Of a stretch of DNA of 64,000 nt, positions 1 through 64,000 are shown piece after piece. The notes under the pieces were generated by a model. It searched no databases, had not been told where the DNA came from, and saw only the letters and a program-made list of their open reading frames with translations. The position numbers and the translations under genes are program-made. Positions within the stretch are counted from its first letter, which is position 1, and each line of letters starts with the position of its first letter. Origin of the DNA: Lachnospiraceae bacterium (lineage in GTDB: Bacteria; Bacillota; Clostridia; Lachnospirales; Lachnospiraceae); contig SVEQ01000013.1 in the NCBI GenBank assembly GCA_015057325.1, positions 1 through 64,000 on the forward strand, written 5' to 3'.

Positions 1-77
1 TGGAACTGCAATCATATGAGACGCATTAAAGACATATAAAGTTTCGTTTTAAAATGTAACTAAACAGCAATTTATTT
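1..77. repeat. Edge of an interspersed repeat element (copy A, truncated by window start)
   Basis: Bases 1-77 match 31257-31333 in the same orientation with only two differences, at 37 (T versus C) and 46 (G versus A). The match stops at base 77, so this is one end of the element; the rest lies left of the window. Its last six bases are the stop codon (72-74) and last lysine codon (75-77) of pyrF. The second copy does the same for leuS. Confidence 0.9.
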
Positions 78-998
78 ACGTGCAATTGCTCCTGTAATAT
101 CTTCAATCATATCAATTGTTGCCTGTCTTGATGCATCGGCAAAGTTCTTCTCACCAAACTTAGCATATTTTTCCTGCTTATAGGCTGTAATAATTCCTCT
201 TGAAGAATTAACTATCGCACCAAGTCCGTCTGCATTAAAGTAATCAACAAGATCTTCTGCCTTACCACCCTGAGCACCATAACCCGGTACTAAAATATAT
301 GTCTTTGGCATAAGTTTTCTTAACTTCTTACCCTGTTCAGGATATGTTGCTCCTACAACACAACCAACATTGCTGTATGTATCACCCATACATGTCTCGC
401 CCCACTCAACAACCTTACGTGCAACAAGCTCATACAAAGGTGTACCATCAACTAGCTGATCCTGAAACTCACCTGATGATGGATTAGAAGTCTTAACAAG
501 TACAAATATACCTTTGTTTTCTTCATTACAAACATCAATAAATGGCTTAACTCCGTCTGTTCCAAGATACGGATTAACAGTAACGAAATCCTCTGTGAAA
601 CCGGAATAACTTTTGCTTCCAACCTGTACTTTGCCAAGATGTCCTGTGGCGTAAGCACCAGATGTTGAACCGATATCACCACGCTTAATATCGCCGATAA
701 TAACAAGTCCTTTTTCCTTACAGTATTCACATGTTTTGTTAAATGCTACCAAACCAGGAATACCAAACTGCTCATACATTGCTATCTGGGGTTTTACTGC
801 AGGAATAATATCATATATTGCATCAACAATTGCCTTATTGTACTGCCATATTGCTTCGCCGGCGCCTTCTAAAGTCTCTCCGTATTTATCAAATGCAGCC
901 TTTATTATATGCTCCGGGACATATGAAAGCATTGGATCAAGTCCAACAACCACCGGTGCATTCAAATCTGAAATCTTCTTAACTAACTCATTAATCAT
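72..998 (-). CDS. pyrF: Orotidine 5'-phosphate decarboxylase (long form)
   Basis: This enzyme decarboxylates OMP to UMP, the last step of de novo pyrimidine synthesis, in the cytoplasm. The 308-residue protein carries the catalytic Lys/Asp motif GDIKRGDIGST at about residues 102-112 and a C-terminal phosphate-binding segment (VPGYGAQGG, then IVNSSRGI). The length fits the long type-2 PyrF subfamily rather than the roughly 240-residue E. coli type. The ATG at 996-998 follows AGGAGG by about 8 nt. The gene lies downstream of guaB, beyond a terminator, so it may be transcribed separately. Its final lysine codon and stop lie inside an interspersed repeat, so the native C-terminus may have been altered slightly. 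Confidence 0.96.
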   Translation of the reverse strand: MINELVKKISDLNAPVVVGLDPMLSYVPEHIIKAAFDKYGETLEGAGEAIWQYNKAIVDAIYDIIPAVKPQIAMYEQFGIPGLVAFNKTCEYCKEKGLVIIGDIKRGDIGSTSGAYATGHLGKVQVGSKSYSGFTEDFVTVNPYLGTDGVKPFIDVCNEENKGIFVLVKTSNPSSGEFQDQLVDGTPLYELVARKVVEWGETCMGDTYSNVGCVVGATYPEQGKKLRKLMPKTYILVPGYGAQGGKAEDLVDYFNADGLGAIVNSSRGIITAYKQEKYAKFGEKNFADASRQATIDMIEDITGAIARK

Positions 999-1028
999 TA
1001 CATAATCCTCCTTAATCTAAATTACTCA

Positions 1029-1078
1029 CAAAAAAGGTAAGACAATACGCGAAAACATCTCTCATTGTCTTACCTTTT
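1029..1078 (-). terminator. Intrinsic terminator downstream of guaB
   Basis: A 14-15 bp perfect stem (1032-1046 pairing with 1064-1078, AAAAGGTAAGACAAT) is followed by a T-run on the minus strand. It lies just after the guaB stop and before pyrF. Confidence 0.88.
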
Positions 1079-1099
1079 ATAATCATTGCTTCGAATCAA

Positions 1100-2578
<1,479 letters not shown>

Positions 2579-3055
2579 TTAGTCTTCATACACACAAATA
2601 TATAATTGCATATATTCCCTGTCATCCAACGATAAAGGAACCTTGAGTGGCTGAATATCAGCCTGGATCTTAAGATCCGTACCTATCATTGAAATAGGTG
2701 GTGTGATGTCTATAATCTTGCCCTGTGTCGAGAACACAGTAGCAGTATTACCCATAATCATATTACTTAACTCGTTAAGTGCTGAACAAGCCATCTCATC
2801 AAGCTCTGCGACGGGCATACCAAACATCATCTTACTGGCGATATCTTTTGCACAATCTACCTCCATCGCAAGCACTGCTTGTCCTTTCATCTGACCTACC
2901 ACCCCAACGGTAATCGTGTATGTCGGTTTTGAAAATGAAAAATCTGCAAGAGAGGGCTTACCGACTTTTAACTTTAATTGCGTTACCGTTTCAAACACAC
3001 TGATTGTGGATTGTAAAAACGGATTAATGTTATTCACATCCAATGCCTTTTTCAT
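2579..3055 (-). CDS. CheX/CheC-type chemotaxis phosphatase-like protein
   Basis: This 158-residue single-domain protein resembles the CheX branch of the CheC/CheX/FliY phosphatases, which dephosphorylate CheY-P. The family motif Glu-x2-Asn is visible at residues 95-98 within NELSNMIMGN, followed by the usual Gly. Only one such motif is present, as in CheX; CheC has two. No other chemotaxis or motility gene is nearby. The gene is first in a short operon with guaB, a partner with no obvious link to chemotaxis. It could serve as a phosphatase for another response regulator. Family assignment is fairly firm, the substrate is unknown. Confidence 0.72.
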   Translation of the reverse strand: MKKALDVNNINPFLQSTISVFETVTQLKLKVGKPSLADFSFSKPTYTITVGVVGQMKGQAVLAMEVDCAKDIASKMMFGMPVAELDEMACSALNELSNMIMGNTATVFSTQGKIIDITPPISMIGTDLKIQADIQPLKVPLSLDDREYMQLYICVYED

Positions 3056-3113
3056 GTCTCTCCCCTTTTCTTAATACCTTCTACATTCTAATTTCATAAC
3101 ACATAATAGGTAT

Positions 3114-3142
3114 ATTATACATTAAACGACTCTCGTAATCAA
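3114..3142 (-). promoter_or_regulatory. Sigma-A promoter for the cheX-like gene and guaB
   Basis: On the minus strand, -35 TTGATT (3137-3142) and -10 TATAAT (3114-3119) are separated by exactly 17 nt, about 60 nt upstream of the start codon. Confidence 0.72.
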
Positions 3143-3183
3143 ATAAAAATGACATTTTTTTATTTTTTTTTGGTTTTTTCTCT

Positions 3184-3212
3184 TTCTACAATCCCGCAAA
3201 CTATGATATAAT
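3184..3212 (+). promoter_or_regulatory. Probable promoter for cysE
   Basis: A perfect -10 TATAAT lies at 3207-3212; the -35 region at the right distance (TTCTAC, 3184-3189) is weak. It faces cysE, about 60 nt downstream. Confidence 0.5.
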
Positions 3213-3272
3213 GTGAACATTCGGCGTATGGATATACATATAATATATAATACTTTTAAATAGGAGGACGCC

Positions 3273-4217
3273 ATGGATTACGATTTTAATGAATTATTAC
3301 ACGATGTAGCAAAACAAATTTCCAATAATTATATGGAATCAGACCTTTTAATCGGAAAAAACAACAAGTCACTTCCCACGAGAAGTACAATAATAGAAAT
3401 ACTTGAAGACACAAGAAGGCTCTTATTTCCCGGATACTTTAGCAAGGATCAGGTTACAGCCGCTTCTGCTTCTTATTTTACAGGACAGCTTATTGCAACC
3501 ATTCAACAAAAGCTTGTTAAGCAGATTGCACTCGCACTTGCTTATAACTGCCCCGAAAAAATCACTTCATCAGACAAAGACATTGTACATAAAGCAGAAC
3601 AAATCAGCTGTGAGTTTTTCAAGGAATTACCAAAGGTTCAACAAATGTTGTTATTAGATGCACAGGCCGGTTACGACGGTGACCCTGCTGCCTCTAACAG
3701 AGAGCAGGTAATCTTCTCTTATCCCGGATTCTACGCAATATTTGTTTACAGAATTGCTCACGAATTATACAAAGCAGAAGTTCCATTCATCCCAAGAATG
3801 ATGACAGAGCACGCTCATAGCAAAACAGGAATTGATATTAATGCAGGTGCAACTATCGGCAAATACTTCTTCATGGATCACGGTACCGGAATTGTTGTAG
3901 GAGAAACAACTGTTATCGGAGACTATGTAAAGTTATACCAGGGTGTTACTCTTGGTGCATTAAGTACTCGTGGTGGACAGCATCTTGCAGGTGTTAAACG
4001 TCATCCAACAATCGGTAATCGCGTGACAATCTATTCTAACGCAACAGTGCTTGGCGGTGAAACAGTTATCGGCGAGGAATCCGTAATTGGTGGTGGTGCA
4101 TTTATTACCTCGTCAATCCCACCTAAAACAAGAGTATCTGTTACACCACCGGAACTTGCCATCAAAAACGACTCCGGTGCAGAATTATCTGCCACAGAAT
4201 ACATATACGAGATATAA
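3273..4217 (+). CDS. cysE: Serine O-acetyltransferase (EpsC-type)
   Basis: The enzyme transfers acetyl from acetyl-CoA to L-serine to give O-acetylserine, the acceptor for sulfide in cysteine synthesis. The 314-residue protein has a helical N-terminal half and a C-terminal left-handed beta-helix of hexapeptide repeats (about 185-285) containing the DHGTGIVVGETTVIG motif with its catalytic histidine, then GVTLGAL. The length matches the longer EpsC subfamily common in anaerobes rather than the 270-residue enterobacterial CysE. AGGAGG precedes the ATG by about 6 nt. No cysK is adjacent; an ABC-F gene follows after 27 nt and may be cotranscribed. I saw no T-box or S-box in the 5' region. Confidence 0.93.
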   Translation: MDYDFNELLHDVAKQISNNYMESDLLIGKNNKSLPTRSTIIEILEDTRRLLFPGYFSKDQVTAASASYFTGQLIATIQQKLVKQIALALAYNCPEKITSSDKDIVHKAEQISCEFFKELPKVQQMLLLDAQAGYDGDPAASNREQVIFSYPGFYAIFVYRIAHELYKAEVPFIPRMMTEHAHSKTGIDINAGATIGKYFFMDHGTGIVVGETTVIGDYVKLYQGVTLGALSTRGGQHLAGVKRHPTIGNRVTIYSNATVLGGETVIGEESVIGGGAFITSSIPPKTRVSVTPPELAIKNDSGAELSATEYIYEI

Positions 4218-4244
4218 GATTTTTAGTTAGCAAAGGAAACAAAC

Positions 4245-6164
4245 ATGGTTTTAGCATGTCAAAACGTCTCCAAATCATATGGAGCGAAAGAAATTTTAAA
4301 CAAAGTTAATTTTCAAATAGAAGCAAAAGAAAAAATAGCCATATCCGGTATTAACGGTGCAGGCAAATCTACTCTTCTTAAAATAATAATGGGTGAAGAA
4401 GATGCTGACTCAGGAAACATTACCTTTGCCAAAGATATCAGTATCGGATATCTTGCCCAGCATCAGGAAATCTTTTATGACAAGACTATCAAAGAAGAAA
4501 TGCTTACAGCAAAACAGGATGTAATCAACTTGTCAGACCAGCTTCGCTCTCTCGAAAAAGAAATCGAAACTCTTTCCGGCGATGAACTTAACGACGCTTT
4601 AGACAGATATGCCAGAATGAATCACACATTTGAGATACAAGACGGCTATGCTTATGAAAGTCAGATTACCGGCGTGCTCAAAGGACTTGGATTTGACGAA
4701 TCTGAATTTGACAAGCCTATAGAGTCACTTTCCGGAGGACAAAAAACAAGAGTATCTCTGGGTAGACTTCTCCTTTCAAGACCGGACATTATTCTTCTTG
4801 ATGAACCTACCAACCACCTCGACCTTAACAGCATAACATGGTTAGAAGGCTACTTAAAGAATTATGACGGTGCAGTTATTATCGTATCCCATGACAGATA
4901 CTTTCTTGATAAGATAGTTACAAAAATTGTTGAGATTGAAAATACAAAAAGTACGGTTTATCACGGCAACTACAGCTACTATGCAACAAAACGCGAAGAA
5001 GTTCGTATGTCAAAGTATCGCGCATACATGAACCAACAAGCAGAAATCAAGCATCAGGAAGCTGTAATAGATAAACTCAAGCAATTCAATCGTGAGAAAT
5101 CGATTAAGCGTGCGGAAAGTCGTGAGAAAATGCTTGATAAAATAGAACGCCTTGACAAACCACAGGCTGTAAGAGACGAAATACGTCTTACTCTAACTCC
5201 TGATATCGAAAGCGGTAATGATGTTTTATTGGTTGATAACCTTGCCAAGTCTTATGATAACAGACAACTTTTTTCAAACATTCACATTGATATCAAAAAG
5301 GGTGAACGTGTTGCACTTATCGGTTCAAACGGCACCGGCAAGACAACCATTCTTAAGATAATTAATCAATTGATACCAAAGGATGAGGGACGAATCACTT
5401 TAGGATCACAAGTTCATATCGGATATTACGATCAGGAACACCAGGTACTTCATGCAGACAAAACTATATTTGATGAGCTGCACGACTCATACCCCGATCT
5501 TACCAACACAAAGATTCGTAACCTTTTGGCAGCATTTTTGTTTACCGGTGATGATGTATTTAAAGAAATCAAGGATTTGAGCGGTGGAGAAAGAGGACGC
5601 GTCAGTCTTGCAAAGTTAATGCTTTCAAATGCCAACTTCCTAATTCTTGACGAGCCGACAAACCACTTAGATATCACATCAAAGGAAATACTTGAAAATG
5701 CACTTTCTAATTATACCGGAACGGTTTTATATGTTTCGCACGATAGATTCTTTGTTAACAAGACCGCAACAAGAGTTTTGGAACTTGGCGAAAAAGGTAT
5801 AACCTCTTACATCGGCAATTATGATGCATACATTGAAGAAAAAGCAAAATTAGGAATTACTGAAAGCGAAACCGGTCTCTTTTCAAACACTTCTACAAGC
5901 AAACCGGATTCCGAAGGTAAGAAAGATTGGCAACGTTCAAAAGAAGAACAGGCAAAAGAACGAAAGAGACAAAACGATATCAAAAAAATCGAAAACCGAA
6001 TCGAAGAATTAGAAACACAAATTGCGGAAATTGACGAAGAAATGGCACTTCCGGAAAATGCCACCAACTCCGCAAAGCTTAATGAACTTTCAACTAAGCA
6101 AAGTCAGTTATCAGACGAACTTGAAACTCTATATGATAACTGGGAACAGCTTTCAGAACAATAA
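4245..6164 (+). CDS. ABC-F family ribosome-associated ATPase
   Basis: Soluble protein of 639 residues with two ABC domains and no membrane segments, typical of ABC-F translation factors that act at the ribosomal E site. Domain 1 has Walker A GINGAGKST, signature LSGGQKTRVSLGR and Walker B LLDEPTNHLD. Domain 2 has GSNGTGKTT, LSGGERGRVSLAK and LILDEPTNHLD. The linker between them (about 240-320) is charged and helical. A C-terminal coiled coil (about 560-635, rich in Glu and Lys) resembles that of the YdiF/Uup group, which suggests a housekeeping rather than resistance-type ABC-F; subgroup is uncertain. A terminator follows at once. Confidence 0.9.
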   Translation: MVLACQNVSKSYGAKEILNKVNFQIEAKEKIAISGINGAGKSTLLKIIMGEEDADSGNITFAKDISIGYLAQHQEIFYDKTIKEEMLTAKQDVINLSDQLRSLEKEIETLSGDELNDALDRYARMNHTFEIQDGYAYESQITGVLKGLGFDESEFDKPIESLSGGQKTRVSLGRLLLSRPDIILLDEPTNHLDLNSITWLEGYLKNYDGAVIIVSHDRYFLDKIVTKIVEIENTKSTVYHGNYSYYATKREEVRMSKYRAYMNQQAEIKHQEAVIDKLKQFNREKSIKRAESREKMLDKIERLDKPQAVRDEIRLTLTPDIESGNDVLLVDNLAKSYDNRQLFSNIHIDIKKGERVALIGSNGTGKTTILKIINQLIPKDEGRITLGSQVHIGYYDQEHQVLHADKTIFDELHDSYPDLTNTKIRNLLAAFLFTGDDVFKEIKDLSGGERGRVSLAKLMLSNANFLILDEPTNHLDITSKEILENALSNYTGTVLYVSHDRFFVNKTATRVLELGEKGITSYIGNYDAYIEEKAKLGITESETGLFSNTSTSKPDSEGKKDWQRSKEEQAKERKRQNDIKKIENRIEELETQIAEIDEEMALPENATNSAKLNELSTKQSQLSDELETLYDNWEQLSEQ

Positions 6165-6168
6165 TAAT

Positions 6169-6206
6169 AAGACCTCATATCAATGTGATACGAGGTCTTG
6201 TTTTTT
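6169..6206 (+). terminator. Terminator after the ABC-F gene
   Basis: The stem AAGACCTC/GAGGTCTT encloses a second stem TATCA/TGATA and is followed on the plus strand by TTGTTTTTT. It lies between convergent genes and might also serve icd weakly. Confidence 0.88.
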
Positions 6207-6212
6207 CATTTA

Positions 6213-7421
6213 TTAAAGCATTGCTTCAAGATTGCTTCTTATTTCCTTGATGAATTGTTCAGAGTTAAGAACCGTAGGATTCTCTATTGTAGTAATAAGT
6301 GCAAGATCCTTTGTCATCTTACCTGACTCAATAACACCAAGTGTTGCTTTCTCAAGCTTATCGGCAAAAGTAGAAAGCTCAGGGATATTGTCAAGTTCTC
6401 CTCTCTTTCTAAGAGCTCCTGTCCATGCAAAAATTGTAGCAACAGAGTTAGTAGATGTCTCCTCTCCTTTAAGATGCTTGTAATAATGTCTCTGAACAGT
6501 TCCATGTGCTGCTTCATACTCATATACACCTGAAGGTGAAACAAGTACTGATGTCATCATTGCAAGTGAACCAAATGCTGATGATACCATATCTGACATT
6601 ACATCTCCGTCATAGTTCTTACATGCCCAGATAAATCCGCCTTCAGCCTTCATTACACGAGCTACCGCATCATCAATCAAAGTATAGAAATACTCGATAC
6701 CTGCAGCCTTGAACTTCTCATCATACTCTGCATCATATATCTCCTGGAAGATATCTTTGAATCTATGATCATACTTCTTAGAAATAGTATCCTTTGTAGC
6801 AAACCATACAGACTGCTTTGTATCTAACGCATAATTAAAACATGCTCTTGCAAAGCTTGAGATAGAATCATCAAGATTGTGCATGCCCTGAATTACGCCC
6901 GGACCCTTAAACTCATGAATTGTTTCTCTAATCTCTGTTCCGTCTTCACCTGTAAAGACAAGTTCTGCCTTACCTGCACCCGGTACTCTTATCTCTGAGT
7001 TCTTATATACATCACCATATGCATGTCTTGCAAGAGTAATCGGCTTCTTCCAATTCTTAACACATGGCTCTATTCCCTTAACAATGATTGGCGCACGAAA
7101 TACCGTTCCGTCAAGCGCCGCACGAATAGTTCCATTAGGCGACTTCCACATTTCTTTGAGGTTATACTCTGTCATACGAGCAGCATTAGGTGTAATTGTT
7201 GCACACTTAACAGCAACTCCGTACTTCTTAGTTGCTTCAGCACTATCAAATGTCACCTGATCATCGGTTTCATTTCTATGCTCTAATCCAAGATCATAGT
7301 ACTCTGTCTTCAAATCAATGAAAGGAATAAGAAGTTCGTCCTTAATCATCTTCCATAAGATTCTTGTCATTTCATCTCCGTCCATCTCAACTAACGGCGT
7401 TGTCATTGCAATCTTGCTCAT
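6213..7421 (-). CDS. icd: NADP-dependent isocitrate dehydrogenase (eukaryote-like type)
   Basis: This enzyme oxidatively decarboxylates isocitrate to 2-oxoglutarate, in anaerobes mainly to supply glutamate. The 402-residue sequence starts [16 protein letters not shown] and contains [25 protein letters not shown] and [10 protein letters not shown]. These identify the homodimeric subfamily shared with mitochondrial/cytosolic eukaryotic IDH and many Bacteroides and clostridia, not the E. coli type. Substrate arginines and metal-binding aspartates are present. GGAGG lies about 9 nt before the ATG. It has its own strong promoter (7464-7492) although it follows the hydrogenase gene and small peptide gene in the same direction. 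No aconitase or citrate synthase is nearby. Confidence 0.95.
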
Positions 7422-7463
7422 TCTTATTAGTCCTCCAAAAATAATCTTTGATAAACCTTAGTC

Positions 7464-7492
7464 ATCATATGCATAATCAGTGCTGATGTCAA
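7464..7492 (-). promoter_or_regulatory. Strong sigma-A promoter for icd
   Basis: The minus strand carries a consensus -35 TTGACA (7487-7492), a 17-nt spacer and -10 TATGAT (7464-7469), about 43 nt before the icd start. Confidence 0.85.
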
Positions 7493-7498
7493 GAAAAA

Positions 7499-7651
7499 CT
7501 ATTCCTCTTCCTCATCCTCACTGTCATTGCCTTTTCTTCCCATGACAAACAATGCCACTACTCCCACGATCGAAACAATCATACATATGGCAATAAGCCA
7601 CGGTCTTGATGTATCACCGGTATTGGCGATTTTCAAAAAACTTTCCTGCAT
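7499..7651 (-). CDS. Small single-pass membrane protein resembling a sortase-substrate tail
   Basis: A 50-residue gene, preceded by GGGAGG about 8 nt before its ATG. The product begins MQESFLKIANTGDTSRPW, continues with one hydrophobic segment (about residues 19-37), then GRK and an acidic tail of Asp/Glu. The order TGDTS, hydrophobic helix, basic residues is what is seen at the C-terminus of many LPXTG-type surface proteins of this group, but here it stands alone, without a signal peptide or LPXTG. It lies 45 nt after the hydrogenase stop and 78 nt before icd. The function is unknown. The strong ribosome site and coding-like composition support a real gene; the sortase resemblance is only suggestive. 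Confidence 0.68.
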   Translation of the reverse strand: MQESFLKIANTGDTSRPWLIAICMIVSIVGVVALFVMGRKGNDSEDEEEE

Positions 7652-7696
7652 ATCGTTATCCTCCCATCTATGCGACAAAATGATTCCGTTCCTGTC

Positions 7697-9205
7697 TTAC
7701 TCTTCAGGATGATAATTATCAACAACTTCCGAATCAGGTATAGCCTTCTTAGTAGAGTTGACGAAGTTTCTAACCTGTGCCATAGCCTCATTAATCGGCA
7801 CATTGGTTCCGGCTCCGGCAACACATCCACCCGGGCATCCCATACCCTCAATCAGACAACCGTCCTTCTTACCTGCCTTGGCAAGCATAAGCATTTTACG
7901 ACATTCATCAAGTCCTTCAGCGTGCTCTATATGAACCTCCGTACCCGGATAATACTCATTAATACACGCTTCTATTGCCTTGGCAACTCCGCCTGCAACT
8001 GCATATCCACGTCCGGCACCGGTCGCATCCTCTACAGGAACTCCAACCTTAAAATCGTCAAACTCTATATCTTTAGCAATAAACATTGCATCAAGTTCTT
8101 CGAAGGTAATAACAAAATCAACATCACTTCGTACAGTTCTTCTCATCGCCTCAAGCTTCTTAGCCGCACAAGGACCAATAAATACAACCGAAGAGTCAGG
8201 GTGTTCCGTCTTAATCATTCTGGCCGTAGCAACCATCGGTGTCAGTGCGTTAGAAATCTTATCAATCGTCTCCGGGAAATGCTTCTTAGAAAGCATAGCC
8301 CACGACGGACAACATGACGTAAGCAAGAACGGTACCTTACCTGTCACAACTTCTTTGACATAGTGCTCTGCTTCTGTTATCGCACCCATGTCCGCCCCCA
8401 TTGCGACCTCATACACTCCCGCAAAACCAAGTTCTAAAAGCGCAGCCTTAATCTTATCAGGGGTAGCAAACTTTCCAAACTGACCGACGAATGCAGGAGC
8501 AATCTCTGCATATATAGTCTTACCTGAACGAAGTGCACGTATCAACTGGAATATCTGTGACTTATCGGCAATTGCGCCGAAAGGACAGTTAACCATACAC
8601 ATTCCACAGGATACACATTTATTCTCATCGATTTTTGCACGTCCAAGTTCATCACTAACAATTGCATTTGCACCACACGCATCCGCACAAGGACGACGCT
8701 TATATGATATTGCATCATACGGACAGTTTGCCTTACATTTACCGCACTTGATACATATATTCTTATCAATTACAGACTTGCCATTTTCAAAATGAATGGC
8801 ACCGACAGGACAAACTTCCATACACGGATGTGCAACGCAGCCTTTACATTGATTACTAACCTCATATACATTCTGCTCACACGCATTACATGCAGCAGGA
8901 ATTACCTGCATAAGAGGTGGCTCATAATATTTCTCATCAATGTTACTTTCCTCAACTCCCTGAGTTAAATGTACGGGCTTATCTTCAGGGCGAAGTGACA
9001 TTCCCATCGCAAGTCTTATGCGCTCACTTGTAATTGCTCGCTCTCTATATATGTTATCAAGATACTGCGGTGTATCTCCCGGAGTTATCTTATATGGAAT
9101 CGCCTCTATATCATCATTGATATTCTCAGATTCATAGGCAAGCTTTGCTACCTCGGTAAATACCTGTTTTCTTATTCTTTTTACGTTGGTTATAATATTT
9201 CTCAC
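7697..9205 (-). CDS. Iron-only [FeFe] hydrogenase, atypical (group B-like)
   Basis: Cytoplasmic enzyme that reduces protons or oxidises H2 with ferredoxin. The 502-residue protein has an N-terminal region (1-100) of unknown role, several cysteine clusters binding [4Fe-4S] centres (about 108-235; CKGCVAHPCMEVCP, CIKCGKCKANCP, CVSCGMCMVNCP), and the H-cluster domain. Its three signatures read TSCCPSW, GPCAAKKLE and EGMGCPGGCVAG. The second differs from the MPCxxKxxE of classic group A enzymes, suggesting the less studied group B. There is no N-terminal [2Fe-2S] domain and no hydABC partner, so it is probably monomeric. The start is GTG with GGGAG 7 nt upstream. It follows the glycerophosphodiesterase gene by 16 nt. 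Confidence 0.9.
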   Translation of the reverse strand: MRNIITNVKRIRKQVFTEVAKLAYESENINDDIEAIPYKITPGDTPQYLDNIYRERAITSERIRLAMGMSLRPEDKPVHLTQGVEESNIDEKYYEPPLMQVIPAACNACEQNVYEVSNQCKGCVAHPCMEVCPVGAIHFENGKSVIDKNICIKCGKCKANCPYDAISYKRRPCADACGANAIVSDELGRAKIDENKCVSCGMCMVNCPFGAIADKSQIFQLIRALRSGKTIYAEIAPAFVGQFGKFATPDKIKAALLELGFAGVYEVAMGADMGAITEAEHYVKEVVTGKVPFLLTSCCPSWAMLSKKHFPETIDKISNALTPMVATARMIKTEHPDSSVVFIGPCAAKKLEAMRRTVRSDVDFVITFEELDAMFIAKDIEFDDFKVGVPVEDATGAGRGYAVAGGVAKAIEACINEYYPGTEVHIEHAEGLDECRKMLMLAKAGKKDGCLIEGMGCPGGCVAGAGTNVPINEAMAQVRNFVNSTKKAIPDSEVVDNYHPEE

Positions 9206-9221
9206 GTTACATCTCCCTTAT

Positions 9222-10859
9222 TTACTGAAAGAACTTATAATCCGTAGTTAGTCCGTCGCATTTAAGCGTATCAATAGCATATCCCGCCATAAATGCATTA
9301 GGTATAGTCCATGCATTGACCTTAACGCCTACTTCGTGAGCAGCTTGAATATAATCCTTGTTTAGAACATCATACTCTGCGCCGATTTCAGCATTTAGTT
9401 TAACACAGGTTTCTATAATACTGTAATTTAAATCATGTGTAAGATATTCCAGCGTATAATCATATTTCGAATATTTTTTATTTGCTCTGATTTTTGACAG
9501 ATTTGATGATTTAAAAGATATGAACTTGATATTATCAAGCATAAGGTATCTGTCACAAAGTCCAAGTAAATCATTAATCTGTTCATCGGTAAATGCCGGT
9601 TTTAATTCAACCCACAATGTAACATTCGGATAATTGCTTGCAAGAGACAAAACCTGATCAAGAGATGGTATATGCTCCGCAGTATAGACATCAATTCCAT
9701 TTCCTGATGTTATAGTGTAGGACGTTGCTGTCGAAAGGGTAGTATTTGTAATGTCAACATCTACACCACATGTCTTTATAAGATTATTATCATGACTTAC
9801 AACAAAACCGCCATCACTTGTAGCCCATACATCAAGTTCGATGTTATCAAACCCTTCTTCCATTGCCATTTTAAAAGCTGTCATGGAATTAGCAGGTGCT
9901 TTCTCACTATAACCTCTGTGTGCCGTAAAACAGCAATCTTTCTTTGTATACGAATTAACATAGACAACCAAATCATCAGACTTATTTGTTCCGTCCGTTG
10001 AAGTACCTGTTATAACAGCTATACCACAACCGTTTGCATGAACCATGCCTGTATCGTCTACGTTTGCTACCAAAGGATTACTTGATGTCCATGCAAGGTT
10101 CTTATTAGTCGCATTTTCCGGCTTGATTGTTGATGAAATCTGAAATGTTCTTCCTGCAAGGGTATAAACCCCGGTGCCCATTGAATTGATTGGAACTGTA
10201 TATGCATTCTTTTTAGCAAGCGCAATTGAAACCGAACTGACAAGAGTTCTGACCTCATAAGTTTGAGATGCATCCATATCTGTTCCATCCGTAGATTCAG
10301 CATATATAGTAACAATTCCATTACCTGTTCCGGTAACATTGCCACTCGCATCTACCGATGCCACTTCAGGATCGCTTGACGTCCATACAAGTTTTTTATT
10401 AGATGCATTACTCGGAGTAACTGCAGCATGGAAAGAGTAACTCTTTCCTACATACAAAACTCCTGAATCCGGCGCCTTATCAAAATCCAACGATTCAACT
10501 TTAACACCAACAGTTACATTTAATTTTATCTTCTTGTTAGTTCCGTCAGTAGTAGTTGCAGTTATAACCGCTTTACCTTTCTTTTTTCCTTTTATAACAC
10601 CTTTTTTACTGACAGATACTATTTTCTTCTTTGAACTGGTCCATTTAAGGGTCTTGTTAGAAGCTTTTTTAGGCGAAATCGTCACAAGCAACTTCTTTTT
10701 CTCTCCCTTATTGATTGTTATGTTCTTATCATATTCACTCCACGATATAGACTTGATAGGTTTTTTTACTGTTGTTGCATTTGCATGAATAGTTGAACCG
10801 TAAAAAACAACTCCTCCCAATATAAATATCATTAATCTTTTGAAAAAGCGCGTTTTCAT
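9222..10859 (-). CDS. Secreted glycerophosphodiester phosphodiesterase with three BIG2 modules
   Basis: An exported 545-residue protein: signal peptide (about 1-28, cleavage near ANA-TT), three BIG2 Ig-like domains (about 38-115, 120-205 and 210-300, each with TSS or WTSS and a closing ATV-like strand), then a GDPD domain (about 312-545). The GDPD core shows HRGYSEKAPANSMTAF, the acidic ELDVW and the VSHD histidine, so the active site looks intact. It would cleave glycerol phosphate from glycerophosphodiesters, possibly from teichoic acid or lipid head groups outside the cell. The BIG2 modules may hold it at the surface. The first gene of a run including the hydrogenase, with its own promoter upstream. 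Confidence 0.9.
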   Translation of the reverse strand: MKTRFFKRLMIFILGGVVFYGSTIHANATTVKKPIKSISWSEYDKNITINKGEKKKLLVTISPKKASNKTLKWTSSKKKIVSVSKKGVIKGKKKGKAVITATTTDGTNKKIKLNVTVGVKVESLDFDKAPDSGVLYVGKSYSFHAAVTPSNASNKKLVWTSSDPEVASVDASGNVTGTGNGIVTIYAESTDGTDMDASQTYEVRTLVSSVSIALAKKNAYTVPINSMGTGVYTLAGRTFQISSTIKPENATNKNLAWTSSNPLVANVDDTGMVHANGCGIAVITGTSTDGTNKSDDLVVYVNSYTKKDCCFTAHRGYSEKAPANSMTAFKMAMEEGFDNIELDVWATSDGGFVVSHDNNLIKTCGVDVDITNTTLSTATSYTITSGNGIDVYTAEHIPSLDQVLSLASNYPNVTLWVELKPAFTDEQINDLLGLCDRYLMLDNIKFISFKSSNLSKIRANKKYSKYDYTLEYLTHDLNYSIIETCVKLNAEIGAEYDVLNKDYIQAAHEVGVKVNAWTIPNAFMAGYAIDTLKCDGLTTDYKFFQ

Positions 10860-10908
10860 TTAAAAATCGCCTCCTAATATTACTTCTCTTCTTTTTTTGC
10901 CAAATCTT

Positions 10909-10936
10909 ATTATAAACATTTATTCAATATTTGCAA
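10909..10936 (-). promoter_or_regulatory. Promoter for the glycerophosphodiesterase gene
   Basis: Minus-strand -35 TTGCAA (10931-10936), 16-nt spacer, -10 TATAAT (10909-10914), about 50 nt before the ATG, which has AGGAGG upstream. Confidence 0.65.
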
Positions 10937-10964
10937 ACCCTAATTGCCATTAATTAAGTTAAAC

Positions 10965-10993
10965 TATACAAATTCAGAATTTCGTAATATAAT
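10965..10993 (+). promoter_or_regulatory. Promoter for the aminotransferase gene
   Basis: A perfect -10 TATAAT (10988-10993) with TATACA as -35 (10965-10970), 17-nt spacer. Diverges from the glycerophosphodiesterase promoter. Confidence 0.55.
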
Positions 10994-11066
10994 CATATCG
11001 GGCGAGAGTCAAATGAGAAGTATGAAACACTTTTCAAAAATATAACAAATTAAGGAGATAAGTGTC

Positions 11067-12281
11067 ATGAGACAGTTTGGGAAATCCCACAAATTAGATA
11101 ATGTATGTTACGACGTAAGAGGCCCTGTTGTTGACGAGGCCAACCGTATGATTGAGAACAATATAGACATATTGAAACTTAATATAGGCAATCCCTATCC
11201 CTTTGGTTTCAATGCCCCCAACGAAATTATTCAGGATATCAGTTATAACCTCTTAGAATCACAGGGCTATTCTGATTCCAAAGGAATATTTGGTGCAAGA
11301 AAAGCGATAATGCAATATTGTCAGCTCAAAAACATTCCTAATGTAGGAATTAACGACATATATACAGGTAACGGTGCATCCGAACTTATCACGCTTAGTA
11401 TGCAAGGCTTACTTGATGACGGTGATGAGATTCTTGTTCCTGCACCGGATTATCCATTGTGGACTGCTGCTGCAAATCTTGCAGGTGGCAAACCGGTTCA
11501 CTACATATGTGATGAGAAGGCAAATTGGTTCCCTGATATCAAAGATATGGAAAGCAAAATCACAGACCGTACAAAGGGTATTGTAATTATTAACCCTAAC
11601 AACCCGACAGGTGCCCTTTACACAAAAGATATCTTATTGGAAATCGTTGAACTCGCCAGAAAACATGAACTTATCATTTTCTCTGATGAAATATATGACA
11701 GACTGGTTATGGACGGCAAGAAACATATATCTATAGCATCGCTTGCTCCCGACCTTTTCTGTGTAACATTTAACGGGCTTTCAAAATCACATAGAATTGC
11801 CGGATTCAGAAGTGGTTGGATGTGCCTTTCAGGTGAAAAATCCTACTGCAAAGGATACATCGAAGGACTTAACATGCTTTCATCAATGCGACTTTGTTCA
11901 AATGTTCCCGCCCAGTCAATTATTCAGACCGCACTTGGTGGAATACAGAGTGCAGACGAGCTTCTTCTTCCCGGCGGTAGAATATATGAGCAACGCGAGT
12001 TTATATACAATGCATTAAATGATATTCCGGGAATCAGTACAACCAAACCGGATGCAGCATTTTATATCTTTCCCAAGATAGACACAAAGAAGTTTAACAT
12101 CACGGATGATGTTCAGTTTGCTCTTGATTTCTTAAGACAGCAGCATGTACTTATCGTACAGGGAACAGGATTTAACTGGACTGCACCTGATCACTTCAGA
12201 ATTGTATATCTGCCAAGACTAGATGACTTAAAAGTTGCAACAGACAGATTAAAAGATTTCTTATCAACGTATCATCAGTAA
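11067..12281 (+). CDS. PLP-dependent aminotransferase, class I (alanine transaminase-like)
   Basis: A 404-residue fold-type I aminotransferase. Seen are NPTGALY, SDEIYDRLVMDG and the PLP-lysine motif FNGLSKSHRIAGFRSGW, followed by the C-terminal FRIVYLP with the carboxylate-binding arginine. The opening (RQFGKSHKLDNVCYDVRGPV) and the LNIGNPYPFGF segment resemble the AlaT group, which interconverts pyruvate plus glutamate with alanine plus 2-oxoglutarate; an aspartate or aromatic activity cannot be excluded. AAGGAG precedes the ATG by about 9 nt. The gene stands alone, ending in a strong hairpin against the convergent LtaS-like gene. Confidence 0.88.
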   Translation: MRQFGKSHKLDNVCYDVRGPVVDEANRMIENNIDILKLNIGNPYPFGFNAPNEIIQDISYNLLESQGYSDSKGIFGARKAIMQYCQLKNIPNVGINDIYTGNGASELITLSMQGLLDDGDEILVPAPDYPLWTAAANLAGGKPVHYICDEKANWFPDIKDMESKITDRTKGIVIINPNNPTGALYTKDILLEIVELARKHELIIFSDEIYDRLVMDGKKHISIASLAPDLFCVTFNGLSKSHRIAGFRSGWMCLSGEKSYCKGYIEGLNMLSSMRLCSNVPAQSIIQTALGGIQSADELLLPGGRIYEQREFIYNALNDIPGISTTKPDAAFYIFPKIDTKKFNITDDVQFALDFLRQQHVLIVQGTGFNWTAPDHFRIVYLPRLDDLKVATDRLKDFLSTYHQ

Positions 12282-12287
12282 TTACAA

Positions 12288-12356
12288 AAGGGACAGGACA
12301 TTAATATCATCCTCAAAAGTTATACTTTTGGGAGTTGTATCAATGCCCTGTCCCTT
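12288..12356. terminator. Large hairpin between convergent genes (bidirectional terminator)
   Basis: AAGGGACAGGACATT (12288-12302) pairs with AATGCCCTGTCCCTT (12342-12356) with one G-T mismatch, and encloses a second small stem CAAAAGT/ACTTTTG. A short A-run on the left gives a T-run for the minus strand. Confidence 0.75.
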
Positions 12357-12364
12357 AAATCTTA

Positions 12365-14428
12365 TCATTTTGAATATTCGAAAAATGCATTTCTTCTGTC
12401 ATCCACATCAAATAGATGATTATATTCTAATTTATTATACTTATTCACCAACTCATAATAAGGAGATGTCGTATCATTCACCTTATAATAATTGCCGTCT
12501 GCCCCGAAGTAACCATTAACCGTTATAACCGGAACCTCCTTATGCATATCGAGCAAAAACTTATTATATCCTGTAAGTTCAAGTCCCGCTGCATCAAGCA
12601 TTATCGAATGCAGATAGTTCATACTTACCTTATCGTAATACTTCTCTTCTATATCATAGTTAGCCCATATAAAGAACGGAGTCTTGTAAAGTTCCATTGA
12701 TTCAGCATCTGTTAAATTGTCTAAGTCTTTGCCAATAATTCTTTGGTAAAACTTGTCATTTATACTTGGCTCATGATCACCGAAGAATACAATAATTGTC
12801 GGTTCATCCTGCTTCTTAAAGTATTCAACCAAATCCTTTACTGCAGCATCCGATAAATGAATCAGATTAAGATAACGTTCTGCCATGTCATCGCGTTTCT
12901 TTTCATCTGTTATCTTAATAGTATTCGGAATATCTTCATAATCCATATCGTAACTACTATGATTCTGCATAGTGACATTAAACATATAAAACGGCTCATC
13001 TGATGAGGTTTTATGTTTCTCATATTCCGAAATTATCTTATTAAAATCCGATACATCGTCAATAAATCCATGCACGTATGTGGGGTTTTCAAATTCCTCC
13101 ATCGTAATAAACTTGCTAAATCCAAAATTATTATACACACTGATTCGGTTATATCCCGATGCCTCAAATGGATGAAGTGCAAGATTACCACCGTAACCGT
13201 TAAGTTCCATATTGCCTGTAAGAGATGGCATAAACTCTTTGATATATAACTGATATGGTGTCGAGTTTTCAGGAAGAAACGCTTTTGTATCGCCTGTCAA
13301 AAACTCATACTCGGTATTGGCAGTCTGCCCACCAAATACCGACACATAAGAAAATCCTTTGATAGTATTCTCATCAAGACTCTTATAAAACGGAATGACC
13401 TCTTCATTAGTTTCAAAATTACCAACGCTTTGAAGATCAGAAAAAGCCTCATCCATTATCACAATTACATTGGGCTGCTTCTTATCATCAACGTCTTTTA
13501 CCGAATCAGAAGGGTAATCCTTGATAAGTTTATCTATTTCTTTTTCCGAATATCCTTCAGGCTTATCAACAATTGTGAGTTTGATACTCTTTGTAAATGT
13601 AAGCAGACTTCCGTTTTTCATAAAACTCGTTATCGGACGGAATGTATTAAACATGATGTGTCTTTGCTCAAGAAAATCGGTACCTATCGTACGGTTATAC
13701 ATAACAGCGAAGAATATAAGATAACATGAAGTAACAACTACTCTGTGTCTAATATTTTTCGCCTTGCCTTCCGGCTCTTTTATTTTTGACGACAACACAA
13801 TAATAGCAATCAAAAAACAGATAAGTACAAGTATCTCTGCATTAGGAGTATAATCATAGTCTACTGCTACATTTAACGCCGTTCTTATAACCGAAAAATC
13901 CGTTGCTATAAGCGGAATCTGTCGAAATCTTATAAGGTAAATGTTTGCAGTAGAAAAAACTACAGTAAACGCAGTAAGAGATATCACAGATATCCTGATA
14001 CTTACCGTAATTACATACACTAAATAAAATATAATCATAAAAAGTGCAATGTTTAAGATGTATCTTTTGAAATTGAGATTAACTAAATCCATATTCGTTC
14101 CAACGGTCATCTCTGTAAGTACAAAACATACTACAGGATACCATTCCATAATATGGATATTGATCACCTTATTAACCGTATCGCTCAACTTGTTCTGCCA
14201 GAAAAGACTAAACTCATATATAGCAAAACAACCCATATACATTAGTACCATTTTCTTAAGAAGAACTGATTTGCCACTTCCGTTAAGTCTGTAGAATAAA
14301 TCTTTGCAAGCGATAAGAATGATTAATCCAATTACGGCTATTACAAGCCCTGCAATAATCCTTTTAGGAGTAATATTCAAACTGCCTTTTGTCAAATCTT
14401 TAGTTGTAGATTCCTTTTTGCGAAACAT
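12365..14428 (-). CDS. LtaS-like membrane phosphoglycerol transferase (sulfatase fold), second of pair
   Basis: A 687-residue membrane enzyme: about five to six N-terminal membrane segments (residues 28-240), then an extracellular alkaline-phosphatase/sulfatase domain (about 320-660). Catalytic features visible are the metal-binding MDEAFSD, the nucleophile threonine in GGQTANTEYEFLTG and the FFGDHEPS Asp-His pair, as in LtaS. Enzymes of this family move glycerol phosphate from phosphatidylglycerol to lipoteichoic acid or to other glycans; the acceptor is not predictable here. It follows a larger paralogue by 12 nt and is last in the operon, ending at the shared terminator hairpin. Confidence 0.88.
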   Translation of the reverse strand: MFRKKESTTKDLTKGSLNITPKRIIAGLVIAVIGLIILIACKDLFYRLNGSGKSVLLKKMVLMYMGCFAIYEFSLFWQNKLSDTVNKVINIHIMEWYPVVCFVLTEMTVGTNMDLVNLNFKRYILNIALFMIIFYLVYVITVSIRISVISLTAFTVVFSTANIYLIRFRQIPLIATDFSVIRTALNVAVDYDYTPNAEILVLICFLIAIIVLSSKIKEPEGKAKNIRHRVVVTSCYLIFFAVMYNRTIGTDFLEQRHIMFNTFRPITSFMKNGSLLTFTKSIKLTIVDKPEGYSEKEIDKLIKDYPSDSVKDVDDKKQPNVIVIMDEAFSDLQSVGNFETNEEVIPFYKSLDENTIKGFSYVSVFGGQTANTEYEFLTGDTKAFLPENSTPYQLYIKEFMPSLTGNMELNGYGGNLALHPFEASGYNRISVYNNFGFSKFITMEEFENPTYVHGFIDDVSDFNKIISEYEKHKTSSDEPFYMFNVTMQNHSSYDMDYEDIPNTIKITDEKKRDDMAERYLNLIHLSDAAVKDLVEYFKKQDEPTIIVFFGDHEPSINDKFYQRIIGKDLDNLTDAESMELYKTPFFIWANYDIEEKYYDKVSMNYLHSIMLDAAGLELTGYNKFLLDMHKEVPVITVNGYFGADGNYYKVNDTTSPYYELVNKYNKLEYNHLFDVDDRRNAFFEYSK

Positions 14429-14440
14429 ACCTTACCCTTC

Positions 14441-16951
14441 CTATTTCAAGAAGAAGAAATCGTTATTTCTATTATCGATATCAAACAAATTATTGTACTG
14501 AATAACCTGATACTCTTCTATCTTCCTTGAATACTCTGTCTTCTCATCAAGTTCATGGAATACACCATCTGCGCCCATATAGCATACAGCTGATATTATA
14601 GGCACTTCTTTCTGTAAGTCAAGAAGATATTTGTTATATCCTGTAAGTTTCATTCCTGCAAGCTGCATAACATACGAAGATAAATAATTTGCACTCATAT
14701 CAAGTTCCGTCTCTTCTATATCATAGTTTGCCCAGATAACGTATGGTGTTGCATACCAGTTTGCCTGTTTCTCAACAGGAAGATTAGCAACGTCCTTACC
14801 AATCAAATCCGAATAAAACTGGTTCTCAACCGGCGGCTGGTGATCACCAAACATTACAATAAGTGTCGGTTCATCAACATTTTTGAAATAATTAACCAAA
14901 TCTTTGAAGGCGTCATCACTCATTTTTGCAAGATTGATAAACTGTTCAGCCTCATCACTGTTAAGGTTGTCTGATGTTATTTTAATCTTTGTGTCAACCA
15001 AACCTCGCTTACCGTCATATCCACCATGATTCTGCATTGTTACATTAAAGAGATAAAATGGTTTATTATTATCTGCTCTTTTAGCAGCTTTGTAATCATC
15101 TATTATTTGCTGGAAATCCGATTCATCAGATATATAATTACGAACAAGTTTATCATTACCATGCTCGTAGTAATATGTGTCAGGGAAGAAATTCTCAAAT
15201 CCCATAAGCGGGTAAACGTTCTCTCTATTCCACCCCGAAGCCAGATACGGGTGATAGGCATTATTACCCGAGAATCCTTCGCTCTTGGCATTCTGTGCCA
15301 TCGAAGCAGTCTCGTCATTAATATAAAGATTGTATGGGATACATCTGTACGGTAAGAATGCCATTGTATTACCTGTCAAAAACTCAAACTCAGAATTAGC
15401 AGTATTAGCTCCTTCAATCGAAACATAAAGTTTTCCTTTAATCGTATCCTCTGAAAGACTATGAATAAACGGAATGTAATCTTCTGTATATTCAATCTCA
15501 CCGTCATACGAAAAATCACCGAGTGACTCATTCATAATTGCTATAACATTAGGAAGTTTTTCCTCACTTGCTTCATTTCCTGTTGCATCATCAGATTCAT
15601 AACCTTCCATTGCCTCGTATGCCTTTTGTGCCGAATAACCTCTAGGCACGTCCACTCGTATATAAGACCACGACAACACAAAGGAAAGTGCTGTTCCGTT
15701 CTTTGCATAACGAACCTGTGGATGCCATACCTCCGCTTTAATTCCTCTGTTTTTAACAAAATCCGATTGGAAGAATATCTGATTAAAAATAATAATTGCA
15801 CATATAGAAAGTACAAGCATTACTCCTCTTCTCTTAAGTCCTGCACCCTTATATCCCTTAAGGCTTAAAAGCATGGATGTAAATGTAATAATATACACAA
15901 CGCCCCAAACTCCGGTAAGGTCTAACTTATATGAGAAGTTTGCCGCAACATTCATTGCTGTTTTTGCAGATTGAATATCCGTTGCAAGAATTGGACATCC
16001 ACGAAATGCCCATACATAATAGTTAGCAATAGTTACCGCAAAAACAAACAAAAGAAGTAACATACTCGCATACTGTGCACGATTGATAATTGTATATAAG
16101 CAGAACCAGATTACCGTATATATAAACAAGTTAAGAATAAATGCCCAGCCCCACATATGCTTAATCATCTGTGCCATATACGCACCATTAAATCTGTCCG
16201 CAAGCATAACACACAAAAGTGGTGACGCGAAGAAGAATATTCTGGTCATTATCTTATTGGTATCAACTTCCTTACCCTTCTTCTCCTTGATTTTCTTATC
16301 AAGTTTGGCAAATGGGAAAAAGATAAAAATAATTGCAAATGCAAAGAACATATACATATGAACTACTGCACCATAATTATAGTAGGAATAGAAAAATGTT
16401 GCACCCAATCTTCCGTCAATCGGATTACCTTCATCAGTAAGAGTTCCATAAAGTTCTCCCTTTTCCTCATAGGTAAAAATACCTGTTCCCTGACTATTGT
16501 GTACTCCTGTTGCTACAACTTGTAATATATACTTATTGTTCTCTGAAAGAAGTTTTCTGTTCTCATTTTCGAACTTAAACTTGCACGGCTTTGTAGTCAT
16601 AATTGTCGACATCTCTCTTGAAGCCGTAGCAAGAAGATTACGGTCACTGTCTAAAACATTGACCGTAATCATTCCCTGTGCCTCCTGATTACCCTGGTTA
16701 GAAAAACGAATAAGCGTATGCTCAAGCGTTCCGTTCCAACCCATAAATTCCTGTTCAAATATCTTATCGCCATCAAAAGCAACGATTATAGGATTTGCAA
16801 CAACCTCTGCGGGTATGGATACCTTGTTCTTATGAACGCTGTAATAAACATCTTTATTAGCAACGACAAAAACCATACCAAAAGCCACCAATAATAACGC
16901 CAAAATCTTTCTAATAAATTGTGCCCTGTCTTCTTTCCACAGAGTTTGCAT
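14441..16951 (-). CDS. LtaS-like membrane phosphoglycerol transferase with extra extracellular N-terminal domain, first of pair
   Basis: An 836-residue paralogue of the next gene. It starts with one membrane helix (about 13-30), then about 150 extracellular residues with beta-rich character, about five membrane helices (about 195-390), and the sulfatase-fold domain (about 465-830). The metal-site glutamate lies in IMNESLGDF, the nucleophile threonine in GANTANSEFEFLTG, and the Asp-His pair in MFGDHQPP. The extra N-terminal ectodomain distinguishes it from LtaS and its partner. The ATG follows GAGGAG by about 8 nt. Gene order, secreted beta-helix protein then two transferases, suggests joint work on a surface polymer. 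Confidence 0.88.
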   Translation of the reverse strand: MQTLWKEDRAQFIRKILALLLVAFGMVFVVANKDVYYSVHKNKVSIPAEVVANPIIVAFDGDKIFEQEFMGWNGTLEHTLIRFSNQGNQEAQGMITVNVLDSDRNLLATASREMSTIMTTKPCKFKFENENRKLLSENNKYILQVVATGVHNSQGTGIFTYEEKGELYGTLTDEGNPIDGRLGATFFYSYYNYGAVVHMYMFFAFAIIFIFFPFAKLDKKIKEKKGKEVDTNKIMTRIFFFASPLLCVMLADRFNGAYMAQMIKHMWGWAFILNLFIYTVIWFCLYTIINRAQYASMLLLLFVFAVTIANYYVWAFRGCPILATDIQSAKTAMNVAANFSYKLDLTGVWGVVYIITFTSMLLSLKGYKGAGLKRRGVMLVLSICAIIIFNQIFFQSDFVKNRGIKAEVWHPQVRYAKNGTALSFVLSWSYIRVDVPRGYSAQKAYEAMEGYESDDATGNEASEEKLPNVIAIMNESLGDFSYDGEIEYTEDYIPFIHSLSEDTIKGKLYVSIEGANTANSEFEFLTGNTMAFLPYRCIPYNLYINDETASMAQNAKSEGFSGNNAYHPYLASGWNRENVYPLMGFENFFPDTYYYEHGNDKLVRNYISDESDFQQIIDDYKAAKRADNNKPFYLFNVTMQNHGGYDGKRGLVDTKIKITSDNLNSDEAEQFINLAKMSDDAFKDLVNYFKNVDEPTLIVMFGDHQPPVENQFYSDLIGKDVANLPVEKQANWYATPYVIWANYDIEETELDMSANYLSSYVMQLAGMKLTGYNKYLLDLQKEVPIISAVCYMGADGVFHELDEKTEYSRKIEEYQVIQYNNLFDIDNRNNDFFFLK

Positions 16952-17003
16952 ATCTTTAACTCCTCACTTTCTTAAGCGATTTTATCCTCTTATACTAGTA
17001 TTA

Positions 17004-18650
17004 TTATTTTTTCTTTATCTTACTCTTATCATATACATTATATTGACGTTTCTTGCACTTTTTAAATGTATTCTTAATTGAGCGTGCAGTTGATTTCTCA
17101 CATACATTAAGTCCGTAACGACCTGTCTTAATAATCTTGTTACTCTTAACAACCGCTGATGACTTGGTAACTACAAAAATTCCGTCTTTGAGAGCGTTCT
17201 TGATTGTGTTACCTGTAAGCGTTGCCGAAGACTTCGTTGTGATAACAATACCACAGGCTTTCTGTGTCTTTTTATTTTTCTTCTTAATTTCCAATGTGTT
17301 GTTAATAAGGCTATTATCCTTACTCTTCACAAGACGAATCGGATCGCAGTTACCCGATCCTGATACTCCTGCTCCTACGTTCATTGTTACAGTATTGCCG
17401 GAAACAACACAAGAATCAGAACTCTGAAGCCAAATTCCGTAGCCGCTATTGTTCATAGTAATTTTATTGTCGGTTACTGTAACTCCTTTGAGCGTGAAAT
17501 TACCTTCAGGTACTTCATCTTTTCCGCCATCATTTGATATCGCTGAACTAACAACTTCGCCATACAATGAAATTCCGTAAGCTGTAGCCTTTTTGTATTT
17601 TTTATCAGATACCTGAATTGTATTACCTGTTATTACTGATGCTGCATCATTATCTATTGTAAATGAACCTGCAAGCGGTGTATAGAAAGTATCATGACTT
17701 TGCACCATGCTTCTGAAAATAATTCCGGCACCACAATCGGTAATAGTGTTTCCTGAGATTGTTGCATTCTTATAGTTAGTTGCAGTAATTGCATAACCGC
17801 TTATATTATTAAATGTATTATTGGTAAACTGAATATTGTTAAAATATGAACCTGCTACTGCACTATGAGTACCCAAGCCTCGCTGTAAGTTTGTAAATGT
17901 ACAACCATCCACAACGATATCCTGACATGGAGTATCATCGTATTCCGGATACTGTGTAAAGTGCGATTCATTATGCATAATATCAAACTGTACCGCCTCG
18001 TTATTAGCATAGTTAACAGCAGTTGCACCACTCTTACCTTTCTTAGGGACAAATCCTTCAAACGTACAATTCTTAATAGTAATCCCCTTACATGCAGCAA
18101 ACTCCATATGGTGATTGTCATATGGATTTTTTAACGTTACGCCTTCAAAAGAAAGATTGTATCCATGACCGAAACGAAGCATTGTAGGACATTTTTTTGC
18201 ATCAGCTGCAAGTGCTTCGGAACCGTTACCGTCAAAAGTTCCTCCAATAATCTTAATATCATGGTATCCGTTATATTCTTTTGCCCCCTTGTCAATCGGA
18301 TCTCCCTTATCAGTTCCTGTTGCGTTACCGATACGAAGCATTGATCTCCAATCCATCTCTGTACTAACTCTCTTAAGCGTACAGCCTTCAAGGTTAAGCG
18401 TTGAATAACTATATACCTTAAGTACAGTGTCCTTCAGTATCAGTTCCCCCTTAGGGAAATTGAAAACATAATTGTTAATTCCGGAAGAATCATATTTTGC
18501 CTTATCTAACTCATCCTGAATCTCCTTTCCGGCATCAGCCGGATTAGTTACTGTAATGTTGATTGTTTTTGTCTCAGCCTTAACAGGAAACTGAATCAAT
18601 CCTGCAAGTGCAACGGCAAAAACCATTGTTTTTACGATGCATTTTTTCAT
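17004..18650 (-). CDS. Secreted right-handed beta-helix protein (pectate-lyase-like fold)
   Basis: A 548-residue exported protein: signal peptide 1-25 ending VKA, then a pectin-lyase-like beta-helix built of repeats such as IKNCTFEGF, VDGCTFTNL and ISGNTITDC, and a basic C-terminal tail rich in Lys (about 450-548). The GGTFDGNG motif, EAVQFDIMH and DDTPCQDI also occur in near-identical form in the divergent neighbour at 18857-21571, so the two are paralogues. The fold serves polysaccharide lyases, hydrolases and epimerases, but I cannot name catalytic residues. It heads an operon with the two LtaS-like enzymes, which suggests action on an envelope glycan. Confidence 0.82.
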   Translation of the reverse strand: MKKCIVKTMVFAVALAGLIQFPVKAETKTINITVTNPADAGKEIQDELDKAKYDSSGINNYVFNFPKGELILKDTVLKVYSYSTLNLEGCTLKRVSTEMDWRSMLRIGNATGTDKGDPIDKGAKEYNGYHDIKIIGGTFDGNGSEALAADAKKCPTMLRFGHGYNLSFEGVTLKNPYDNHHMEFAACKGITIKNCTFEGFVPKKGKSGATAVNYANNEAVQFDIMHNESHFTQYPEYDDTPCQDIVVDGCTFTNLQRGLGTHSAVAGSYFNNIQFTNNTFNNISGYAITATNYKNATISGNTITDCGAGIIFRSMVQSHDTFYTPLAGSFTIDNDAASVITGNTIQVSDKKYKKATAYGISLYGEVVSSAISNDGGKDEVPEGNFTLKGVTVTDNKITMNNSGYGIWLQSSDSCVVSGNTVTMNVGAGVSGSGNCDPIRLVKSKDNSLINNTLEIKKKNKKTQKACGIVITTKSSATLTGNTIKNALKDGIFVVTKSSAVVKSNKIIKTGRYGLNVCEKSTARSIKNTFKKCKKRQYNVYDKSKIKKK

Positions 18651-18668
18651 AATAAAACCTCCTCCGTC

Positions 18669-18689
18669 ATATCAACTTCTTGTTGATAT
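18669..18689 (-). promoter_or_regulatory. Perfect inverted repeat in the beta-helix gene leader
   Basis: ATATCAAC and GTTGATAT, 8 bp each with a 5-nt loop, sit just upstream of the ribosome site (GGAGGAGG) and downstream of the promoter. It could be an operator or an RNA hairpin. Confidence 0.5.
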
Positions 18690-18719
18690 TCAACTATAAA
18701 GCTCACAAATTTTTTCAAT

Positions 18720-18748
18720 ATTTTATCATATCAACATTTAAATTACAA
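18720..18748 (-). promoter_or_regulatory. Promoter for the beta-helix/LtaS-like operon
   Basis: Minus-strand -35 TTGTAA (18743-18748), 17-nt spacer, -10 TAAAAT (18720-18725). Confidence 0.6.
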
Positions 18749-18795
18749 TATCTGTGATTTTATTGACAAAACTTCACAAAAATTACTTATTGCTA

Positions 18796-18824
18796 TTGGA
18801 AAATGGATTTTGAAATACTATAAT
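18796..18824 (+). promoter_or_regulatory. Promoter for the divergent beta-helix gene
   Basis: -35 TTGGAA (18796-18801), 17-nt spacer, -10 TATAAT (18819-18824), about 33 nt before the ATG. Confidence 0.68.
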
Positions 18825-18856
18825 ATATTTAAATGATTAAATAAAAGGAGTATGAC

Positions 18857-21571
18857 ATGAAATCAAAACACAATTTACAACTATTGGCATGCATACTGGT
18901 TCTTTTTTCAATATTTGTAATACCTTTTGAACCTGTATGTTCGATTGCCAACGCAAAAGAAAATGTCACCGAGATAGAATCTGTCTCAATCAAAGTAAAA
19001 GATCGCGATGATCCATTCTATGCAGCAGGGTCAAACACATCATCAGAAGACACATTAGATCCTGATGATGTCATATTATCAATTACCTTCAAAGATGTAG
19101 AAAAGGCGGAAGAAATATCTATTGAAAAATCCAAGGGAGTTTTTACAATAAAAGGACTTACCGTTTACTACGAAACCAATATTGATGATGTACGAGTTAA
19201 TGCCTGCAAGAATCAGGAATTAAATGTAACCCTTAAATACAAAACAAGTGAAGTAGCAACCACCGAAATAGTTTCATCAAACAATCCAAAGGTTGATATC
19301 CTTCCTTCAAAAACGGAAACGATTACTGCAATCGCTATAAAGGCCAAAGATACAAAGAAAACATACTATGTTGACAATGGTGTATATGCCAAAGACAAGA
19401 CTCTAGACGCGGAAGATCTTGAAAAAGATTTCACCCTCATCGGAACTTATGAAGTAAGAACTCCAAGAGTCAAAGACGGTTCAGACGATTATGAATACAT
19501 TATTTCTACAAAAACCAAAGAATTGGCATTTACTTCAGATGATTACAAAGTTACAACCAATGTTAATACAATAAGAAATTTGATTGGCAAAAATCAGGAA
19601 CTTACAGCAGCCCTTACGTATAAGGATGCTAACAATAAGGAAGTAACAGTCAAAACAGTAACTGCTGCTACTGCCAAAAGTTCCACACCTGTTATTGCTC
19701 AAACAACAGCCAATGTTACAATTCTTGCACCGGAGGTAATAAATGGAATCTTAACCGTAAAACCTCAAAACTACGGTGCAAAAGAAACAGACATAACATC
19801 CGACAAGGATAAAATACAAAATGCGTTAAACTTAGCCGGTGACGGATATATGCTTGTTGTTTATTTTCCTGCAGGTAACTATTATATCGGAAATTCACTT
19901 TACATCCATTCAAACACCACACTTAAACTTGCAGATGGTGCCACAATTATAAGGAACTCTCCTAACGACGAGGGCCTTACAGCATCCAAACCCGACCGTG
20001 AAGGCGTTAATCATAATATACTTAAAATCTCACCTTATGGAACAAGTAAAGCAGCCGACACATCCAAAAACGGCGGTTACACTAACGGTGTCAACATACA
20101 CATTGAAGGCGGTACGTTTGACGGAGGAAAAATTTCAGAGGCAACCAGTGCATCGAATCTTTTAAACTTAGGACATGCATCAGGAATTATAATAAAAAAT
20201 GCAACCTTCAAAAACTGTTTTGGTAACCATTTAATCGAGCTTGTCGCTGTTGAAAATGCTGAAATATCAGGATGTACATTCACTGGTTTTAGATATGTAA
20301 CAGAAGAAATAAATGATGATGACGGTTCAACAACATACAAAGATTCAGAGGGCAGCCTTGCCGAAGCAATCCAGATAGATGTTGCTCATAAGGACAGTAA
20401 CTCTGCATGGACATCAGCCTACCTTACTGACGATACACCATGTAACAATATCAATATTCACGATAATACATTTATTGACTATCCTGTTGCCGTTGGTAAT
20501 CATCATTATCTTGATGGACACCATCACACAAATATTAGTGTTACCAATAATACTATTACGGGATACAAGTCAATGAACAGTGGAATCAAGTTGTTCGGAT
20601 GCGATAATTCAGTAGCAAGCGGTAATACAATTACAAACTACTCTACAGGAGTGAAAGCAAGTGCAAGTACAGGATTTTCAATTACAGGCAACAATATTAG
20701 TAAAGCGACATACGGTGTAATCGGAACAGACGCAAGTAATGGAACAATTACTTCCAATACAATCAGTGAACTTACAAACCAAGGCGTAATTGTATATGGT
20801 TCCGGAACCTCTGTAAGCGATATTTCAGGTAATAATATTAAAAACAGCAACCTTAACGGTATAATTATCCACGCTTCGGCTTCCGCCACTAATGTTACTA
20901 ACAACACAATAAACAATTGTAGTTCATGTGGTATTCAGGTATACGGTTCCGGCAAGGTTAATAATCTTATAAAAAATACAATCACAACATGTGGGCAGAA
21001 TGGTGTGCAGATATACGGATCTGCTGATGTAACAAACGTCAAATCCAATAAGATAACAAGTTGTAACGGAAACGGTATTATTGTTGATACTTCGGCAACC
21101 GCTAAAACAATCAACAGCAACACAATTAACACATGTAACAAGTACGGTATATATGTACTTGAAAAAGCATCTGTTAAGACAATGTCATCAAACACAATCA
21201 AAAATATCAAAAAGAACGGTATTTACGTAAAAAATGACAAAATCAAAGTAACATTTAAGTCAAACAAGCTTACTTCCGTTGGAAGTACCGCAATTAAAAT
21301 TGACAGTAAGTTCTCAAAGAAGAAAAAACAGAAATACACATTTGCACCTAAGGTAATAAGCCTTAACCTCGGAGCAGGAACAATGGTTACAAAGGCATCA
21401 AACCTTAAGAAGATTAAAATGAAAGTTGGCAAGAAATCATACACCAAGAGTACTAAAGCTGCCAACTACACATTCTACTTTAAGAAGTATACAAAGAGTC
21501 TAAAGAATGTTCCTGTAACATTTACAGACAAGTACAAAAACACAGTTGTAAGAACTGTAGAAATCAACTAA
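18857..21571 (+). CDS. Large secreted right-handed beta-helix protein
   Basis: A 904-residue exported protein. After a signal peptide (1-33) come about 260 residues with two beta-rich repeat units (each with a KAKDT/KVKDRD-like start and a KNQELN/GKNQELT closing segment), then a long beta-helix (about 295-830) with many ISGNNI, VTNNTI and SNTINTC rungs, and a basic Lys-rich end (about 810-904). The motifs GGTFDGGK, ISGCTFTGF, EAIQIDVAHKD and DDTPCNNI match the paralogue at 17004-18650. It starts with a DUF-type polysaccharide lyase-like stretch (NYGAKETDITSDKDKIQNAL). Probable role: binding or cutting an extracellular polysaccharide; no activity can be assigned. Ends at a strong terminator. 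Confidence 0.83.
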   Translation: MKSKHNLQLLACILVLFSIFVIPFEPVCSIANAKENVTEIESVSIKVKDRDDPFYAAGSNTSSEDTLDPDDVILSITFKDVEKAEEISIEKSKGVFTIKGLTVYYETNIDDVRVNACKNQELNVTLKYKTSEVATTEIVSSNNPKVDILPSKTETITAIAIKAKDTKKTYYVDNGVYAKDKTLDAEDLEKDFTLIGTYEVRTPRVKDGSDDYEYIISTKTKELAFTSDDYKVTTNVNTIRNLIGKNQELTAALTYKDANNKEVTVKTVTAATAKSSTPVIAQTTANVTILAPEVINGILTVKPQNYGAKETDITSDKDKIQNALNLAGDGYMLVVYFPAGNYYIGNSLYIHSNTTLKLADGATIIRNSPNDEGLTASKPDREGVNHNILKISPYGTSKAADTSKNGGYTNGVNIHIEGGTFDGGKISEATSASNLLNLGHASGIIIKNATFKNCFGNHLIELVAVENAEISGCTFTGFRYVTEEINDDDGSTTYKDSEGSLAEAIQIDVAHKDSNSAWTSAYLTDDTPCNNINIHDNTFIDYPVAVGNHHYLDGHHHTNISVTNNTITGYKSMNSGIKLFGCDNSVASGNTITNYSTGVKASASTGFSITGNNISKATYGVIGTDASNGTITSNTISELTNQGVIVYGSGTSVSDISGNNIKNSNLNGIIIHASASATNVTNNTINNCSSCGIQVYGSGKVNNLIKNTITTCGQNGVQIYGSADVTNVKSNKITSCNGNGIIVDTSATAKTINSNTINTCNKYGIYVLEKASVKTMSSNTIKNIKKNGIYVKNDKIKVTFKSNKLTSVGSTAIKIDSKFSKKKKQKYTFAPKVISLNLGAGTMVTKASNLKKIKMKVGKKSYTKSTKAANYTFYFKKYTKSLKNVPVTFTDKYKNTVVRTVEIN

Positions 21572-21592
21572 CAACAAAAAAGTCAAAACAAT

Positions 21593-21625
21593 AGGCGGTT
21601 GCATTTAATATGCAGCCGCCTTAAA
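21593..21625. terminator. Hairpin terminator between convergent genes
   Basis: AGGCGGTTGCAT (21593-21604) pairs with ATGCAGCCGCCT (21610-21621) around a 5-nt loop. It separates the plus-strand beta-helix gene from the minus-strand transferase gene; T-rich tails are weak. Confidence 0.78.
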
Positions 21626-21627
21626 TA

Positions 21628-24171
21628 TTATCTTTTTCCGTATAAAACGAGTCTTACGAATGTTCTAAACTTTATCGCGAGTCTTACAGGTTTGCTTGCG
21701 AGTACCGCATTGTTTTCCTTGATAATATCTCTCTTTTCCTGCAACTCTGCTTTGATTTCATCACGTCTCGTTCTCAATTCATCACGTCTTATTTTAAGTT
21801 TCTTTATTTTGTCCTTGCTAATCTTATTTTCAAGATATCGATTTCTAAGTTTCCATACCATGTATCCGTTTGTATCATTATTAAGCATTACTTTGGAATG
21901 CTCATACATCCACGGTGCAAAGAAATCTTCTTCTCTCATGCTGTCAATTTCAAGTTGCTTTGATGCCTCATCCCTATAACATGCCAAAACCATATCATAA
22001 CCTTCAAATGAGGTCTGTAAGTTAACCAGTCGCATAAAACCGGCAAACGCTTTATTTTGGAATGCCCTCTTCAAATTAGCATCACGATTCAAATCATCAC
22101 TCATCACATCCTGTAATTTCAGATAGGTTCGATACATTGATAACGGATCTTTGGAAATCTTATTTGTTATACTTCCCTCAACAAGGAATCTGTAATGAAT
22201 TAACACATCCGGCACAACTGATATTTTGGTTGCATAATAAAATGCCAACATAACAAAATATATATCATTGTACTGTCTTGTTCCTTCAAATATAATATCA
22301 TGTTCTTTTATAAAACTCTTAAGATATAATTTATTCCATGGAACATTGCCTGCAAAATCAAATATTTTATCTCCAATATCCTGTCGTGAGAACGGTCTGT
22401 TTTCAGGTATCTCCAAAAGTTTAAGATATGCAGGAAGCGAATATACTCCGGTGCTTTCATTAACCTCGTCAGCATCACATACTACAATCTCTGCCTGCGT
22501 GCGTTCGGCCTCTATATAGAGTTTTTCTAACGCATTGATATCGAATATATCATCTGAATCCCAAAAGATTACGTATTTACCTTTAGCGGCAGCAAGACCA
22601 TTGTTTCTTGCAACACCCGCATACTGATTCTGCTGATGAATGACCGTTATTCTTGCATCCTTTTTGGCATATTCATCAAGAATCTTATCGCTACCGTCAG
22701 TAGAACCGTCATCAACACAGATTATTTCAATATCCTTAAGTGACTGATTGGCAACATCATTTAATGTACTTTCAAGATAATCTGCCACGTTGTATACCGG
22801 CATCACAACAGACACCTTTGGATTATTCGGTTTTTCGGTAATAGCCTCTATACCTTCTACTCCTTTTCTTCCATAAACCGAAGGCTCCATTATACGTTTT
22901 TCCAACTCAACATCTTTCTTAATGTAATATTTCTCAAGTGCTTCTTGGCCGAAAACAATATCTTTAATACGCTCGGTTGCATGTCCGTCACAGGAAGCCA
23001 TGAACTTCTCTCTGAACGCCACAACCTTGTCTCGTTCAAACCTCTCATCAATATGCCTGATGTAGTCTATCATTTCCTCATTGGTCTTACATACAGGCCC
23101 CGGTGCAAGTTCAAAGTAATCATAATAGAATCCACGCCAGTCAAAATACTCATCCAAGTCATAAGCAAAGAATATCATCGGTTTCTCAAACAACGAGTAT
23201 TCAAACACAAGTGATGAGTAATCAGATATACAAATATCACTTACACAAAGTAATTCATCTATTGCCATGGAATCGGTAAAGTCAAATGCAAACTCGTTAT
23301 ATTCTTCAGGAATCTCCGGTCTTACTTTAACATTTGGATGATGTTTGAAAAGAAGCAGGTATTCATCAGAAAATGCCTTGCAAAATCCCTCAACATCAAA
23401 GCAATCCGGCGATGTAGCCTGTGCTACTCTTCCTCGAAATGTAGGTGCAAAAAGAATTATTTTTTTATCCTTTGCTTGAGGAAGCAGATTATATAACTTA
23501 TCGTATGCCGCCTTAATAAACGGACCGTCGTAAAACACATCCGTACGACTGTTACCTGTTGCCTGGACAATTCCCTTCTTATCTATATTCATAGCTTCTT
23601 CATAAGCCCATATAACTTCCGGACTGCTGACAGTAACCAATGAATAATTCTTGTTAAACGGATACTTTAACATGTTACGTCTGTTATCACCAAAAATAAG
23701 GTCGGCCGTACTCATACCAAACTTTTTGAATGCACCACATCCATGCCATAGTTGCGCTTCAAAAGTCTCGGGTCTTAGTTTAACCGAACTAACAACATTT
23801 GACGCCTCATTCATGAAGATGTACTTAGCATCTGCAATATCCTTAATCATTTCCTTACAACGTTTTACATGATTAGGTCTTGAAATAAATGATGTCCTAA
23901 GAAAATGTTCATGTATATCAAAATTGTAATTCTCCTTAAGATCCTTATAGAGGACAGAAAAACTGTTAGAAATAGCCGGTTGTCTAAGTTCAATAAAAAC
24001 AACCTTATCCTCCTTAACCGGTGTTTTTGAATACTTCTTATATATAGAAGGATATAAGATCTTTAGGGTGTAAAACTTATGCCACCTGTTTCTAACCCTT
24101 GTAAATTGCCTTCTTATAAAACCTATTCCTCTCTTAAATATATTCTTTTTAGACTTTTCAACTTCAGCCAT
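21628..24171 (-). CDS. Bifunctional CDP-polyol phosphotransferase fused to GT2 glycosyltransferase
   Basis: An 847-residue cytoplasmic or membrane-associated enzyme with two catalytic parts. Residues about 55-405 are a TagF/TarL-type CDP-glycerol (or ribitol) transferase, with LWHGCGAFKKFG, LFAPTFRG, FKHHPNVK and CISDYSSLVFEYS. Residues about 455-700 form a GT2 glycosyltransferase, with VSVVMPVYNVADYLE, CVDDGSTDGS and the metal-binding DSDD. A charged coiled coil (about 770-830) follows. Such fusions probably polymerise repeats of polyol phosphate plus sugar. The N-terminal half is similar to the protein at 46754-47908. The gene has its own promoter and stands alone. Confidence 0.9.
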   Translation of the reverse strand: MAEVEKSKKNIFKRGIGFIRRQFTRVRNRWHKFYTLKILYPSIYKKYSKTPVKEDKVVFIELRQPAISNSFSVLYKDLKENYNFDIHEHFLRTSFISRPNHVKRCKEMIKDIADAKYIFMNEASNVVSSVKLRPETFEAQLWHGCGAFKKFGMSTADLIFGDNRRNMLKYPFNKNYSLVTVSSPEVIWAYEEAMNIDKKGIVQATGNSRTDVFYDGPFIKAAYDKLYNLLPQAKDKKIILFAPTFRGRVAQATSPDCFDVEGFCKAFSDEYLLLFKHHPNVKVRPEIPEEYNEFAFDFTDSMAIDELLCVSDICISDYSSLVFEYSLFEKPMIFFAYDLDEYFDWRGFYYDYFELAPGPVCKTNEEMIDYIRHIDERFERDKVVAFREKFMASCDGHATERIKDIVFGQEALEKYYIKKDVELEKRIMEPSVYGRKGVEGIEAITEKPNNPKVSVVMPVYNVADYLESTLNDVANQSLKDIEIICVDDGSTDGSDKILDEYAKKDARITVIHQQNQYAGVARNNGLAAAKGKYVIFWDSDDIFDINALEKLYIEAERTQAEIVVCDADEVNESTGVYSLPAYLKLLEIPENRPFSRQDIGDKIFDFAGNVPWNKLYLKSFIKEHDIIFEGTRQYNDIYFVMLAFYYATKISVVPDVLIHYRFLVEGSITNKISKDPLSMYRTYLKLQDVMSDDLNRDANLKRAFQNKAFAGFMRLVNLQTSFEGYDMVLACYRDEASKQLEIDSMREEDFFAPWMYEHSKVMLNNDTNGYMVWKLRNRYLENKISKDKIKKLKIRRDELRTRRDEIKAELQEKRDIIKENNAVLASKPVRLAIKFRTFVRLVLYGKR

Positions 24172-24227
24172 TTTAAGTCCTCCATATATTATTTATAACT
24201 TTCGGTTATCTAGCATAAACAAAATAC

Positions 24228-24256
24228 ATTATAACCAAAAAAACTATTCTTATCAA
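24228..24256 (-). promoter_or_regulatory. Promoter for the transferase fusion gene
   Basis: Minus-strand -35 TTGATA (24251-24256), 17-nt spacer, -10 TATAAT (24228-24233). Confidence 0.7.
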
Positions 24257-24283
24257 TCATTATTATGATACACACATCACCCG

Positions 24284-26128
24284 TCATTCCACCACAAACA
24301 GTCTTCCCGAATAGGCTGCCAAGTTAACATAACATCTATTATTTCTGACCGGGGTGGAAATCATGTTTGCACTATTGTTCCCGCCATATATTGCCGCATC
24401 GGTATTAATAAGTTCATTTAACTGATGGTTACCTGATACCCTAATCTCATAATCATGATAATCCCTGTCACTAAAATTAAATATCGCAAGAACTTTTTCG
24501 CCTCCTGCACACCGTTCATATGCATACACAAGGTCATCACGTCTGTCATTTATTATGTATTTAAAACATGCACTGTTATACTCTCCCTCATTAAGTGCCC
24601 TGTGCGACATATAAGTAAGCCCGACATCTTTGGAAAATCTGGCAAACATCTCATGCATGGGAAAATGCATAAGCACATCATAATCCTGTTCTCGCCATTG
24701 CCCCCACTCACGAAACTGTGCTATCTCATTACCCATAAAGGACAACTTCTTTCCGGGATGCGTATACCAATATAAGTAAAATGCTCTATACTGTGCAAAC
24801 TTCTCCTCATAACTTCCATACATCTTATCAATCAATGTCTTCTTACCATGAACAACCTCATCGTGTGAAAAAGCCAGCAAATAAAGTTCATTGTAAAAAT
24901 AGTGCATTGAAAACAGCAATTGGTCATAACGGTTTCTACGCTCATTTATTGGACACGCAAAAAAATCAAGCGTGTCGTGCATAAATCCAAGATCCCACTT
25001 GTAATCAAAACCAAGTCCTTCATACTCCACAGGAGCCGTAACTTTAAGATACGTTGTTGAATCCTCCGCAAACAAAATAGCATGCGGGTGGCGCTCCTTA
25101 ATTCCACGATTGAGACTCTTTACGAACTCAAGTGCCTTCTCATTAACACCACACTCCTGCCGTCCCCTCCAATAGATTACATTGGAAATCGCATCGAATC
25201 TTAATCCATCAAAATGATAGTCCGTAAGCCAGTAATCGGCACATGACTTTAGAAAACTTGCAACCTCTCCTTTTGCATGAAAGAAATTATACGAACCCCA
25301 TTCACTCATCGTGACATCGCTTTGTGGAAGCTCATATAGTTCTCCTCCGTCAAAGTGATTAAGACCATAATCATCCGTTGCAAAATGCACCATAACAAAA
25401 TCCAAAATCACTCCAATGCCTGCTTTATGGCAATCATTTATAAATGATTTTAATCCGTCACACGTTCCATATCTTGATGTAGGTGCAAAAAATCCTGTTG
25501 CCTGATATCCCCAAGATTCATCCAGCGGATGCTCTACTAAAGGCATAATCTCCACATGCGTGTATCCGTTATCCTTAAGATATGGAATTAAAACCTCGCC
25601 CATCTCCTCATAACGATACCATGTATCGTGCACAATATTTGTTTTTTTAGCATTATGTAAACCATTTTCATCATCCGCATTATGTAAACCAGTTGTTTTC
25701 TTCCAAGATCCGAAATGCATCTCAAATATATTAAGCGGTCTGTCGTATCGTTTATCACAATCTCTCATCCACTCATGATCATCAAAAGAAAAGCCATCAC
25801 GTCTTCTTATTATAGATGCTGAACATGGTCTAAGTTCCATTCCAAATCCGTACGGATCAGCTTTATCAGTAACTGTTCCGTCATGATGATATATCCGATA
25901 CTTATACATCTGTCCTTCTTTTGCTTCAGGAATAAAAATAGAGTATATTCCTCCTCTTCCCTCGCAGTCCATAAATATATCTCTCCAGTAATTAAACTCG
26001 CCAATTACGGAAACCTTCTTTGCTCTTGGGGCATAAACACGAAAACGCACACCGTCATTTTCCGGGTGTGCTCCAAAATACTCATATGCTTTCCATTCAT
26101 TACCATTGTAGAAATCGTCAATATTCAT
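24284..26128 (-). CDS. glgB: 1,4-alpha-glucan (glycogen) branching enzyme
   Basis: GH13 enzyme that introduces alpha-1,6 branches into glycogen. The 614-residue protein has an N-terminal CBM48 (about 15-105) and the catalytic barrel with DGLRFDAIS (nucleophile Asp), LFAEDST (acid Glu) and FSHDEVVHGKK. The C-terminal all-beta domain ends normally. Between the conserved FEMHFGSWKKTT and the next helix (about residues 143-165) there is a stretch absent from the E. coli enzyme as I recall it. It contains two copies of the 9-residue unit beginning GLHNA, each encoded by a GTTTACATAA motif. It follows trmL by 31 nt, probably in one operon. No other glg genes are in the window. Confidence 0.95.
   Translation of the reverse strand: MNIDDFYNGNEWKAYEYFGAHPENDGVRFRVYAPRAKKVSVIGEFNYWRDIFMDCEGRGGIYSIFIPEAKEGQMYKYRIYHHDGTVTDKADPYGFGMELRPCSASIIRRRDGFSFDDHEWMRDCDKRYDRPLNIFEMHFGSWKKTTGLHNADDENGLHNAKKTNIVHDTWYRYEEMGEVLIPYLKDNGYTHVEIMPLVEHPLDESWGYQATGFFAPTSRYGTCDGLKSFINDCHKAGIGVILDFVMVHFATDDYGLNHFDGGELYELPQSDVTMSEWGSYNFFHAKGEVASFLKSCADYWLTDYHFDGLRFDAISNVIYWRGRQECGVNEKALEFVKSLNRGIKERHPHAILFAEDSTTYLKVTAPVEYEGLGFDYKWDLGFMHDTLDFFACPINERRNRYDQLLFSMHYFYNELYLLAFSHDEVVHGKKTLIDKMYGSYEEKFAQYRAFYLYWYTHPGKKLSFMGNEIAQFREWGQWREQDYDVLMHFPMHEMFARFSKDVGLTYMSHRALNEGEYNSACFKYIINDRRDDLVYAYERCAGGEKVLAIFNFSDRDYHDYEIRVSGNHQLNELINTDAAIYGGNNSANMISTPVRNNRCYVNLAAYSGRLFVVE
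25653..25689 (-). repeat. Two GTTTACATAA motifs, 27 nt apart, inside glgB
   Basis: Exact 10-mers on the minus strand at 25653-25662 and 25680-25689, in frame with glgB, each encoding Leu-His-Asn as part of GLHNA. Confidence 0.9.
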
Positions 26129-26159
26129 TGTATTATACCTCTAAATGAGCAGATGCATA

Positions 26160-26645
26160 TCACATCTTGCTCATTTTTCCTCCGAGTTCCATATCCATAA
26201 AATTATTCTGACGAAGTGCTTCGTAAAGCACAACGGCAACGGAATTAGATAAGTTGAGTGAACGTATATCCGGAAGCATAGGAATACGTATGCAATTCTC
26301 GCTGTTTGCATAGAGAATATCTTCAGGTATTCCGGCACTCTCCTTACCGAACATTATATAACAATCATCTTCATAATGTGCCTCGGCATAGGTGTACTTT
26401 GCCTTTGTAGTAGCCATGTATATTTTCGCACCCGGATTCTTTTCAAGGAAGTCCTCGTAACTTACGTATCTGGTAACATCCAACTTGTCCCAATAATCCA
26501 TTCCTGCACGCTTGACCATCTTATCATTAAGAATAAAGCCAAGTGGTTCTATAAGATGAAGTCTCGCACCTGTTGCCACGCACGTTCTTCCAATATTACC
26601 GGTATTAGCCGGCATTTCAGGTTCATGTAATACAATATTAATCAT
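26160..26645 (-). CDS. trmL: tRNA (cytidine/uridine-34-2'-O)-methyltransferase
   Basis: A 161-residue SPOUT-class enzyme that methylates the wobble ribose of some leucine tRNAs. It starts MINIVLHEPEMPANTGNIGR, has FGKESAGIPEDIL (the knot motif) and ends with IRSLNLSNSVAVVLYEALRQ, all typical of TrmL (YibK). Length is normal. It has a consensus promoter (26677-26705) and an AAGGAAAG ribosome site. glgB follows after 31 nt. Confidence 0.95.
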   Translation of the reverse strand: MINIVLHEPEMPANTGNIGRTCVATGARLHLIEPLGFILNDKMVKRAGMDYWDKLDVTRYVSYEDFLEKNPGAKIYMATTKAKYTYAEAHYEDDCYIMFGKESAGIPEDILYANSENCIRIPMLPDIRSLNLSNSVAVVLYEALRQNNFMDMELGGKMSKM

Positions 26646-26676
26646 TATCTTTCCTTCTTTCCTCTCGGATTTTACT

Positions 26677-26705
26677 ATTCTATCAAATATTCTCTGTTCT
26701 TACAA
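26677..26705 (-). promoter_or_regulatory. Promoter for trmL-glgB
   Basis: Minus-strand -35 TTGTAA (26700-26705), 17-nt spacer, -10 TAGAAT (26677-26682), about 35 nt before the trmL ATG. Confidence 0.65.
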
Positions 26706-26798
26706 GGCAATATTAGTTGCAACAATAGCTTCAAACAACTTTTTCATAAATGAAAACAAAATGCATATATTAGATGTAAAGAGTACAAGGGTTACTAC

Positions 26799-27338
26799 AT
26801 GGAATTTCCCAACAATCATCCTCTCGATGCCATAACAAAAAATAATCCCTATTCCATGCTAGAAGCCCTGATCCCCTTTGTGGACAGTTCCATGAAGCTT
26901 GCTCTTGCTCTCATAGTCAAATACTATGAGGTTAAAATGATTTTAAATGCATTTAAGTCAAATGATATTATCACGGCATATGGTTTACATAAAGAGTCAA
27001 AAGATCCTATGGATATGATTGCCGGCCTTACCGGAATGTCACCTGATATGCTAAAAACAATCATGTCTGTTATGCAAGAATCCGGAAATTCAGATTCGAA
27101 AGACACGCATTTTCCGAACGTCGTTAGTTTACATAACACAAACAATACAGATACCGGATGTAGTTTACATAACACAGCCACCACAGACTCAGACCATAGT
27201 TTACATAATTCTATGCTTCACACCCAATGCGCTAATACTGACAATGACCGCTGTTTAGATGATAACATATACAAAATCTTCGCTGATTATGATTTAATAC
27301 AAGCAGCCGAATATAACAAGAAAGAGAGGTTTACATAA
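26799..27338 (+). CDS. Hypothetical protein with LHN repeat segment
   Basis: A 179-residue protein I do not recognise. Residues 1-95 look helical and partly hydrophobic (YSMLEALIPFVDSSMKLALA, then IVKYYEVKMILNAF), with a segment DMIAGLTGMSPDMLKTIMSVM. Residues about 110-150 form a low-complexity stretch with three 12-residue units beginning SLHN, each coded by a GTTTACATAA motif; one more motif gives YGLHKES near residue 62. The tail is acidic. Its stop TAA overlaps the ATG of the next gene, so the two are probably translated together. The ribosome site before the ATG is weak (AAGGG). The pair diverges from trmL. Confidence 0.72.
   Translation: MEFPNNHPLDAITKNNPYSMLEALIPFVDSSMKLALALIVKYYEVKMILNAFKSNDIITAYGLHKESKDPMDMIAGLTGMSPDMLKTIMSVMQESGNSDSKDTHFPNVVSLHNTNNTDTGCSLHNTATTDSDHSLHNSMLHTQCANTDNDRCLDDNIYKIFADYDLIQAAEYNKKERFT
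26983..26992 (+). repeat. GTTTACATAA motif copy
   Basis: Exact 10-mer in frame with the hypothetical gene, coding Leu-His-Lys in the phrase YGLHKES. Confidence 0.85.
27126..27214 (+). repeat. 36-bp tandem repeat carrying three GTTTACATAA motifs
   Basis: Exact motifs at 27127-27136, 27163-27172 and 27199-27208, spaced 36 nt. The first 12-15 nt of each unit are conserved and the rest drifts. In frame it encodes three SLHN-headed 12-residue units. Confidence 0.88.
27329..27338 (+). repeat. GTTTACATAA motif at the gene junction
   Basis: This copy spans the end of the first hypothetical gene, supplying its TAA stop, and directly abuts the next ATG (27338-27340). Confidence 0.88.
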
Positions 27339-27601
27339 TGCAACAAAATGATTTTTTTGAAACCAAAGAGTTTCAAATGCTCCACCCATTAAAACAAAAA
27401 ATAATTATGGAACTGGCAACAAACAACACTAACAAATCAATTGAAGCCATTGTTCCTAAAATCATGACAATCAACAAAGAACTTAATAAACGAAACTTAA
27501 GTTTTACAAAAGCAGAAAGCAAACTAATGATAAACATTTTAACAAAAGATATGTCTCCGGCTGAAAAGCAAAAAATAGAGATGATAATGTCAATGATATA
27601 A
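27338..27601 (+). CDS. Hypothetical small protein coupled to the upstream gene
   Basis: An 87-residue helical, charged protein of unknown function: MQQNDFFETKEFQMLHPLKQ at the start, a central NKSIEAIVPKIMTINKEL, and a C-terminal DMSPAEKQKIEMIMSMI. Its start codon shares one base with the stop of the preceding gene, and GAGAGG lies about 11 nt upstream inside that gene. The closing MSP...KIEMIMSM loosely recalls MSPDMLKTIMSVM in the upstream protein, so the two may be distantly related or assemble together. No known domain is visible. Confidence 0.7.
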   Translation: MQQNDFFETKEFQMLHPLKQKIIMELATNNTNKSIEAIVPKIMTINKELNKRNLSFTKAESKLMINILTKDMSPAEKQKIEMIMSMI

Positions 27602-27604
27602 TAA

Positions 27605-27629
27605 TGGCCCTGCAATTACCGCAGGGCCA
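27605..27629. terminator. Perfect hairpin between convergent genes
   Basis: TGGCCCTGC (27605-27613) pairs with GCAGGGCCA (27621-27629) around 7 nt. Probably ends transcription from both sides, although T-runs are short. Confidence 0.75.
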
Positions 27630-27634
27630 CTACT

Positions 27635-29122
27635 CTATCTGTCCGATATTTTATTAAACTTTTTAAACTGTTGTTTTGCATCATACATTGCCTTATCTGC
27701 TCGTCTGAAAACAGTTTGAACATCGCCGTCAGATAATGTATAATCAGCCATTCCAACTGCTGCAGAATACCTAAACCACGGATCAACATTAGTTTTCTTA
27801 AACGACTGTTCAAAACTTTCAATAAGCTCAATCATCTTTTCTTGACGCATATCATAGTCTTCTCCGATTAGAATTGCAACAAACTCGTCTCCGCCTACTC
27901 TGAATATCGGTGAATGTTTAAATGTATTACATACAACACGGCAACATCCCTTAAGATACGCGTCTCCTGCACTATGCCCATAACTATCATTTACATACTT
28001 AAGACGATTAACATCAACCATCACAACGGCTAATTCTGTAATTTCTGTGCCCAGTTTTGAATTTATCTCATCTATCTTTCTAATATACGCCGATTTATTA
28101 CCAACACTTGTCAATGAGTCCCTATAGGCTTCAGTATTCATAATGTCTAGCTGCTCGTCTTTTTTCTTTATTACTTCAGCAGTTCTTTGTTTATCAAGTT
28201 GCATATCAGATATATCATGCAAATAATCGATAATTCTTACCTGCATCGAATTAATGGCATTGTAGATTTCACCTATCTCATCATGACTCCTATTCTCGAT
28301 ATTAATGACTCCCGACTCCTCATATGTTTTATCTTTTGAGGGTGAAAAGTTTTTAATACCAACTGTCAATTCATTAAGTGGTTTTACTACAACTTTGTTA
28401 ATAAGAATCACCGCAAACACATACACTATAAACGTGAAAATAACGGAAGCTATGATAACATATAAAAGAACCTTTTTTCTTTCTTTCATAATGTCATCCA
28501 TTCCAACATCGCAACCCACATGACAAACAAGATTACCTTCCTGATCGTACACAGGTGCATATGCCGAACATAGCCATCCCCAGTCACCATGTGAAATAGT
28601 AGGAGGTATTGACTCAGTAGCATCAACTCCGGCAAACTCAGTTTCTCTTAACTCATAGTATCCTGTCTCATACAGAGGATTATCATCGTCATCTATTACA
28701 TACATATCACGATCGGCATTAGGATCGCTCCACTTTATAATGTAAAGATACTTAATACCCTTCATATTGCGAAGATATTTGCAAAGCAGGGTTCTCTGTT
28801 CAACATACTTATCCCAAAGCCCTTTCTGTTTTAAATAATCTTCAATAAGTTCTTCATTATCTTCTGCTTCAGCTTTATCTCTTAGCTGTTGAAAATCGTC
28901 AGTTGAGACAACATCCACAAGTTGCGATAAATAATCAACATCTACAAAAGTAGAAAAATTCGTTGCAGAGTTCATTGCAAGACTTTTAAAATATCTGTCA
29001 ATCTTACCGACATTAATTACATATGTAATCATAGCCGTACCAAATGCTGCCGCAAAAACAGTAAGGATGACAAATAAATACATCTTCTCCCCAATAGAAA
29101 ACCTCTTTTTATAGTCCTCCAT
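27635..29122 (-). CDS. Membrane diguanylate cyclase with extracellular sensor and HAMP
   Basis: A 495-residue protein predicted to make cyclic di-GMP from two GTP. Order: N-terminal membrane helix (about 12-35), extracellular sensor region (about 36-220) of Cache-like character, second helix (about 222-245), HAMP (about 246-300), short linker and GGDEF domain (about 335-495). The signature GGDEF is intact (FRVGGDEFVA); the RxxD inhibitory site five residues before it is missing (FKHS instead), so product inhibition may be absent. I place the start at the ATG with GGAGG 7 nt upstream (MEDYKKRF); a TTG seven codons earlier has no such site. It is followed by a hairpin. Confidence 0.9.
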   Translation of the reverse strand: MEDYKKRFSIGEKMYLFVILTVFAAAFGTAMITYVINVGKIDRYFKSLAMNSATNFSTFVDVDYLSQLVDVVSTDDFQQLRDKAEAEDNEELIEDYLKQKGLWDKYVEQRTLLCKYLRNMKGIKYLYIIKWSDPNADRDMYVIDDDDNPLYETGYYELRETEFAGVDATESIPPTISHGDWGWLCSAYAPVYDQEGNLVCHVGCDVGMDDIMKERKKVLLYVIIASVIFTFIVYVFAVILINKVVVKPLNELTVGIKNFSPSKDKTYEESGVINIENRSHDEIGEIYNAINSMQVRIIDYLHDISDMQLDKQRTAEVIKKKDEQLDIMNTEAYRDSLTSVGNKSAYIRKIDEINSKLGTEITELAVVMVDVNRLKYVNDSYGHSAGDAYLKGCCRVVCNTFKHSPIFRVGGDEFVAILIGEDYDMRQEKMIELIESFEQSFKKTNVDPWFRYSAAVGMADYTLSDGDVQTVFRRADKAMYDAKQQFKKFNKISDR

Positions 29123-29173
29123 AAATAACCTCCATACTCCCAATTACATTAACCCCACAAATAGTAACTACAT

Positions 29174-30766
29174 TTAATTCTTTCTAAACTCAAGAAGTTC
29201 CAGGCCTTCATTATGCTCAAGTACAGTATTAATAGTCCACTGATTAGTAAATAAAAGCAAAGGATTACCCTTCATATCTTTAACCTTCTTAACTTCATTA
29301 ACACGTTTTAACGAGTTAACATCTGTAGAAGGATCTTTTATCCAGCGAATGAAATTGTATGGCAACGGCTCTAACTTAATCTCACAGCCGTATTCATTTT
29401 CAAGTCTGTATTTGAGTACTTCAAACTGAAGCACACCGACAACGCCTACTATAATCTCAGACATTCCTGCAGTATACTCCTGGAATATCTGAATAGCTCC
29501 CTCCTGGGCAATCTGGGTTACACCCTGTACAAATTGCTTACGCTTCATCGTATTCATCTGCACCACCCTGCAGAAATGTTCTGGTGCAAATGTAGGAATA
29601 CCCTCATATTCAAACTTCTTCCCAGGTTGACATAATGTATCACCTATTGAGAAAATACCGGGATCGAAAACACCAATAACGTCACCTGCATAAGCCTCGT
29701 CAACAACCTTCCTGTCCTGTGCCATAAGCTGCTGTGGCTGTGAAAGTTTCATTTTTCTCTTGCTCTGAACATGATAAATGTCTTTGCTTGCATCAAATCG
29801 CCCAGAACAAATTCTCATAAATGCAATTCTGTCTCGATGTGCCTTATTCATATTCGCCTGAATCTTGAATACAAATGCCGAGAAGTCTTCACTCATAGGA
29901 TCAATAAGACCTTCATTTGACATTCTCGGGAGAGGTGATGTCGTCATTTTGAGGAAATGATTAAGGAACGTCTCGATACCAAATGTATTAAGTGCAGAAC
30001 CGAAGAAGACCGGTGAAAGTTCACCTTTATCAACCTTTTCCTGATCAAGAGGTTCACTTGCTCCATCTAAAAGTTCAACTTCTTCCATAAGTTGATTATA
30101 TAATTCCTCCCCTATATCATTTTTAAGTTGTTCATCATCTATTGAATAATCAGTCTCTTCAGCCTTCTTAGCTCCTCCTGTTGACACCGCCTGGAACTTA
30201 GATACTACTCTCGACTCTCTATCATACACACCCTTAAACTGTTTACCCGAACCGATAGGCCAATTAACGGGACATGTCTGAATACCCAAAACCGTCTCTA
30301 TATCATCAAGAAGTTCAAATGTATCCTTTGCATCTCTATCCATCTTATTGATAAATGTAAATATCGGGATATGTCTCATAACACAGACCTTGAAAAGTTT
30401 GATTGTCTGTGCCTCAACACCCTTAGACGCATCTATCACCATCACAGCGGAATCCGCTGCCATAAGAGTTCTGTAGGTATCCTCCGAGAAATCCTGATGT
30501 CCCGGAGTATCAAGGATATTGATACAATATCCATCATACTGAAACTGCAATACAGAAGAAGTAACCGAGATACCTCTCTCCTTCTCTATATCCATCCAGT
30601 CCGAAACAGCATACTTTGAATTAGCCTTACCTTTAACCGAACCGGCTGTGTTTATCGCACCACCAAAGAGAAGAAACTTCTCCGTAAGCGTCGTCTTACC
30701 TGCATCCGGATGCGAGATAATCGCAAATGTACGTCGTTTCTCTATTTCTTTTTTAATATCTGACAT
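29174..30766 (-). CDS. prfC: Peptide chain release factor 3
   Basis: A translational GTPase that removes RF1 or RF2 from the ribosome after peptide release. The 530-residue protein has the P-loop SHPDAGKTTLTEK, switch II DTPGHQDFSEDTYR, and NKMDRD; the C-terminal domain III is complete. The start chosen (ATG at 30764-30766, MSDIKKEIEKRRTF) has GTGGAG about 7 nt upstream and gives the family length. An in-frame extension of 30 codons upstream runs into the palindromic repeat and is not believed. The gene follows a 561-nt spacer after leuS. Confidence 0.95.
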   Translation of the reverse strand: MSDIKKEIEKRRTFAIISHPDAGKTTLTEKFLLFGGAINTAGSVKGKANSKYAVSDWMDIEKERGISVTSSVLQFQYDGYCINILDTPGHQDFSEDTYRTLMAADSAVMVIDASKGVEAQTIKLFKVCVMRHIPIFTFINKMDRDAKDTFELLDDIETVLGIQTCPVNWPIGSGKQFKGVYDRESRVVSKFQAVSTGGAKKAEETDYSIDDEQLKNDIGEELYNQLMEEVELLDGASEPLDQEKVDKGELSPVFFGSALNTFGIETFLNHFLKMTTSPLPRMSNEGLIDPMSEDFSAFVFKIQANMNKAHRDRIAFMRICSGRFDASKDIYHVQSKRKMKLSQPQQLMAQDRKVVDEAYAGDVIGVFDPGIFSIGDTLCQPGKKFEYEGIPTFAPEHFCRVVQMNTMKRKQFVQGVTQIAQEGAIQIFQEYTAGMSEIIVGVVGVLQFEVLKYRLENEYGCEIKLEPLPYNFIRWIKDPSTDVNSLKRVNEVKKVKDMKGNPLLLFTNQWTINTVLEHNEGLELLEFRKN

Positions 30767-30830
30767 GTTAATATCTCCACGAAAATTCTTTACTTTCTTG
30801 CTGTTTAATGCACTTTTATTCTTAACGGAC

Positions 30831-31008
30831 GCGTATAGATTATCAGATGTGTGCATATCCTGTGTCTAATTAACTGTTATATACATTTTCAAAACGGACG
30901 CATAACAAATTGTCGATATATTACATTCTTTATGCTGCCGTTTGTTTAGTAATGTATATAACAATCTTTACGACACAGGATATTGCACACGCAGATAATC
31001 TTACGCTG
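30831..31008. repeat. 178-bp imperfect palindrome
   Basis: The left arm (about 30831-30914) is repeated in inverted orientation in the right arm (about 30924-31008). The outer parts match best: GCGTATAGATTATC against GCGTAAGATTATC, then TATCCTGTGTC and TGTTATATACATT in both. The inner part is looser (AAACGGACGCATAA against AAACGGCAGCATAA). The centre is about 10 nt. It lies 65 nt upstream of the prfC start and could fold as one long hairpin in RNA or as a cruciform in DNA. Confidence 0.82.
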
Positions 31009-31333
31009 TTCCATGATGTAGGAAAGTGCATCAAACCAGCCAACACGTACCGTGCGCGTTGATGCGAGCCGCTTGCGGCGAGTCGCGTCTAGCGTCCGTT
31101 TAGGGACATTTTCATGCGAAACTTCATAGCGTATATCATGCGTCGAATTATGTTGCAGTATCCATAAGCAGGTCCTTTTTGACCGCCGGTACTTAGTGAA
31201 CACAACGTGTGAACTTAGTACCGTTGCGCTCAAAACGGGCGGAAGCGTGCCTGCGTTGGAACTGCAATCATATGAGACGCATTAAAGACACATAAAGTTT
31301 CATTTTAAAATGTAACTAAACAGCAATTTATTT
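31009..31333. repeat. Rest of the interspersed element, copy B, with two internal hairpins
   Basis: This stretch joins the palindrome to the end that matches window bases 1-77 (31257-31333, 75 of 77 identical). It contains a hairpin at 31061-31089 (GATGCGA with TCGCGTC, inner GCCGC with GCGGC) and one at 31187-31223 (CGGTACT and AGTACCG outer stem, ACAC/GTGT inner stem). GC content is visibly higher than in the genes around it. The last six bases are the final lysine codon and stop of leuS. Whether palindrome and end form a single unit needs more copies. Confidence 0.72.
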
Positions 31334-33757
31334 TGCAACTATATTCACGATTTTGCCTGGCACATATATCTCTTTGATGATATTAAGTCCAGCAAGTTTA
31401 TCAGAAATTGCTTCCTTACCCTTGGCAAGTACAGCATCTTTTGCTTCATCAGCAGCAATATCAATCGTTCCCTTTGTCTTTCCGTTAATCTGAACAGGGA
31501 TAGTAACTGTATTATCCTTGATAGCTTCATCATCATATGTTGGCCAACCTGCAGCAAATACGGACTCTGTTCCGCCAAGTTGCTCCCAAAGTTCCTCTCC
31601 AACATGAGGTGCAAATGGTGCAATAAGTCTTACCATAGTCTTTAATGTTTCCTTATCTACACCTGTTGTCTTAGTAAGCTCAACAAACTTGTTGTTATAC
31701 TCCATAAATCCGGAAATAACAGTATTAAGAGAGAAACTCTCAAGACGAGTTGTAATAACATGTGTAAGCTTATGACGAAGCTTAACAAGTTCCTCTGTCT
31801 CAGGTGCATCTTTTTCTATATTATTCATCACCATTGTATAGAATCTTGCAAGGAAACGATATACTCCGTCAATTCCTCTGTCGTCCCAGATTGAATCAAG
31901 TTCCGGTGGTCCGATGAACAACTCATAAAGACGAAGTGAATCACAACCGTAATCTCTTACCATGTCATCAGGAGATACAATATTACCAAGCGACTTACTC
32001 ATCTTAGTTGCAGCTCCTGTTTCCTTATCACGGCCACAAATCATACCTTGGTTAAAGAGCTTAGTAAACGGCTCCTCAAAATCAACTACTCCTATATCAT
32101 ACAAGAACTTTGTATAGAAACGAGAGTAGAGCAAATGAAGTACCGCATGCTCAACACCACCGATGTACATATCAACAGGAAGGTACTTATCCGCCTTCTC
32201 CTTATCAACCAATGCTTTGTCATTCTTGCTGTCAACGTAACGTAAGAAATACCATGATGATCCTGCCCACTGTGGCATTGTGTTAGTCTCACGTTTAGCA
32301 GGCTTACCACACTTAGGACATGTTGTATTAACCCAAGAATCAATAGCAGCAAGAGGTGACTCACCTGTTCCTGTAGGCTCATACTTCTCCACATCAGGAA
32401 GTAATACCGGAAGTTGATCTTCAGGTACTGCTACCGCACCACAATCAGGACAGTGAACAATAGGGATTGGTTCACCCCAATAACGCTGACGCGAGAATAC
32501 CCAGTCACGCAATTTGTAGTTAACTGTCTTCTTACCATATCCAAGTTTCTCTATCATTTCAGGTGCTTCACGCTTAAGGTCTGCTGACTCTCTGCCGTTC
32601 CACTCACCTGAATTAATCATTGTTCCCTTAGCCTCTGTATATGCTTCCTGCATATCAGGAATCTCCTTGCCGTCCTCGGCAATAACCTGAATTATAGGAA
32701 GATCAAACTTTTTAGCAAATGCGAAGTCTCTGTCATCATGAGCGGGTACACACATGATTGCTCCTGTACCATAATCTGCAAGTACATAATCAGAAAGCCA
32801 GATTGGTGTCTTGGCACCATTTAACGGATTGATTGCATAAGAACCTGTGAACACACCGGTCTTTTCCTTGTCCTGCATACGATCAACATTTGACTTCATT
32901 GATGCGTCATAAATATATTTCTCAACTGCTGCTCTAGTCTCGTCAGTTGCAAGTTTAGCAGCCAATGCATGTTCAGGTGCAAGTACCATAAATGTTGCTC
33001 CGTATAAAGTATCAGGTCTTGTAGTATATACGGTAATGCTTTCATCCATACCGTCAACCTTAAAGTCAACCTCTGCACCATAAGACTTACCTATCCAGTC
33101 TGTCTGCATTTTCTTAACCTTTTCAGGCCAATCAAGTTTATCAAGGTCCGAAAGAAGTCTGTCTGCATAAGCAGTAATCTTAAGCATCCACTGACGAAGG
33201 TTCTTTTTGGTAACCTCGCTGTGACAACGCTCACACTTACCGTCAACAACCTCTTCGTTTGCAAGACCTGTCTTACATGAAGGACACCAGTTAATAGGCA
33301 TCTCCTTCTCATAAGCAAGACCTTTCTCAAACATCTTAACAAATATCCACTGTGTCCATTTATAGTAATTAGGGTCAGTAGTGTTGACTTCTCTATCCCA
33401 ATCATATATAGCAGCTATCTCATTGATCTGCCTCTTAATGTTAGCAACATTCTCTGCTGTGGAAATTGATGGATGAATTCCATGCTTAATTGCGTAGTTT
33501 TCCGCAGGAAGTCCAAATGCATCCCAGCCCATCGGATGAATGAGATAATACCCCTGCATCATTTTGTAACGGCTCCAAACGTCTGAAATGACGTATCCTC
33601 TCCAGTGTCCTACATGAAGTCCATTGCCGGAAGGATATGGGAACATATCGAGGCAGTAGTATTTTGGCTTCTTGCCATCCTCAACATTAACAGGATTCTT
33701 CTCCCATTTTTCTCTCCATTTTCCTTCAATCAACCGATGATTATATGATGTTGCCAT
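31328..33757 (-). CDS. leuS: Leucyl-tRNA synthetase
   Basis: Class I synthetase charging tRNA-Leu; 809 residues, normal for bacteria. Seen are the HIGH-type motif PSGNGLHVGHWRGY, an editing insertion (about 220-410, with TTRPDTLYGATFMV), zinc-site cysteines (CPSCKTGLANEE and CPDCGAV), and MSKSLGN in the KMSKS position. The ATG follows AGGAGG by about 8 nt. A consensus promoter lies 55-83 nt upstream and no T-box is visible in the 148-nt leader. The gene's last codon and stop coincide with the border of the repeat element. Confidence 0.97.
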   Translation of the reverse strand: MATSYNHRLIEGKWREKWEKNPVNVEDGKKPKYYCLDMFPYPSGNGLHVGHWRGYVISDVWSRYKMMQGYYLIHPMGWDAFGLPAENYAIKHGIHPSISTAENVANIKRQINEIAAIYDWDREVNTTDPNYYKWTQWIFVKMFEKGLAYEKEMPINWCPSCKTGLANEEVVDGKCERCHSEVTKKNLRQWMLKITAYADRLLSDLDKLDWPEKVKKMQTDWIGKSYGAEVDFKVDGMDESITVYTTRPDTLYGATFMVLAPEHALAAKLATDETRAAVEKYIYDASMKSNVDRMQDKEKTGVFTGSYAINPLNGAKTPIWLSDYVLADYGTGAIMCVPAHDDRDFAFAKKFDLPIIQVIAEDGKEIPDMQEAYTEAKGTMINSGEWNGRESADLKREAPEMIEKLGYGKKTVNYKLRDWVFSRQRYWGEPIPIVHCPDCGAVAVPEDQLPVLLPDVEKYEPTGTGESPLAAIDSWVNTTCPKCGKPAKRETNTMPQWAGSSWYFLRYVDSKNDKALVDKEKADKYLPVDMYIGGVEHAVLHLLYSRFYTKFLYDIGVVDFEEPFTKLFNQGMICGRDKETGAATKMSKSLGNIVSPDDMVRDYGCDSLRLYELFIGPPELDSIWDDRGIDGVYRFLARFYTMVMNNIEKDAPETEELVKLRHKLTHVITTRLESFSLNTVISGFMEYNNKFVELTKTTGVDKETLKTMVRLIAPFAPHVGEELWEQLGGTESVFAAGWPTYDDEAIKDNTVTIPVQINGKTKGTIDIAADEAKDAVLAKGKEAISDKLAGLNIIKEIYVPGKIVNIVAK

Positions 33758-33811
33758 CTTGTTGTTCCTCCTTAATATGTCAAAAAAATATAAAACTGTA
33801 TTAACTACAAT

Positions 33812-33840
33812 ATTTTACATATATGTGTCAATTTTGTCAA
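33812..33840 (-). promoter_or_regulatory. Promoter for leuS
   Basis: Minus-strand -35 TTGACA (33835-33840), 17-nt spacer, -10 TAAAAT (33812-33817). Confidence 0.75.
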
Positions 33841-33872
33841 GGATTGCAACGTATTATCAAGGGTTGGGGCAT

Positions 33873-33902
33873 AAAAAATGACTGCCCGTTTGGCAGTCAT
33901 TC
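33873..33902 (-). terminator. Terminator after the second diguanylate cyclase gene
   Basis: AATGACTGCC pairs with GGCAGTCATT around a short loop, followed on the minus strand by TTTTTTAT. Confidence 0.9.
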
Positions 33903-33906
33903 TTAA

Positions 33907-35754
33907 TTATTCTTTTCCCTCAAATGTCACATAATTACCTTCATGTTTCTTACTGATGTAAGTTCCCTGATCAGCTCTCTTATAAAGTTCATCAAATGAA
34001 TACGTATCTCCTGACAGATAAAATGCAACACCCATACTTACGCAAATCTTTCTGTCTTTTAATTCTTTAATTTGTATTTGATTAATATTTTCAAAGAACC
34101 TTTCAATAATTGGTCGACCCATTTTCTCATTCATAACAGTAGGTGCATAAGCCGCAAACTCATCACCGCCAAGTCTTAACACCACATCATTACCTCTAAA
34201 TGATTTCTTAAGACAATTAGCAATCTCAATTAGAACCTGATCTCCGACACCGTGTCCGTAGTTATCATTTATCGACTTAAACTTATCTGCGTCAAGTAAG
34301 CAGAACATTCCGCCACGTCCATTCTCAATCAACTCACGAATCTTGGTCTCTCCACCGCCTCTGTTAAGGATTCCCGTCATGCGGTCAGTCTCAGATAAAT
34401 ATTGAAGATTATCTCGTTGACGTTTCTCATCATCAATTGCCTCAACCATGTACAAAACTCTGTAAAGTGTCTTGTCATCATTATAATCTACGGCAACAAA
34501 CCTTGCACGGAACCACATGTTATTGTCATTAAGGAACTCCTGCGTCACTGTACCATTTACTTTGAGACGTTCATCAAGCGTTGATAAATCAAGGAACGTT
34601 TCCATAGATTTTTTGGAAATCTCCGCCGTCTTCATATCCATCACAAGTTTTAATGTATCACCCGCATGTTCAGTACCGTTAAGCAACATAGCACTTATTT
34701 CCGGCGTACTTGTTATCTCTTTAAATGTATCATTGTTAAGATTAATCATATGTACCGTCGTATAGATTGCTGACACGGAACGAAGCTGTATATTGAGGTT
34801 TTCGGCTTCCGTACGCTTTTGCGTCAGTTTAATAAAAATAGCACTTATTACACCGACAAAGAATATTAACACAATAAAGAATATAAAATATATTCCCTTA
34901 AGTGGACCATATAGACTGTTTTCATTCATAACTGTAAGCGCATGCCAGTCGTTACCTATCGGCGCAGAAAATACCATATAACGCACACCGTTATATTGAA
35001 CAACGAAAGTCTTTTCTTTTGTTTCAAAAAGTTTCTTGGCAACAATACTACCAAAACTTCCCGAATCATTAAGATAAGATTGTCCGACCTTTGACTGTGC
35101 TGAATGAGCAACTACCGTCCCATCATCAGATAACACCAACGCGTAGTTACCTTCTCCCTTTGGAACACGCTCCTTAGTTATTTCCTGTATCTCATCCAAA
35201 ACAGCATCTACAGAAATAACACTTTTACCATCAGACAACATCCTGCTAACGGACATTACCATACTACCTGTCTCCATATCAAGATACGGTGAGATAAGAG
35301 TAACCTCACCATCAGCCTCAATGGCACTCTTATACCAAGTTCTGGATTCAGGTATATAATCATCATCCGGAACCCAATCAGATCCATCAAGATACTCGCC
35401 ATCAAACACACCGTAAAGCCCTGTATAATTCATCCCGATTGCATTCTTATAAATATCGGTCTGCTCAACAAGATATGCATGTATCTCTGCCGAAGATGCA
35501 CCGTTTAGCATCATTTTATTAATCGTATAAGAAGTAATTTCAATCGACTTTGTACTATCACTAAGTATTTCATTTGTTTTAATAGCTGACTGTTCAACAT
35601 CATTCTGTTGTGAATCAATTATATTGTTTCTCGAACTTTTAAAGAGAGCATAAAAATTCAAGAAAATAAGCACCGAAAATGCAACAATCGCTAAAATAAA
35701 TATATGAACATACGCTTTCATTGACTTCTGTGAAGATTTTAAATATTTATCCAT
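33907..35754 (-). CDS. Membrane diguanylate cyclase with Cache sensor and PAS-like region
   Basis: A 615-residue protein: N-terminal helix (about 15-38), a dCache-type extracellular sensor (about 40-280, with WYKSAIEADGEVTLISPYLD), second helix (about 285-310), a PAS-like region (about 325-440) and a GGDEF domain (about 455-615). The motif LGGDEFA is intact and RGND, five residues before it, fits the RxxD inhibitory site, so feedback by cyclic di-GMP is likely. The start chosen (MDKYLKSSQ) has AGGGGA just upstream; an upstream start five codons earlier is less likely. Promoter and terminator are both visible, so it is probably monocistronic. Confidence 0.9.
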   Translation of the reverse strand: MDKYLKSSQKSMKAYVHIFILAIVAFSVLIFLNFYALFKSSRNNIIDSQQNDVEQSAIKTNEILSDSTKSIEITSYTINKMMLNGASSAEIHAYLVEQTDIYKNAIGMNYTGLYGVFDGEYLDGSDWVPDDDYIPESRTWYKSAIEADGEVTLISPYLDMETGSMVMSVSRMLSDGKSVISVDAVLDEIQEITKERVPKGEGNYALVLSDDGTVVAHSAQSKVGQSYLNDSGSFGSIVAKKLFETKEKTFVVQYNGVRYMVFSAPIGNDWHALTVMNENSLYGPLKGIYFIFFIVLIFFVGVISAIFIKLTQKRTEAENLNIQLRSVSAIYTTVHMINLNNDTFKEITSTPEISAMLLNGTEHAGDTLKLVMDMKTAEISKKSMETFLDLSTLDERLKVNGTVTQEFLNDNNMWFRARFVAVDYNDDKTLYRVLYMVEAIDDEKRQRDNLQYLSETDRMTGILNRGGGETKIRELIENGRGGMFCLLDADKFKSINDNYGHGVGDQVLIEIANCLKKSFRGNDVVLRLGGDEFAAYAPTVMNEKMGRPIIERFFENINQIQIKELKDRKICVSMGVAFYLSGDTYSFDELYKRADQGTYISKKHEGNYVTFEGKE

Positions 35755-35789
35755 AATTTCCCCTAACAAAAAAACATAATTATGTGCTT

Positions 35790-35818
35790 ATTATATCACT
35801 ATTAGTAAAAAGCAACAA
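35790..35818 (-). promoter_or_regulatory. Promoter for the second diguanylate cyclase gene
   Basis: Minus-strand -35 TTGTTG (35813-35818), 17-nt spacer, -10 TATAAT (35790-35795). Confidence 0.68.
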
Positions 35819-35856
35819 CCAAAAAAATAAATTTTGGCAAATTTATTTAATCAATG

Positions 35857-35866
35857 TTATGTAAAC
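35857..35866 (-). repeat. Isolated GTTTACATAA motif in an intergenic region
   Basis: Exact minus-strand copy, 8.5 kb from the cluster, about 100 nt upstream of the diguanylate cyclase start. Confidence 0.8.
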
Positions 35867-35876
35867 CATATATTGT

Positions 35877-35910
35877 AAAAAAAGACCGCATACTATTTTA
35901 ATATGCGGTC
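35877..35910 (-). terminator. Terminator after the L,D-transpeptidase gene
   Basis: GACCGCATA (35884-35892) pairs with TATGCGGTC (35902-35910); the minus strand then has a run of seven T. Confidence 0.9.
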
Positions 35911-35917
35911 AATAACA

Positions 35918-37147
35918 TCATTTAATTGTAGGGTCTGTAGGATCCCACGTATGTCCTGAGGATAATTTTTTGATTGTCGGCTTATCGAATGGTCCCGGAT
36001 TTTTCTTATTGTTGTATATTTCCACCTTAGTACCAACATCACAATTATCATATATCCATTTACAATCTCCGGCTCTCAAACGAACACAGCCATGAGATGC
36101 CATTGTTCCAAGCTTATTGTAAGCGCCGACATTTAACGATTTTTTATCTCTTTCTTTGTCGTAATAAACAGAATGGAATAAAATATCAGTTGTCAAATGC
36201 ATACACCACTGACCCCAGCAAGGTCCCATCAACTCATGCCATCTAAGCTTATCCTTGATTGTGAATGAACCCTTAGGTGTTTCCTTACCTGCAGAACAAA
36301 TGAAAGCAACAACAGGGATTGTAAATCCGTTATCTCCGTCCTTTGCGTAAACCGTCACACAACTTGCAGTTCTGTTAACTCTTATAAAATACTCTTTCTT
36401 TTGAGTTTTGGTAAGTTTTTTTCTCACATCCTGAACAAGTTGACCCTTGCTGTTAAAGAAGTACTTGAACTTTCCGATGTAGTTCCAATCTTTGAGTGCT
36501 TCATAACTTTCTTTGTCAAAATAATATCTTTTGCCCTTGTCATTTCTATACCAGCCACTCTTTAACGAAGCATCTTTTTGTACACAATAATAATGGCCAT
36601 TTAACTTCGAAACGCCTTCTTTTTCATAGCGTGCTCCACCTTTTTTTGCGAAGTAATATGCCTTATCATCAGCATAATGCACACCATATAAAGCATAGTG
36701 TTCATCACAAAAGCAATAATATTTTTTCCCTATTTTCTGTACACCGACACCTGTAAATAGCTTTCCTTTTTTATCAAAATAGTAAAGTTTTCCATCAATG
36801 ACATTCCAGCCCGTGACCTTTTCATCAGAATCATAGTATGCTGTTTTCTTTTTATTCCAGAATGTACTTGCACCGTCTGTTTCAAATTCCGATACATCTT
36901 CATCATACGCTACCGCACGCTCATATTCATGTTTGTCGGCACTTTGTGAAGTTACAGTCGTTTCAGTTGATGTAGAAGTCTCTGTAGTAACCATGGTACT
37001 CTTTTCTTCCGAAGTATTTTGTGTGGTTGGTTGTGCCGGCTGAGACGGAATGGTAATCTCCTTAGCTTTTGTAGTATTTGCACATACAACCAATAATACA
37101 GTCATTAGCGTAAGAGATGTTATGCTAACTCTATTTTTGCGAATCAT
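35918..37147 (-). CDS. Secreted L,D-transpeptidase with wall-binding repeats
   Basis: A 409-residue exported protein: signal segment (about 1-28), Thr/Ser-rich linker (about 35-85), four to six choline-binding-like repeats (about 95-260; e.g. GWNVIDGKLYYFDKKGKL) and a YkuD catalytic domain (about 265-390) with the active motif SHGCVRLRAGD and its upstream histidine. Such enzymes form 3-3 cross-links in peptidoglycan or attach proteins to it. The start is uncertain: GGAGG stands 8 nt before a GTG and 11 nt before the ATG used here. It is the last gene of the operon that starts at glmS, 32 nt after the GH5 gene. Confidence 0.9.
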   Translation of the reverse strand: MIRKNRVSITSLTLMTVLLVVCANTTKAKEITIPSQPAQPTTQNTSEEKSTMVTTETSTSTETTVTSQSADKHEYERAVAYDEDVSEFETDGASTFWNKKKTAYYDSDEKVTGWNVIDGKLYYFDKKGKLFTGVGVQKIGKKYYCFCDEHYALYGVHYADDKAYYFAKKGGARYEKEGVSKLNGHYYCVQKDASLKSGWYRNDKGKRYYFDKESYEALKDWNYIGKFKYFFNSKGQLVQDVRKKLTKTQKKEYFIRVNRTASCVTVYAKDGDNGFTIPVVAFICSAGKETPKGSFTIKDKLRWHELMGPCWGQWCMHLTTDILFHSVYYDKERDKKSLNVGAYNKLGTMASHGCVRLRAGDCKWIYDNCDVGTKVEIYNNKKNPGPFDKPTIKKLSSGHTWDPTDPTIK

Positions 37148-37179
37148 CACTTTGTTTACCTCCATTTGCATACACAATA

Positions 37180-38532
37180 CTACTTCACTTTAACGGATTT
37201 TGCAATACTATATTTCCCAAATTTTTTGACATTTCCAACCATTTTATAAGCACGCACTTTAACGTAGCACTTCTTATTCTTCTTAAGTTTCTTAAGTGTT
37301 GCACTATTTGTAGTTACCGACAGATTCTTTGCTTTTTTAAACTTCTTATTGTATGAATATCGTATCTGATATCCCGAAGCATCAGGCACCGCACCATACG
37401 TAACCTTTATCTTTTTTCCTTTAACTCTTTTAAGTTTCAGACCTGTTACCTTGGAAGGGACTGTTGATTTATCAGTTTCCGTTGTCGCTATTGCACCACT
37501 TCGGTTCTTGTACTGTTCAAAAACCCATTTACCCTCATCAGATAAATCCGAGGTTGCCCAACCGCTCTTTTTTGTAGTACCTGCCTTAAGCAATGCAGAC
37601 GATTCTGCTTTATTGCTCAAACTCCATACGAAGTAACTTATTCCATTTGCATCTAACATATCAAGCCATTTCTTTGCTTCTGCTTTATCAAGGCCACCGT
37701 CGCCGCTTGCTTCAGATAATCCGTACTCCGTAACCATTATAGGAAGTCCTTTATCTATTGCTTTTTTTAGTTTGTCACGATAACTCTGCTTATGTGTTGC
37801 AGAATAAAAATGAAGCGTATACATTACATTATCGTACGGCAACGGACTTTCTGCCGCAACATCTACATCCTGCGACCATGTTGGTGTTCCAACAATAATG
37901 ATTGATTGTGGAGCATTTTTTCTAATCACAGGAATAATCTCTTTTGCATACTTAGTAATATCCGCCCAACTTGTACCACCGTTAGGTTCATTACATATCT
38001 CATAAAGCACATTGTCATAACCCGCGTATTTTTTTGAAATCTCTTCAAAGAACTTTTTCGCCTGACTCTTATATTTATTAGGATTTTGGTCATTTAATAT
38101 ATGCCAGTCGATTATGACATACATATTATTGGCAGTTGCCGCTTTAACGCCTGTATCTATTCTTTCCTTGAGTATTTTTTGCACTTCACTTTGCGACTCA
38201 CCTGCACCGCCTTTGTCACAATATCCGAAATATTCCGTCGTATACATCGCAAGTCTTATTGCATCAACACTATATTTTGTTTTAAGTGTCGAATATGCCT
38301 CTGTTGAAATGTATGGATATGCCACATCCCAATTAATACCATGCGTGCTCACGCCACGAAGAATTACCTTCTGACCGGTTTTGGAACTTGCAAGACCAAC
38401 ACCCGATACTTTAAGTGCACCATCACTTGAGTAATCTGCCGCATGCACATTTATTCTGTATGCCCCGATAAATGTTGTCGCACTCAGTAGGAAAGTAAGT
38501 TGACATAATATTTTTTTAATACTTCTATTCAT
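37180..38532 (-). CDS. Secreted GH5 endoglucanase with Fn3-like tail
   Basis: A 450-residue exported enzyme: signal peptide (about 1-31, ending VHA), GH5 catalytic domain (about 40-340) and a fibronectin type III-like domain (about 360-450, KVTGLKLKRVKGKKIKVTYG). The acid/base lies in YEICNEPNGG and the nucleophile in MVTEYGLSE; HGINWD, RLAMYTTEY and WHILND are also family signatures. It most resembles GH5 subfamily 2 cellulases, acting on beta-1,4-glucan. No carbohydrate-binding module is seen. The start chosen has GAGAGG 8 nt upstream. Sandwiched between two genes for wall-binding proteins, so it could act on the cell's own exopolysaccharide rather than on food. Confidence 0.9.
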   Translation of the reverse strand: MNRSIKKILCQLTFLLSATTFIGAYRINVHAADYSSDGALKVSGVGLASSKTGQKVILRGVSTHGINWDVAYPYISTEAYSTLKTKYSVDAIRLAMYTTEYFGYCDKGGAGESQSEVQKILKERIDTGVKAATANNMYVIIDWHILNDQNPNKYKSQAKKFFEEISKKYAGYDNVLYEICNEPNGGTSWADITKYAKEIIPVIRKNAPQSIIIVGTPTWSQDVDVAAESPLPYDNVMYTLHFYSATHKQSYRDKLKKAIDKGLPIMVTEYGLSEASGDGGLDKAEAKKWLDMLDANGISYFVWSLSNKAESSALLKAGTTKKSGWATSDLSDEGKWVFEQYKNRSGAIATTETDKSTVPSKVTGLKLKRVKGKKIKVTYGAVPDASGYQIRYSYNKKFKKAKNLSVTTNSATLKKLKKNKKCYVKVRAYKMVGNVKKFGKYSIAKSVKVK

Positions 38533-38560
38533 CTTAACACCTCTCAATTATAAGTTTTCG

Positions 38561-39290
38561 TTAACTTATAAAATGACCATCATTGTCGAAGTAATATGAA
38601 ACACCCTTTATGGTTGTAAGGCCTTTAACCATCACACCTTTTTTAGTGAAGTAATACTTCTTTTTATTAATTGTCTTCCAGCCGGTCTGCATAACACCTT
38701 TCTTATTGAAATAATAACGTTTCTTTTTAATAGTCTTCCAACCGGTCTGCATAGCACCGCTCTTATTAAAATAGTACTGCTTCTTTGATATCTTGCGCCA
38801 CCCGGTTAACATAACACCTTTTTTGTTAAAATAGTACGTCTTACCTGATATCTTACGCCATCCGGTTAACATAACACCTTTGTCATCAAAGTAATACTTG
38901 CTTCCTTCAATAAGTTGCCAACCTGTAACAGGCACTCCCTGCATATTAAAATAATACTGTTTTCCATCAACAACCTGCCAACCGACAGTCAAAGAGACAC
39001 CATTCTCATTAAAATAATACTTAAACCCGGCTATTTCCTGCCATCCTGTAAGCATCAAACCTTTTTCATTAAAATAATATGTATTGTTATTTATCTTCTG
39101 CCATCCTGTAAGCATTTCGCCATTAGATTTAAAGCAATACACATTACCATTTATCTTCTGCCATCCTTTAAGCATCACTCCGTTATTGTCAAAGAAATAT
39201 ATTTTGCCGGAAATTGTAACAAAACCTTTGACACGCTTACCGTCAGCACCTAAATAATATGTATTTCCGTTTTCTGTGTAGAATTGGTTT
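38561..39290 (-). repeat. 60-bp tandem repeats encoding the wall-binding units
   Basis: About twelve 60-bp units at the 3' end of the transglutaminase-like gene. Those at about 38620-38880 are most alike at DNA level (ATAACACCTTT recurs), pointing to recent duplication or gene conversion. Confidence 0.8.
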
Positions 39291-41056
39291 GACAATAGTT
39301 TACCTTCATCGTAATGGACAACCGAACCATCTTCTGAAGTTATATCGCCTTCCATAACAACAGAAACAGTATATGCTGCAGTTGGTCCATCATACGAAAT
39401 CGCCTTAACCGTAGCAGTTCCCGGAGATACCGCTAAGATTACACCATTAACATCTACTCTAAGTATAGACTCATCACTGCTTGTCCATGCATATATGCGC
39501 TTATTGGTTGCATCAGAAGGACTAACCGTTGCCTTAAGTTGCCCCTTTTCATATGAATACGCACCATTCTGCATAGTAATATGCAAAACCTTAGTTCCCG
39601 ATATCGTAACAGACTCAACAGGAACTCTTACCATATCCTCCGGTAATGCATACGTATAGATTGTTTGCTCATTTATGTTGCCGTCTATTACATCCTGTCT
39701 GTTTCTTGTAGAATACGCCAACGTATTACCGCTTACCGAAAGTCCGTATATTTCTTCTTCCTCTTCAAGACTTGGTTTGTATAATTCCCCTTTTTCACCA
39801 TCATCGCACTTACATTTATATAATGATTTCTGATCGTGATATACAACATAATCACCTGCAAGTGCAAGTTTTGCTGCCCTTACATAGTCCCACGAATCAG
39901 TTTTCTCTAAAGAAAGGTCTGTAACCCACTCCTTATCATCTGCTCCAATTCCGTCACGCTTACATAATTTCCCATCAGAATTAATATAATATAATTTGCC
40001 TTTATGATAGAAAATCCCGCTGTTTATACCATTCCAGAAATAATTGTCAAACTTTGTTCCGTTACATTCTCTATCTGACTCTTTAATGGAATCATGATTT
40101 GTAAAATTTTTACCTTTTAACAGATAGTTATGTCTTACATTACCTAATGTATCCCAATTAGGATCATCCCAAGTACAATCAACGTTATAATTCTCTCCCT
40201 CAATAGTTACCGTATTCCACACATGAGAGGTTGTGGTCGCAAAACCTATATTATCACAACCGGCAGCCTCCATTAGATATTTAAACGCAAGGGAATATCC
40301 CTGGCAAACTGCCTTTTTATTAATAAGAGCACCATAAATATCATAGTCAGATTCGGTATAATGAGACAAACCATCCTGTTGTTCTTGTATATATGCCTTG
40401 TAGTCATATTCAACATTTAAATCAAGATAATCATGAATAAGCAATGCCTTTTCCTCTGTCGGCATTTTTTTTGTCAAAACAGTAGATAATACTTTATTAC
40501 ATTTATCCTCAACTTCTTTTTTCTTGGATACGATATCTGCTGTATCAACTGATGTATAACCTATAATCTGATTCTCATCGTTTTTGATTTTTTCCTGATT
40601 TTCATAGAAGCCTACGCATTTTTTTACAACGCTCTTTCCAGCAGAAGTAACTCCCGTGGTGGTACCATACTTCTGACCAATATAAAACAACTCCGGATTA
40701 CTGTTAACAACATCGGATATAACTTTTTTAAACTCTTGTTTTGTAAGTTCGTATTCGAATACATCAACCTCTTCATCAAGGTTAATCATCGAATTATAAA
40801 GTTTTGCAGCACAGGCTTCTTTACGATCTTCCAATGACAACGACTTGGTGTTATTATCACCGTCCAAATAACTTATCAAAGACTCCTCTTCAAAAGAGTA
40901 ATCCTTGTCAGGAACTACATAATCCCCCTCTTGAATAAGCTGCATGTTCTGTTCATTAATTATTGCTTCCTTCGCGTATACAACATTTGCAGGCATCGCA
41001 ATTGCAACCCCTGACACAAGAAGCAACGCCACATAAGTACCATATCTTTTCCTCAT
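38561..41056 (-). CDS. Secreted transglutaminase-like protein with BIG2 domain and twelve wall-binding repeats
   Basis: An 831-residue exported protein. After the signal peptide (about 1-29, ending VYA) comes a transglutaminase-like cysteine-peptidase domain (about 140-330) with the triad in VCQGYSLAF, TSHVWN and VDCTWDD. A beta region, one BIG2 domain (about 480-565) and about twelve 20-residue choline-binding-like repeats (about 590-831; typical unit GWRKISGKTYYFNKKGVMLT) follow. The start (MRKRYGTYVALL) has AGGAGG 8 nt upstream. Substrate is unknown; it may process or cross-link surface proteins. It lies between a LytR-CpsA-Psr gene and a GH5 gene. Confidence 0.88.
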   Translation of the reverse strand: MRKRYGTYVALLLVSGVAIAMPANVVYAKEAIINEQNMQLIQEGDYVVPDKDYSFEEESLISYLDGDNNTKSLSLEDRKEACAAKLYNSMINLDEEVDVFEYELTKQEFKKVISDVVNSNPELFYIGQKYGTTTGVTSAGKSVVKKCVGFYENQEKIKNDENQIIGYTSVDTADIVSKKKEVEDKCNKVLSTVLTKKMPTEEKALLIHDYLDLNVEYDYKAYIQEQQDGLSHYTESDYDIYGALINKKAVCQGYSLAFKYLMEAAGCDNIGFATTTSHVWNTVTIEGENYNVDCTWDDPNWDTLGNVRHNYLLKGKNFTNHDSIKESDRECNGTKFDNYFWNGINSGIFYHKGKLYYINSDGKLCKRDGIGADDKEWVTDLSLEKTDSWDYVRAAKLALAGDYVVYHDQKSLYKCKCDDGEKGELYKPSLEEEEEIYGLSVSGNTLAYSTRNRQDVIDGNINEQTIYTYALPEDMVRVPVESVTISGTKVLHITMQNGAYSYEKGQLKATVSPSDATNKRIYAWTSSDESILRVDVNGVILAVSPGTATVKAISYDGPTAAYTVSVVMEGDITSEDGSVVHYDEGKLLSNQFYTENGNTYYLGADGKRVKGFVTISGKIYFFDNNGVMLKGWQKINGNVYCFKSNGEMLTGWQKINNNTYYFNEKGLMLTGWQEIAGFKYYFNENGVSLTVGWQVVDGKQYYFNMQGVPVTGWQLIEGSKYYFDDKGVMLTGWRKISGKTYYFNKKGVMLTGWRKISKKQYYFNKSGAMQTGWKTIKKKRYYFNKKGVMQTGWKTINKKKYYFTKKGVMVKGLTTIKGVSYYFDNDGHFIS

Positions 41057-41076
41057 AACATCTCCTCCTATTACAA

Positions 41077-41123
41077 AAGGAACTTTATCCATTAAATGTT
41101 ATTTTAATCAATAAAGTTCCTTT
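41077..41123 (-). terminator. Long hairpin between the LytR-CpsA-Psr and transglutaminase-like genes
   Basis: AAAGGAACTTTAT (41077-41089) pairs perfectly with ATAAAGTTCCTTT (41111-41123); ATTAAA/TTTAAT continues the stem inside. On the minus strand it is followed by TTTT only. It may be a partial terminator that lowers expression of downstream genes. Confidence 0.68.
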
Positions 41124-41131
41124 AAAATATA

Positions 41132-42253
41132 TTAATTTCCCTGATTAGTCTGTGTCGGTTCTTCAGTCTTCTTATCATCTGTAAACTGATCACCCACACC
41201 TGTTTCGTTAGTTATTGCATTACTGATTCTTTCCACCTCTGACGATGGTTTGTACTCGTTATCATTCGGATACAAAAACTCGTGAAGGTTCTCTACATTA
41301 CTTAACAAATTGGCAGGAACAACAACGCTTCCCTTACTTCCCAAATTCGGTGTAGTGTTTGAAAGAGGGAAACCGATATTTTCAGACAAATCATAACTTG
41401 CCAAATCCTTAGCCAAAGACAAAATCTGTTTTCTCGAAATATTAGTTGCTACAAGCGGAAGCACCTCATCAATAGCATTGTTAAGAGTTGATAAATCTGA
41501 CTGCTTTGCTTTCTTAACCATTGCCGTTATGACAGCTCTCTGTCTCTGAGTACGCTCGAAGTCACCGTTACCAACCTTACGTATTCTCGCGTATGCGGTT
41601 GCCTGTGTACCATTAAGAGTCTGCTCACCGGCTGACCATACACCCTCGGAATAGATACCTGTTACCCGAACCTGTTCCTCTAGGTTATGATTAAGATTAT
41701 CGATTTCTTTTGATTTGACATCAATCGTAACACCTCCCAAAGCATCAATAGCCTTGGTAAGCGCCTTAAAATCAACTGCAACATATTCTTTGATATTAAG
41801 ATCTAAGTTCTTATTAAGAGTTTCCATCGAACATTCAGGTCCTCCGTAAATATACGCATGAGTAACCTTCTCTGTAGAGTTTGAATTATTCGAAAGTTCA
41901 AGAAAACAATCTCTATACACGGAAGCAAGTCTAACTTCTTTTGTCTTATTGTCAATACTAGCAATTATAATTGCATCACTGTGAGCAACTCCCGATTTGG
42001 TCATGTCACCGCCTTCTCGTGCATCAAGACCAAACAATGCTATCGTTGTAAAGTCTTCTTCCATTGCATCCGTTGCTGCATCACTGACATCAATTTCATC
42101 TTTATTGATCGAGTCATCCTCAACCATCATATCTAACTTACTATTAACGTAATACCATGCAAAGCATGCAAGCAAAGCCAAAAATACCAATACTTCTATA
42201 AAAAGAATAAGTCCAAGTTTCTTGCCCTTTTTCTTTTTTCTTGTTCTACTCAT
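41132..42253 (-). CDS. LytR-CpsA-Psr family glycopolymer ligase
   Basis: A 373-residue membrane protein: basic N-terminus, one transmembrane helix (about 12-34), and an extracellular LCP domain (about 70-330). Signature residues are in FGLDARE, SDAIIIASID, VYRDCFLEL and RTQRQRAVI. These enzymes transfer undecaprenyl-linked wall polymers onto peptidoglycan. The C-terminal 25 residues are a Thr/Glu/Gln-rich tail. AGGAGG lies upstream of the ATG. Position 32 nt after glmS and 8 kb from the tar-like cluster suggests it attaches that polymer. Confidence 0.92.
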   Translation of the reverse strand: MSRTRKKKKGKKLGLILFIEVLVFLALLACFAWYYVNSKLDMMVEDDSINKDEIDVSDAATDAMEEDFTTIALFGLDAREGGDMTKSGVAHSDAIIIASIDNKTKEVRLASVYRDCFLELSNNSNSTEKVTHAYIYGGPECSMETLNKNLDLNIKEYVAVDFKALTKAIDALGGVTIDVKSKEIDNLNHNLEEQVRVTGIYSEGVWSAGEQTLNGTQATAYARIRKVGNGDFERTQRQRAVITAMVKKAKQSDLSTLNNAIDEVLPLVATNISRKQILSLAKDLASYDLSENIGFPLSNTTPNLGSKGSVVVPANLLSNVENLHEFLYPNDNEYKPSSEVERISNAITNETGVGDQFTDDKKTEEPTQTNQGN

Positions 42254-42285
42254 TAAAATATTCCTCCTGTAATATCACATTTCGA

Positions 42286-44112
42286 TTACTCTACCGTAAC
42301 CGATTTTGCAAGGTTTCTTGGCTTATCCACATCAAGTCCCTTAGCAACTGATACGTAATAACCGAATAACTGTAGTGGAACTACCGCAAGCGAAGGCGTA
42401 AAGCACGGATGCGTATTCGGAATATATACCGTAAAATCAGATGTATCTTCAATAGCAAAATTACCCTTATTGGTTAGAGAGAAGATATATCCGCCTCTTG
42501 TTCTTACTTCAACAATGTTACTTATCATTTTCTCATAAAGGTCAGGCTGTGTAACAACCGAAACAACAAGCACCCCATCCTCTATAAGTGAAATTGTTCC
42601 ATGTTTGAGTTCTCCTGCCGCATAAGCTTCAGAGTGAATATAAGAAATCTCCTTAAGTTTTAAAGAACCTTCAAGAGAAGTCGCATAATCACAGCCTCTT
42701 CCTAAGAAGAAAACATCTTTTGCGTTAGCATACTTACTTGCAAACCACTGTATTCTTTCTTTGTCTCCAAGTATTTCCGATATCTTATCCGGAAGTTTTG
42801 TAATTTCAGAAACAAGTTCTGTCATTTCCTCTTCGCTTATCGTCTGTCTTGTACTTGCAAACAACATAGCAAGCAAATATAAAGATACAAGTTGTGTGCT
42901 GTACGCCTTAGTCGTTGCAACAGAAATCTCAGGACCTGCATGAGTATACATTACGTTGTCAGCCTCTCTGGCAATAGTAGAACCAACAACATTGACAATC
43001 CCCAAAACCTTCGAGCCTAACTCCTGAGCTTTTCTAAGAGCTGCAAGGGAATCTGCTGTTTCTCCCGACTGACTTATTATTATCGTCATCGAATCCGGTT
43101 CAATAATCGGATCTCTGTAACGGAACTCTGAAGCAAGATCTACCTCAACCGGTATTCTTGTAAGTTTCTCAATAATATATCTTCCCGTTACGCCCACGTG
43201 ATAAGCAGAACCGCAACCAACAATATATATCCTCTTTAACTTCTTAATATCTTCTTCTGTCATATTAAGTTCTTCGATTACAACCTTACCAGCCTTGATT
43301 CTTGGACTGATTGTATCTGCAACGGCCTTAGGCTGCTCATATATCTCCTTGAGCATGAAATGCTCATAACCGCCTTTCTCGGCCGCTTCAATATCCCACT
43401 CAATAGTCTTGGTTTCTTTGGTAATCTTCTCAAGATCTTCGTTAAAGAAAGAAATGCCCTCTCTTGTAAGCTCGCATATTTCACGATTTTCTATGAAATA
43501 TACTTCTCTTGTATACTTAAGTATTGCAGGAACATCCGATGCAATAAAATTACCTTTTTCAGACTGTCCGACAACGAGCGGTGAATCTTTTCTTACTGCA
43601 AAAAGTTTGTCAGGAAAATCCTTAAAAATAATACCCAATGCATATGAGCCCTGTACTCTGTGCATAACCTTCTGCACTGCCTCTATCGGATTACCTTTAT
43701 AATAATAATCAAGATAATGAGCCACAACTTCCGTATCTGTTTCGGAAGAAAACTCATATCCTCTGCTTATAAGTTTCTCTTTCAAATGCTGATAGTTCTC
43801 GATAATTCCATTATGAACAACGGCAATTGTTTTTTCCTTGTTATAATGAGGATGAGCATTGGCAACGGATGGTTCTCCGTGAGTTGCCCATCGTGTATGT
43901 CCGATTCCAAGAGTTCCCTTTAACGAATTACCGTCTCCGGTCAAATCTCTCAACGCCTGAAGTCTTCCTTTGGCTTTAACAACTTCTATATCCTTATCGC
44001 CGAAAACTGCAAGTCCGGCTGAGTCATATCCTCTGTATTCAAGCTTAGCAAGACCATCCAAAAGAATGGGTGCTGCCTGCTCGTTACCAATATAACCTAC
44101 GATTCCACACAT
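42286..44112 (-). CDS. glmS: Glutamine-fructose-6-phosphate aminotransferase (isomerising)
   Basis: Makes glucosamine-6-phosphate from fructose-6-phosphate and glutamine, the entry step to UDP-GlcNAc for wall synthesis. The 608-residue protein must start at the MCGIVGYIG codon so that Cys-1 becomes the N-terminal nucleophile; GGAGG is 7 nt upstream. The glutaminase domain (1-240) is followed by two SIS domains (GCGSAYHVG and SQSGETADSL; ATTKAYSTQ) and the C-terminal DVDKPRNLAKSVTVE. It has its own promoter. The 122-nt leader does not look like the glmS ribozyme. Confidence 0.97.
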   Translation of the reverse strand: MCGIVGYIGNEQAAPILLDGLAKLEYRGYDSAGLAVFGDKDIEVVKAKGRLQALRDLTGDGNSLKGTLGIGHTRWATHGEPSVANAHPHYNKEKTIAVVHNGIIENYQHLKEKLISRGYEFSSETDTEVVAHYLDYYYKGNPIEAVQKVMHRVQGSYALGIIFKDFPDKLFAVRKDSPLVVGQSEKGNFIASDVPAILKYTREVYFIENREICELTREGISFFNEDLEKITKETKTIEWDIEAAEKGGYEHFMLKEIYEQPKAVADTISPRIKAGKVVIEELNMTEEDIKKLKRIYIVGCGSAYHVGVTGRYIIEKLTRIPVEVDLASEFRYRDPIIEPDSMTIIISQSGETADSLAALRKAQELGSKVLGIVNVVGSTIAREADNVMYTHAGPEISVATTKAYSTQLVSLYLLAMLFASTRQTISEEEMTELVSEITKLPDKISEILGDKERIQWFASKYANAKDVFFLGRGCDYATSLEGSLKLKEISYIHSEAYAAGELKHGTISLIEDGVLVVSVVTQPDLYEKMISNIVEVRTRGGYIFSLTNKGNFAIEDTSDFTVYIPNTHPCFTPSLAVVPLQLFGYYVSVAKGLDVDKPRNLAKSVTVE

Positions 44113-44160
44113 AAAATGTCCTCCTGTTTGTTTTTCATTGTCAAACACAAATCAACGAGA

Positions 44161-44189
44161 ATTATAACACTTTCATAATTGTTTTACAA
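44161..44189 (-). promoter_or_regulatory. Promoter for the glmS operon
   Basis: Minus-strand -35 TTGTAA (44184-44189), 17-nt spacer, -10 TATAAT (44161-44166). Confidence 0.78.
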
Positions 44190-44234
44190 TAGAACTAAAG
44201 CCTATAATTCTTATGAAATTCTTAATATTATCTG

Positions 44235-44978
44235 TCAAGAATATTTCAGTACACCCTTAACAGCATAACAGCAAAAATAATAAATTGCTTTAAGCGGAGA
44301 AAGTCCAATATAACGATATACGCCATACGTCATTTTCGCCGACTTAAGCTTATTAAATGACTTCGAGCCCTTAACCATACGGTATTTTAACATAGGCTCA
44401 TTTATACCATACGCAACATGACCGTCTCTTAATATTGAAAGCCACATAATATAATCCTCATGAAGTCTGTCATTAACCATGGGATACTTTCTCGCAACCT
44501 CCGTAAGCACCATAGAGGCTGATGTATTAATTACATTACCCGACAACAACCTCTTATAGGTTATCTTCTCAGGTATGCCTATGCATTTACCCGACAAATT
44601 ACCGTCCTCATCCATAAGCTCGCGGCCCGTCGAAGTAAGCACCGCACCTTTTTCCTCCATAAATGATAACTGAACGCTTAATTTATCCTCTGTCCAATAA
44701 TCATCAGCATCCAAAAATGCAATATACTTACCATGCGCCATCTTCACGCCAAGATTCCTGTTATATGCAACTCCCATGTTAGTATCATTTTTCACATACT
44801 TAATGCGTGCATCTTTCATGTAGTTCTTGACAATTAAAGATGTATTGTCGGTTGAATTGTCATCTACAATAATACATTCCAATCCAACCTTTTGTGCAAG
44901 GACTGATTCTATTGCTTTGCCTATATACCGTTCGCAGTTATACGCCGGTATAATAACAGATACAGAAACACTATCCAT
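44235..44978 (-). CDS. GT2 family glycosyltransferase
   Basis: A 247-residue GT-A fold enzyme. Seen are SVSVIIPAYNCERYIG at the start, VDDNSTDNT, the metal-binding DADD and LHEDYIMWL, the family's catalytic acid region. It would add a sugar to the teichoic-acid-like polymer or its linkage unit; donor and acceptor cannot be told. A hydrophobic C-terminal end (AIYYFCCYAVKG) suggests membrane association. It is the last gene of the tar-like operon, 2 nt after tarJ. Confidence 0.9.
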   Translation of the reverse strand: MDSVSVSVIIPAYNCERYIGKAIESVLAQKVGLECIIVDDNSTDNTSLIVKNYMKDARIKYVKNDTNMGVAYNRNLGVKMAHGKYIAFLDADDYWTEDKLSVQLSFMEEKGAVLTSTGRELMDEDGNLSGKCIGIPEKITYKRLLSGNVINTSASMVLTEVARKYPMVNDRLHEDYIMWLSILRDGHVAYGINEPMLKYRMVKGSKSFNKLKSAKMTYGVYRYIGLSPLKAIYYFCCYAVKGVLKYS

Positions 44979-44980
44979 AA

Positions 44981-46006
44981 TTATTTATCCCAAATCATTA
45001 CTGTCTTACCGATAAGCTTATGAATATCCTTCTCAAAAGCTCTCGAAATATCTTTTAGTTCTCGAATAACAATCTGCTCACCGACTATATTTTCAAGATA
45101 ATCAACAACCTCAGGTTTCTCACTATAAAGGTTGACAAGCTTAACAAAATCTTCTCTTCCACTTCTGCTGCTTCCGACAAGTTTGAGTCCTTTCTCAAGA
45201 ATCATTCTTGTATTAATCGGAGCAAGATCTTCAGACACTCCAAGTATTCCAATGGTTCCCTGCGGATTGATATAGTCAATTATCTGGTTGATTGCCTTGT
45301 GAGCAGCACCACCACCCACACACTCAAAAGCATGATCCATAGAAAAATCCTCAGGAATGGAATTAACCAAATATGTTCCATCAGCAAAAGTAAAGTCCTG
45401 CAATTTTGATTCATTTACACCAAATACAAATACTTCCGTTTCAGGATACATAGTCTTTAACAAAAGCGATGTAATATATCCAAGGTTACCGTCACCCCAT
45501 ACACCAATTCTGTTGCGTCTTTCATGGGCAGTATCCATAAACCTTCCAATCGAATGAAGACTTACACTTACAAGTTCGCTAAATGCAGCAACCGTGTGAT
45601 TAATTCCATCAGGAAGTTTAACTAATCTGTCTGGTGATGTCTGCACATACTCCTGCAAAAAACCGTCTGTGCCACTTGCACGGAATCTCGAACTTCTAAG
45701 ATAGTTTTCCGCAATTATATCATCCTCTTCGCATGGGAGATTAGGAATCATAACAACGTAATCACCCACATTAAACTCACCGGTAGGATCATACATGACT
45801 TTTCCTATTGCTTCATGAATAAGTGCCATTGGAAGTTTCTTTCTTAAAATCTCCTCCGGACGTGTTCCCTGATAGTATCTCTGATCCGCATTACAGATTG
45901 AGAGATGTGTGGGACGCACTATGACATTCTCTTTATCAAATACAATATCTTTATATATTAATTCAAACTGTCTCGGTCTTTTTAACTGATATACAGCATT
46001 TAACAT
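44981..46006 (-). CDS. tarJ: Ribulose-5-phosphate reductase (TarJ-like zinc alcohol dehydrogenase)
   Basis: With TarI it makes CDP-ribitol: TarJ reduces ribulose-5-phosphate to ribitol-5-phosphate using NADPH. The 341-residue medium-chain dehydrogenase has zinc-ligand regions CNADQRYYQG and ALIHEAIGKV and the nucleotide-binding GVWGDGNLGY. Family membership and the gene's position next to tarI make this assignment good. It is separated from tarI by 1 nt and from the GT2 gene by 2 nt. Confidence 0.9.
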   Translation of the reverse strand: MLNAVYQLKRPRQFELIYKDIVFDKENVIVRPTHLSICNADQRYYQGTRPEEILRKKLPMALIHEAIGKVMYDPTGEFNVGDYVVMIPNLPCEEDDIIAENYLRSSRFRASGTDGFLQEYVQTSPDRLVKLPDGINHTVAAFSELVSVSLHSIGRFMDTAHERRNRIGVWGDGNLGYITSLLLKTMYPETEVFVFGVNESKLQDFTFADGTYLVNSIPEDFSMDHAFECVGGGAAHKAINQIIDYINPQGTIGILGVSEDLAPINTRMILEKGLKLVGSSRSGREDFVKLVNLYSEKPEVVDYLENIVGEQIVIRELKDISRAFEKDIHKLIGKTVMIWDK

Positions 46007-46007
46007 A

Positions 46008-46724
46008 TTACATGCCTCCTAACAACGACTCTGCAACTTTAAGATCATATGGATACGTAATCTTAATATTGGAAACCTCTCCTTCAACAAGATGAACATT
46101 GTCACCCTTAATAACTAAAATCTTACAAGCATCGGTAAGTATAGTCTTTTCTGAAGGTGTAAGTGACTCATAAAGTTCTCTAAGTCTCTTTGCACCAAAT
46201 GACTGTGGGGTCTGACCCTGATACATAACCGAACGATCAGGAATATTGGTTATAAGTTTATGATCTGTACTCTCGACGATTGTATCGGTTGCAGGAATTA
46301 CAGTATCACACGCTCCATATTCCTTTGCGTAACGAATGTTCTCCTCGAGTATTCTATGAGTAACAAACGGTCTTACCGAGTCATGAGTAACTATTATTGT
46401 TTCATCATCAAGTAAGCCTTCCTTCTCAATATATGCAATAGCATTCATGATAGTTTCATTTCTTGATGCACCGCCCTCGATAACAACTATATTGTCATAA
46501 TTAGGGATATTCTTTTTGATAAGATCCTGCGTATGCTTAATCCACTGCTTAGGTGATAATACAAGCACCTTCTCAAACTCTGAATTAACCGCAAATTTCT
46601 CAATTGTATGAACAATGATTGGCTTTCCGCCAATCTCCATAAATTGCTTTGGCTTTTCTACGTTACCCATACGGGTTCCGATTCCTCCTGCAAGTACTAC
46701 TCCAAAAACATTACTACGTTCCAT
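46008..46724 (-). CDS. tarI: D-ribitol-5-phosphate cytidylyltransferase
   Basis: Converts CTP and ribitol-5-phosphate to CDP-ribitol. The 238-residue protein has the nucleotide-binding loop VVLAGGIGTRMGN followed by EKPKQFMEI, and DSVRPFV; it is related to IspD but adjacent to a TarJ-like gene, which favours TarI. AGGAGG lies upstream. It sits between the CDP-polyol transferase gene and tarJ. Confidence 0.9.
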   Translation of the reverse strand: MERSNVFGVVLAGGIGTRMGNVEKPKQFMEIGGKPIIVHTIEKFAVNSEFEKVLVLSPKQWIKHTQDLIKKNIPNYDNIVVIEGGASRNETIMNAIAYIEKEGLLDDETIIVTHDSVRPFVTHRILEENIRYAKEYGACDTVIPATDTIVESTDHKLITNIPDRSVMYQGQTPQSFGAKRLRELYESLTPSEKTILTDACKILVIKGDNVHLVEGEVSNIKITYPYDLKVAESLLGGM

Positions 46725-46753
46725 TGTTTTACCTCCTGTATTAAATAAAACTG

Positions 46754-47908
46754 TTATTGTTGTTTTGCATTTATATAGTCAAGAATCCTCTTTGTTGCAT
46801 GTCCGTCACAGCCGTTCATATACAACTCTTTAAAATGATTCAAACGCTCATAATCAAAATTATCTATGTTGTCTATCGCATCAACAAGTTGCTTCATATT
46901 ATCGCAAACCGGTCCCGGTACAAACTCCCTGTACGGATAATAAAATCCTCTCTCTTTTTCATAATCCTCAAGGTCATATGAATAAAAAATAATCGGCTTA
47001 TCCATAAGCGAGTATTCAAATACAACCGACGAATAATCTGTAATACAAATATCTGACGCAATTATCAAATCTTCAATCGTAATGTCTCTATCGGCATTGA
47101 CGCAAAAATCCTGCATTTCGTCAGGGATTACCAACCCTTCCTTAACAAAAGGGTGATTCTTAATTACAAATACATATTTATCACGATACTTTTTAAGTCT
47201 TTCAATATCAAACTCATACGGTCCTGCCGCCTTATCAATACTTCCACGAAAAGTCGGAAGATATGCAATTACTTTCTTCCCACTTACATCGATTGGCAGT
47301 TTGCTTAAATGTTGCTTTGCCATATTGACGTATTCCTTATCAAAATACATGTCAGTTCTCGAAACGCCAAGAGGTTTGACAATTCCTGACTCTTTCGACA
47401 GACCAAAGGCTTCTTCATAAGCCCAGCACACTTCTTTTCCACTAACCGTAACAAGACTGTAATTTCTATGTCCCGAATAACGTCTAAGCGATTTTAAATC
47501 ATCACCAAAGTTCTTATCGGCAACACTAAAGCCCCATTTCTTAAACGCTCCGCAGGCATGCCATAGTTGAATAAGTTTTGTTTCTTTTCTAAGTCTGAAT
47601 GCACCAAAAAGGCTATTTGACTCATCTATAAAAACATAGGCAGCATCACCAATATTGCCAATTAATTCTAAAGATCTTTTAATTATTGTTCCCCACGAAG
47701 ACGACGATACTTTGAGAAAACAAACACTAACCTCGTATCCCAAAGTTTTAAGTTCTTCATACAATAATTTGAAATTGTCAGTTATATAATCTTCGTGAGT
47801 TTCTACAAAAACAACCTTCTTGTTGTTAATCTTTTTTTTCGAAGATAACTTGTATCGACACGGATATAGCAATCCAAATACTATCCGTTTAACAACGCTT
47901 CTAAACAT
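46754..47908 (-). CDS. CDP-polyol phosphotransferase (TarL/TagF-like)
   Basis: A 384-residue GT-B type enzyme of the Glyphos_transf family that adds polyol phosphate to a lipid-linked chain. Seen are LWHACGAFKKWG, YLPTFRGS, IKNHPFVK and CITDYSSVVFEYS. It closely resembles the first half of the fusion at 21628-24171. Given tarI/tarJ next to it, a ribitol-phosphate polymerase or primase is likely; glycerol phosphate is possible. An internal promoter precedes it (47959-47987). Confidence 0.88.
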   Translation of the reverse strand: MFRSVVKRIVFGLLYPCRYKLSSKKKINNKKVVFVETHEDYITDNFKLLYEELKTLGYEVSVCFLKVSSSSWGTIIKRSLELIGNIGDAAYVFIDESNSLFGAFRLRKETKLIQLWHACGAFKKWGFSVADKNFGDDLKSLRRYSGHRNYSLVTVSGKEVCWAYEEAFGLSKESGIVKPLGVSRTDMYFDKEYVNMAKQHLSKLPIDVSGKKVIAYLPTFRGSIDKAAGPYEFDIERLKKYRDKYVFVIKNHPFVKEGLVIPDEMQDFCVNADRDITIEDLIIASDICITDYSSVVFEYSLMDKPIIFYSYDLEDYEKERGFYYPYREFVPGPVCDNMKQLVDAIDNIDNFDYERLNHFKELYMNGCDGHATKRILDYINAKQQ

Positions 47909-47958
47909 TAACCTTCCTCATATTATCAATATTATAATCTGATAACACCCAATTAAAT

Positions 47959-47987
47959 ATTGTACCATACATCTTATTTATTAACAA
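47959..47987 (-). promoter_or_regulatory. Internal promoter in the tar-like cluster
   Basis: Minus-strand -35 TTGTTA (47982-47987), 17-nt spacer, -10 TACAAT (47959-47964), in the only sizeable gap (93 nt) of the cluster. Confidence 0.58.
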
Positions 47988-48001
47988 GTTAAGCCCAAAG
48001 C

Positions 48002-49177
48002 TTACTTAGTTACCTCTGCTATCCTCTTACATACATGCTCTGTTGCTTTGCCGGTTTCGTATGAGCCAAGCTCTGTTAAATGCTTTTCTACATCAGCACA
48101 ATACTCTTGCATCTTATTATTATCATTTAACAAGGAAATAATCTCTGATACAACCTCCCTTAAGTTGCCTGATAATGGGAATGGCCATTCCTGTAAACCG
48201 ACATAAAAGCCATTTTCTTTTGTATATTCTTTTCTGTCCGGTGCAAATAAAACACAAGGTCTTTTCAAAAACGCATAATCCCAAACACAAGAAGAGTAAT
48301 CGGTAATCATTACATCTGCCGCACACAGAAGCTCCTGCATATCAGGATAATCATCAGCATAAATGACCTTATCTCCTATAACCTTCACATTAGAAAGTTC
48401 GTTTTGATATCTGTGGTATCTGCTGATAACATACCATTCGCCACCATTTAGATTTAACTGCTGCAATACATAATTAGCATCCAAAGTAACATTCTTTTTT
48501 AGGTTTCTGTATGTTGGCGCATACAAAACAACCTTTCCGTCTTCCGGGATATTGTAAAACTCTTTAACTTTCCTTGCCACAGCATTAACATCGCCACTTA
48601 TCAACAGGTCATTGCGTGGTGTGCCTGCTTTGAATACCTCGCCTTTATATCCGTAGGTTTTTCGGATCATTTGTTCCTCTTGAACCTTGCAGCTTGAAAG
48701 AAACAAATTCATATTTTTAGCACAGAAGGCCGCACGTTTTTTTGTTGCCCAGTTAGCGTCTGTGCGCTCATTTTCAACCTTTTTGTAGGCTCCACCACCG
48801 TGCCATGTATTAATAACATATTGGGATTTTCTAAATGGAAACCATGGAATATACGAACCATTAGAGACTATAACCTTAGAGGTTAATAACATAGGAAAAG
48901 AAGAAACAGCAAAGTGCTTCTTAACCTTTGCCCCTTCTTCTTCCAAAAAATGATATTTTGCAGGATCCTTTACCATCCACACGTATTCATATTGTCCGGG
49001 ATAATTATCCCTTAAATACTGATAAATATACTTGGGATTGCATGAATAATCGTAAGAATTACCACCGGTAAGTCCCGTAAATAATATTCTGTTTTTTTTG
49101 ACAGGTCTAAGTCGCAATGGAAATGTTGCAACTTTAACCGCCTCCGAGAAAATAACTTTCAAAAAAGCCTTATTCAT
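48002..49177 (-). CDS. CDP-glycerol/ribitol transferase (TagB/TagF-like)
   Basis: A 391-residue second member of the same transferase family, more distant. It has TWHGGGAYKKV, LYAPTYRNLKK, ISRYHRYQ and MITDYSSCVWDYAFLKRP. As in classical systems, one such enzyme could prime the chain on the linkage unit and another extend it. It begins 9 nt after the sugar transferase gene ends, so the two are coupled. Confidence 0.88.
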   Translation of the reverse strand: MNKAFLKVIFSEAVKVATFPLRLRPVKKNRILFTGLTGGNSYDYSCNPKYIYQYLRDNYPGQYEYVWMVKDPAKYHFLEEEGAKVKKHFAVSSFPMLLTSKVIVSNGSYIPWFPFRKSQYVINTWHGGGAYKKVENERTDANWATKKRAAFCAKNMNLFLSSCKVQEEQMIRKTYGYKGEVFKAGTPRNDLLISGDVNAVARKVKEFYNIPEDGKVVLYAPTYRNLKKNVTLDANYVLQQLNLNGGEWYVISRYHRYQNELSNVKVIGDKVIYADDYPDMQELLCAADVMITDYSSCVWDYAFLKRPCVLFAPDRKEYTKENGFYVGLQEWPFPLSGNLREVVSEIISLLNDNNKMQEYCADVEKHLTELGSYETGKATEHVCKRIAEVTK

Positions 49178-49186
49178 TATGGATAA

Positions 49187-50554
49187 TTACTCCTTCTTGC
49201 TTTTTATGGCAGTTATCTGACTTGGATCAATTCCTTCCGTATTATCCTTTTGGAAAAGAATCTTAAATGTAAGCAAAATGAGCTTAACGTCAAGCCATAT
49301 TGAATAATTCTCGATATAGGTAAGATCAAGTTTTAACTTGTCATACGGTGTAGTATTATACTTACCATATACCTGTGCATAACCGGTAAGACCGGCTTTC
49401 ACCTTAAGTCTGAAATCAAACTCCGGTATTATCTGCTGGTACTGCTTTGCAATTTCAGGACGTTCAGGTCTTGGGCCTACCAAAGACATGTCCCCTTTGA
49501 TAATATTAATAAGTTGTGGAAACTCATCAAAATGGCATGCTCTAAGCACTTTGCCGACAGGTGTTACTCTGTCATCATTTTTCTTTGCAAGTTGTGCACC
49601 ATCTTTTTCAGAATCTATTCTCATACTTCTGAACTTATAAATATTAAACACCTTACCGTCAATCGTAAGACGCGGCTGTTTGTAAAGAATCGGGCCTCCG
49701 TCATATATCTTGATAAGCAAAGATATGATAATAAACAAAGGCATAAATACAACCGCTATAGGAATACTGATTATCAAGTCAAGCAATCTCTTAAATATAA
49801 TCTGATCTCCCGAAAGGCCCTTGTTTCTTGAAAGATATAACGGTGTGTCAAATATATGAATATTATCTGCACCTCTTAAAAGAATATCCGAAATCTTAGG
49901 TGTAACGTAAGTTCTTACGCATTCCATGAAGCATCTCTTAAGAATGATATTTCTCTCGTATGCAGGGATATCATAGATTAATACCGCTTCGTAATCCTTA
50001 ACCATGTCACATACAGCATCAAGTGGCTCCTCGTTAAGATCCGCAATATCACATATCTCGTACTTGTCCTGTCGCGAACTCATTTTGAGTATCATGTCAT
50101 CAGGGTCTCTGTCATAACAGACCAAAAGCATTTGTCTTGGTGGATAAAGTGCTGCATAAATAAGTTTACATATTAACACCCACAATAAAATGCATATCAA
50201 TTGTACAAGAGTCATCTTAACAATAGGTGCAGAACTTAAATACTTTCTACTGATAAGAACGACCTGAACATACGCAACAATATTAGCACTTACAAGTGAC
50301 AATATCTGTGAATACAGGACGTCCATAAGTCTTAAATATCCTATCTTAAAGCCTCCATACAAATTGGTAAGCAAGAACAATATAAGTCCATACATACCGA
50401 TAACCGCCCAGTCACCTCGACGAAAGAACGGAATCTTTAATTGCTGTACATAAAATCCGTACCATACATACGCAAATAATGCCACATGAATAGCCAGTAT
50501 AACAAATCCCTCAAAGAAACTTATTACTCTTTTAAAACGCTCACGTTTTTTCAT
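49187..50554 (-). CDS. Undecaprenyl-phosphate sugar phosphotransferase (WcaJ/WbaP-like)
   Basis: A polyprenol-phosphate hexose-1-phosphate transferase that starts synthesis on the lipid carrier. The 455-residue protein has four to five N-terminal membrane helices (about 12-140), a CoA-binding-like middle region (about 145-250) and a C-terminal bacterial sugar transferase domain (about 258-440) with FKRLLDLI, YKFRSMR, DEFPQLINIIKGDMSLVGPRP and GLTGYAQV. It would replace TagO or supply a different first sugar. It lies 24 nt after glmM. Confidence 0.92.
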   Translation of the reverse strand: MKKRERFKRVISFFEGFVILAIHVALFAYVWYGFYVQQLKIPFFRRGDWAVIGMYGLILFLLTNLYGGFKIGYLRLMDVLYSQILSLVSANIVAYVQVVLISRKYLSSAPIVKMTLVQLICILLWVLICKLIYAALYPPRQMLLVCYDRDPDDMILKMSSRQDKYEICDIADLNEEPLDAVCDMVKDYEAVLIYDIPAYERNIILKRCFMECVRTYVTPKISDILLRGADNIHIFDTPLYLSRNKGLSGDQIIFKRLLDLIISIPIAVVFMPLFIIISLLIKIYDGGPILYKQPRLTIDGKVFNIYKFRSMRIDSEKDGAQLAKKNDDRVTPVGKVLRACHFDEFPQLINIIKGDMSLVGPRPERPEIAKQYQQIIPEFDFRLKVKAGLTGYAQVYGKYNTTPYDKLKLDLTYIENYSIWLDVKLILLTFKILFQKDNTEGIDPSQITAIKSKKE

Positions 50555-50578
50555 TACGAAAACACCTCAAAAACGATA

Positions 50579-51931
50579 TTAAATCGCATGTCCTTTACTC
50601 TTAATTACACTTACAACTTCATCAACATACTTTTTACAAAGTTCATCGGTAGATGCCTCTACCATTACACGAATAACCGGTTCTGTACCACTTTCTCGAA
50701 GAAGAATTCTTCCGTCATCGCCAAGTGCTTCCTCTACCTTCTTAACTGCGGCAACAACATCTGCATCTTCTCTCGCTTCAGGCTTACTCTTAACCTTAAC
50801 ATTTTCAAGAAGCTGAGGATAAATCTTTAAATCTCTAAACAGTTCAGATGCTTTAACCTTCTTCTCGAGAACAACCTCCATTAACTTAATTGATGTAAGC
50901 ACACCGTCTCCGGTTGTTGCATACTTTGAGAAAATGATATGACCGCTCTGCTCTCCACCGAGAGAATGACCATTCTCCATCATATTCTCAAATACATACT
51001 TATCACCAACTGCAGTCTTCTCGTATGCAATGTTTTTCTTATCAAGCGCCTTGTATAGTCCAAGGTTAGACATAATTGTTGTTACAACCGTGTTGTTATT
51101 AAGCTCGCCTTTTTCGGAAAGATAACATCCACACGCATAAAGGATCTTATCTCCGTCTATAATCTCTCCGTTTTCATCTACCGCAAGACAACGGTCAGCA
51201 TCACCATCATAGGCAAAGCCAATATCAAGCTGCTTATCTTTGACTAACTGTACTAATTGCTCAATGTGAGTGGAACCACAATTCTCATTAATATTAGTTC
51301 CGTCAGGCTCATTGTTAATAACATAAGTCTTTGCACCCAACGCTTCAAATACTGCCTTAGCAACCGTTGATGATGCACCATTAGCACAATCAAGACCGAT
51401 TCTTTTATGTTTGTAAGATCTTGTTGCCAATGTCATAAGATAACCTATGTATCTGTTTCTTCCCATAGAATAATCAACAGTTTTACCTATCTGCTCACGC
51501 TTTGCAAAAGGTATTTCTTCTATCTCACCGTCAATGTATCTTTCTATTTCATTCTCAACCTCAGCCTCAAGTTTTGAGCCCTGACCGTTAATAACCTTAA
51601 TTCCGTTATCATAATACGGATTATGACTTGCAGAAATCATAATACCGCAATCAAACTCATCAAGTCTTACAATGTACGATACACTTGGTGTAGGCGTAAC
51701 ATGCATAAGATAAACATCTGCTCCGCTGGCAGTAAGTCCCGCAACCAACGAGTACTCAAACATGTACGAAGAACGTCTTGTATCCTTACCGATAACGATA
51801 CTTGCCTTACCGTCCTCATGCTGTTTGCCATAATAATAACCAAGGTATCTTCCAACCTTATATGCGTGCTCCACAGTCAAATTGACATTAGCCTCTCCTC
51901 TGAAACCGTCAGTACCAAAATACTTTCCCAT
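50579..51931 (-). CDS. glmM: Phosphoglucosamine mutase
   Basis: Converts glucosamine-6-phosphate (the GlmS product) to glucosamine-1-phosphate. The 450-residue phosphohexomutase has the phosphoserine loop ISASHNPYYDNGIK, metal loop DGDADR and the substrate loop GGEQSGH, then the phosphate-binding RESGTEP. GAGAGG lies about 10 nt before the ATG. It is the second gene of the operon starting with dgk. Confidence 0.95.
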   Translation of the reverse strand: MGKYFGTDGFRGEANVNLTVEHAYKVGRYLGYYYGKQHEDGKASIVIGKDTRRSSYMFEYSLVAGLTASGADVYLMHVTPTPSVSYIVRLDEFDCGIMISASHNPYYDNGIKVINGQGSKLEAEVENEIERYIDGEIEEIPFAKREQIGKTVDYSMGRNRYIGYLMTLATRSYKHKRIGLDCANGASSTVAKAVFEALGAKTYVINNEPDGTNINENCGSTHIEQLVQLVKDKQLDIGFAYDGDADRCLAVDENGEIIDGDKILYACGCYLSEKGELNNNTVVTTIMSNLGLYKALDKKNIAYEKTAVGDKYVFENMMENGHSLGGEQSGHIIFSKYATTGDGVLTSIKLMEVVLEKKVKASELFRDLKIYPQLLENVKVKSKPEAREDADVVAAVKKVEEALGDDGRILLRESGTEPVIRVMVEASTDELCKKYVDEVVSVIKSKGHAI

Positions 51932-51949
51932 AACAAAAAAACCTCTCGT

Positions 51950-52837
51950 TTAATTTTTCTTAATTATACTTACCGCATGTTTCATATTAACAATCTCCGC
52001 ATACGTTACACTTCCGCCGAACTCGCCGTCCAGTGTCCAAGGCACTGTCTCCTCTGCCTCTATAACTATCTTTTTTGACATAACCTGATACATATAATCA
52101 GGATTAAACTCGCCCATAAAGTATGATGTTACTGTAGCCTGAAAATCTATCGGATTCTTGGGATACTTAACAAAAAGTGCCTCAAAATACCCGTCATCTA
52201 ATTGAGCAAGCTTTGCATTAGGACTTGGGAATCCACCAACCGTAAGTGAGTTAGTGACCATTCCGAGAATGAAATCATCCTCTATTACTCCGTCATCATA
52301 TTCTATTTTCATATGGTACGAAGTAAGATTAGCCATGCTCTTAATGCCTTCAAAAACATACGCCATATGACCAAATGCATTCTTATATTCCTGCGGTGTT
52401 GTATATGTCACCTCAGTAAATGCTCCAAATGCCGCAACATATACAAAACTATCACCGTTAAATGATCCGATATCGATTGGCTTTTGTCCGTACTTAACTA
52501 TTCTTTTGGCCGCTCTTATCGGGTCTTTGGGGATACCTAAACTTCTAGCAAAATCATTGGTAGTTCCACATGGGATATAACCGATTGGAGTATCACATCC
52601 ACATTCCATACATCCTGCCACAACCTCATCTAATGTACCATCACCGCCGGCACAAACAATAAGCTTATAAAGCCACCCTTCCTCTGATACGATTCTTTTG
52701 GCATCACCTTTAGACTGTGTCGGATATACCTTAACATCATATCCGCCCTTAACAAATATATCAACAATATCAAAAAGTCTGCTCTTGATATGTTTTCTTC
52801 CCGCTGAAGGATTGAGAATGAAAATCATACTTTCCAT
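51950..52837 (-). CDS. Diacylglycerol kinase-like lipid kinase (YegS/DgkB family)
   Basis: A 295-residue soluble kinase with the NPSAGRK start, the nucleotide motif GGDGTLDEVVAG and PCGTTNDFARSLGI. DgkB recycles the diacylglycerol released when LtaS takes glycerol phosphate from phosphatidylglycerol; two LtaS-like genes are in this window. Heads the operon with glmM and the tar-like genes. AGGAGG lies 11 nt before the ATG used. Confidence 0.9.
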   Translation of the reverse strand: MESMIFILNPSAGRKHIKSRLFDIVDIFVKGGYDVKVYPTQSKGDAKRIVSEEGWLYKLIVCAGGDGTLDEVVAGCMECGCDTPIGYIPCGTTNDFARSLGIPKDPIRAAKRIVKYGQKPIDIGSFNGDSFVYVAAFGAFTEVTYTTPQEYKNAFGHMAYVFEGIKSMANLTSYHMKIEYDDGVIEDDFILGMVTNSLTVGGFPSPNAKLAQLDDGYFEALFVKYPKNPIDFQATVTSYFMGEFNPDYMYQVMSKKIVIEAEETVPWTLDGEFGGSVTYAEIVNMKHAVSIIKKN

Positions 52838-52882
52838 TTGCCAGGTGTCCTCCTAATAAAAATATAATTACGCAACCGTTTT

Positions 52883-52911
52883 ATTATACCCATTTTTTAC
52901 AATTTTTGCAA
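52883..52911 (-). promoter_or_regulatory. Promoter for the dgk-glmM-tar operon
   Basis: Minus-strand -35 TTGCAA (52906-52911), 17-nt spacer, -10 TATAAT (52883-52888). Confidence 0.78.
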
Positions 52912-52916
52912 GATTA

Positions 52917-53594
52917 TCAATTGCTTTTATATCTTGCTATAAACTCTTCATATCCCGCTCTTCTCAACTTACAACTTGGGCAGTTTCCGCAACCGTCACC
53001 CTTTATTCCGTTATAACATGTAAGCGTCATATTCTTAACCAAATCAAGTCCGCCCAAATCATCTGCAAGTTTCCACGTCTGTGCCTTATCAATCCACATA
53101 AGCGGTGTTTCAATACAAAACGTATAGTCCATTGCAAGGTTAAGTGTTGCATTAAGTGACTTAATAAAAACATCCCTGCAATCCGGGTAGCCCGAAAAAT
53201 CACTCTGAGATACTCCTGTAATTAAATCCGTTATTCCCTTTTGCTTTGCATATACGGCTGCAAATGTAATAAACAGCATGTTTCTTCCATCAACCACACT
53301 GTTAGGTGGGGCATCCGTCGGTGCCGTTTCATCTACGTCAATATCGCTTCTCGTAAGAGAATTAGGCGCTAACTGATTAAGCAGAGACATATCAAGCACG
53401 TGCCACTTAACATTTAACTTATCAGTTATTTCCTTGGCACATTCCAATTCCTTCTTATGACGCTGTCCGTAATCAAACGAAACCGCTTCAACTTCCTTAT
53501 ATCTTTTAAGCGCCCACAAAAGACAGGTTGTGCTGTCCTGTCCGCCAGAAAAAATAACTACAGCTTTATCCTTATTTCTCGTATTCATATTCAT
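52917..53594 (-). CDS. queC: 7-cyano-7-deazaguanine (preQ0) synthase
   Basis: ATP-dependent conversion of 7-carboxy-7-deazaguanine to preQ0 in queuosine synthesis. The 225-residue protein carries the PP-loop [15 protein letters not shown] and the zinc-binding [11 protein letters not shown] near its end. It is the last gene of queD-queE-folE-queC, 15 nt after folE. Confidence 0.95.
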
Positions 53595-53609
53595 AATTAC
53601 ATCTTCCTC

Positions 53610-54191
53610 CTACTTCTTTAACAAAAGCATCAACTTATTCTGCATATTAATATCATTTTCAAATTGGCCTCTAAAAGTAGTTGTCACCGTAGTTGCAGCA
53701 GACTTTTTAATTCCTCTTGCACTCATACAACTGTGAGTTCCCTCAATATACACGGCAACATCAGGAGAATTAGTTGCTTTCTGTATTATTTCCGCAATAT
53801 CCGTTCCTATTCGCTCCTGAAGCTGAAGTCTTTTTGCAACGAGATCTGCAATTCTTGCGATTTTGCTAAGTCCAATAACTTTACCCTTTGGTATGTACGC
53901 TACCGAAACCTTCATGTCATACATAAGCGCAAGATGATGCTCACAATAACTAAACACGTCGATATCTCTTACAACAACCATATCCTGTTTGCCATCATCG
54001 GTTATCTCAAAGCATTTTGAATACATTTGGGCAATCTCGTCGTTAGTATAATTCATGCCGTCAAAAACCTCTGCATACATACGTGCAACTCTGTCAGGAG
54101 TATCTTTTAATCCCTCACGATTAGGGTCGTCTCCCAACGCCTCTATAATACCTTTAATATGCTTTTTAATTGCTTCCTGATCAATAGCCAT
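53610..54191 (-). CDS. folE: GTP cyclohydrolase I
   Basis: Makes 7,8-dihydroneopterin triphosphate from GTP, shared first step of folate and queuosine synthesis. The 193-residue protein shows the zinc site [21 protein letters not shown] and FRGQF. Its place inside the queuosine operon suggests that supply to QueD is its main task here. It lies 17 nt after queE. Confidence 0.96.
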
Positions 54192-54208
54192 GTTAATCCT
54201 CCATTTTC

Positions 54209-54898
54209 TTATACACCGCGTTTATCCGGATCCCATATATATTTGTGTAACTGAAGTTGAACATTGACATCATTAAGTCTGTGTTCAACCAGATATTTTA
54301 CAATTTCCTCAGGTTCTATTTTACCAAAGCAAGGGCTAATATATATCCCGCAGCCTTTCTTTGTCAAATTGTATTGATTTATTATCCTATTTGTTTGTTC
54401 AATGTCTTCTATGCTTCCCACAACAAACTTGACTGTATCTTGACTTCTTACATTCTTGTAATTATCAAGACACATCTTTCTTTCCATTCCACTTGCACCG
54501 GTTTTGTAATCAAGTGTGAATGATACATTGTCCGGTTCATTCTTCATGTATGGTTTGATATTGACACTGCCGTTAGTTTCGATTTCTACACGAATATCTT
54601 CAAGTTTTCGAAGTCTTTCTAACAAATAACCGATTCCTTCCTGAATTAACGGTTCTCCGCCGGTTAAGGTAATATTCTTCACTCCGGATTCTTGTATTAT
54701 GTCAACCAATTCTTCCGATGTATGTTCTTTATATTCAACATTTTTTTCATTTGCCCATTTCGTATCACAATACTCACAATTAAGATTACAACCGGCAAAC
54801 CTTATAAACATCGCAAGCTGTCCTGCACGTCTTCCTTCGCCGTTAATACTTATGAAATGTTCTACAACCTTATAGGTATATTCATTATTATTTGTCAT
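54209..54898 (-). CDS. queE: 7-carboxy-7-deazaguanine synthase (radical SAM)
   Basis: Radical SAM enzyme that rearranges 6-carboxytetrahydropterin to 7-carboxy-7-deazaguanine. The 229-residue protein has [12 protein letters not shown], the CxxxCxxC cluster, preceded by [11 protein letters not shown]. The start chosen, [11 protein letters not shown], begins 1 nt after the queD stop; reading 13 codons further upstream overlaps queD. Translation is probably coupled to queD, since the local ribosome site is weak. Confidence 0.92.
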
Positions 54899-54899
54899 A

Positions 54900-55319
54900 T
54901 CAACCGGAGTATGCAGCGCAGTTATTAGGAGTTTCATACACCTTAGAGAGCACTACATCATACCCCTTTTCCTCCATTTCATTAAAAAAATACTCTGCCA
55001 TATTCTCAGCTGTCGGGCGAAAATCAAACTCTACAATTCTAAAGCCTTCCTCTTTCATTGCTTCAATTGTTTTTTCTTTAAGACTTCCCTCTTCAATAAT
55101 AAGGCAATGATCAAGTTCATCACACAGATCACTTAAATCATCTTTTAGTGTGCGAAAATCCACAACCATACCACGAGTTTGTCCTTCTTCATTAAGTTTT
55201 TCCGCTGCAATAGTAATCTCCACAGACCATCTGTGTCCGTGAATATTGCTGCATTTACCCGAATAGCCTTTTAAAAAATGTGCACTATCAAAACAAGCAC
55301 TAGTTTGTAATGTATACAT
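54900..55319 (-). CDS. queD: 6-carboxytetrahydropterin synthase
   Basis: Second step to queuosine, from dihydroneopterin triphosphate. The 139-residue protein shows zinc ligands in FDSAHFL and IHGHRW, the catalytic cysteine in GKCSNIHGH, and LDHCLI and VYETPNN. It is first in the operon, behind a probable preQ1 riboswitch. The ribosome site is GGAG, about 9 nt upstream. Confidence 0.95.
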   Translation of the reverse strand: MYTLQTSACFDSAHFLKGYSGKCSNIHGHRWSVEITIAAEKLNEEGQTRGMVVDFRTLKDDLSDLCDELDHCLIIEEGSLKEKTIEAMKEEGFRIVEFDFRPTAENMAEYFFNEMEEKGYDVVLSKVYETPNNCAAYSG

Positions 55320-55356
55320 ATCATCACTCCATATTCATTGAACAATTTAACAGTTA

Positions 55357-55403
55357 CAAAAAGGGGACATGTCTAAAACCAAAGTTAAAGACTTGTGTCC
55401 CCT
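55357..55403 (-). terminator. Riboswitch-type terminator before queD
   Basis: On the minus strand AGGGGACA pairs with TGTCCCCT, with AGTCT/AGAC inside, then TTTTT. TGGTTTT in its loop (55375-55381) can instead pair with AAAACCA upstream (55413-55419), giving an antiterminator. Confidence 0.75.
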
Positions 55404-55410
55404 AAAAGCC

Positions 55411-55453
55411 CTGGTTTTATTTTCCGACAGGATGGTGCAAACGAACTGTCGTA
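55411..55453 (-). promoter_or_regulatory. Probable preQ1-I riboswitch aptamer
   Basis: On the minus strand a 6-bp stem CGACAG/CTGTCG (55446-55451 with 55425-55430) closes a 15-nt loop starting TTCG and is followed by the A-rich tail AAAATAAAACCAGG. This plan, a short hairpin plus A-rich tail that folds back as a pseudoknot, is that of preQ1-I riboswitches. The loop-to-tail pairing is not obvious by eye. Its position before queD-queE-folE-queC and the alternative pairing with a terminator fit well. Confidence 0.58.
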
Positions 55454-55471
55454 TTAAGTTTTTGTCGCTTA

Positions 55472-56959
55472 TTAAAGAGCAAGTATTCTTCTAACCTGTG
55501 CTTCCATCTCGCTCTTATCGCAAACAGTATCATGTAATACCTTTGCACTTCTAATATCCTCTATTGCCTGAGGAATTTTAACCTTAGATAATTTGTTGAG
55601 CTCATCCACAAGTTCAAAATCAGACTTTGAAGCATATGCTGAATCAATTGCCTCCATTACACTTCTTGTAAACTTGTAAGGACTTGCAGTTGAAGCAATA
55701 ACTGTAGGTGTGGTATCACCTGTTGCCTCTTTATATTTCTCATAAACTGTTGCAGCAACAGCTGTGTGTGTATCCATGATATATCCTTCAGCATCATATA
55801 CACGCTTGATTGTATCTGCTGTTTCTTTCTCGCTTGCATAGTTACCGTAAAACTCTGAAAGCTTGCCCTTCATATCAGCTGAAATCTCGTACTTACCTGT
55901 GGTAGAAAGTGCTGTCATAAGTTCAACATCTTTTTCTGCACTGTCTCCTGCAATACGATATATCAAACGCTCAAGGTTGCTTGAAATAAGGATGTCCATT
56001 GAAGGAGAACTTGTAAGAATAAACTCTCTGTTTCTATCATATACACCTGTCTCAAAGAAATCATACAATACTTTATTCTCGTTAGATGCGCATATAAACT
56101 TAGCAACAGGAAGTCCCATTTCCTTTGCATAGTAAGCAGCTAAAATGTTACCGAAATTACCTGTAGGTACAACAACATTTATCTTATCTCCCGCCTTGAT
56201 TTCTCCGTTTGCAACCATGCGTGAATATGCATATACGTAGTATACCATCTGCGGAACAAGTCTACCTATATTGATTGAGTTTGCTGAAGAGAACTGGTAT
56301 CCCTTCTCATCCATAACCTTGGCAAGCTCCTTGTCATTGAACATATTCTTAACACCGGTCTGAGCATCATCAAAATTACCGATTATTCCAATAACCGATG
56401 TGTTATCACCCTTCTGGGTAACCATCTGCTTTTCCTGAATAGGGCTTACACCATTCTTAGGATAAAATACAATAATCTTTGTTCCCGGAACATCAGCAAA
56501 ACCTGCAAGTGCAGCTTTACCTGTATCTCCTGAAGTAGCTGTAAGAATAACGATTTCATTCTTAACATTGTTCTTCTTTGCAGATGTAACAAGAAGATAT
56601 GGCAGAATAGAAAGTGCCATGTCCTTAAATGCGATTGTTGAACCGTGGAATAATTCAAGGTAATTAGCACCTGCCTTTTTTACAAGAGGTGCAATTACAT
56701 CTGTATCAAACTTACTGTCATATGCACTGTTAATACAATGTTTTAACTCTTCCTCTGTAAAATCAGTAAGCATACGGCTCATAACCTCATATGCAACCTG
56801 CTGATATGTCATCTTTGAAAGCGTTTCAAAATCCACATCAAGTGCAGGAATATTATCAGGAACGAATAATCCACCGTCATCCGAAAGACCCTTAAGTATA
56901 GCCTGTGAAGCTGTTATCTTGTCTTTGTCATTTCTTGTACTCTTATACATTACTGCCAT
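55472..56959 (-). CDS. thrC: Threonine synthase
   Basis: PLP enzyme converting O-phosphohomoserine to threonine. The 495-residue protein is of the longer bacterial/fungal type. The PLP lysine lies in HGSTIAFKDMALSILP, the phosphate-binding loop in PTGNFGNI, and YKSTRNDK at the N-terminus is typical. It follows the 3D-domain gene by 26 nt. No other threonine genes are nearby. Confidence 0.95.
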   Translation of the reverse strand: MAVMYKSTRNDKDKITASQAILKGLSDDGGLFVPDNIPALDVDFETLSKMTYQQVAYEVMSRMLTDFTEEELKHCINSAYDSKFDTDVIAPLVKKAGANYLELFHGSTIAFKDMALSILPYLLVTSAKKNNVKNEIVILTATSGDTGKAALAGFADVPGTKIIVFYPKNGVSPIQEKQMVTQKGDNTSVIGIIGNFDDAQTGVKNMFNDKELAKVMDEKGYQFSSANSINIGRLVPQMVYYVYAYSRMVANGEIKAGDKINVVVPTGNFGNILAAYYAKEMGLPVAKFICASNENKVLYDFFETGVYDRNREFILTSSPSMDILISSNLERLIYRIAGDSAEKDVELMTALSTTGKYEISADMKGKLSEFYGNYASEKETADTIKRVYDAEGYIMDTHTAVAATVYEKYKEATGDTTPTVIASTASPYKFTRSVMEAIDSAYASKSDFELVDELNKLSKVKIPQAIEDIRSAKVLHDTVCDKSEMEAQVRRILAL

Positions 56960-56985
56960 TTCTTCATCCTCTTTTCTTTATATTG

Positions 56986-57819
56986 TCAATCCGCCAAAAA
57001 TACTTCAACGGTTTTCTTACCCCATCTGGTTGCTTCAGCATGTGTCATAAAAAACATATCTATTCTCTTACCGACAATAGCACTTCCTCTATCTTCTGCA
57101 ACGTAAACCTGACCGTTAATAACAACTCTGGTTCCAAACGGTATTACGTCAGTATCAACTGCTATTGTTCGATTAGACGTAGGCACAGTTCCACTTGCTG
57201 TTCTATTATGGCCTGAATAAATACCACAACATATCTTACATGTACAATATGCCGTTACGACAAACTTGCCCAAACTCTCACCATGAGAGTCAGCATAAAC
57301 CGGAACTCCTTTACGTCCGCCACGAGCTGCCGTATCCCCTGAACCGGTGTCAACAAATGCTGAATTATCAATTGCCTGCTGTTGTGCCTGTGCCCTTTTG
57401 GCTGCCTCTGCCTGTGCAGCAGCAATTTTTGCCTGCCTTGCTTTTTCTTCTCTTTCTGCCTTAAGTTTTTCGTAAGCAATCTTGTCAGCCGTACGATCAC
57501 TCATTGCAGTAAGGTCATTAACTGCACGAATTTCCTCCATCTGTTCATGTTCATATACCTTGTCGATTTCATCCATTTGTGCAATTAAAAGTCCATCCAT
57601 ATAGCCGTACTTCATTGTGTTATAATCAACCTTTTTTACCTGTTTCATAGTTGTTTGACTATGATTAAGATTAACTGCGGCTGCAGAAATGCTGGACAGT
57701 TTGCCCGGAACCTCAATACTGGTAATAATTACCCTGTACCCTAAAAACACAACCATTACTGATACAATAACAAGTATTATTACGCCTAATATTGTTTTGA
57801 AATTAATTGATTTCTTCAT
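56986..57819 (-). CDS. 3D-domain protein (putative peptidoglycan lytic transglycosylase)
   Basis: A 277-residue exported or membrane-anchored protein. One N-terminal helix (about 10-30), a coiled coil rich in Ala, Glu and Lys (about 105-150), then a 3D domain (about 190-275) with the three aspartates in AVDTDVIPFG, AEDRGS and KRIDMFF. This fold (like YuiC/Sps) cleaves peptidoglycan glycan strands. It has a consensus promoter and leads into thrC. Confidence 0.88.
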   Translation of the reverse strand: MKKSINFKTILGVIILVIVSVMVVFLGYRVIITSIEVPGKLSSISAAAVNLNHSQTTMKQVKKVDYNTMKYGYMDGLLIAQMDEIDKVYEHEQMEEIRAVNDLTAMSDRTADKIAYEKLKAEREEKARQAKIAAAQAEAAKRAQAQQQAIDNSAFVDTGSGDTAARGGRKGVPVYADSHGESLGKFVVTAYCTCKICCGIYSGHNRTASGTVPTSNRTIAVDTDVIPFGTRVVINGQVYVAEDRGSAIVGKRIDMFFMTHAEATRWGKKTVEVFLAD

Positions 57820-57863
57820 GAGTTTACCACCCTCATCACTATTTCACACCAATACCACAATGG

Positions 57864-57892
57864 ATTATATTTGTTTTACTATAAAAGGTCAA
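57864..57892 (-). promoter_or_regulatory. Promoter for the 3D-domain gene and thrC
   Basis: Minus-strand -35 TTGACC (57887-57892), 17-nt spacer, -10 TATAAT (57864-57869). Confidence 0.78.
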
Positions 57893-57899
57893 GCAATTT

Positions 57900-58688
57900 T
57901 CAAACATATTCCTTGATGCGCTTGGATATATCAACTTTATCGTAGATTTCTTTGTATTGCTCAGAATTAAGAGACTGAATGTAATTCTTTGAAAACTTTT
58001 TCTTCACTCCGTTCTTTGCCAGTGTGTCAACCGCTTTATTATACGCAACCGCAGCACTGACAACATCTCCATAGCGTCCTACAACATAATTACCTTTAAT
58101 ATGAATTACCGTCTCGTACTCCTCTTTTCCGACACTCTCCGTCTGCGTTACTCCAACATACTCATTGACAATCATAATATTCTCATACCTGAAGTCCTCT
58201 TCATTATGATTAGCAAATATATAATCAACACCTTTTTTTGCATAATTCTTAATGCCGTATCTCGAAAAAATGCTGTACTGACTACCATAGTCACATATGA
58301 AATAATAACCGCCACGCACCTGAATCTTATGTTCCGCATAAAAGAACAAATCCTCACGGTCAAATATAAGACGTTTGTCCGGCGAAAAATAATAATAAAA
58401 ATAGCCCGTCTGAAGATAAATCGGTGTCTTAAAAATGATTCCGGTATTACGATAATTCATAAGTGAAACAAACTTAAGAAAATCAAGAGTAAAATTATCA
58501 TTGTAATCATCAAACTCATATTTTCCTTTTTTGATAATATCGCAAGCCTCATTATAAGCCTTCGACGCTTCTTCCGGTGTGTCGTAACTTCCCAGGCTTA
58601 TATGTTTTGACTTAATCGTCATAGAACTCCTGTAATAAACATCGCCGTTCTTCTTTTTAGCTTTTGTAACTCCTGCATACTTCTCCAT
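57900..58688 (-). CDS. AP2-domain protein with degenerate HNH-like core
   Basis: A 262-residue protein with two AP2-like DNA-binding regions, residues about 4-50 (YAGVTKAKKKNGDVYYRSSM, then LGSYDTPEEASKAYNEA) and about 180-235 (YVGVTQTES, then GRYGDVVSAAVAYNKAVD). Between them, FANHNEEDFRYENIMIVN has the outline of an HNH endonuclease core, but the usual His residues are mostly lost. AP2-HNH proteins are usually homing endonucleases; this one looks like a domesticated, non-cutting derivative that may act as a DNA-binding regulator. AGGGGG precedes the ATG. No intron or mobile element is seen around it. Confidence 0.72.
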   Translation of the reverse strand: MEKYAGVTKAKKKNGDVYYRSSMTIKSKHISLGSYDTPEEASKAYNEACDIIKKGKYEFDDYNDNFTLDFLKFVSLMNYRNTGIIFKTPIYLQTGYFYYYFSPDKRLIFDREDLFFYAEHKIQVRGGYYFICDYGSQYSIFSRYGIKNYAKKGVDYIFANHNEEDFRYENIMIVNEYVGVTQTESVGKEEYETVIHIKGNYVVGRYGDVVSAAVAYNKAVDTLAKNGVKKKFSKNYIQSLNSEQYKEIYDKVDISKRIKEYV

Positions 58689-58731
58689 ATAAATCCCCCT
58701 TTAAATGGTTCCATCAAAAAACGCTATTTCT

Positions 58732-58760
58732 ATTATACCACAAGCCATACACCAATTCAA
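58732..58760 (-). promoter_or_regulatory. Promoter for the AP2-domain gene
   Basis: Minus-strand -35 TTGAAT (58755-58760), 17-nt spacer, -10 TATAAT (58732-58737). Confidence 0.75.
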
Positions 58761-58769
58761 AATCTATGA

Positions 58770-58797
58770 TTGAATTTTCACTCATGTATGGTATAAT
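58770..58797 (+). promoter_or_regulatory. Promoter for rnpB
   Basis: -35 TTGAAT (58770-58775), 16-nt spacer, -10 TATAAT (58792-58797). It mirrors the AP2 gene promoter; their -35 regions form an inverted repeat AATTCAA/TTGAATT. Confidence 0.75.
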
Positions 58798-58820
58798 AGG
58801 AACACTTAACAAACCCGAAC

Positions 58821-59166
58821 ATGACTTGGCCAAATGATCGCGGCTGCAAAGTTTAACTTTGCAGGTGAGGAAAGTCCGGGCTTCATAGGGCAGGGTGCCG
58901 GATAACGTCCGGTGGAGGCGACTCTAAGGAAAGTGCAACAGAAATATACCGCCGGTTAATACCGGTAAGGGTGGAATGGCGAGGTAAGAGCTCACCGCTT
59001 GGCTGGTAACAGGCAAGGCTCTGTAAACCCCACTCGAAGCAAGACCGCATAGAGAACCATGTGGCGGCCCGTCACGTTCTCGGGTAGGTCGCTTGAACCC
59101 GTTGGTAACAGCGGGTCTAGATAGATGATCATTCAACGACATAACCCGGCTTATCGACCAAGTCAT
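58821..59166 (+). ncRNA. rnpB: RNase P RNA (bacterial M1-type)
   Basis: The catalytic RNA that matures tRNA 5' ends. The outer stem ATGACTTGG (58821-58829) pairs with CCAAGTCAT (59158-59166). Conserved core blocks are GAGGAAAGTCCGGGC (from about 58866), ACAGAAA (about 58938) and TAAACCCC (about 59025). Length is about 346 nt. Exact ends may differ by a few bases. Confidence 0.95.
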
Positions 59167-59170
59167 TATA

Positions 59171-59207
59171 AAAAAACTGCGTTTGTTTTCACAAACGCAG
59201 TTTTTTT
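59171..59207. terminator. Terminator shared by rnpB and the convergent gene
   Basis: AACTGCGTTTG pairs with CAAACGCAGTT around TTTTCA, with A- and T-runs on either side, so it can work in both directions. It overlaps the stop region of the next gene. Confidence 0.92.
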
Positions 59208-59928
59208 ATTTTGCCTGATCTATAAGAGTTCTTCCTTCCTGCCAGAAGAAACAATAATCAATAAGGCTTATAGATGTATGCGGATACTTTGCAAGCAACT
59301 CCTCTCTTGATGGAACACCTGAACATATATCTGCCATAAGAGCCCTTATCTCCCAAATCATATCCTGTCTTGACTGATAATCCAACATAGAGAAAATATA
59401 CTTACTCTTATATGGTAGATGTGCATAAATATCATTAACCATCTGAGTTACTGAAACATTCTGGTTCCTATAATCATCAATAAGTTCAAACACCAAATAC
59501 TTCTCATCGTTAGGTATTCCTGCATGTCTTGCTATAAGAACCATAGCCTGCTCTTCTATACTATCATTCTGATAACCGAACTTCTCAATGTCATAATCCG
59601 CAAAAAGATCTACAATCATTTCGAAGTGATGTCTTATCTGATGCTGCGGAAGTTCTGCGCAGTAATCTGTAAGCTCATCATGTATTCCGGTATCCTCGTC
59701 CCAGTAAATGAGTGCATACACCCAATATACGAGGTAACAAAGCATAATCTCATCAATGCCGTCTTTCTTATCCGAAAAAACAAAGGCTGATTTGAGCTTT
59801 GTTCCCAATCTGCGAAAATCCGTCTCACTTAACGCAAGATCACTAATAAGACGAATCTTTGGCATCTGTTCTTCAAAATATGTTTTCATCTCCGGTAAAT
59901 TGAACTTTTGTCCCGATTCACTACCCAT
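59206..59928 (-). CDS. Hypothetical cytoplasmic protein
   Basis: A 240-residue protein without a family I can name. It is mainly helical and acidic, with no signal peptide or clear membrane helix; a hydrophobic patch (MLCYLVYWVYALIYW) lies at about 65-79. The start chosen, MGSESGQKFNLPE, follows AGGAGGG by 8 nt; a longer start 28 codons earlier runs into the promoter. It has its own promoter at 59972-60000 and follows the uridine-kinase-like gene in the same direction. Confidence 0.78.
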   Translation of the reverse strand: MGSESGQKFNLPEMKTYFEEQMPKIRLISDLALSETDFRRLGTKLKSAFVFSDKKDGIDEIMLCYLVYWVYALIYWDEDTGIHDELTDYCAELPQHQIRHHFEMIVDLFADYDIEKFGYQNDSIEEQAMVLIARHAGIPNDEKYLVFELIDDYRNQNVSVTQMVNDIYAHLPYKSKYIFSMLDYQSRQDMIWEIRALMADICSGVPSREELLAKYPHTSISLIDYCFFWQEGRTLIDQAK

Positions 59929-59971
59929 ATACAGCCCTCCTTTTCTTATTTTTTCATTCTTTACAGCTTTG

Positions 59972-60000
59972 ATTATAGCATACCCATTTATGTTTGTCAC
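59972..60000 (-). promoter_or_regulatory. Promoter for the hypothetical gene
   Basis: Minus-strand -35 GTGACA (59995-60000), 17-nt spacer, -10 TATAAT (59972-59977). Confidence 0.7.
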
Positions 60001-60059
60001 TATTCTGCACAATTTTTGCCATGCTTTTTATTATTTTTTAACAAAACATTTTGTATATA

Positions 60060-61721
60060 TTATACCGGGAAGCAACTTCCACCAACAAACTCACGCAAAA
60101 TACTGTTGTTAGGAATATTTTCCGAGCTAACTCCAAGGAAATAATCAAGGAACTTAAGAAGGCGCTTTGCCTCCTGATATTCCTCACTGTCTCTTGGAAT
60201 CGCAAAAAGCAAAGGCTCAACATAAGGCTTAATTACCGATAGTTCGTAAATGAGTGCAGAATTAAACATTGCATCTGCCTCTTCCTGATAAGGGAATATG
60301 TACTGTTCTTCGCCTCTTCTTACCGAGTCCCACATAGAAATTGTCTTCTGTGCACTATGTCCTCTTGTTCTTGCATCTCTTACAATTCTTCTTATAAGAC
60401 GTCCGTCGGTTGTTCGTATTCTGTTGTGCTCATCAACATTTAACTGCGTAAGAGCACTTATATATATCTTAAACTTACTGTCATCCGGAAGCATTTCCGA
60501 GGTTTTTGGATTAAGTCCATGAATACCCTCAATAACAAGGACATCATTATCGGTCATCGTAAGTGTATTACCCTTATACTCGCGTTTACCTTCGATAAAA
60601 TCAAAGGTAGGCATCTTAACGGTTTCTCCGTTTAAAAGTCGAACCATATCCTCGTTGAATTGTTTTATGTCAACCGCTTCTATACACTCAAAATCATAAT
60701 TACCAAACTCATCTCTTGGTGTAAACTGTCTGTCTACAAAGTAGTTATCAAGCGCTATCGGATGAGGGTTAAGTCCCATTGTCTTTAACTGGATGCTCAA
60801 TCTGTGCGAAAATGATGTCTTTCCGGAAGATGATGGTCCTGCAATAAGAACAAACTTCTTTCCATCCTTCTTAATCTTTTCGGCAATCTTAGCAATATTC
60901 TTCTCCTGCAAAGCTTCCTGAACAAGCATTAAGTCACTTATCTGACCTTCCGCTATGGCATCATTTAATCCACCGACTGTATCCATTCCAAGCATTACGC
61001 CCCAGTCGTCGGACTGTTTGAGAACCGAATAGAGCTTGCTTTGTGGCTTAAACTCAGGTATTGCTGTCGGATTATTACGGTCAGGTAATTGAAGGACAAA
61101 ACCTTCCTCAAACTTATGAAGTTCGAAATATTTAAGGTAACCTGTAGAAGGCACCATAAATCCGTAATAATAATCCTCAAAACCGTCTAATATATACGCA
61201 TTGGTATTTGACGCACGACGGTATTTGAACAATTTCACCTTGTCAATTCTTCCCTGGCGCTCGAATCTGTCTATAAGGTCATACGAAGGATACGTCTTTT
61301 TCTCAATCTTAATATCCTCATTAACCATCTCGTGCATTCTCGCCTCAACGTCTTTTAATACCTCATCGGTTACTGTCATGTTAGGATTTTTGTATTCGCA
61401 GTAAAATCCGCGGCTTAAAGAGAACAGCACTCTTATACGTCCTGTTGTTCCTGTTTTCTTTGCAACATCACGAAATGCCTTCATCATCATAAGAATAACA
61501 CTTCTTCTGTATGTTGCATTACCGATCTTATCAGCTGTTGTAAGGAAGCTTATTGTTGCATCCTCTTCAACCGTCTTAAACAACTCACACAAATGTCCGT
61601 TTCTGTATGCAAGCACAATTTCTTCGCCATTTTCAGGACTACCATACTGCTTTGCAATTGCTTCTAATGTTGTTCCTTTTTCTACCTGATATGTATTATC
61701 TCCAATTGTTATATTAATCAT
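60060..61721 (-). CDS. Uridine-kinase-like P-loop protein with TGS/ThrRS-like N-terminus
   Basis: A 553-residue protein in two parts. Residues about 1-60 form a TGS domain (INITIGDNTYQVEKGTTLEA) and 60-230 resemble the second additional domain of threonyl-tRNA synthetase. Residues about 285-500 are a uridine kinase/phosphoribulokinase-type P-loop kinase with AGPSSSGKTSFSHRL and VIEGIHGLN. Such fusions are common in Firmicutes and are annotated as nucleoside kinases, but the substrate is unproven. It follows the Nif3-family gene by 15 nt. Confidence 0.88.
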   Translation of the reverse strand: MINITIGDNTYQVEKGTTLEAIAKQYGSPENGEEIVLAYRNGHLCELFKTVEEDATISFLTTADKIGNATYRRSVILMMMKAFRDVAKKTGTTGRIRVLFSLSRGFYCEYKNPNMTVTDEVLKDVEARMHEMVNEDIKIEKKTYPSYDLIDRFERQGRIDKVKLFKYRRASNTNAYILDGFEDYYYGFMVPSTGYLKYFELHKFEEGFVLQLPDRNNPTAIPEFKPQSKLYSVLKQSDDWGVMLGMDTVGGLNDAIAEGQISDLMLVQEALQEKNIAKIAEKIKKDGKKFVLIAGPSSSGKTSFSHRLSIQLKTMGLNPHPIALDNYFVDRQFTPRDEFGNYDFECIEAVDIKQFNEDMVRLLNGETVKMPTFDFIEGKREYKGNTLTMTDNDVLVIEGIHGLNPKTSEMLPDDSKFKIYISALTQLNVDEHNRIRTTDGRLIRRIVRDARTRGHSAQKTISMWDSVRRGEEQYIFPYQEEADAMFNSALIYELSVIKPYVEPLLFAIPRDSEEYQEAKRLLKFLDYFLGVSSENIPNNSILREFVGGSCFPV

Positions 61722-61736
61722 ACATATACCCCCTTT

Positions 61737-62531
61737 TTAAATGATTCTCAAAGGACAGCCTGTATCAAGCTCAACCACTTCAAGTTCATCGTTGCATTTT
61801 TCCTTTAAATAATTAGCTATATAAGATATGAAAATGTGCTCTAAACCATAGTGCGTAGCATCTATAACTGCCATCCCCTCGTCTATCGCATCAAGTCCCG
61901 GATGATGAGAAAAATCACCGGTTAGATACAGTTCATAACCAAGCGCCTTTATTTCTTCAAGTTCACTTTTGCCTGAGCCCGGAAGAACAGCTATCTTCTC
62001 ATATACTTTGTCTGCATCATTTTTTCCCTGATAAAGCATTACAAAATCGAGAGAAAAAACTTTCTTAACATATTCACATGCCTCTGATGCAGTCATTGGT
62101 TTTGGAAGTTTTCCTCCTCTTCCCATTCCTTCAACCTCATCAGACTCAAATATCAAAGGTTTTATATCTTTTAAGTTCAAATACTTATCTCCCGCTGCCA
62201 GACTTCCCATACCACCAACGGTATCAAAATTTGTGTGCATGGCGTAGTATGCAATATGATTCTCCAAAAGAGTCATTATCTTATCTGATGTAATACCATC
62301 TTCATTTATTTGCTTAAGTGGTGAAAATATCATCGGGTGGTGGGTTATCAACATGTCAACACCTTGCGTCACGGCTTCATTTACAACCTCATATGAAGCA
62401 TCTAGTGCTACCATAACCTTTGAAACCTTCTTGTTTTTCCTGCCTGCCAGCAAGCCGACATTATCCCACGAGCACGCATATTTTCTTGGCGAAAGCTCGT
62501 CAAGAATATCTGTTATATCCTTACATTTCAT
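61737..62531 (-). CDS. Nif3-like dinuclear metal-binding protein
   Basis: A 264-residue member of the NIF3/YqfO family, whose proteins form toroidal hexamers with two metal ions; some have GTP cyclohydrolase-like activity. Metal ligands are in ITHHPMIFSPL, HTNFDTVGGMG and DATHYGLEH. The start chosen (MKCKDITD) has AGAGG about 7 nt upstream and overlaps the trmK end by 11 nt, a trmK-nif3 order conserved in Firmicutes. Confidence 0.92.
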   Translation of the reverse strand: MKCKDITDILDELSPRKYACSWDNVGLLAGRKNKKVSKVMVALDASYEVVNEAVTQGVDMLITHHPMIFSPLKQINEDGITSDKIMTLLENHIAYYAMHTNFDTVGGMGSLAAGDKYLNLKDIKPLIFESDEVEGMGRGGKLPKPMTASEACEYVKKVFSLDFVMLYQGKNDADKVYEKIAVLPGSGKSELEEIKALGYELYLTGDFSHHPGLDAIDEGMAVIDATHYGLEHIFISYIANYLKEKCNDELEVVELDTGCPLRII

Positions 62532-63249
62532 GCAAACACCTCTTATACGCTCTTTTATTGGTATCAATCAAAGACTCAAGTTCTTTAATTCGCTTAAGTG
62601 TCCGTTCATTTTGTGAATTGCTTGCCTTAAGCCCTTTTAACACATCTTTGTATGTATCCGACTCCTTTTTAAGAAAACTTATGAAAACGTCACTACCTTC
62701 CTCTATATTACACCTTCCGTAGACGTAATCTTCGGAATTGTCGTAATGCTCATTGCCTCCGTAAGAAGCATGTATTACGGTGTAGTATTTGCCCTCATCA
62801 ATTAGCATAGCCTCTTTTACTATATGATAATTGATATCATGAAGATACTTTCTTACTTCACATATATCAGACTGCGGTCCAAGAATAAGGTCCGGCGGAC
62901 ATTCACACTTTAAAATGTTTTGCCCATTGGTGAGTATTTTTTTGACAAGAAGCCCACCCATTCCGGCTATTACTATCGCATTAACCTCCCTAGGCGACAG
63001 CGCTGTAAGACCATCACTTAACCGAAGCTCTACCTCACTGCCAAGTCCATATTCATCAACATTCTTCTTGGCAATCTCTAACGGTCCTTTTCTTACATCC
63101 ATTGCAATTACATTCTTTGCTATGTTTCTCTTAACAAGCGCAATGGAAACATACGCGTGATCACAACCTACATCTGCTACAACCTCTTCATTTTGCGGAA
63201 CAAATGAAAGAACCTTTTCCATTCTGGGTGACAAATCGGGTACATTCAT
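62521..63249 (-). CDS. trmK: tRNA (adenine-22-N1)-methyltransferase
   Basis: SAM-dependent enzyme modifying A22 in tRNA. The 242-residue protein has the SAM-binding VADVGCDHAYVSI and the AGMGG motif, followed by the helical C-terminal region typical of TrmK. The start (MNVPDLSPRM) follows GGAG by about 7 nt and lies 4 nt after the rpoD stop. Confidence 0.93.
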   Translation of the reverse strand: MNVPDLSPRMEKVLSFVPQNEEVVADVGCDHAYVSIALVKRNIAKNVIAMDVRKGPLEIAKKNVDEYGLGSEVELRLSDGLTALSPREVNAIVIAGMGGLLVKKILTNGQNILKCECPPDLILGPQSDICEVRKYLHDINYHIVKEAMLIDEGKYYTVIHASYGGNEHYDNSEDYVYGRCNIEEGSDVFISFLKKESDTYKDVLKGLKASNSQNERTLKRIKELESLIDTNKRAYKRCLHEM

Positions 63250-63253
63250 ATAA

Positions 63254-64000
63254 TTACTCCAAATAATCACGAAGCTTTCTGCTTCTGCTTGGGTGTCTTA
63301 ATTTTCTAAGTGCCTTTGCCTCAATCTGTCTGATACGCTCTCTTGTTACGTTAAACTCGCGTCCAACCTCTTCAAGAGTTCTGTTTCTGCCATCATCAAG
63401 ACCGAAACGAAGTCTTAATACCTTCTGCTCACGTTCTGTAAGTGTTGAAAGCACCTCAACAAGCTGTTCACGCAAAAGTGTGCTTGCTGCAGCATCAGCG
63501 GGAACGGGAACATTTTCATCCTGGATGAAATCTCCAAGGTGACTGTCTTCCTCCTCACCGATAGGTGTTTCAAGAGAAACAGGTTCCTGAGAAATCTTAA
63601 GAATCTCTCTTACTCTTTCTACAGGCACTTCCATCTCCTCTGCAATCTCCTCTGGACTTGGCTCACGTCCTAACTCCTGAAGAAGCTGTCTTGACACACG
63701 GATAAGCTTGTTAATTGTCTCTACCATATGAACAGGGATACGAATAGTTCTTGCCTGATCAGCTATAGCTCTTGTAATAGCTTGTCTAATCCACCATGTA
63801 GCATAAGTCGAGAACTTGTAACCCTTTCTGTAATCAAATTTTTCTACCGCTTTAATAAGACCAAGGTTACCCTCCTGAATAAGATCAAGGAAAAGCATAC
63901 CACGACCAACATAACGCTTTGCAATGCTGACAACAAGACGAAGATTTGCCTCTGCAAGTTTCTTCTTTGCATAATCACCTTTAGCCACTATAGCTTTAAG
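63254..64000 (-). CDS. rpoD: RNA polymerase primary sigma factor (partial, 5' end outside window)
   Basis: The visible C-terminal part of sigma-A. Region 2 ([38 protein letters not shown]) contacts the -10 element, region 3 follows, and region 4 ([20 protein letters not shown]) reads the -35 element. The reading frame is open to base 64000, so the 5' end lies beyond it. The rpoD-trmK-nif3 order is usual in Firmicutes. Confidence 0.97.

Follow-up and report, generated by a model that had tools for sequence, protein, structure and literature searches.

Why does one 10-nucleotide word, GTTTACATAA, occur eight times in the window, by which we mean the whole 64-kb stretch of Lachnospiraceae DNA analysed here, and why mostly inside genes? 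An earlier note on this sequence had reported the eight exact copies, and all of them were confirmed with their coordinates and strands (Table 1). Its estimate of fewer than one copy expected in 64 kb was borne out by 100 dinucleotide shuffles of the window, which contained 0.30 copies on average and never more than 2, and the spacings of 27 and 36 nt were found in the glgB pair and the three-copy array. Most copies lie in genes, but the one at 35857-35866 is intergenic; likewise the reading of the copies as mostly Leu-His-Asn holds for others, e.g. those in SLHN, but not for the copy at 27329-27338, whose TAA is a stop codon and whose last A opens the ATG of the next ORF. The coding direction was kept in the window. 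Elsewhere in the host genome, however, several copies are antisense within long ORFs, e.g. at L002 (ORF read as folP) and L025 (read as dnaG), so that sense-only orientation is a local feature. Seven GTTA or GTTG variants of the word were also present in the window.

Table 1. Exact copies and variants of the word in the window, read as predicted half-sites, with the two ORFs that carry most of the exact copies
Feature	Position	Strand	Remarks
Half-site GTTTACATAA in glgB, codes GLHN, apparent variable loop	25653..25662	-	position differs between G000, G400 and G407
Second half-site, same part of glgB, 27 nt from first	25680..25689	-	
Half-site at GLHK of ORF 26799-27338	26983..26992	+	nucleotide position common to orthologues
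Array copy 1, SLHN, ORF 26799-27338	27127..27136	+	
Array copy 2, SLHN, 36 nt after copy 1	27163..27172	+	
Array copy 3, SLHN, 36 nt after copy 2	27199..27208	+	
Half-site, stop codon of ORF 26799-27338 plus first base of next start	27329..27338	+	present in G400 too
Intergenic half-site between minus-strand ORFs 33907-35769 and 35918-37177	35857..35866	-	
Variant half-site GTTAACATAA, antisense, near glgB 3' end	24323..24332	+	
Variant GTTGACATAA, antisense in prfC-like ORF	29626..29635	+	recurring coding position (nt 1131, several relatives)
Variant GTTGACATAA	38499..38508	+	
Variant GTTAACATAA	38805..38814	+	next GTTAACATAA 60 nt on
Variant GTTAACATAA	38865..38874	+	
Variant GTTGACATAA	54697..54706	-	
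Variant GTTGACATAA	60665..60674	-	
glgB, glycogen branching enzyme gene, carries two copies	24284..26128	-	Pfam CBM_48, Alpha-amylase, GlgB_N
179-aa ORF carrying the array	26799..27338	+	no Pfam match at E <= 0.01

In the host genome (3.05 Mb, 24 contigs), we counted 30 exact copies of GTTTACATAA against 20 of the reversed control word. The genome-wide count thus showed an excess, but a modest one, and what stands out is the clustering: eight copies lie in the window and five within 2.4 kb on contig C3. The wider word GTTNACATAA occurred 71 times in the same genome. A literature search for the 10-mer and its IUPAC forms as whole words gave no match.

The complement of the word reads TTATGTAAAC, which is the arm that XerD binds in dif, the site of chromosome-dimer resolution. 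According to PMC3025954, this arm appears as TTATGTAAACT in the dif of B. subtilis, as TTATGTTAAAT in that of E. coli and as TTATGTCAAGT in that of F. alni; positions 23 and 24 of dif are variable, and position 24 is predicted to contact Q221 of XerD (PMC2731167). The word family found here is TTATGTHAAC, then usually T or C; H, the only base left free, corresponds to dif position 24. This fourth base of GTTNACATAA, left free by the search, was T in 30, G in 22, A in 18 and C in 1 of the host-genome copies on the GTTN strand. Position 28, which was fixed in no search, was T (0.47) or C (0.42) at 450 array sites. The XerD arm TTATGTNAAC was exact at all copies by design of the search. No XerC arm was found attached to the half-sites. 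A Firmicutes-type 23-mer had no match within 3 mismatches in the host genome, and at the four host-genome sites with AKAA at the XerC-arm distance, 5, 4, 4 and 3 of the 11 arm bases matched. When 13 genomes were searched with a loose pattern of canonical dif, the best XerC-arm match was 8/11 (30 loci of 33 matches read); one dif-like 28-mer (25/28 match) seen among the array loci of the analysis lay on a Desulfobacterales contig. As no XerC arm is present, the half-sites would be expected to bind XerD without recombining.

The host genome encodes XerD, and neither a recognisable XerC nor a dif was found in it. An XerS-like gene was present at the GC-skew switch in all three genomes tested (G000, G357, G445), where the switch brackets the gene. 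The recombinase is 353-355 aa long, and its best NCBIfam match was XerS (NF003462), with scores of 228.9, 194.7 and 217.5 bits, all below the XerS cut-off of 267. Imperfect inverted repeats were seen by eye beside the XerS-like gene in G000, G400, G060 and G445. A literature search for XerS together with Lachnospiraceae gave no match.

The match to the XerD arm, the clustering and the XerS-like gene at the terminus, together with the regional placement, the conserved array and the link to xerD described below, are seen in the sequence and lead us to regard the repeats as probable XerD half-sites, TTATGTHAACY, which most likely act on chromosome architecture. The origin-side half held 63 of 72 sites in G282 and 44 of 51 in G102, of which one genome is closed and the other nearly so, with origin and terminus set by eye from skew samples and one G102 site, on contig C2, left out. 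Compared with the reversed word, GTTDACATAA showed no overall excess in G282 (72 vs 72) and occurred 52 vs 36 times in G102. The G282 count is inflated by a half-site cassette repeated at four or more places, and pooling sites less than 2 kb apart joins the copies of one cassette but leaves the cassettes separate. Four perfect parS sites in G282 are flanked on either side by half-sites at 1.1-1.5 kb, and two half-sites in inverted orientation lie just upstream of parB. Termini were sparse in sites, with 8 in 451 kb on the terminus contig C5 of G445 and 3 GTTD sites in 269 kb on host contig C17. G445 was not origin-peaked: among the 100 of its 128 sites that were listed, the contig with the origin had 2, while a single contig from one arm had 59. 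In G357, where 50 of 116 sites were listed and the set is complete for GTTTACATAA only, the sampled contigs were mixed, with sites toward the terminus side on C9 and C15 and away from it on C3. The site density on contig C7 of G445, rising toward the terminus end, had suggested a replication-terminus domain, as might be expected for XerD sites; this was dropped when the terminus was placed on the site-poor C5, and the origin-side sites of the two near-complete chromosomes also speak against it. When the window genes were compared with the sampled stretches, one window ORF matched.

Arrays of 3-10 direct copies were widespread among Lachnospiraceae and also turned up in some Clostridia outside this family, both between and within genes. 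A triple-array scan of one genome per species, allowing start-to-start gaps of 20-50 nt (a range that also shaped the gap histogram), returned at least 120 stretches; among the matches listed, 101 had Clostridia-type labels, 6 were unlabelled and 13 were others. In the related species G400, the three-copy array of the window has the same 36/36-nt spacing, and its site bases are identical at 30/30, as against 25 of 78 spacer bases (32% identical). A conserved four-copy array (gaps 34-35, 13 and 33-35) recurred at 11 loci, followed in seven of them by SpoIIM-like and Xer-like genes; the Xer protein near it at L150 matched XerD best, with 309 bits against a cut-off of 330. The host group are gut bacteria, and half-site clusters are scattered through their genomes, genes included.

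Such positions could be read differently, namely that the arrays are operators and that XerD, alone or with a partner, is mainly a transcription regulator of many operons, its own gene included. The conserved array before spoIIM/xerD-like genes fits this, as do arrays in G331 that precede genes taken to be dhaK-like and iron-transport-like and the exact half-sites in the xerD promoters of G000, G400 and G365. The xerD promoter of G188 has a near-match, the upstream flanks in G331 and G357 have no exact site, and in G445, G370 and G060 there is none nearer than about 900 bp. Copies, however, are also seen within genes, at their ends and downstream of them (glgB, the 26799 ORF, after the thrS-like ORF in L088), they concentrate by chromosome region, and no common function of the neighbours was noticed in an informal reading. 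We consider a mainly regulatory role unlikely, and XerD half-sites acting on chromosome architecture remain the preferred reading.

The abundance of the word follows xerD. Across 397 Lachnospiraceae genomes, its density was higher in those with a clear XerD gene: the median was 5.0 per Mb in the 182 genomes with a best TIGR02225 match at E <= 1e-88 and 2.2 per Mb in the 169 genomes where this match was above 1e-54 or absent (Mann-Whitney p 4e-19, phylogeny being handled by genus contrast only). Among two-genome genera, a mean of 5/Mb was reached in 16 of 27 with XerD in both genomes and in none of the 29 where both genomes lack a clear XerD, and mixed genera went in the expected direction in only 4 of 6 cases. 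The host genome had a TIGR02225 match over the cut-off, as had 9 of the 10 genomes that were searched. The presence of XerD is insufficient, since four genomes with XerD had few copies compared with the control (G061, 4 and 33; G025, 3 and 25; G014, 6 and 37; G339, 6 and 55). It might also be supposed that the arrays are bound by a different DNA-binding protein whose site is similar and which was inherited together with xerD, the association with xerD being statistical. Many copies without a clear XerD would then be no surprise, as in G033 (90% complete, 60 copies, best Xer match 1e-48) and in G255 and G157 (1e-73 and 7e-69); G064, G128 and G388, all incomplete, likewise have many copies and no clear XerD, and all six genomes count against the preferred reading. 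Yet the agreement with the XerD arm includes position 24, which was left free, and position 28, which no search had fixed, and half-sites stand in the promoter of xerD itself in some species, which leaves this supposition improbable.

The copies inside genes offer a further comparison. Matches to ORF 26799-27338 at E <= 0.001 in 60 genomes came from the same genus only (22 besides itself). The nucleotide position of its GLH[N/K] was GTTTACATAA in 14 of the 23 genes read, the window gene included, and the exact word codons were used in 14 of 15 genes able to complete the word but in 1 of 8 unable to do so (Fisher p 0.0002, relatedness uncorrected). At three places, this GLH, glgB nt 961 and prfC nt 1131, a single copy sits at an identical codon position in several orthologues. 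There the concern that the repeats are only conserved protein sequence proved justified; the three-copy array and the glgB-loop copies do not behave in this manner. To extend conserved residues plus chance to all copies, one could point to these three positions and to a host-genome count just 1.5 times that of the reversed control. Such an extension is very improbable given intergenic arrays in several genera, an array kept at 36/36 nt between spacers 32% identical, a synonymous choice that follows the completeness of the DNA word, and a density that follows xerD. Least probable is the idea of a short selfish repeat copying itself into genes, for which clusters, in-frame copies, many taxa and some plain tandem arrays with repeated spacers (e.g. 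L113, L131, L183) speak, but against which stand the missing strong common flank beyond the 11-mer at 450 array sites, an array with equal spacing but diverged spacers in two species, a copy number tied to xerD, and arrays in intergenic DNA too. The other idea of the earlier note, a binding site tolerated in genes, is the one that the evidence favours, because the word matches the XerD arm, its copy number tracks XerD, and sites are kept while their surroundings turn over. Ends of IS21-type or other transposons were also considered and rejected, no transposase being noticed by eye in ORFs near the few arrays read; a DNA uptake sequence or FtsK-guiding motif was dropped because the arrays consist of direct copies and because either strand of a single replichore carries them.

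At the B. subtilis terminus, XerD is a sequence-specific SMC unloader, as described in papers citing Karaboja et al. 2021 (PMC12322038, PMC8357415, PMC13342612). In these Lachnospiraceae, the terminus XerS-like single recombinase probably resolves dimers, and XerD persists and would bind many half-site arrays, in some species including sites in its own promoter. We infer that XerD binds the copies. The bound arrays may act on SMC complexes, a step to which we give somewhat less than even weight; they would then most likely be roadblocks or unloading stations for SMC loaded at parS, placed mainly in the chromosome arms or the origin-side half. A broader and still more tentative proposal is that many Lachnospiraceae have left dimer resolution to the terminus-linked XerS-like recombinase and kept XerD as a chromosome organiser, its non-recombining arrays, some of them visible as LHN repeats in proteins, fencing the origin-side region and parS, so that SMC may be stopped or unloaded there and not at the terminus.

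In B. subtilis, further XerD sites exist away from dif, and SMC unloading by XerD is hard to separate from dimer resolution, since both use the terminus. Genomes with half-site arrays and without recognisable XerC or dif would separate the two roles naturally. With genomes that have or lack xerD, and with the shift from terminus to arm or origin, the question of what determines where SMC leaves the chromosome becomes directly testable. The copies in genes would further exemplify a DNA-binding site whose strength suffices to shape the sequence of proteins.

Compared with known systems, the half-sites resemble dif in that the word equals positions 18-27, its XerD arm; position 24 is free in both, and T or C is favoured at position 28. 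In dif, however, an XerC arm stands at a distance of 6 bp (28 bp overall), and the site is a single copy near the GC-skew terminus, whereas the half-sites have no XerC arm, are many, often stand in arrays, and are sparse in terminus regions. With MatP/matS and ParB/parS they share many copies of a short site marking a chromosome region, but the protein and the sequence differ, and in G282 the half-sites flank parS and are not parS themselves. The terminus recombinase resembles XerS/difSL of streptococci (PMC5357621) in its position and its best match to XerS, although scores of 195-229 bits lie under the cut-off of 267. As in SMC unloading by XerD in B. subtilis, XerD is encoded here too, but whereas unloading in B. 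subtilis takes place at the terminus, the sites here lie mainly in the origin-side half (two genomes) or on one arm (one draft).

All eight exact copies of the ten-letter word GTTTACATAA that the earlier note had placed in the window were confirmed at its positions, and their number is far above chance. Seven are packed into 1.7 kb and the eighth is intergenic; the last of the five plus-strand copies (see table) forms the stop codon of ORF 26799-27338 and overlaps the next start codon. This ORF and the overlapping one after it (27338-27601) have no Pfam match, and matches to the former were confined to its own genus in the 60 genomes searched. Across the window's whole genome (G000), GTTTACATAA occurs exactly 30 times, versus 20 for the reversed word used as a control. 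GTTNACATAA occurs 71 times, with C at the free base in just one copy, and these copies are strongly clustered along the contigs: contig C3 has 10 within 3.5 kb around what, by reading, we take to be folate genes, and the window's own contig, C15, has 16 over 68.7 kb.

On the opposite strand the word reads TTATGTHAAC, which sequence comparison identifies as the XerD arm of dif. This arm is TTATGTAAACT in B. subtilis, TTATGTTAAAT in E. coli and TTATGTCAAGT in F. alni (PMC3025954). The sole free base of the half-site falls at dif position 24, described elsewhere as variable and predicted to contact XerD Q221 (PMC2731167). Among the 450 array sites listed, T or C is preferred at position 28, a base left unfixed by every search, and weaker preferences appear at positions 15, 17 and 29. 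No XerC arm was found beside the half-sites among the copies examined.

We compared the window with G400, a genome of another species in the same genus. The 1.2 kb to the left of the three-copy array is 98% identical (columns 575-1802 of alignment L061, window about 25830-27060), with divergence beyond. Because alignable neighbouring DNA is only 76-87% identical between these two species, this stretch suggests recent gene exchange. Within the divergent DNA, the array keeps its 36/36-nt spacing and its copies match at 30 of 30 bases, and the spacers match at 25 of 78. These alignments indicate that half-sites are kept as DNA, beyond protein constraint. In glgB, G000, G400 and G407 all carry copies within one shared region, at differing places. 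Certain single copies follow the protein sequence, recurring at one codon position across several orthologues, namely GLH in the 26799 ORF, one glgB site and one prfC site. Even at the GLH site, codons track the DNA word: its exact codons were used in 14 of 15 genes able to complete the word versus one of eight unable to do so (relatedness uncorrected).

Certain of the 397 Lachnospiraceae genomes scanned carry 50-128 exact copies versus fewer than 10 for controls, and eight carry none. Direct-repeat arrays are present in some copy-rich genomes, as in intergenic runs, one with 10 copies spanning about 240 bp and another with 8 spanning about 320 bp. When one genome per species was scanned, with gaps of 20-50 nt required, triple arrays were found in at least 120 stretches; among the 120 listed, 101 bear Lachnospiraceae, Oscillospiraceae or other Clostridia labels, and some are plain tandem repeats. 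Within the required range, neighbour gaps in the listed arrays peak at 20-22 nt (56/330) and 30-36 nt (135/330). A run of six exact copies in a compared genome, with spacing alternating between 94 and 97 nt (G357:C4:52736-53221), is probably a tandem repeat. Outside Clostridia, a Riflebacteria MAG has a parS-like word (one mismatch) amid four half-sites (L231:7613-7818). The viral collection IMG/VR yielded 21 stretches with triple arrays (L096-L116), some being exact tandem repeats and others resembling bacterial arrays; XerD sites may therefore be carried by mobile elements.

By best match to the XerD profile TIGR02225, the 397 genomes comprised 182 with clear XerD (E <= 1e-88), 169 with no match or one above 1e-54, and 46 between, with median copies per Mb of 5.0, 2.2 and 2.45, respectively. 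Of the genera represented by two sampled genomes, 16 of 27 in which both have XerD averaged at least 5 per Mb, versus 0 of 29 in which neither has a clear XerD; the member without XerD was lower in four of six mixed genera. Exceptions to this association occur. Within the promoter region of xerD itself, G000 has TTATGTAAAC some 130 bp ahead of the start and G400 has TTATGTTAAC at the corresponding point, the sole difference being position 24. Upstream of xerD, G188 has a near-match and G365 an exact copy; none was found close upstream in five other genomes checked. A four-copy array, its gaps measuring 34-35, 13 and 33-35, adjoins a reductase gene at 11 loci from Oscillospiraceae and other Clostridia; at locus L150 the best match of this gene is the EF-P reductase YmfI. 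Downstream lie SpoIIM-like and Xer-like genes at seven loci, and a SpoIIM-like gene followed by the locus end at two; another gene comes next at one, and one locus ends too early. The L150 proteins have SpoIIM (66 bits, cut-off 100) and XerD (309 bits, cut-off 330) as best matches.

Two Xer proteins were found in G000. One is XerD, above its cut-off at 346 bits; the other, 353 aa long, matches XerS best among the NCBIfam models (229 bits, under the cut-off of 267). No third was detected at E <= 1e-40. The GC-skew switch, which marks the terminus, brackets the XerS-like gene in all three genomes tested. Streptococcal XerS acts at an adjacent difSL site (PMC5357621). Given this precedent and the gene's place at the skew terminus, dimer resolution has probably passed to the XerS-like protein, leaving XerD free of that task. 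By eye, an imperfect inverted repeat adjoins the XerS-like gene, one being common to G060 and G445 and another to G000 and G400. A further XerC/XerD-like protein (234-239 bits for XerD) in G400, G060, G370 and G445 could conceivably serve as a XerC-like partner in these genomes.

Locations of half-site copies, XerS-like genes and four-copy arrays
Feature	Location	Strand or remark
Two GTTTACATAA copies	in glgB	minus strand
Five GTTTACATAA copies	in or at end of ORF 26799-27338	plus strand
XerS-like gene, G000	C17:185865-186737	skew switch at 177-195 kb; gene at 186 kb
XerS-like gene, G357	C8:45765-46655	skew switch at 42-50 kb; gene at 46 kb
XerS-like gene, G445	C5:252608-253504	skew switch at 248-264 kb; gene at 253 kb
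Four-copy array loci	L137, L143, L150, L155, L157, L160, L168, L175, L177, L178, L194	

Half-sites form regional domains away from the surroundings of the terminus. The origin-side half holds 44 of 51 sites in the nearly closed genome G102 and 63 of 72 in the closed G282, or 41/48 and 42/50 once sites within 2 kb are collapsed. For same-composition 10-mers in sampled stretches, origin-side density was 1.4 times that of the other side in G102 and slightly below it in G282; overall half-site counts against the reversed word were 52 versus 36 in G102 and 72 versus 72 (no excess) in G282. The main G102 contig (3.59 Mb) starts with genes that, by reading, are presumably dnaA, dnaN, recF, gyrB and gyrA. 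The densest stretch of G282 contains soj- and spo0J-type genes (Pfam) and four perfect parS sites; half-sites flank these on both sides at distances of 1.1-1.5 kb. Just upstream of parB in this genome, two half-sites stand in inverted orientation, separated by 6 bp (L443:6968-6993), giving a symmetric, dif-like arrangement in which both arms are of the XerD type. Three half-sites spaced 74/114 nt apart make up a cassette that is repeated near 273.3, 293.7, 1043.4 and 2767.1 kb of G282:C1, so the G282 count comes partly from a repeated element. One half-site of G000 abuts a DnaA box in the interval that separates genes read as, and assumed to be, dnaA and rpmH. Unlike G102 and G282, G445 has 59 of its 100 listed sites on one arm contig, with two on the origin contig (gyrA, gyrB match) and eight on the terminus contig. 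Contig C16 of G000 may hold an inversion or misassembly, because its skew changes sign (+0.295 at 1-7 kb, about -0.2 at 50-62 kb) although the contig ends at oriC.

We consider it likely that XerD binds the half-sites, perhaps cooperatively within arrays; without an XerC partner and a second arm, no strand exchange would follow. By analogy with B. subtilis, in which SMC complexes are unloaded by XerD close to the terminus (PMC12322038, PMC8357415, PMC13342612), the arrays might stop or unload such complexes, here within chromosome arms or towards the origin. This SMC role is a tentative guess, to which the parS neighbourhood lends support. None of the matches listed in the open-licence literature combines dispersed arm- or origin-side XerD half-site arrays with a terminus XerS-like recombinase.
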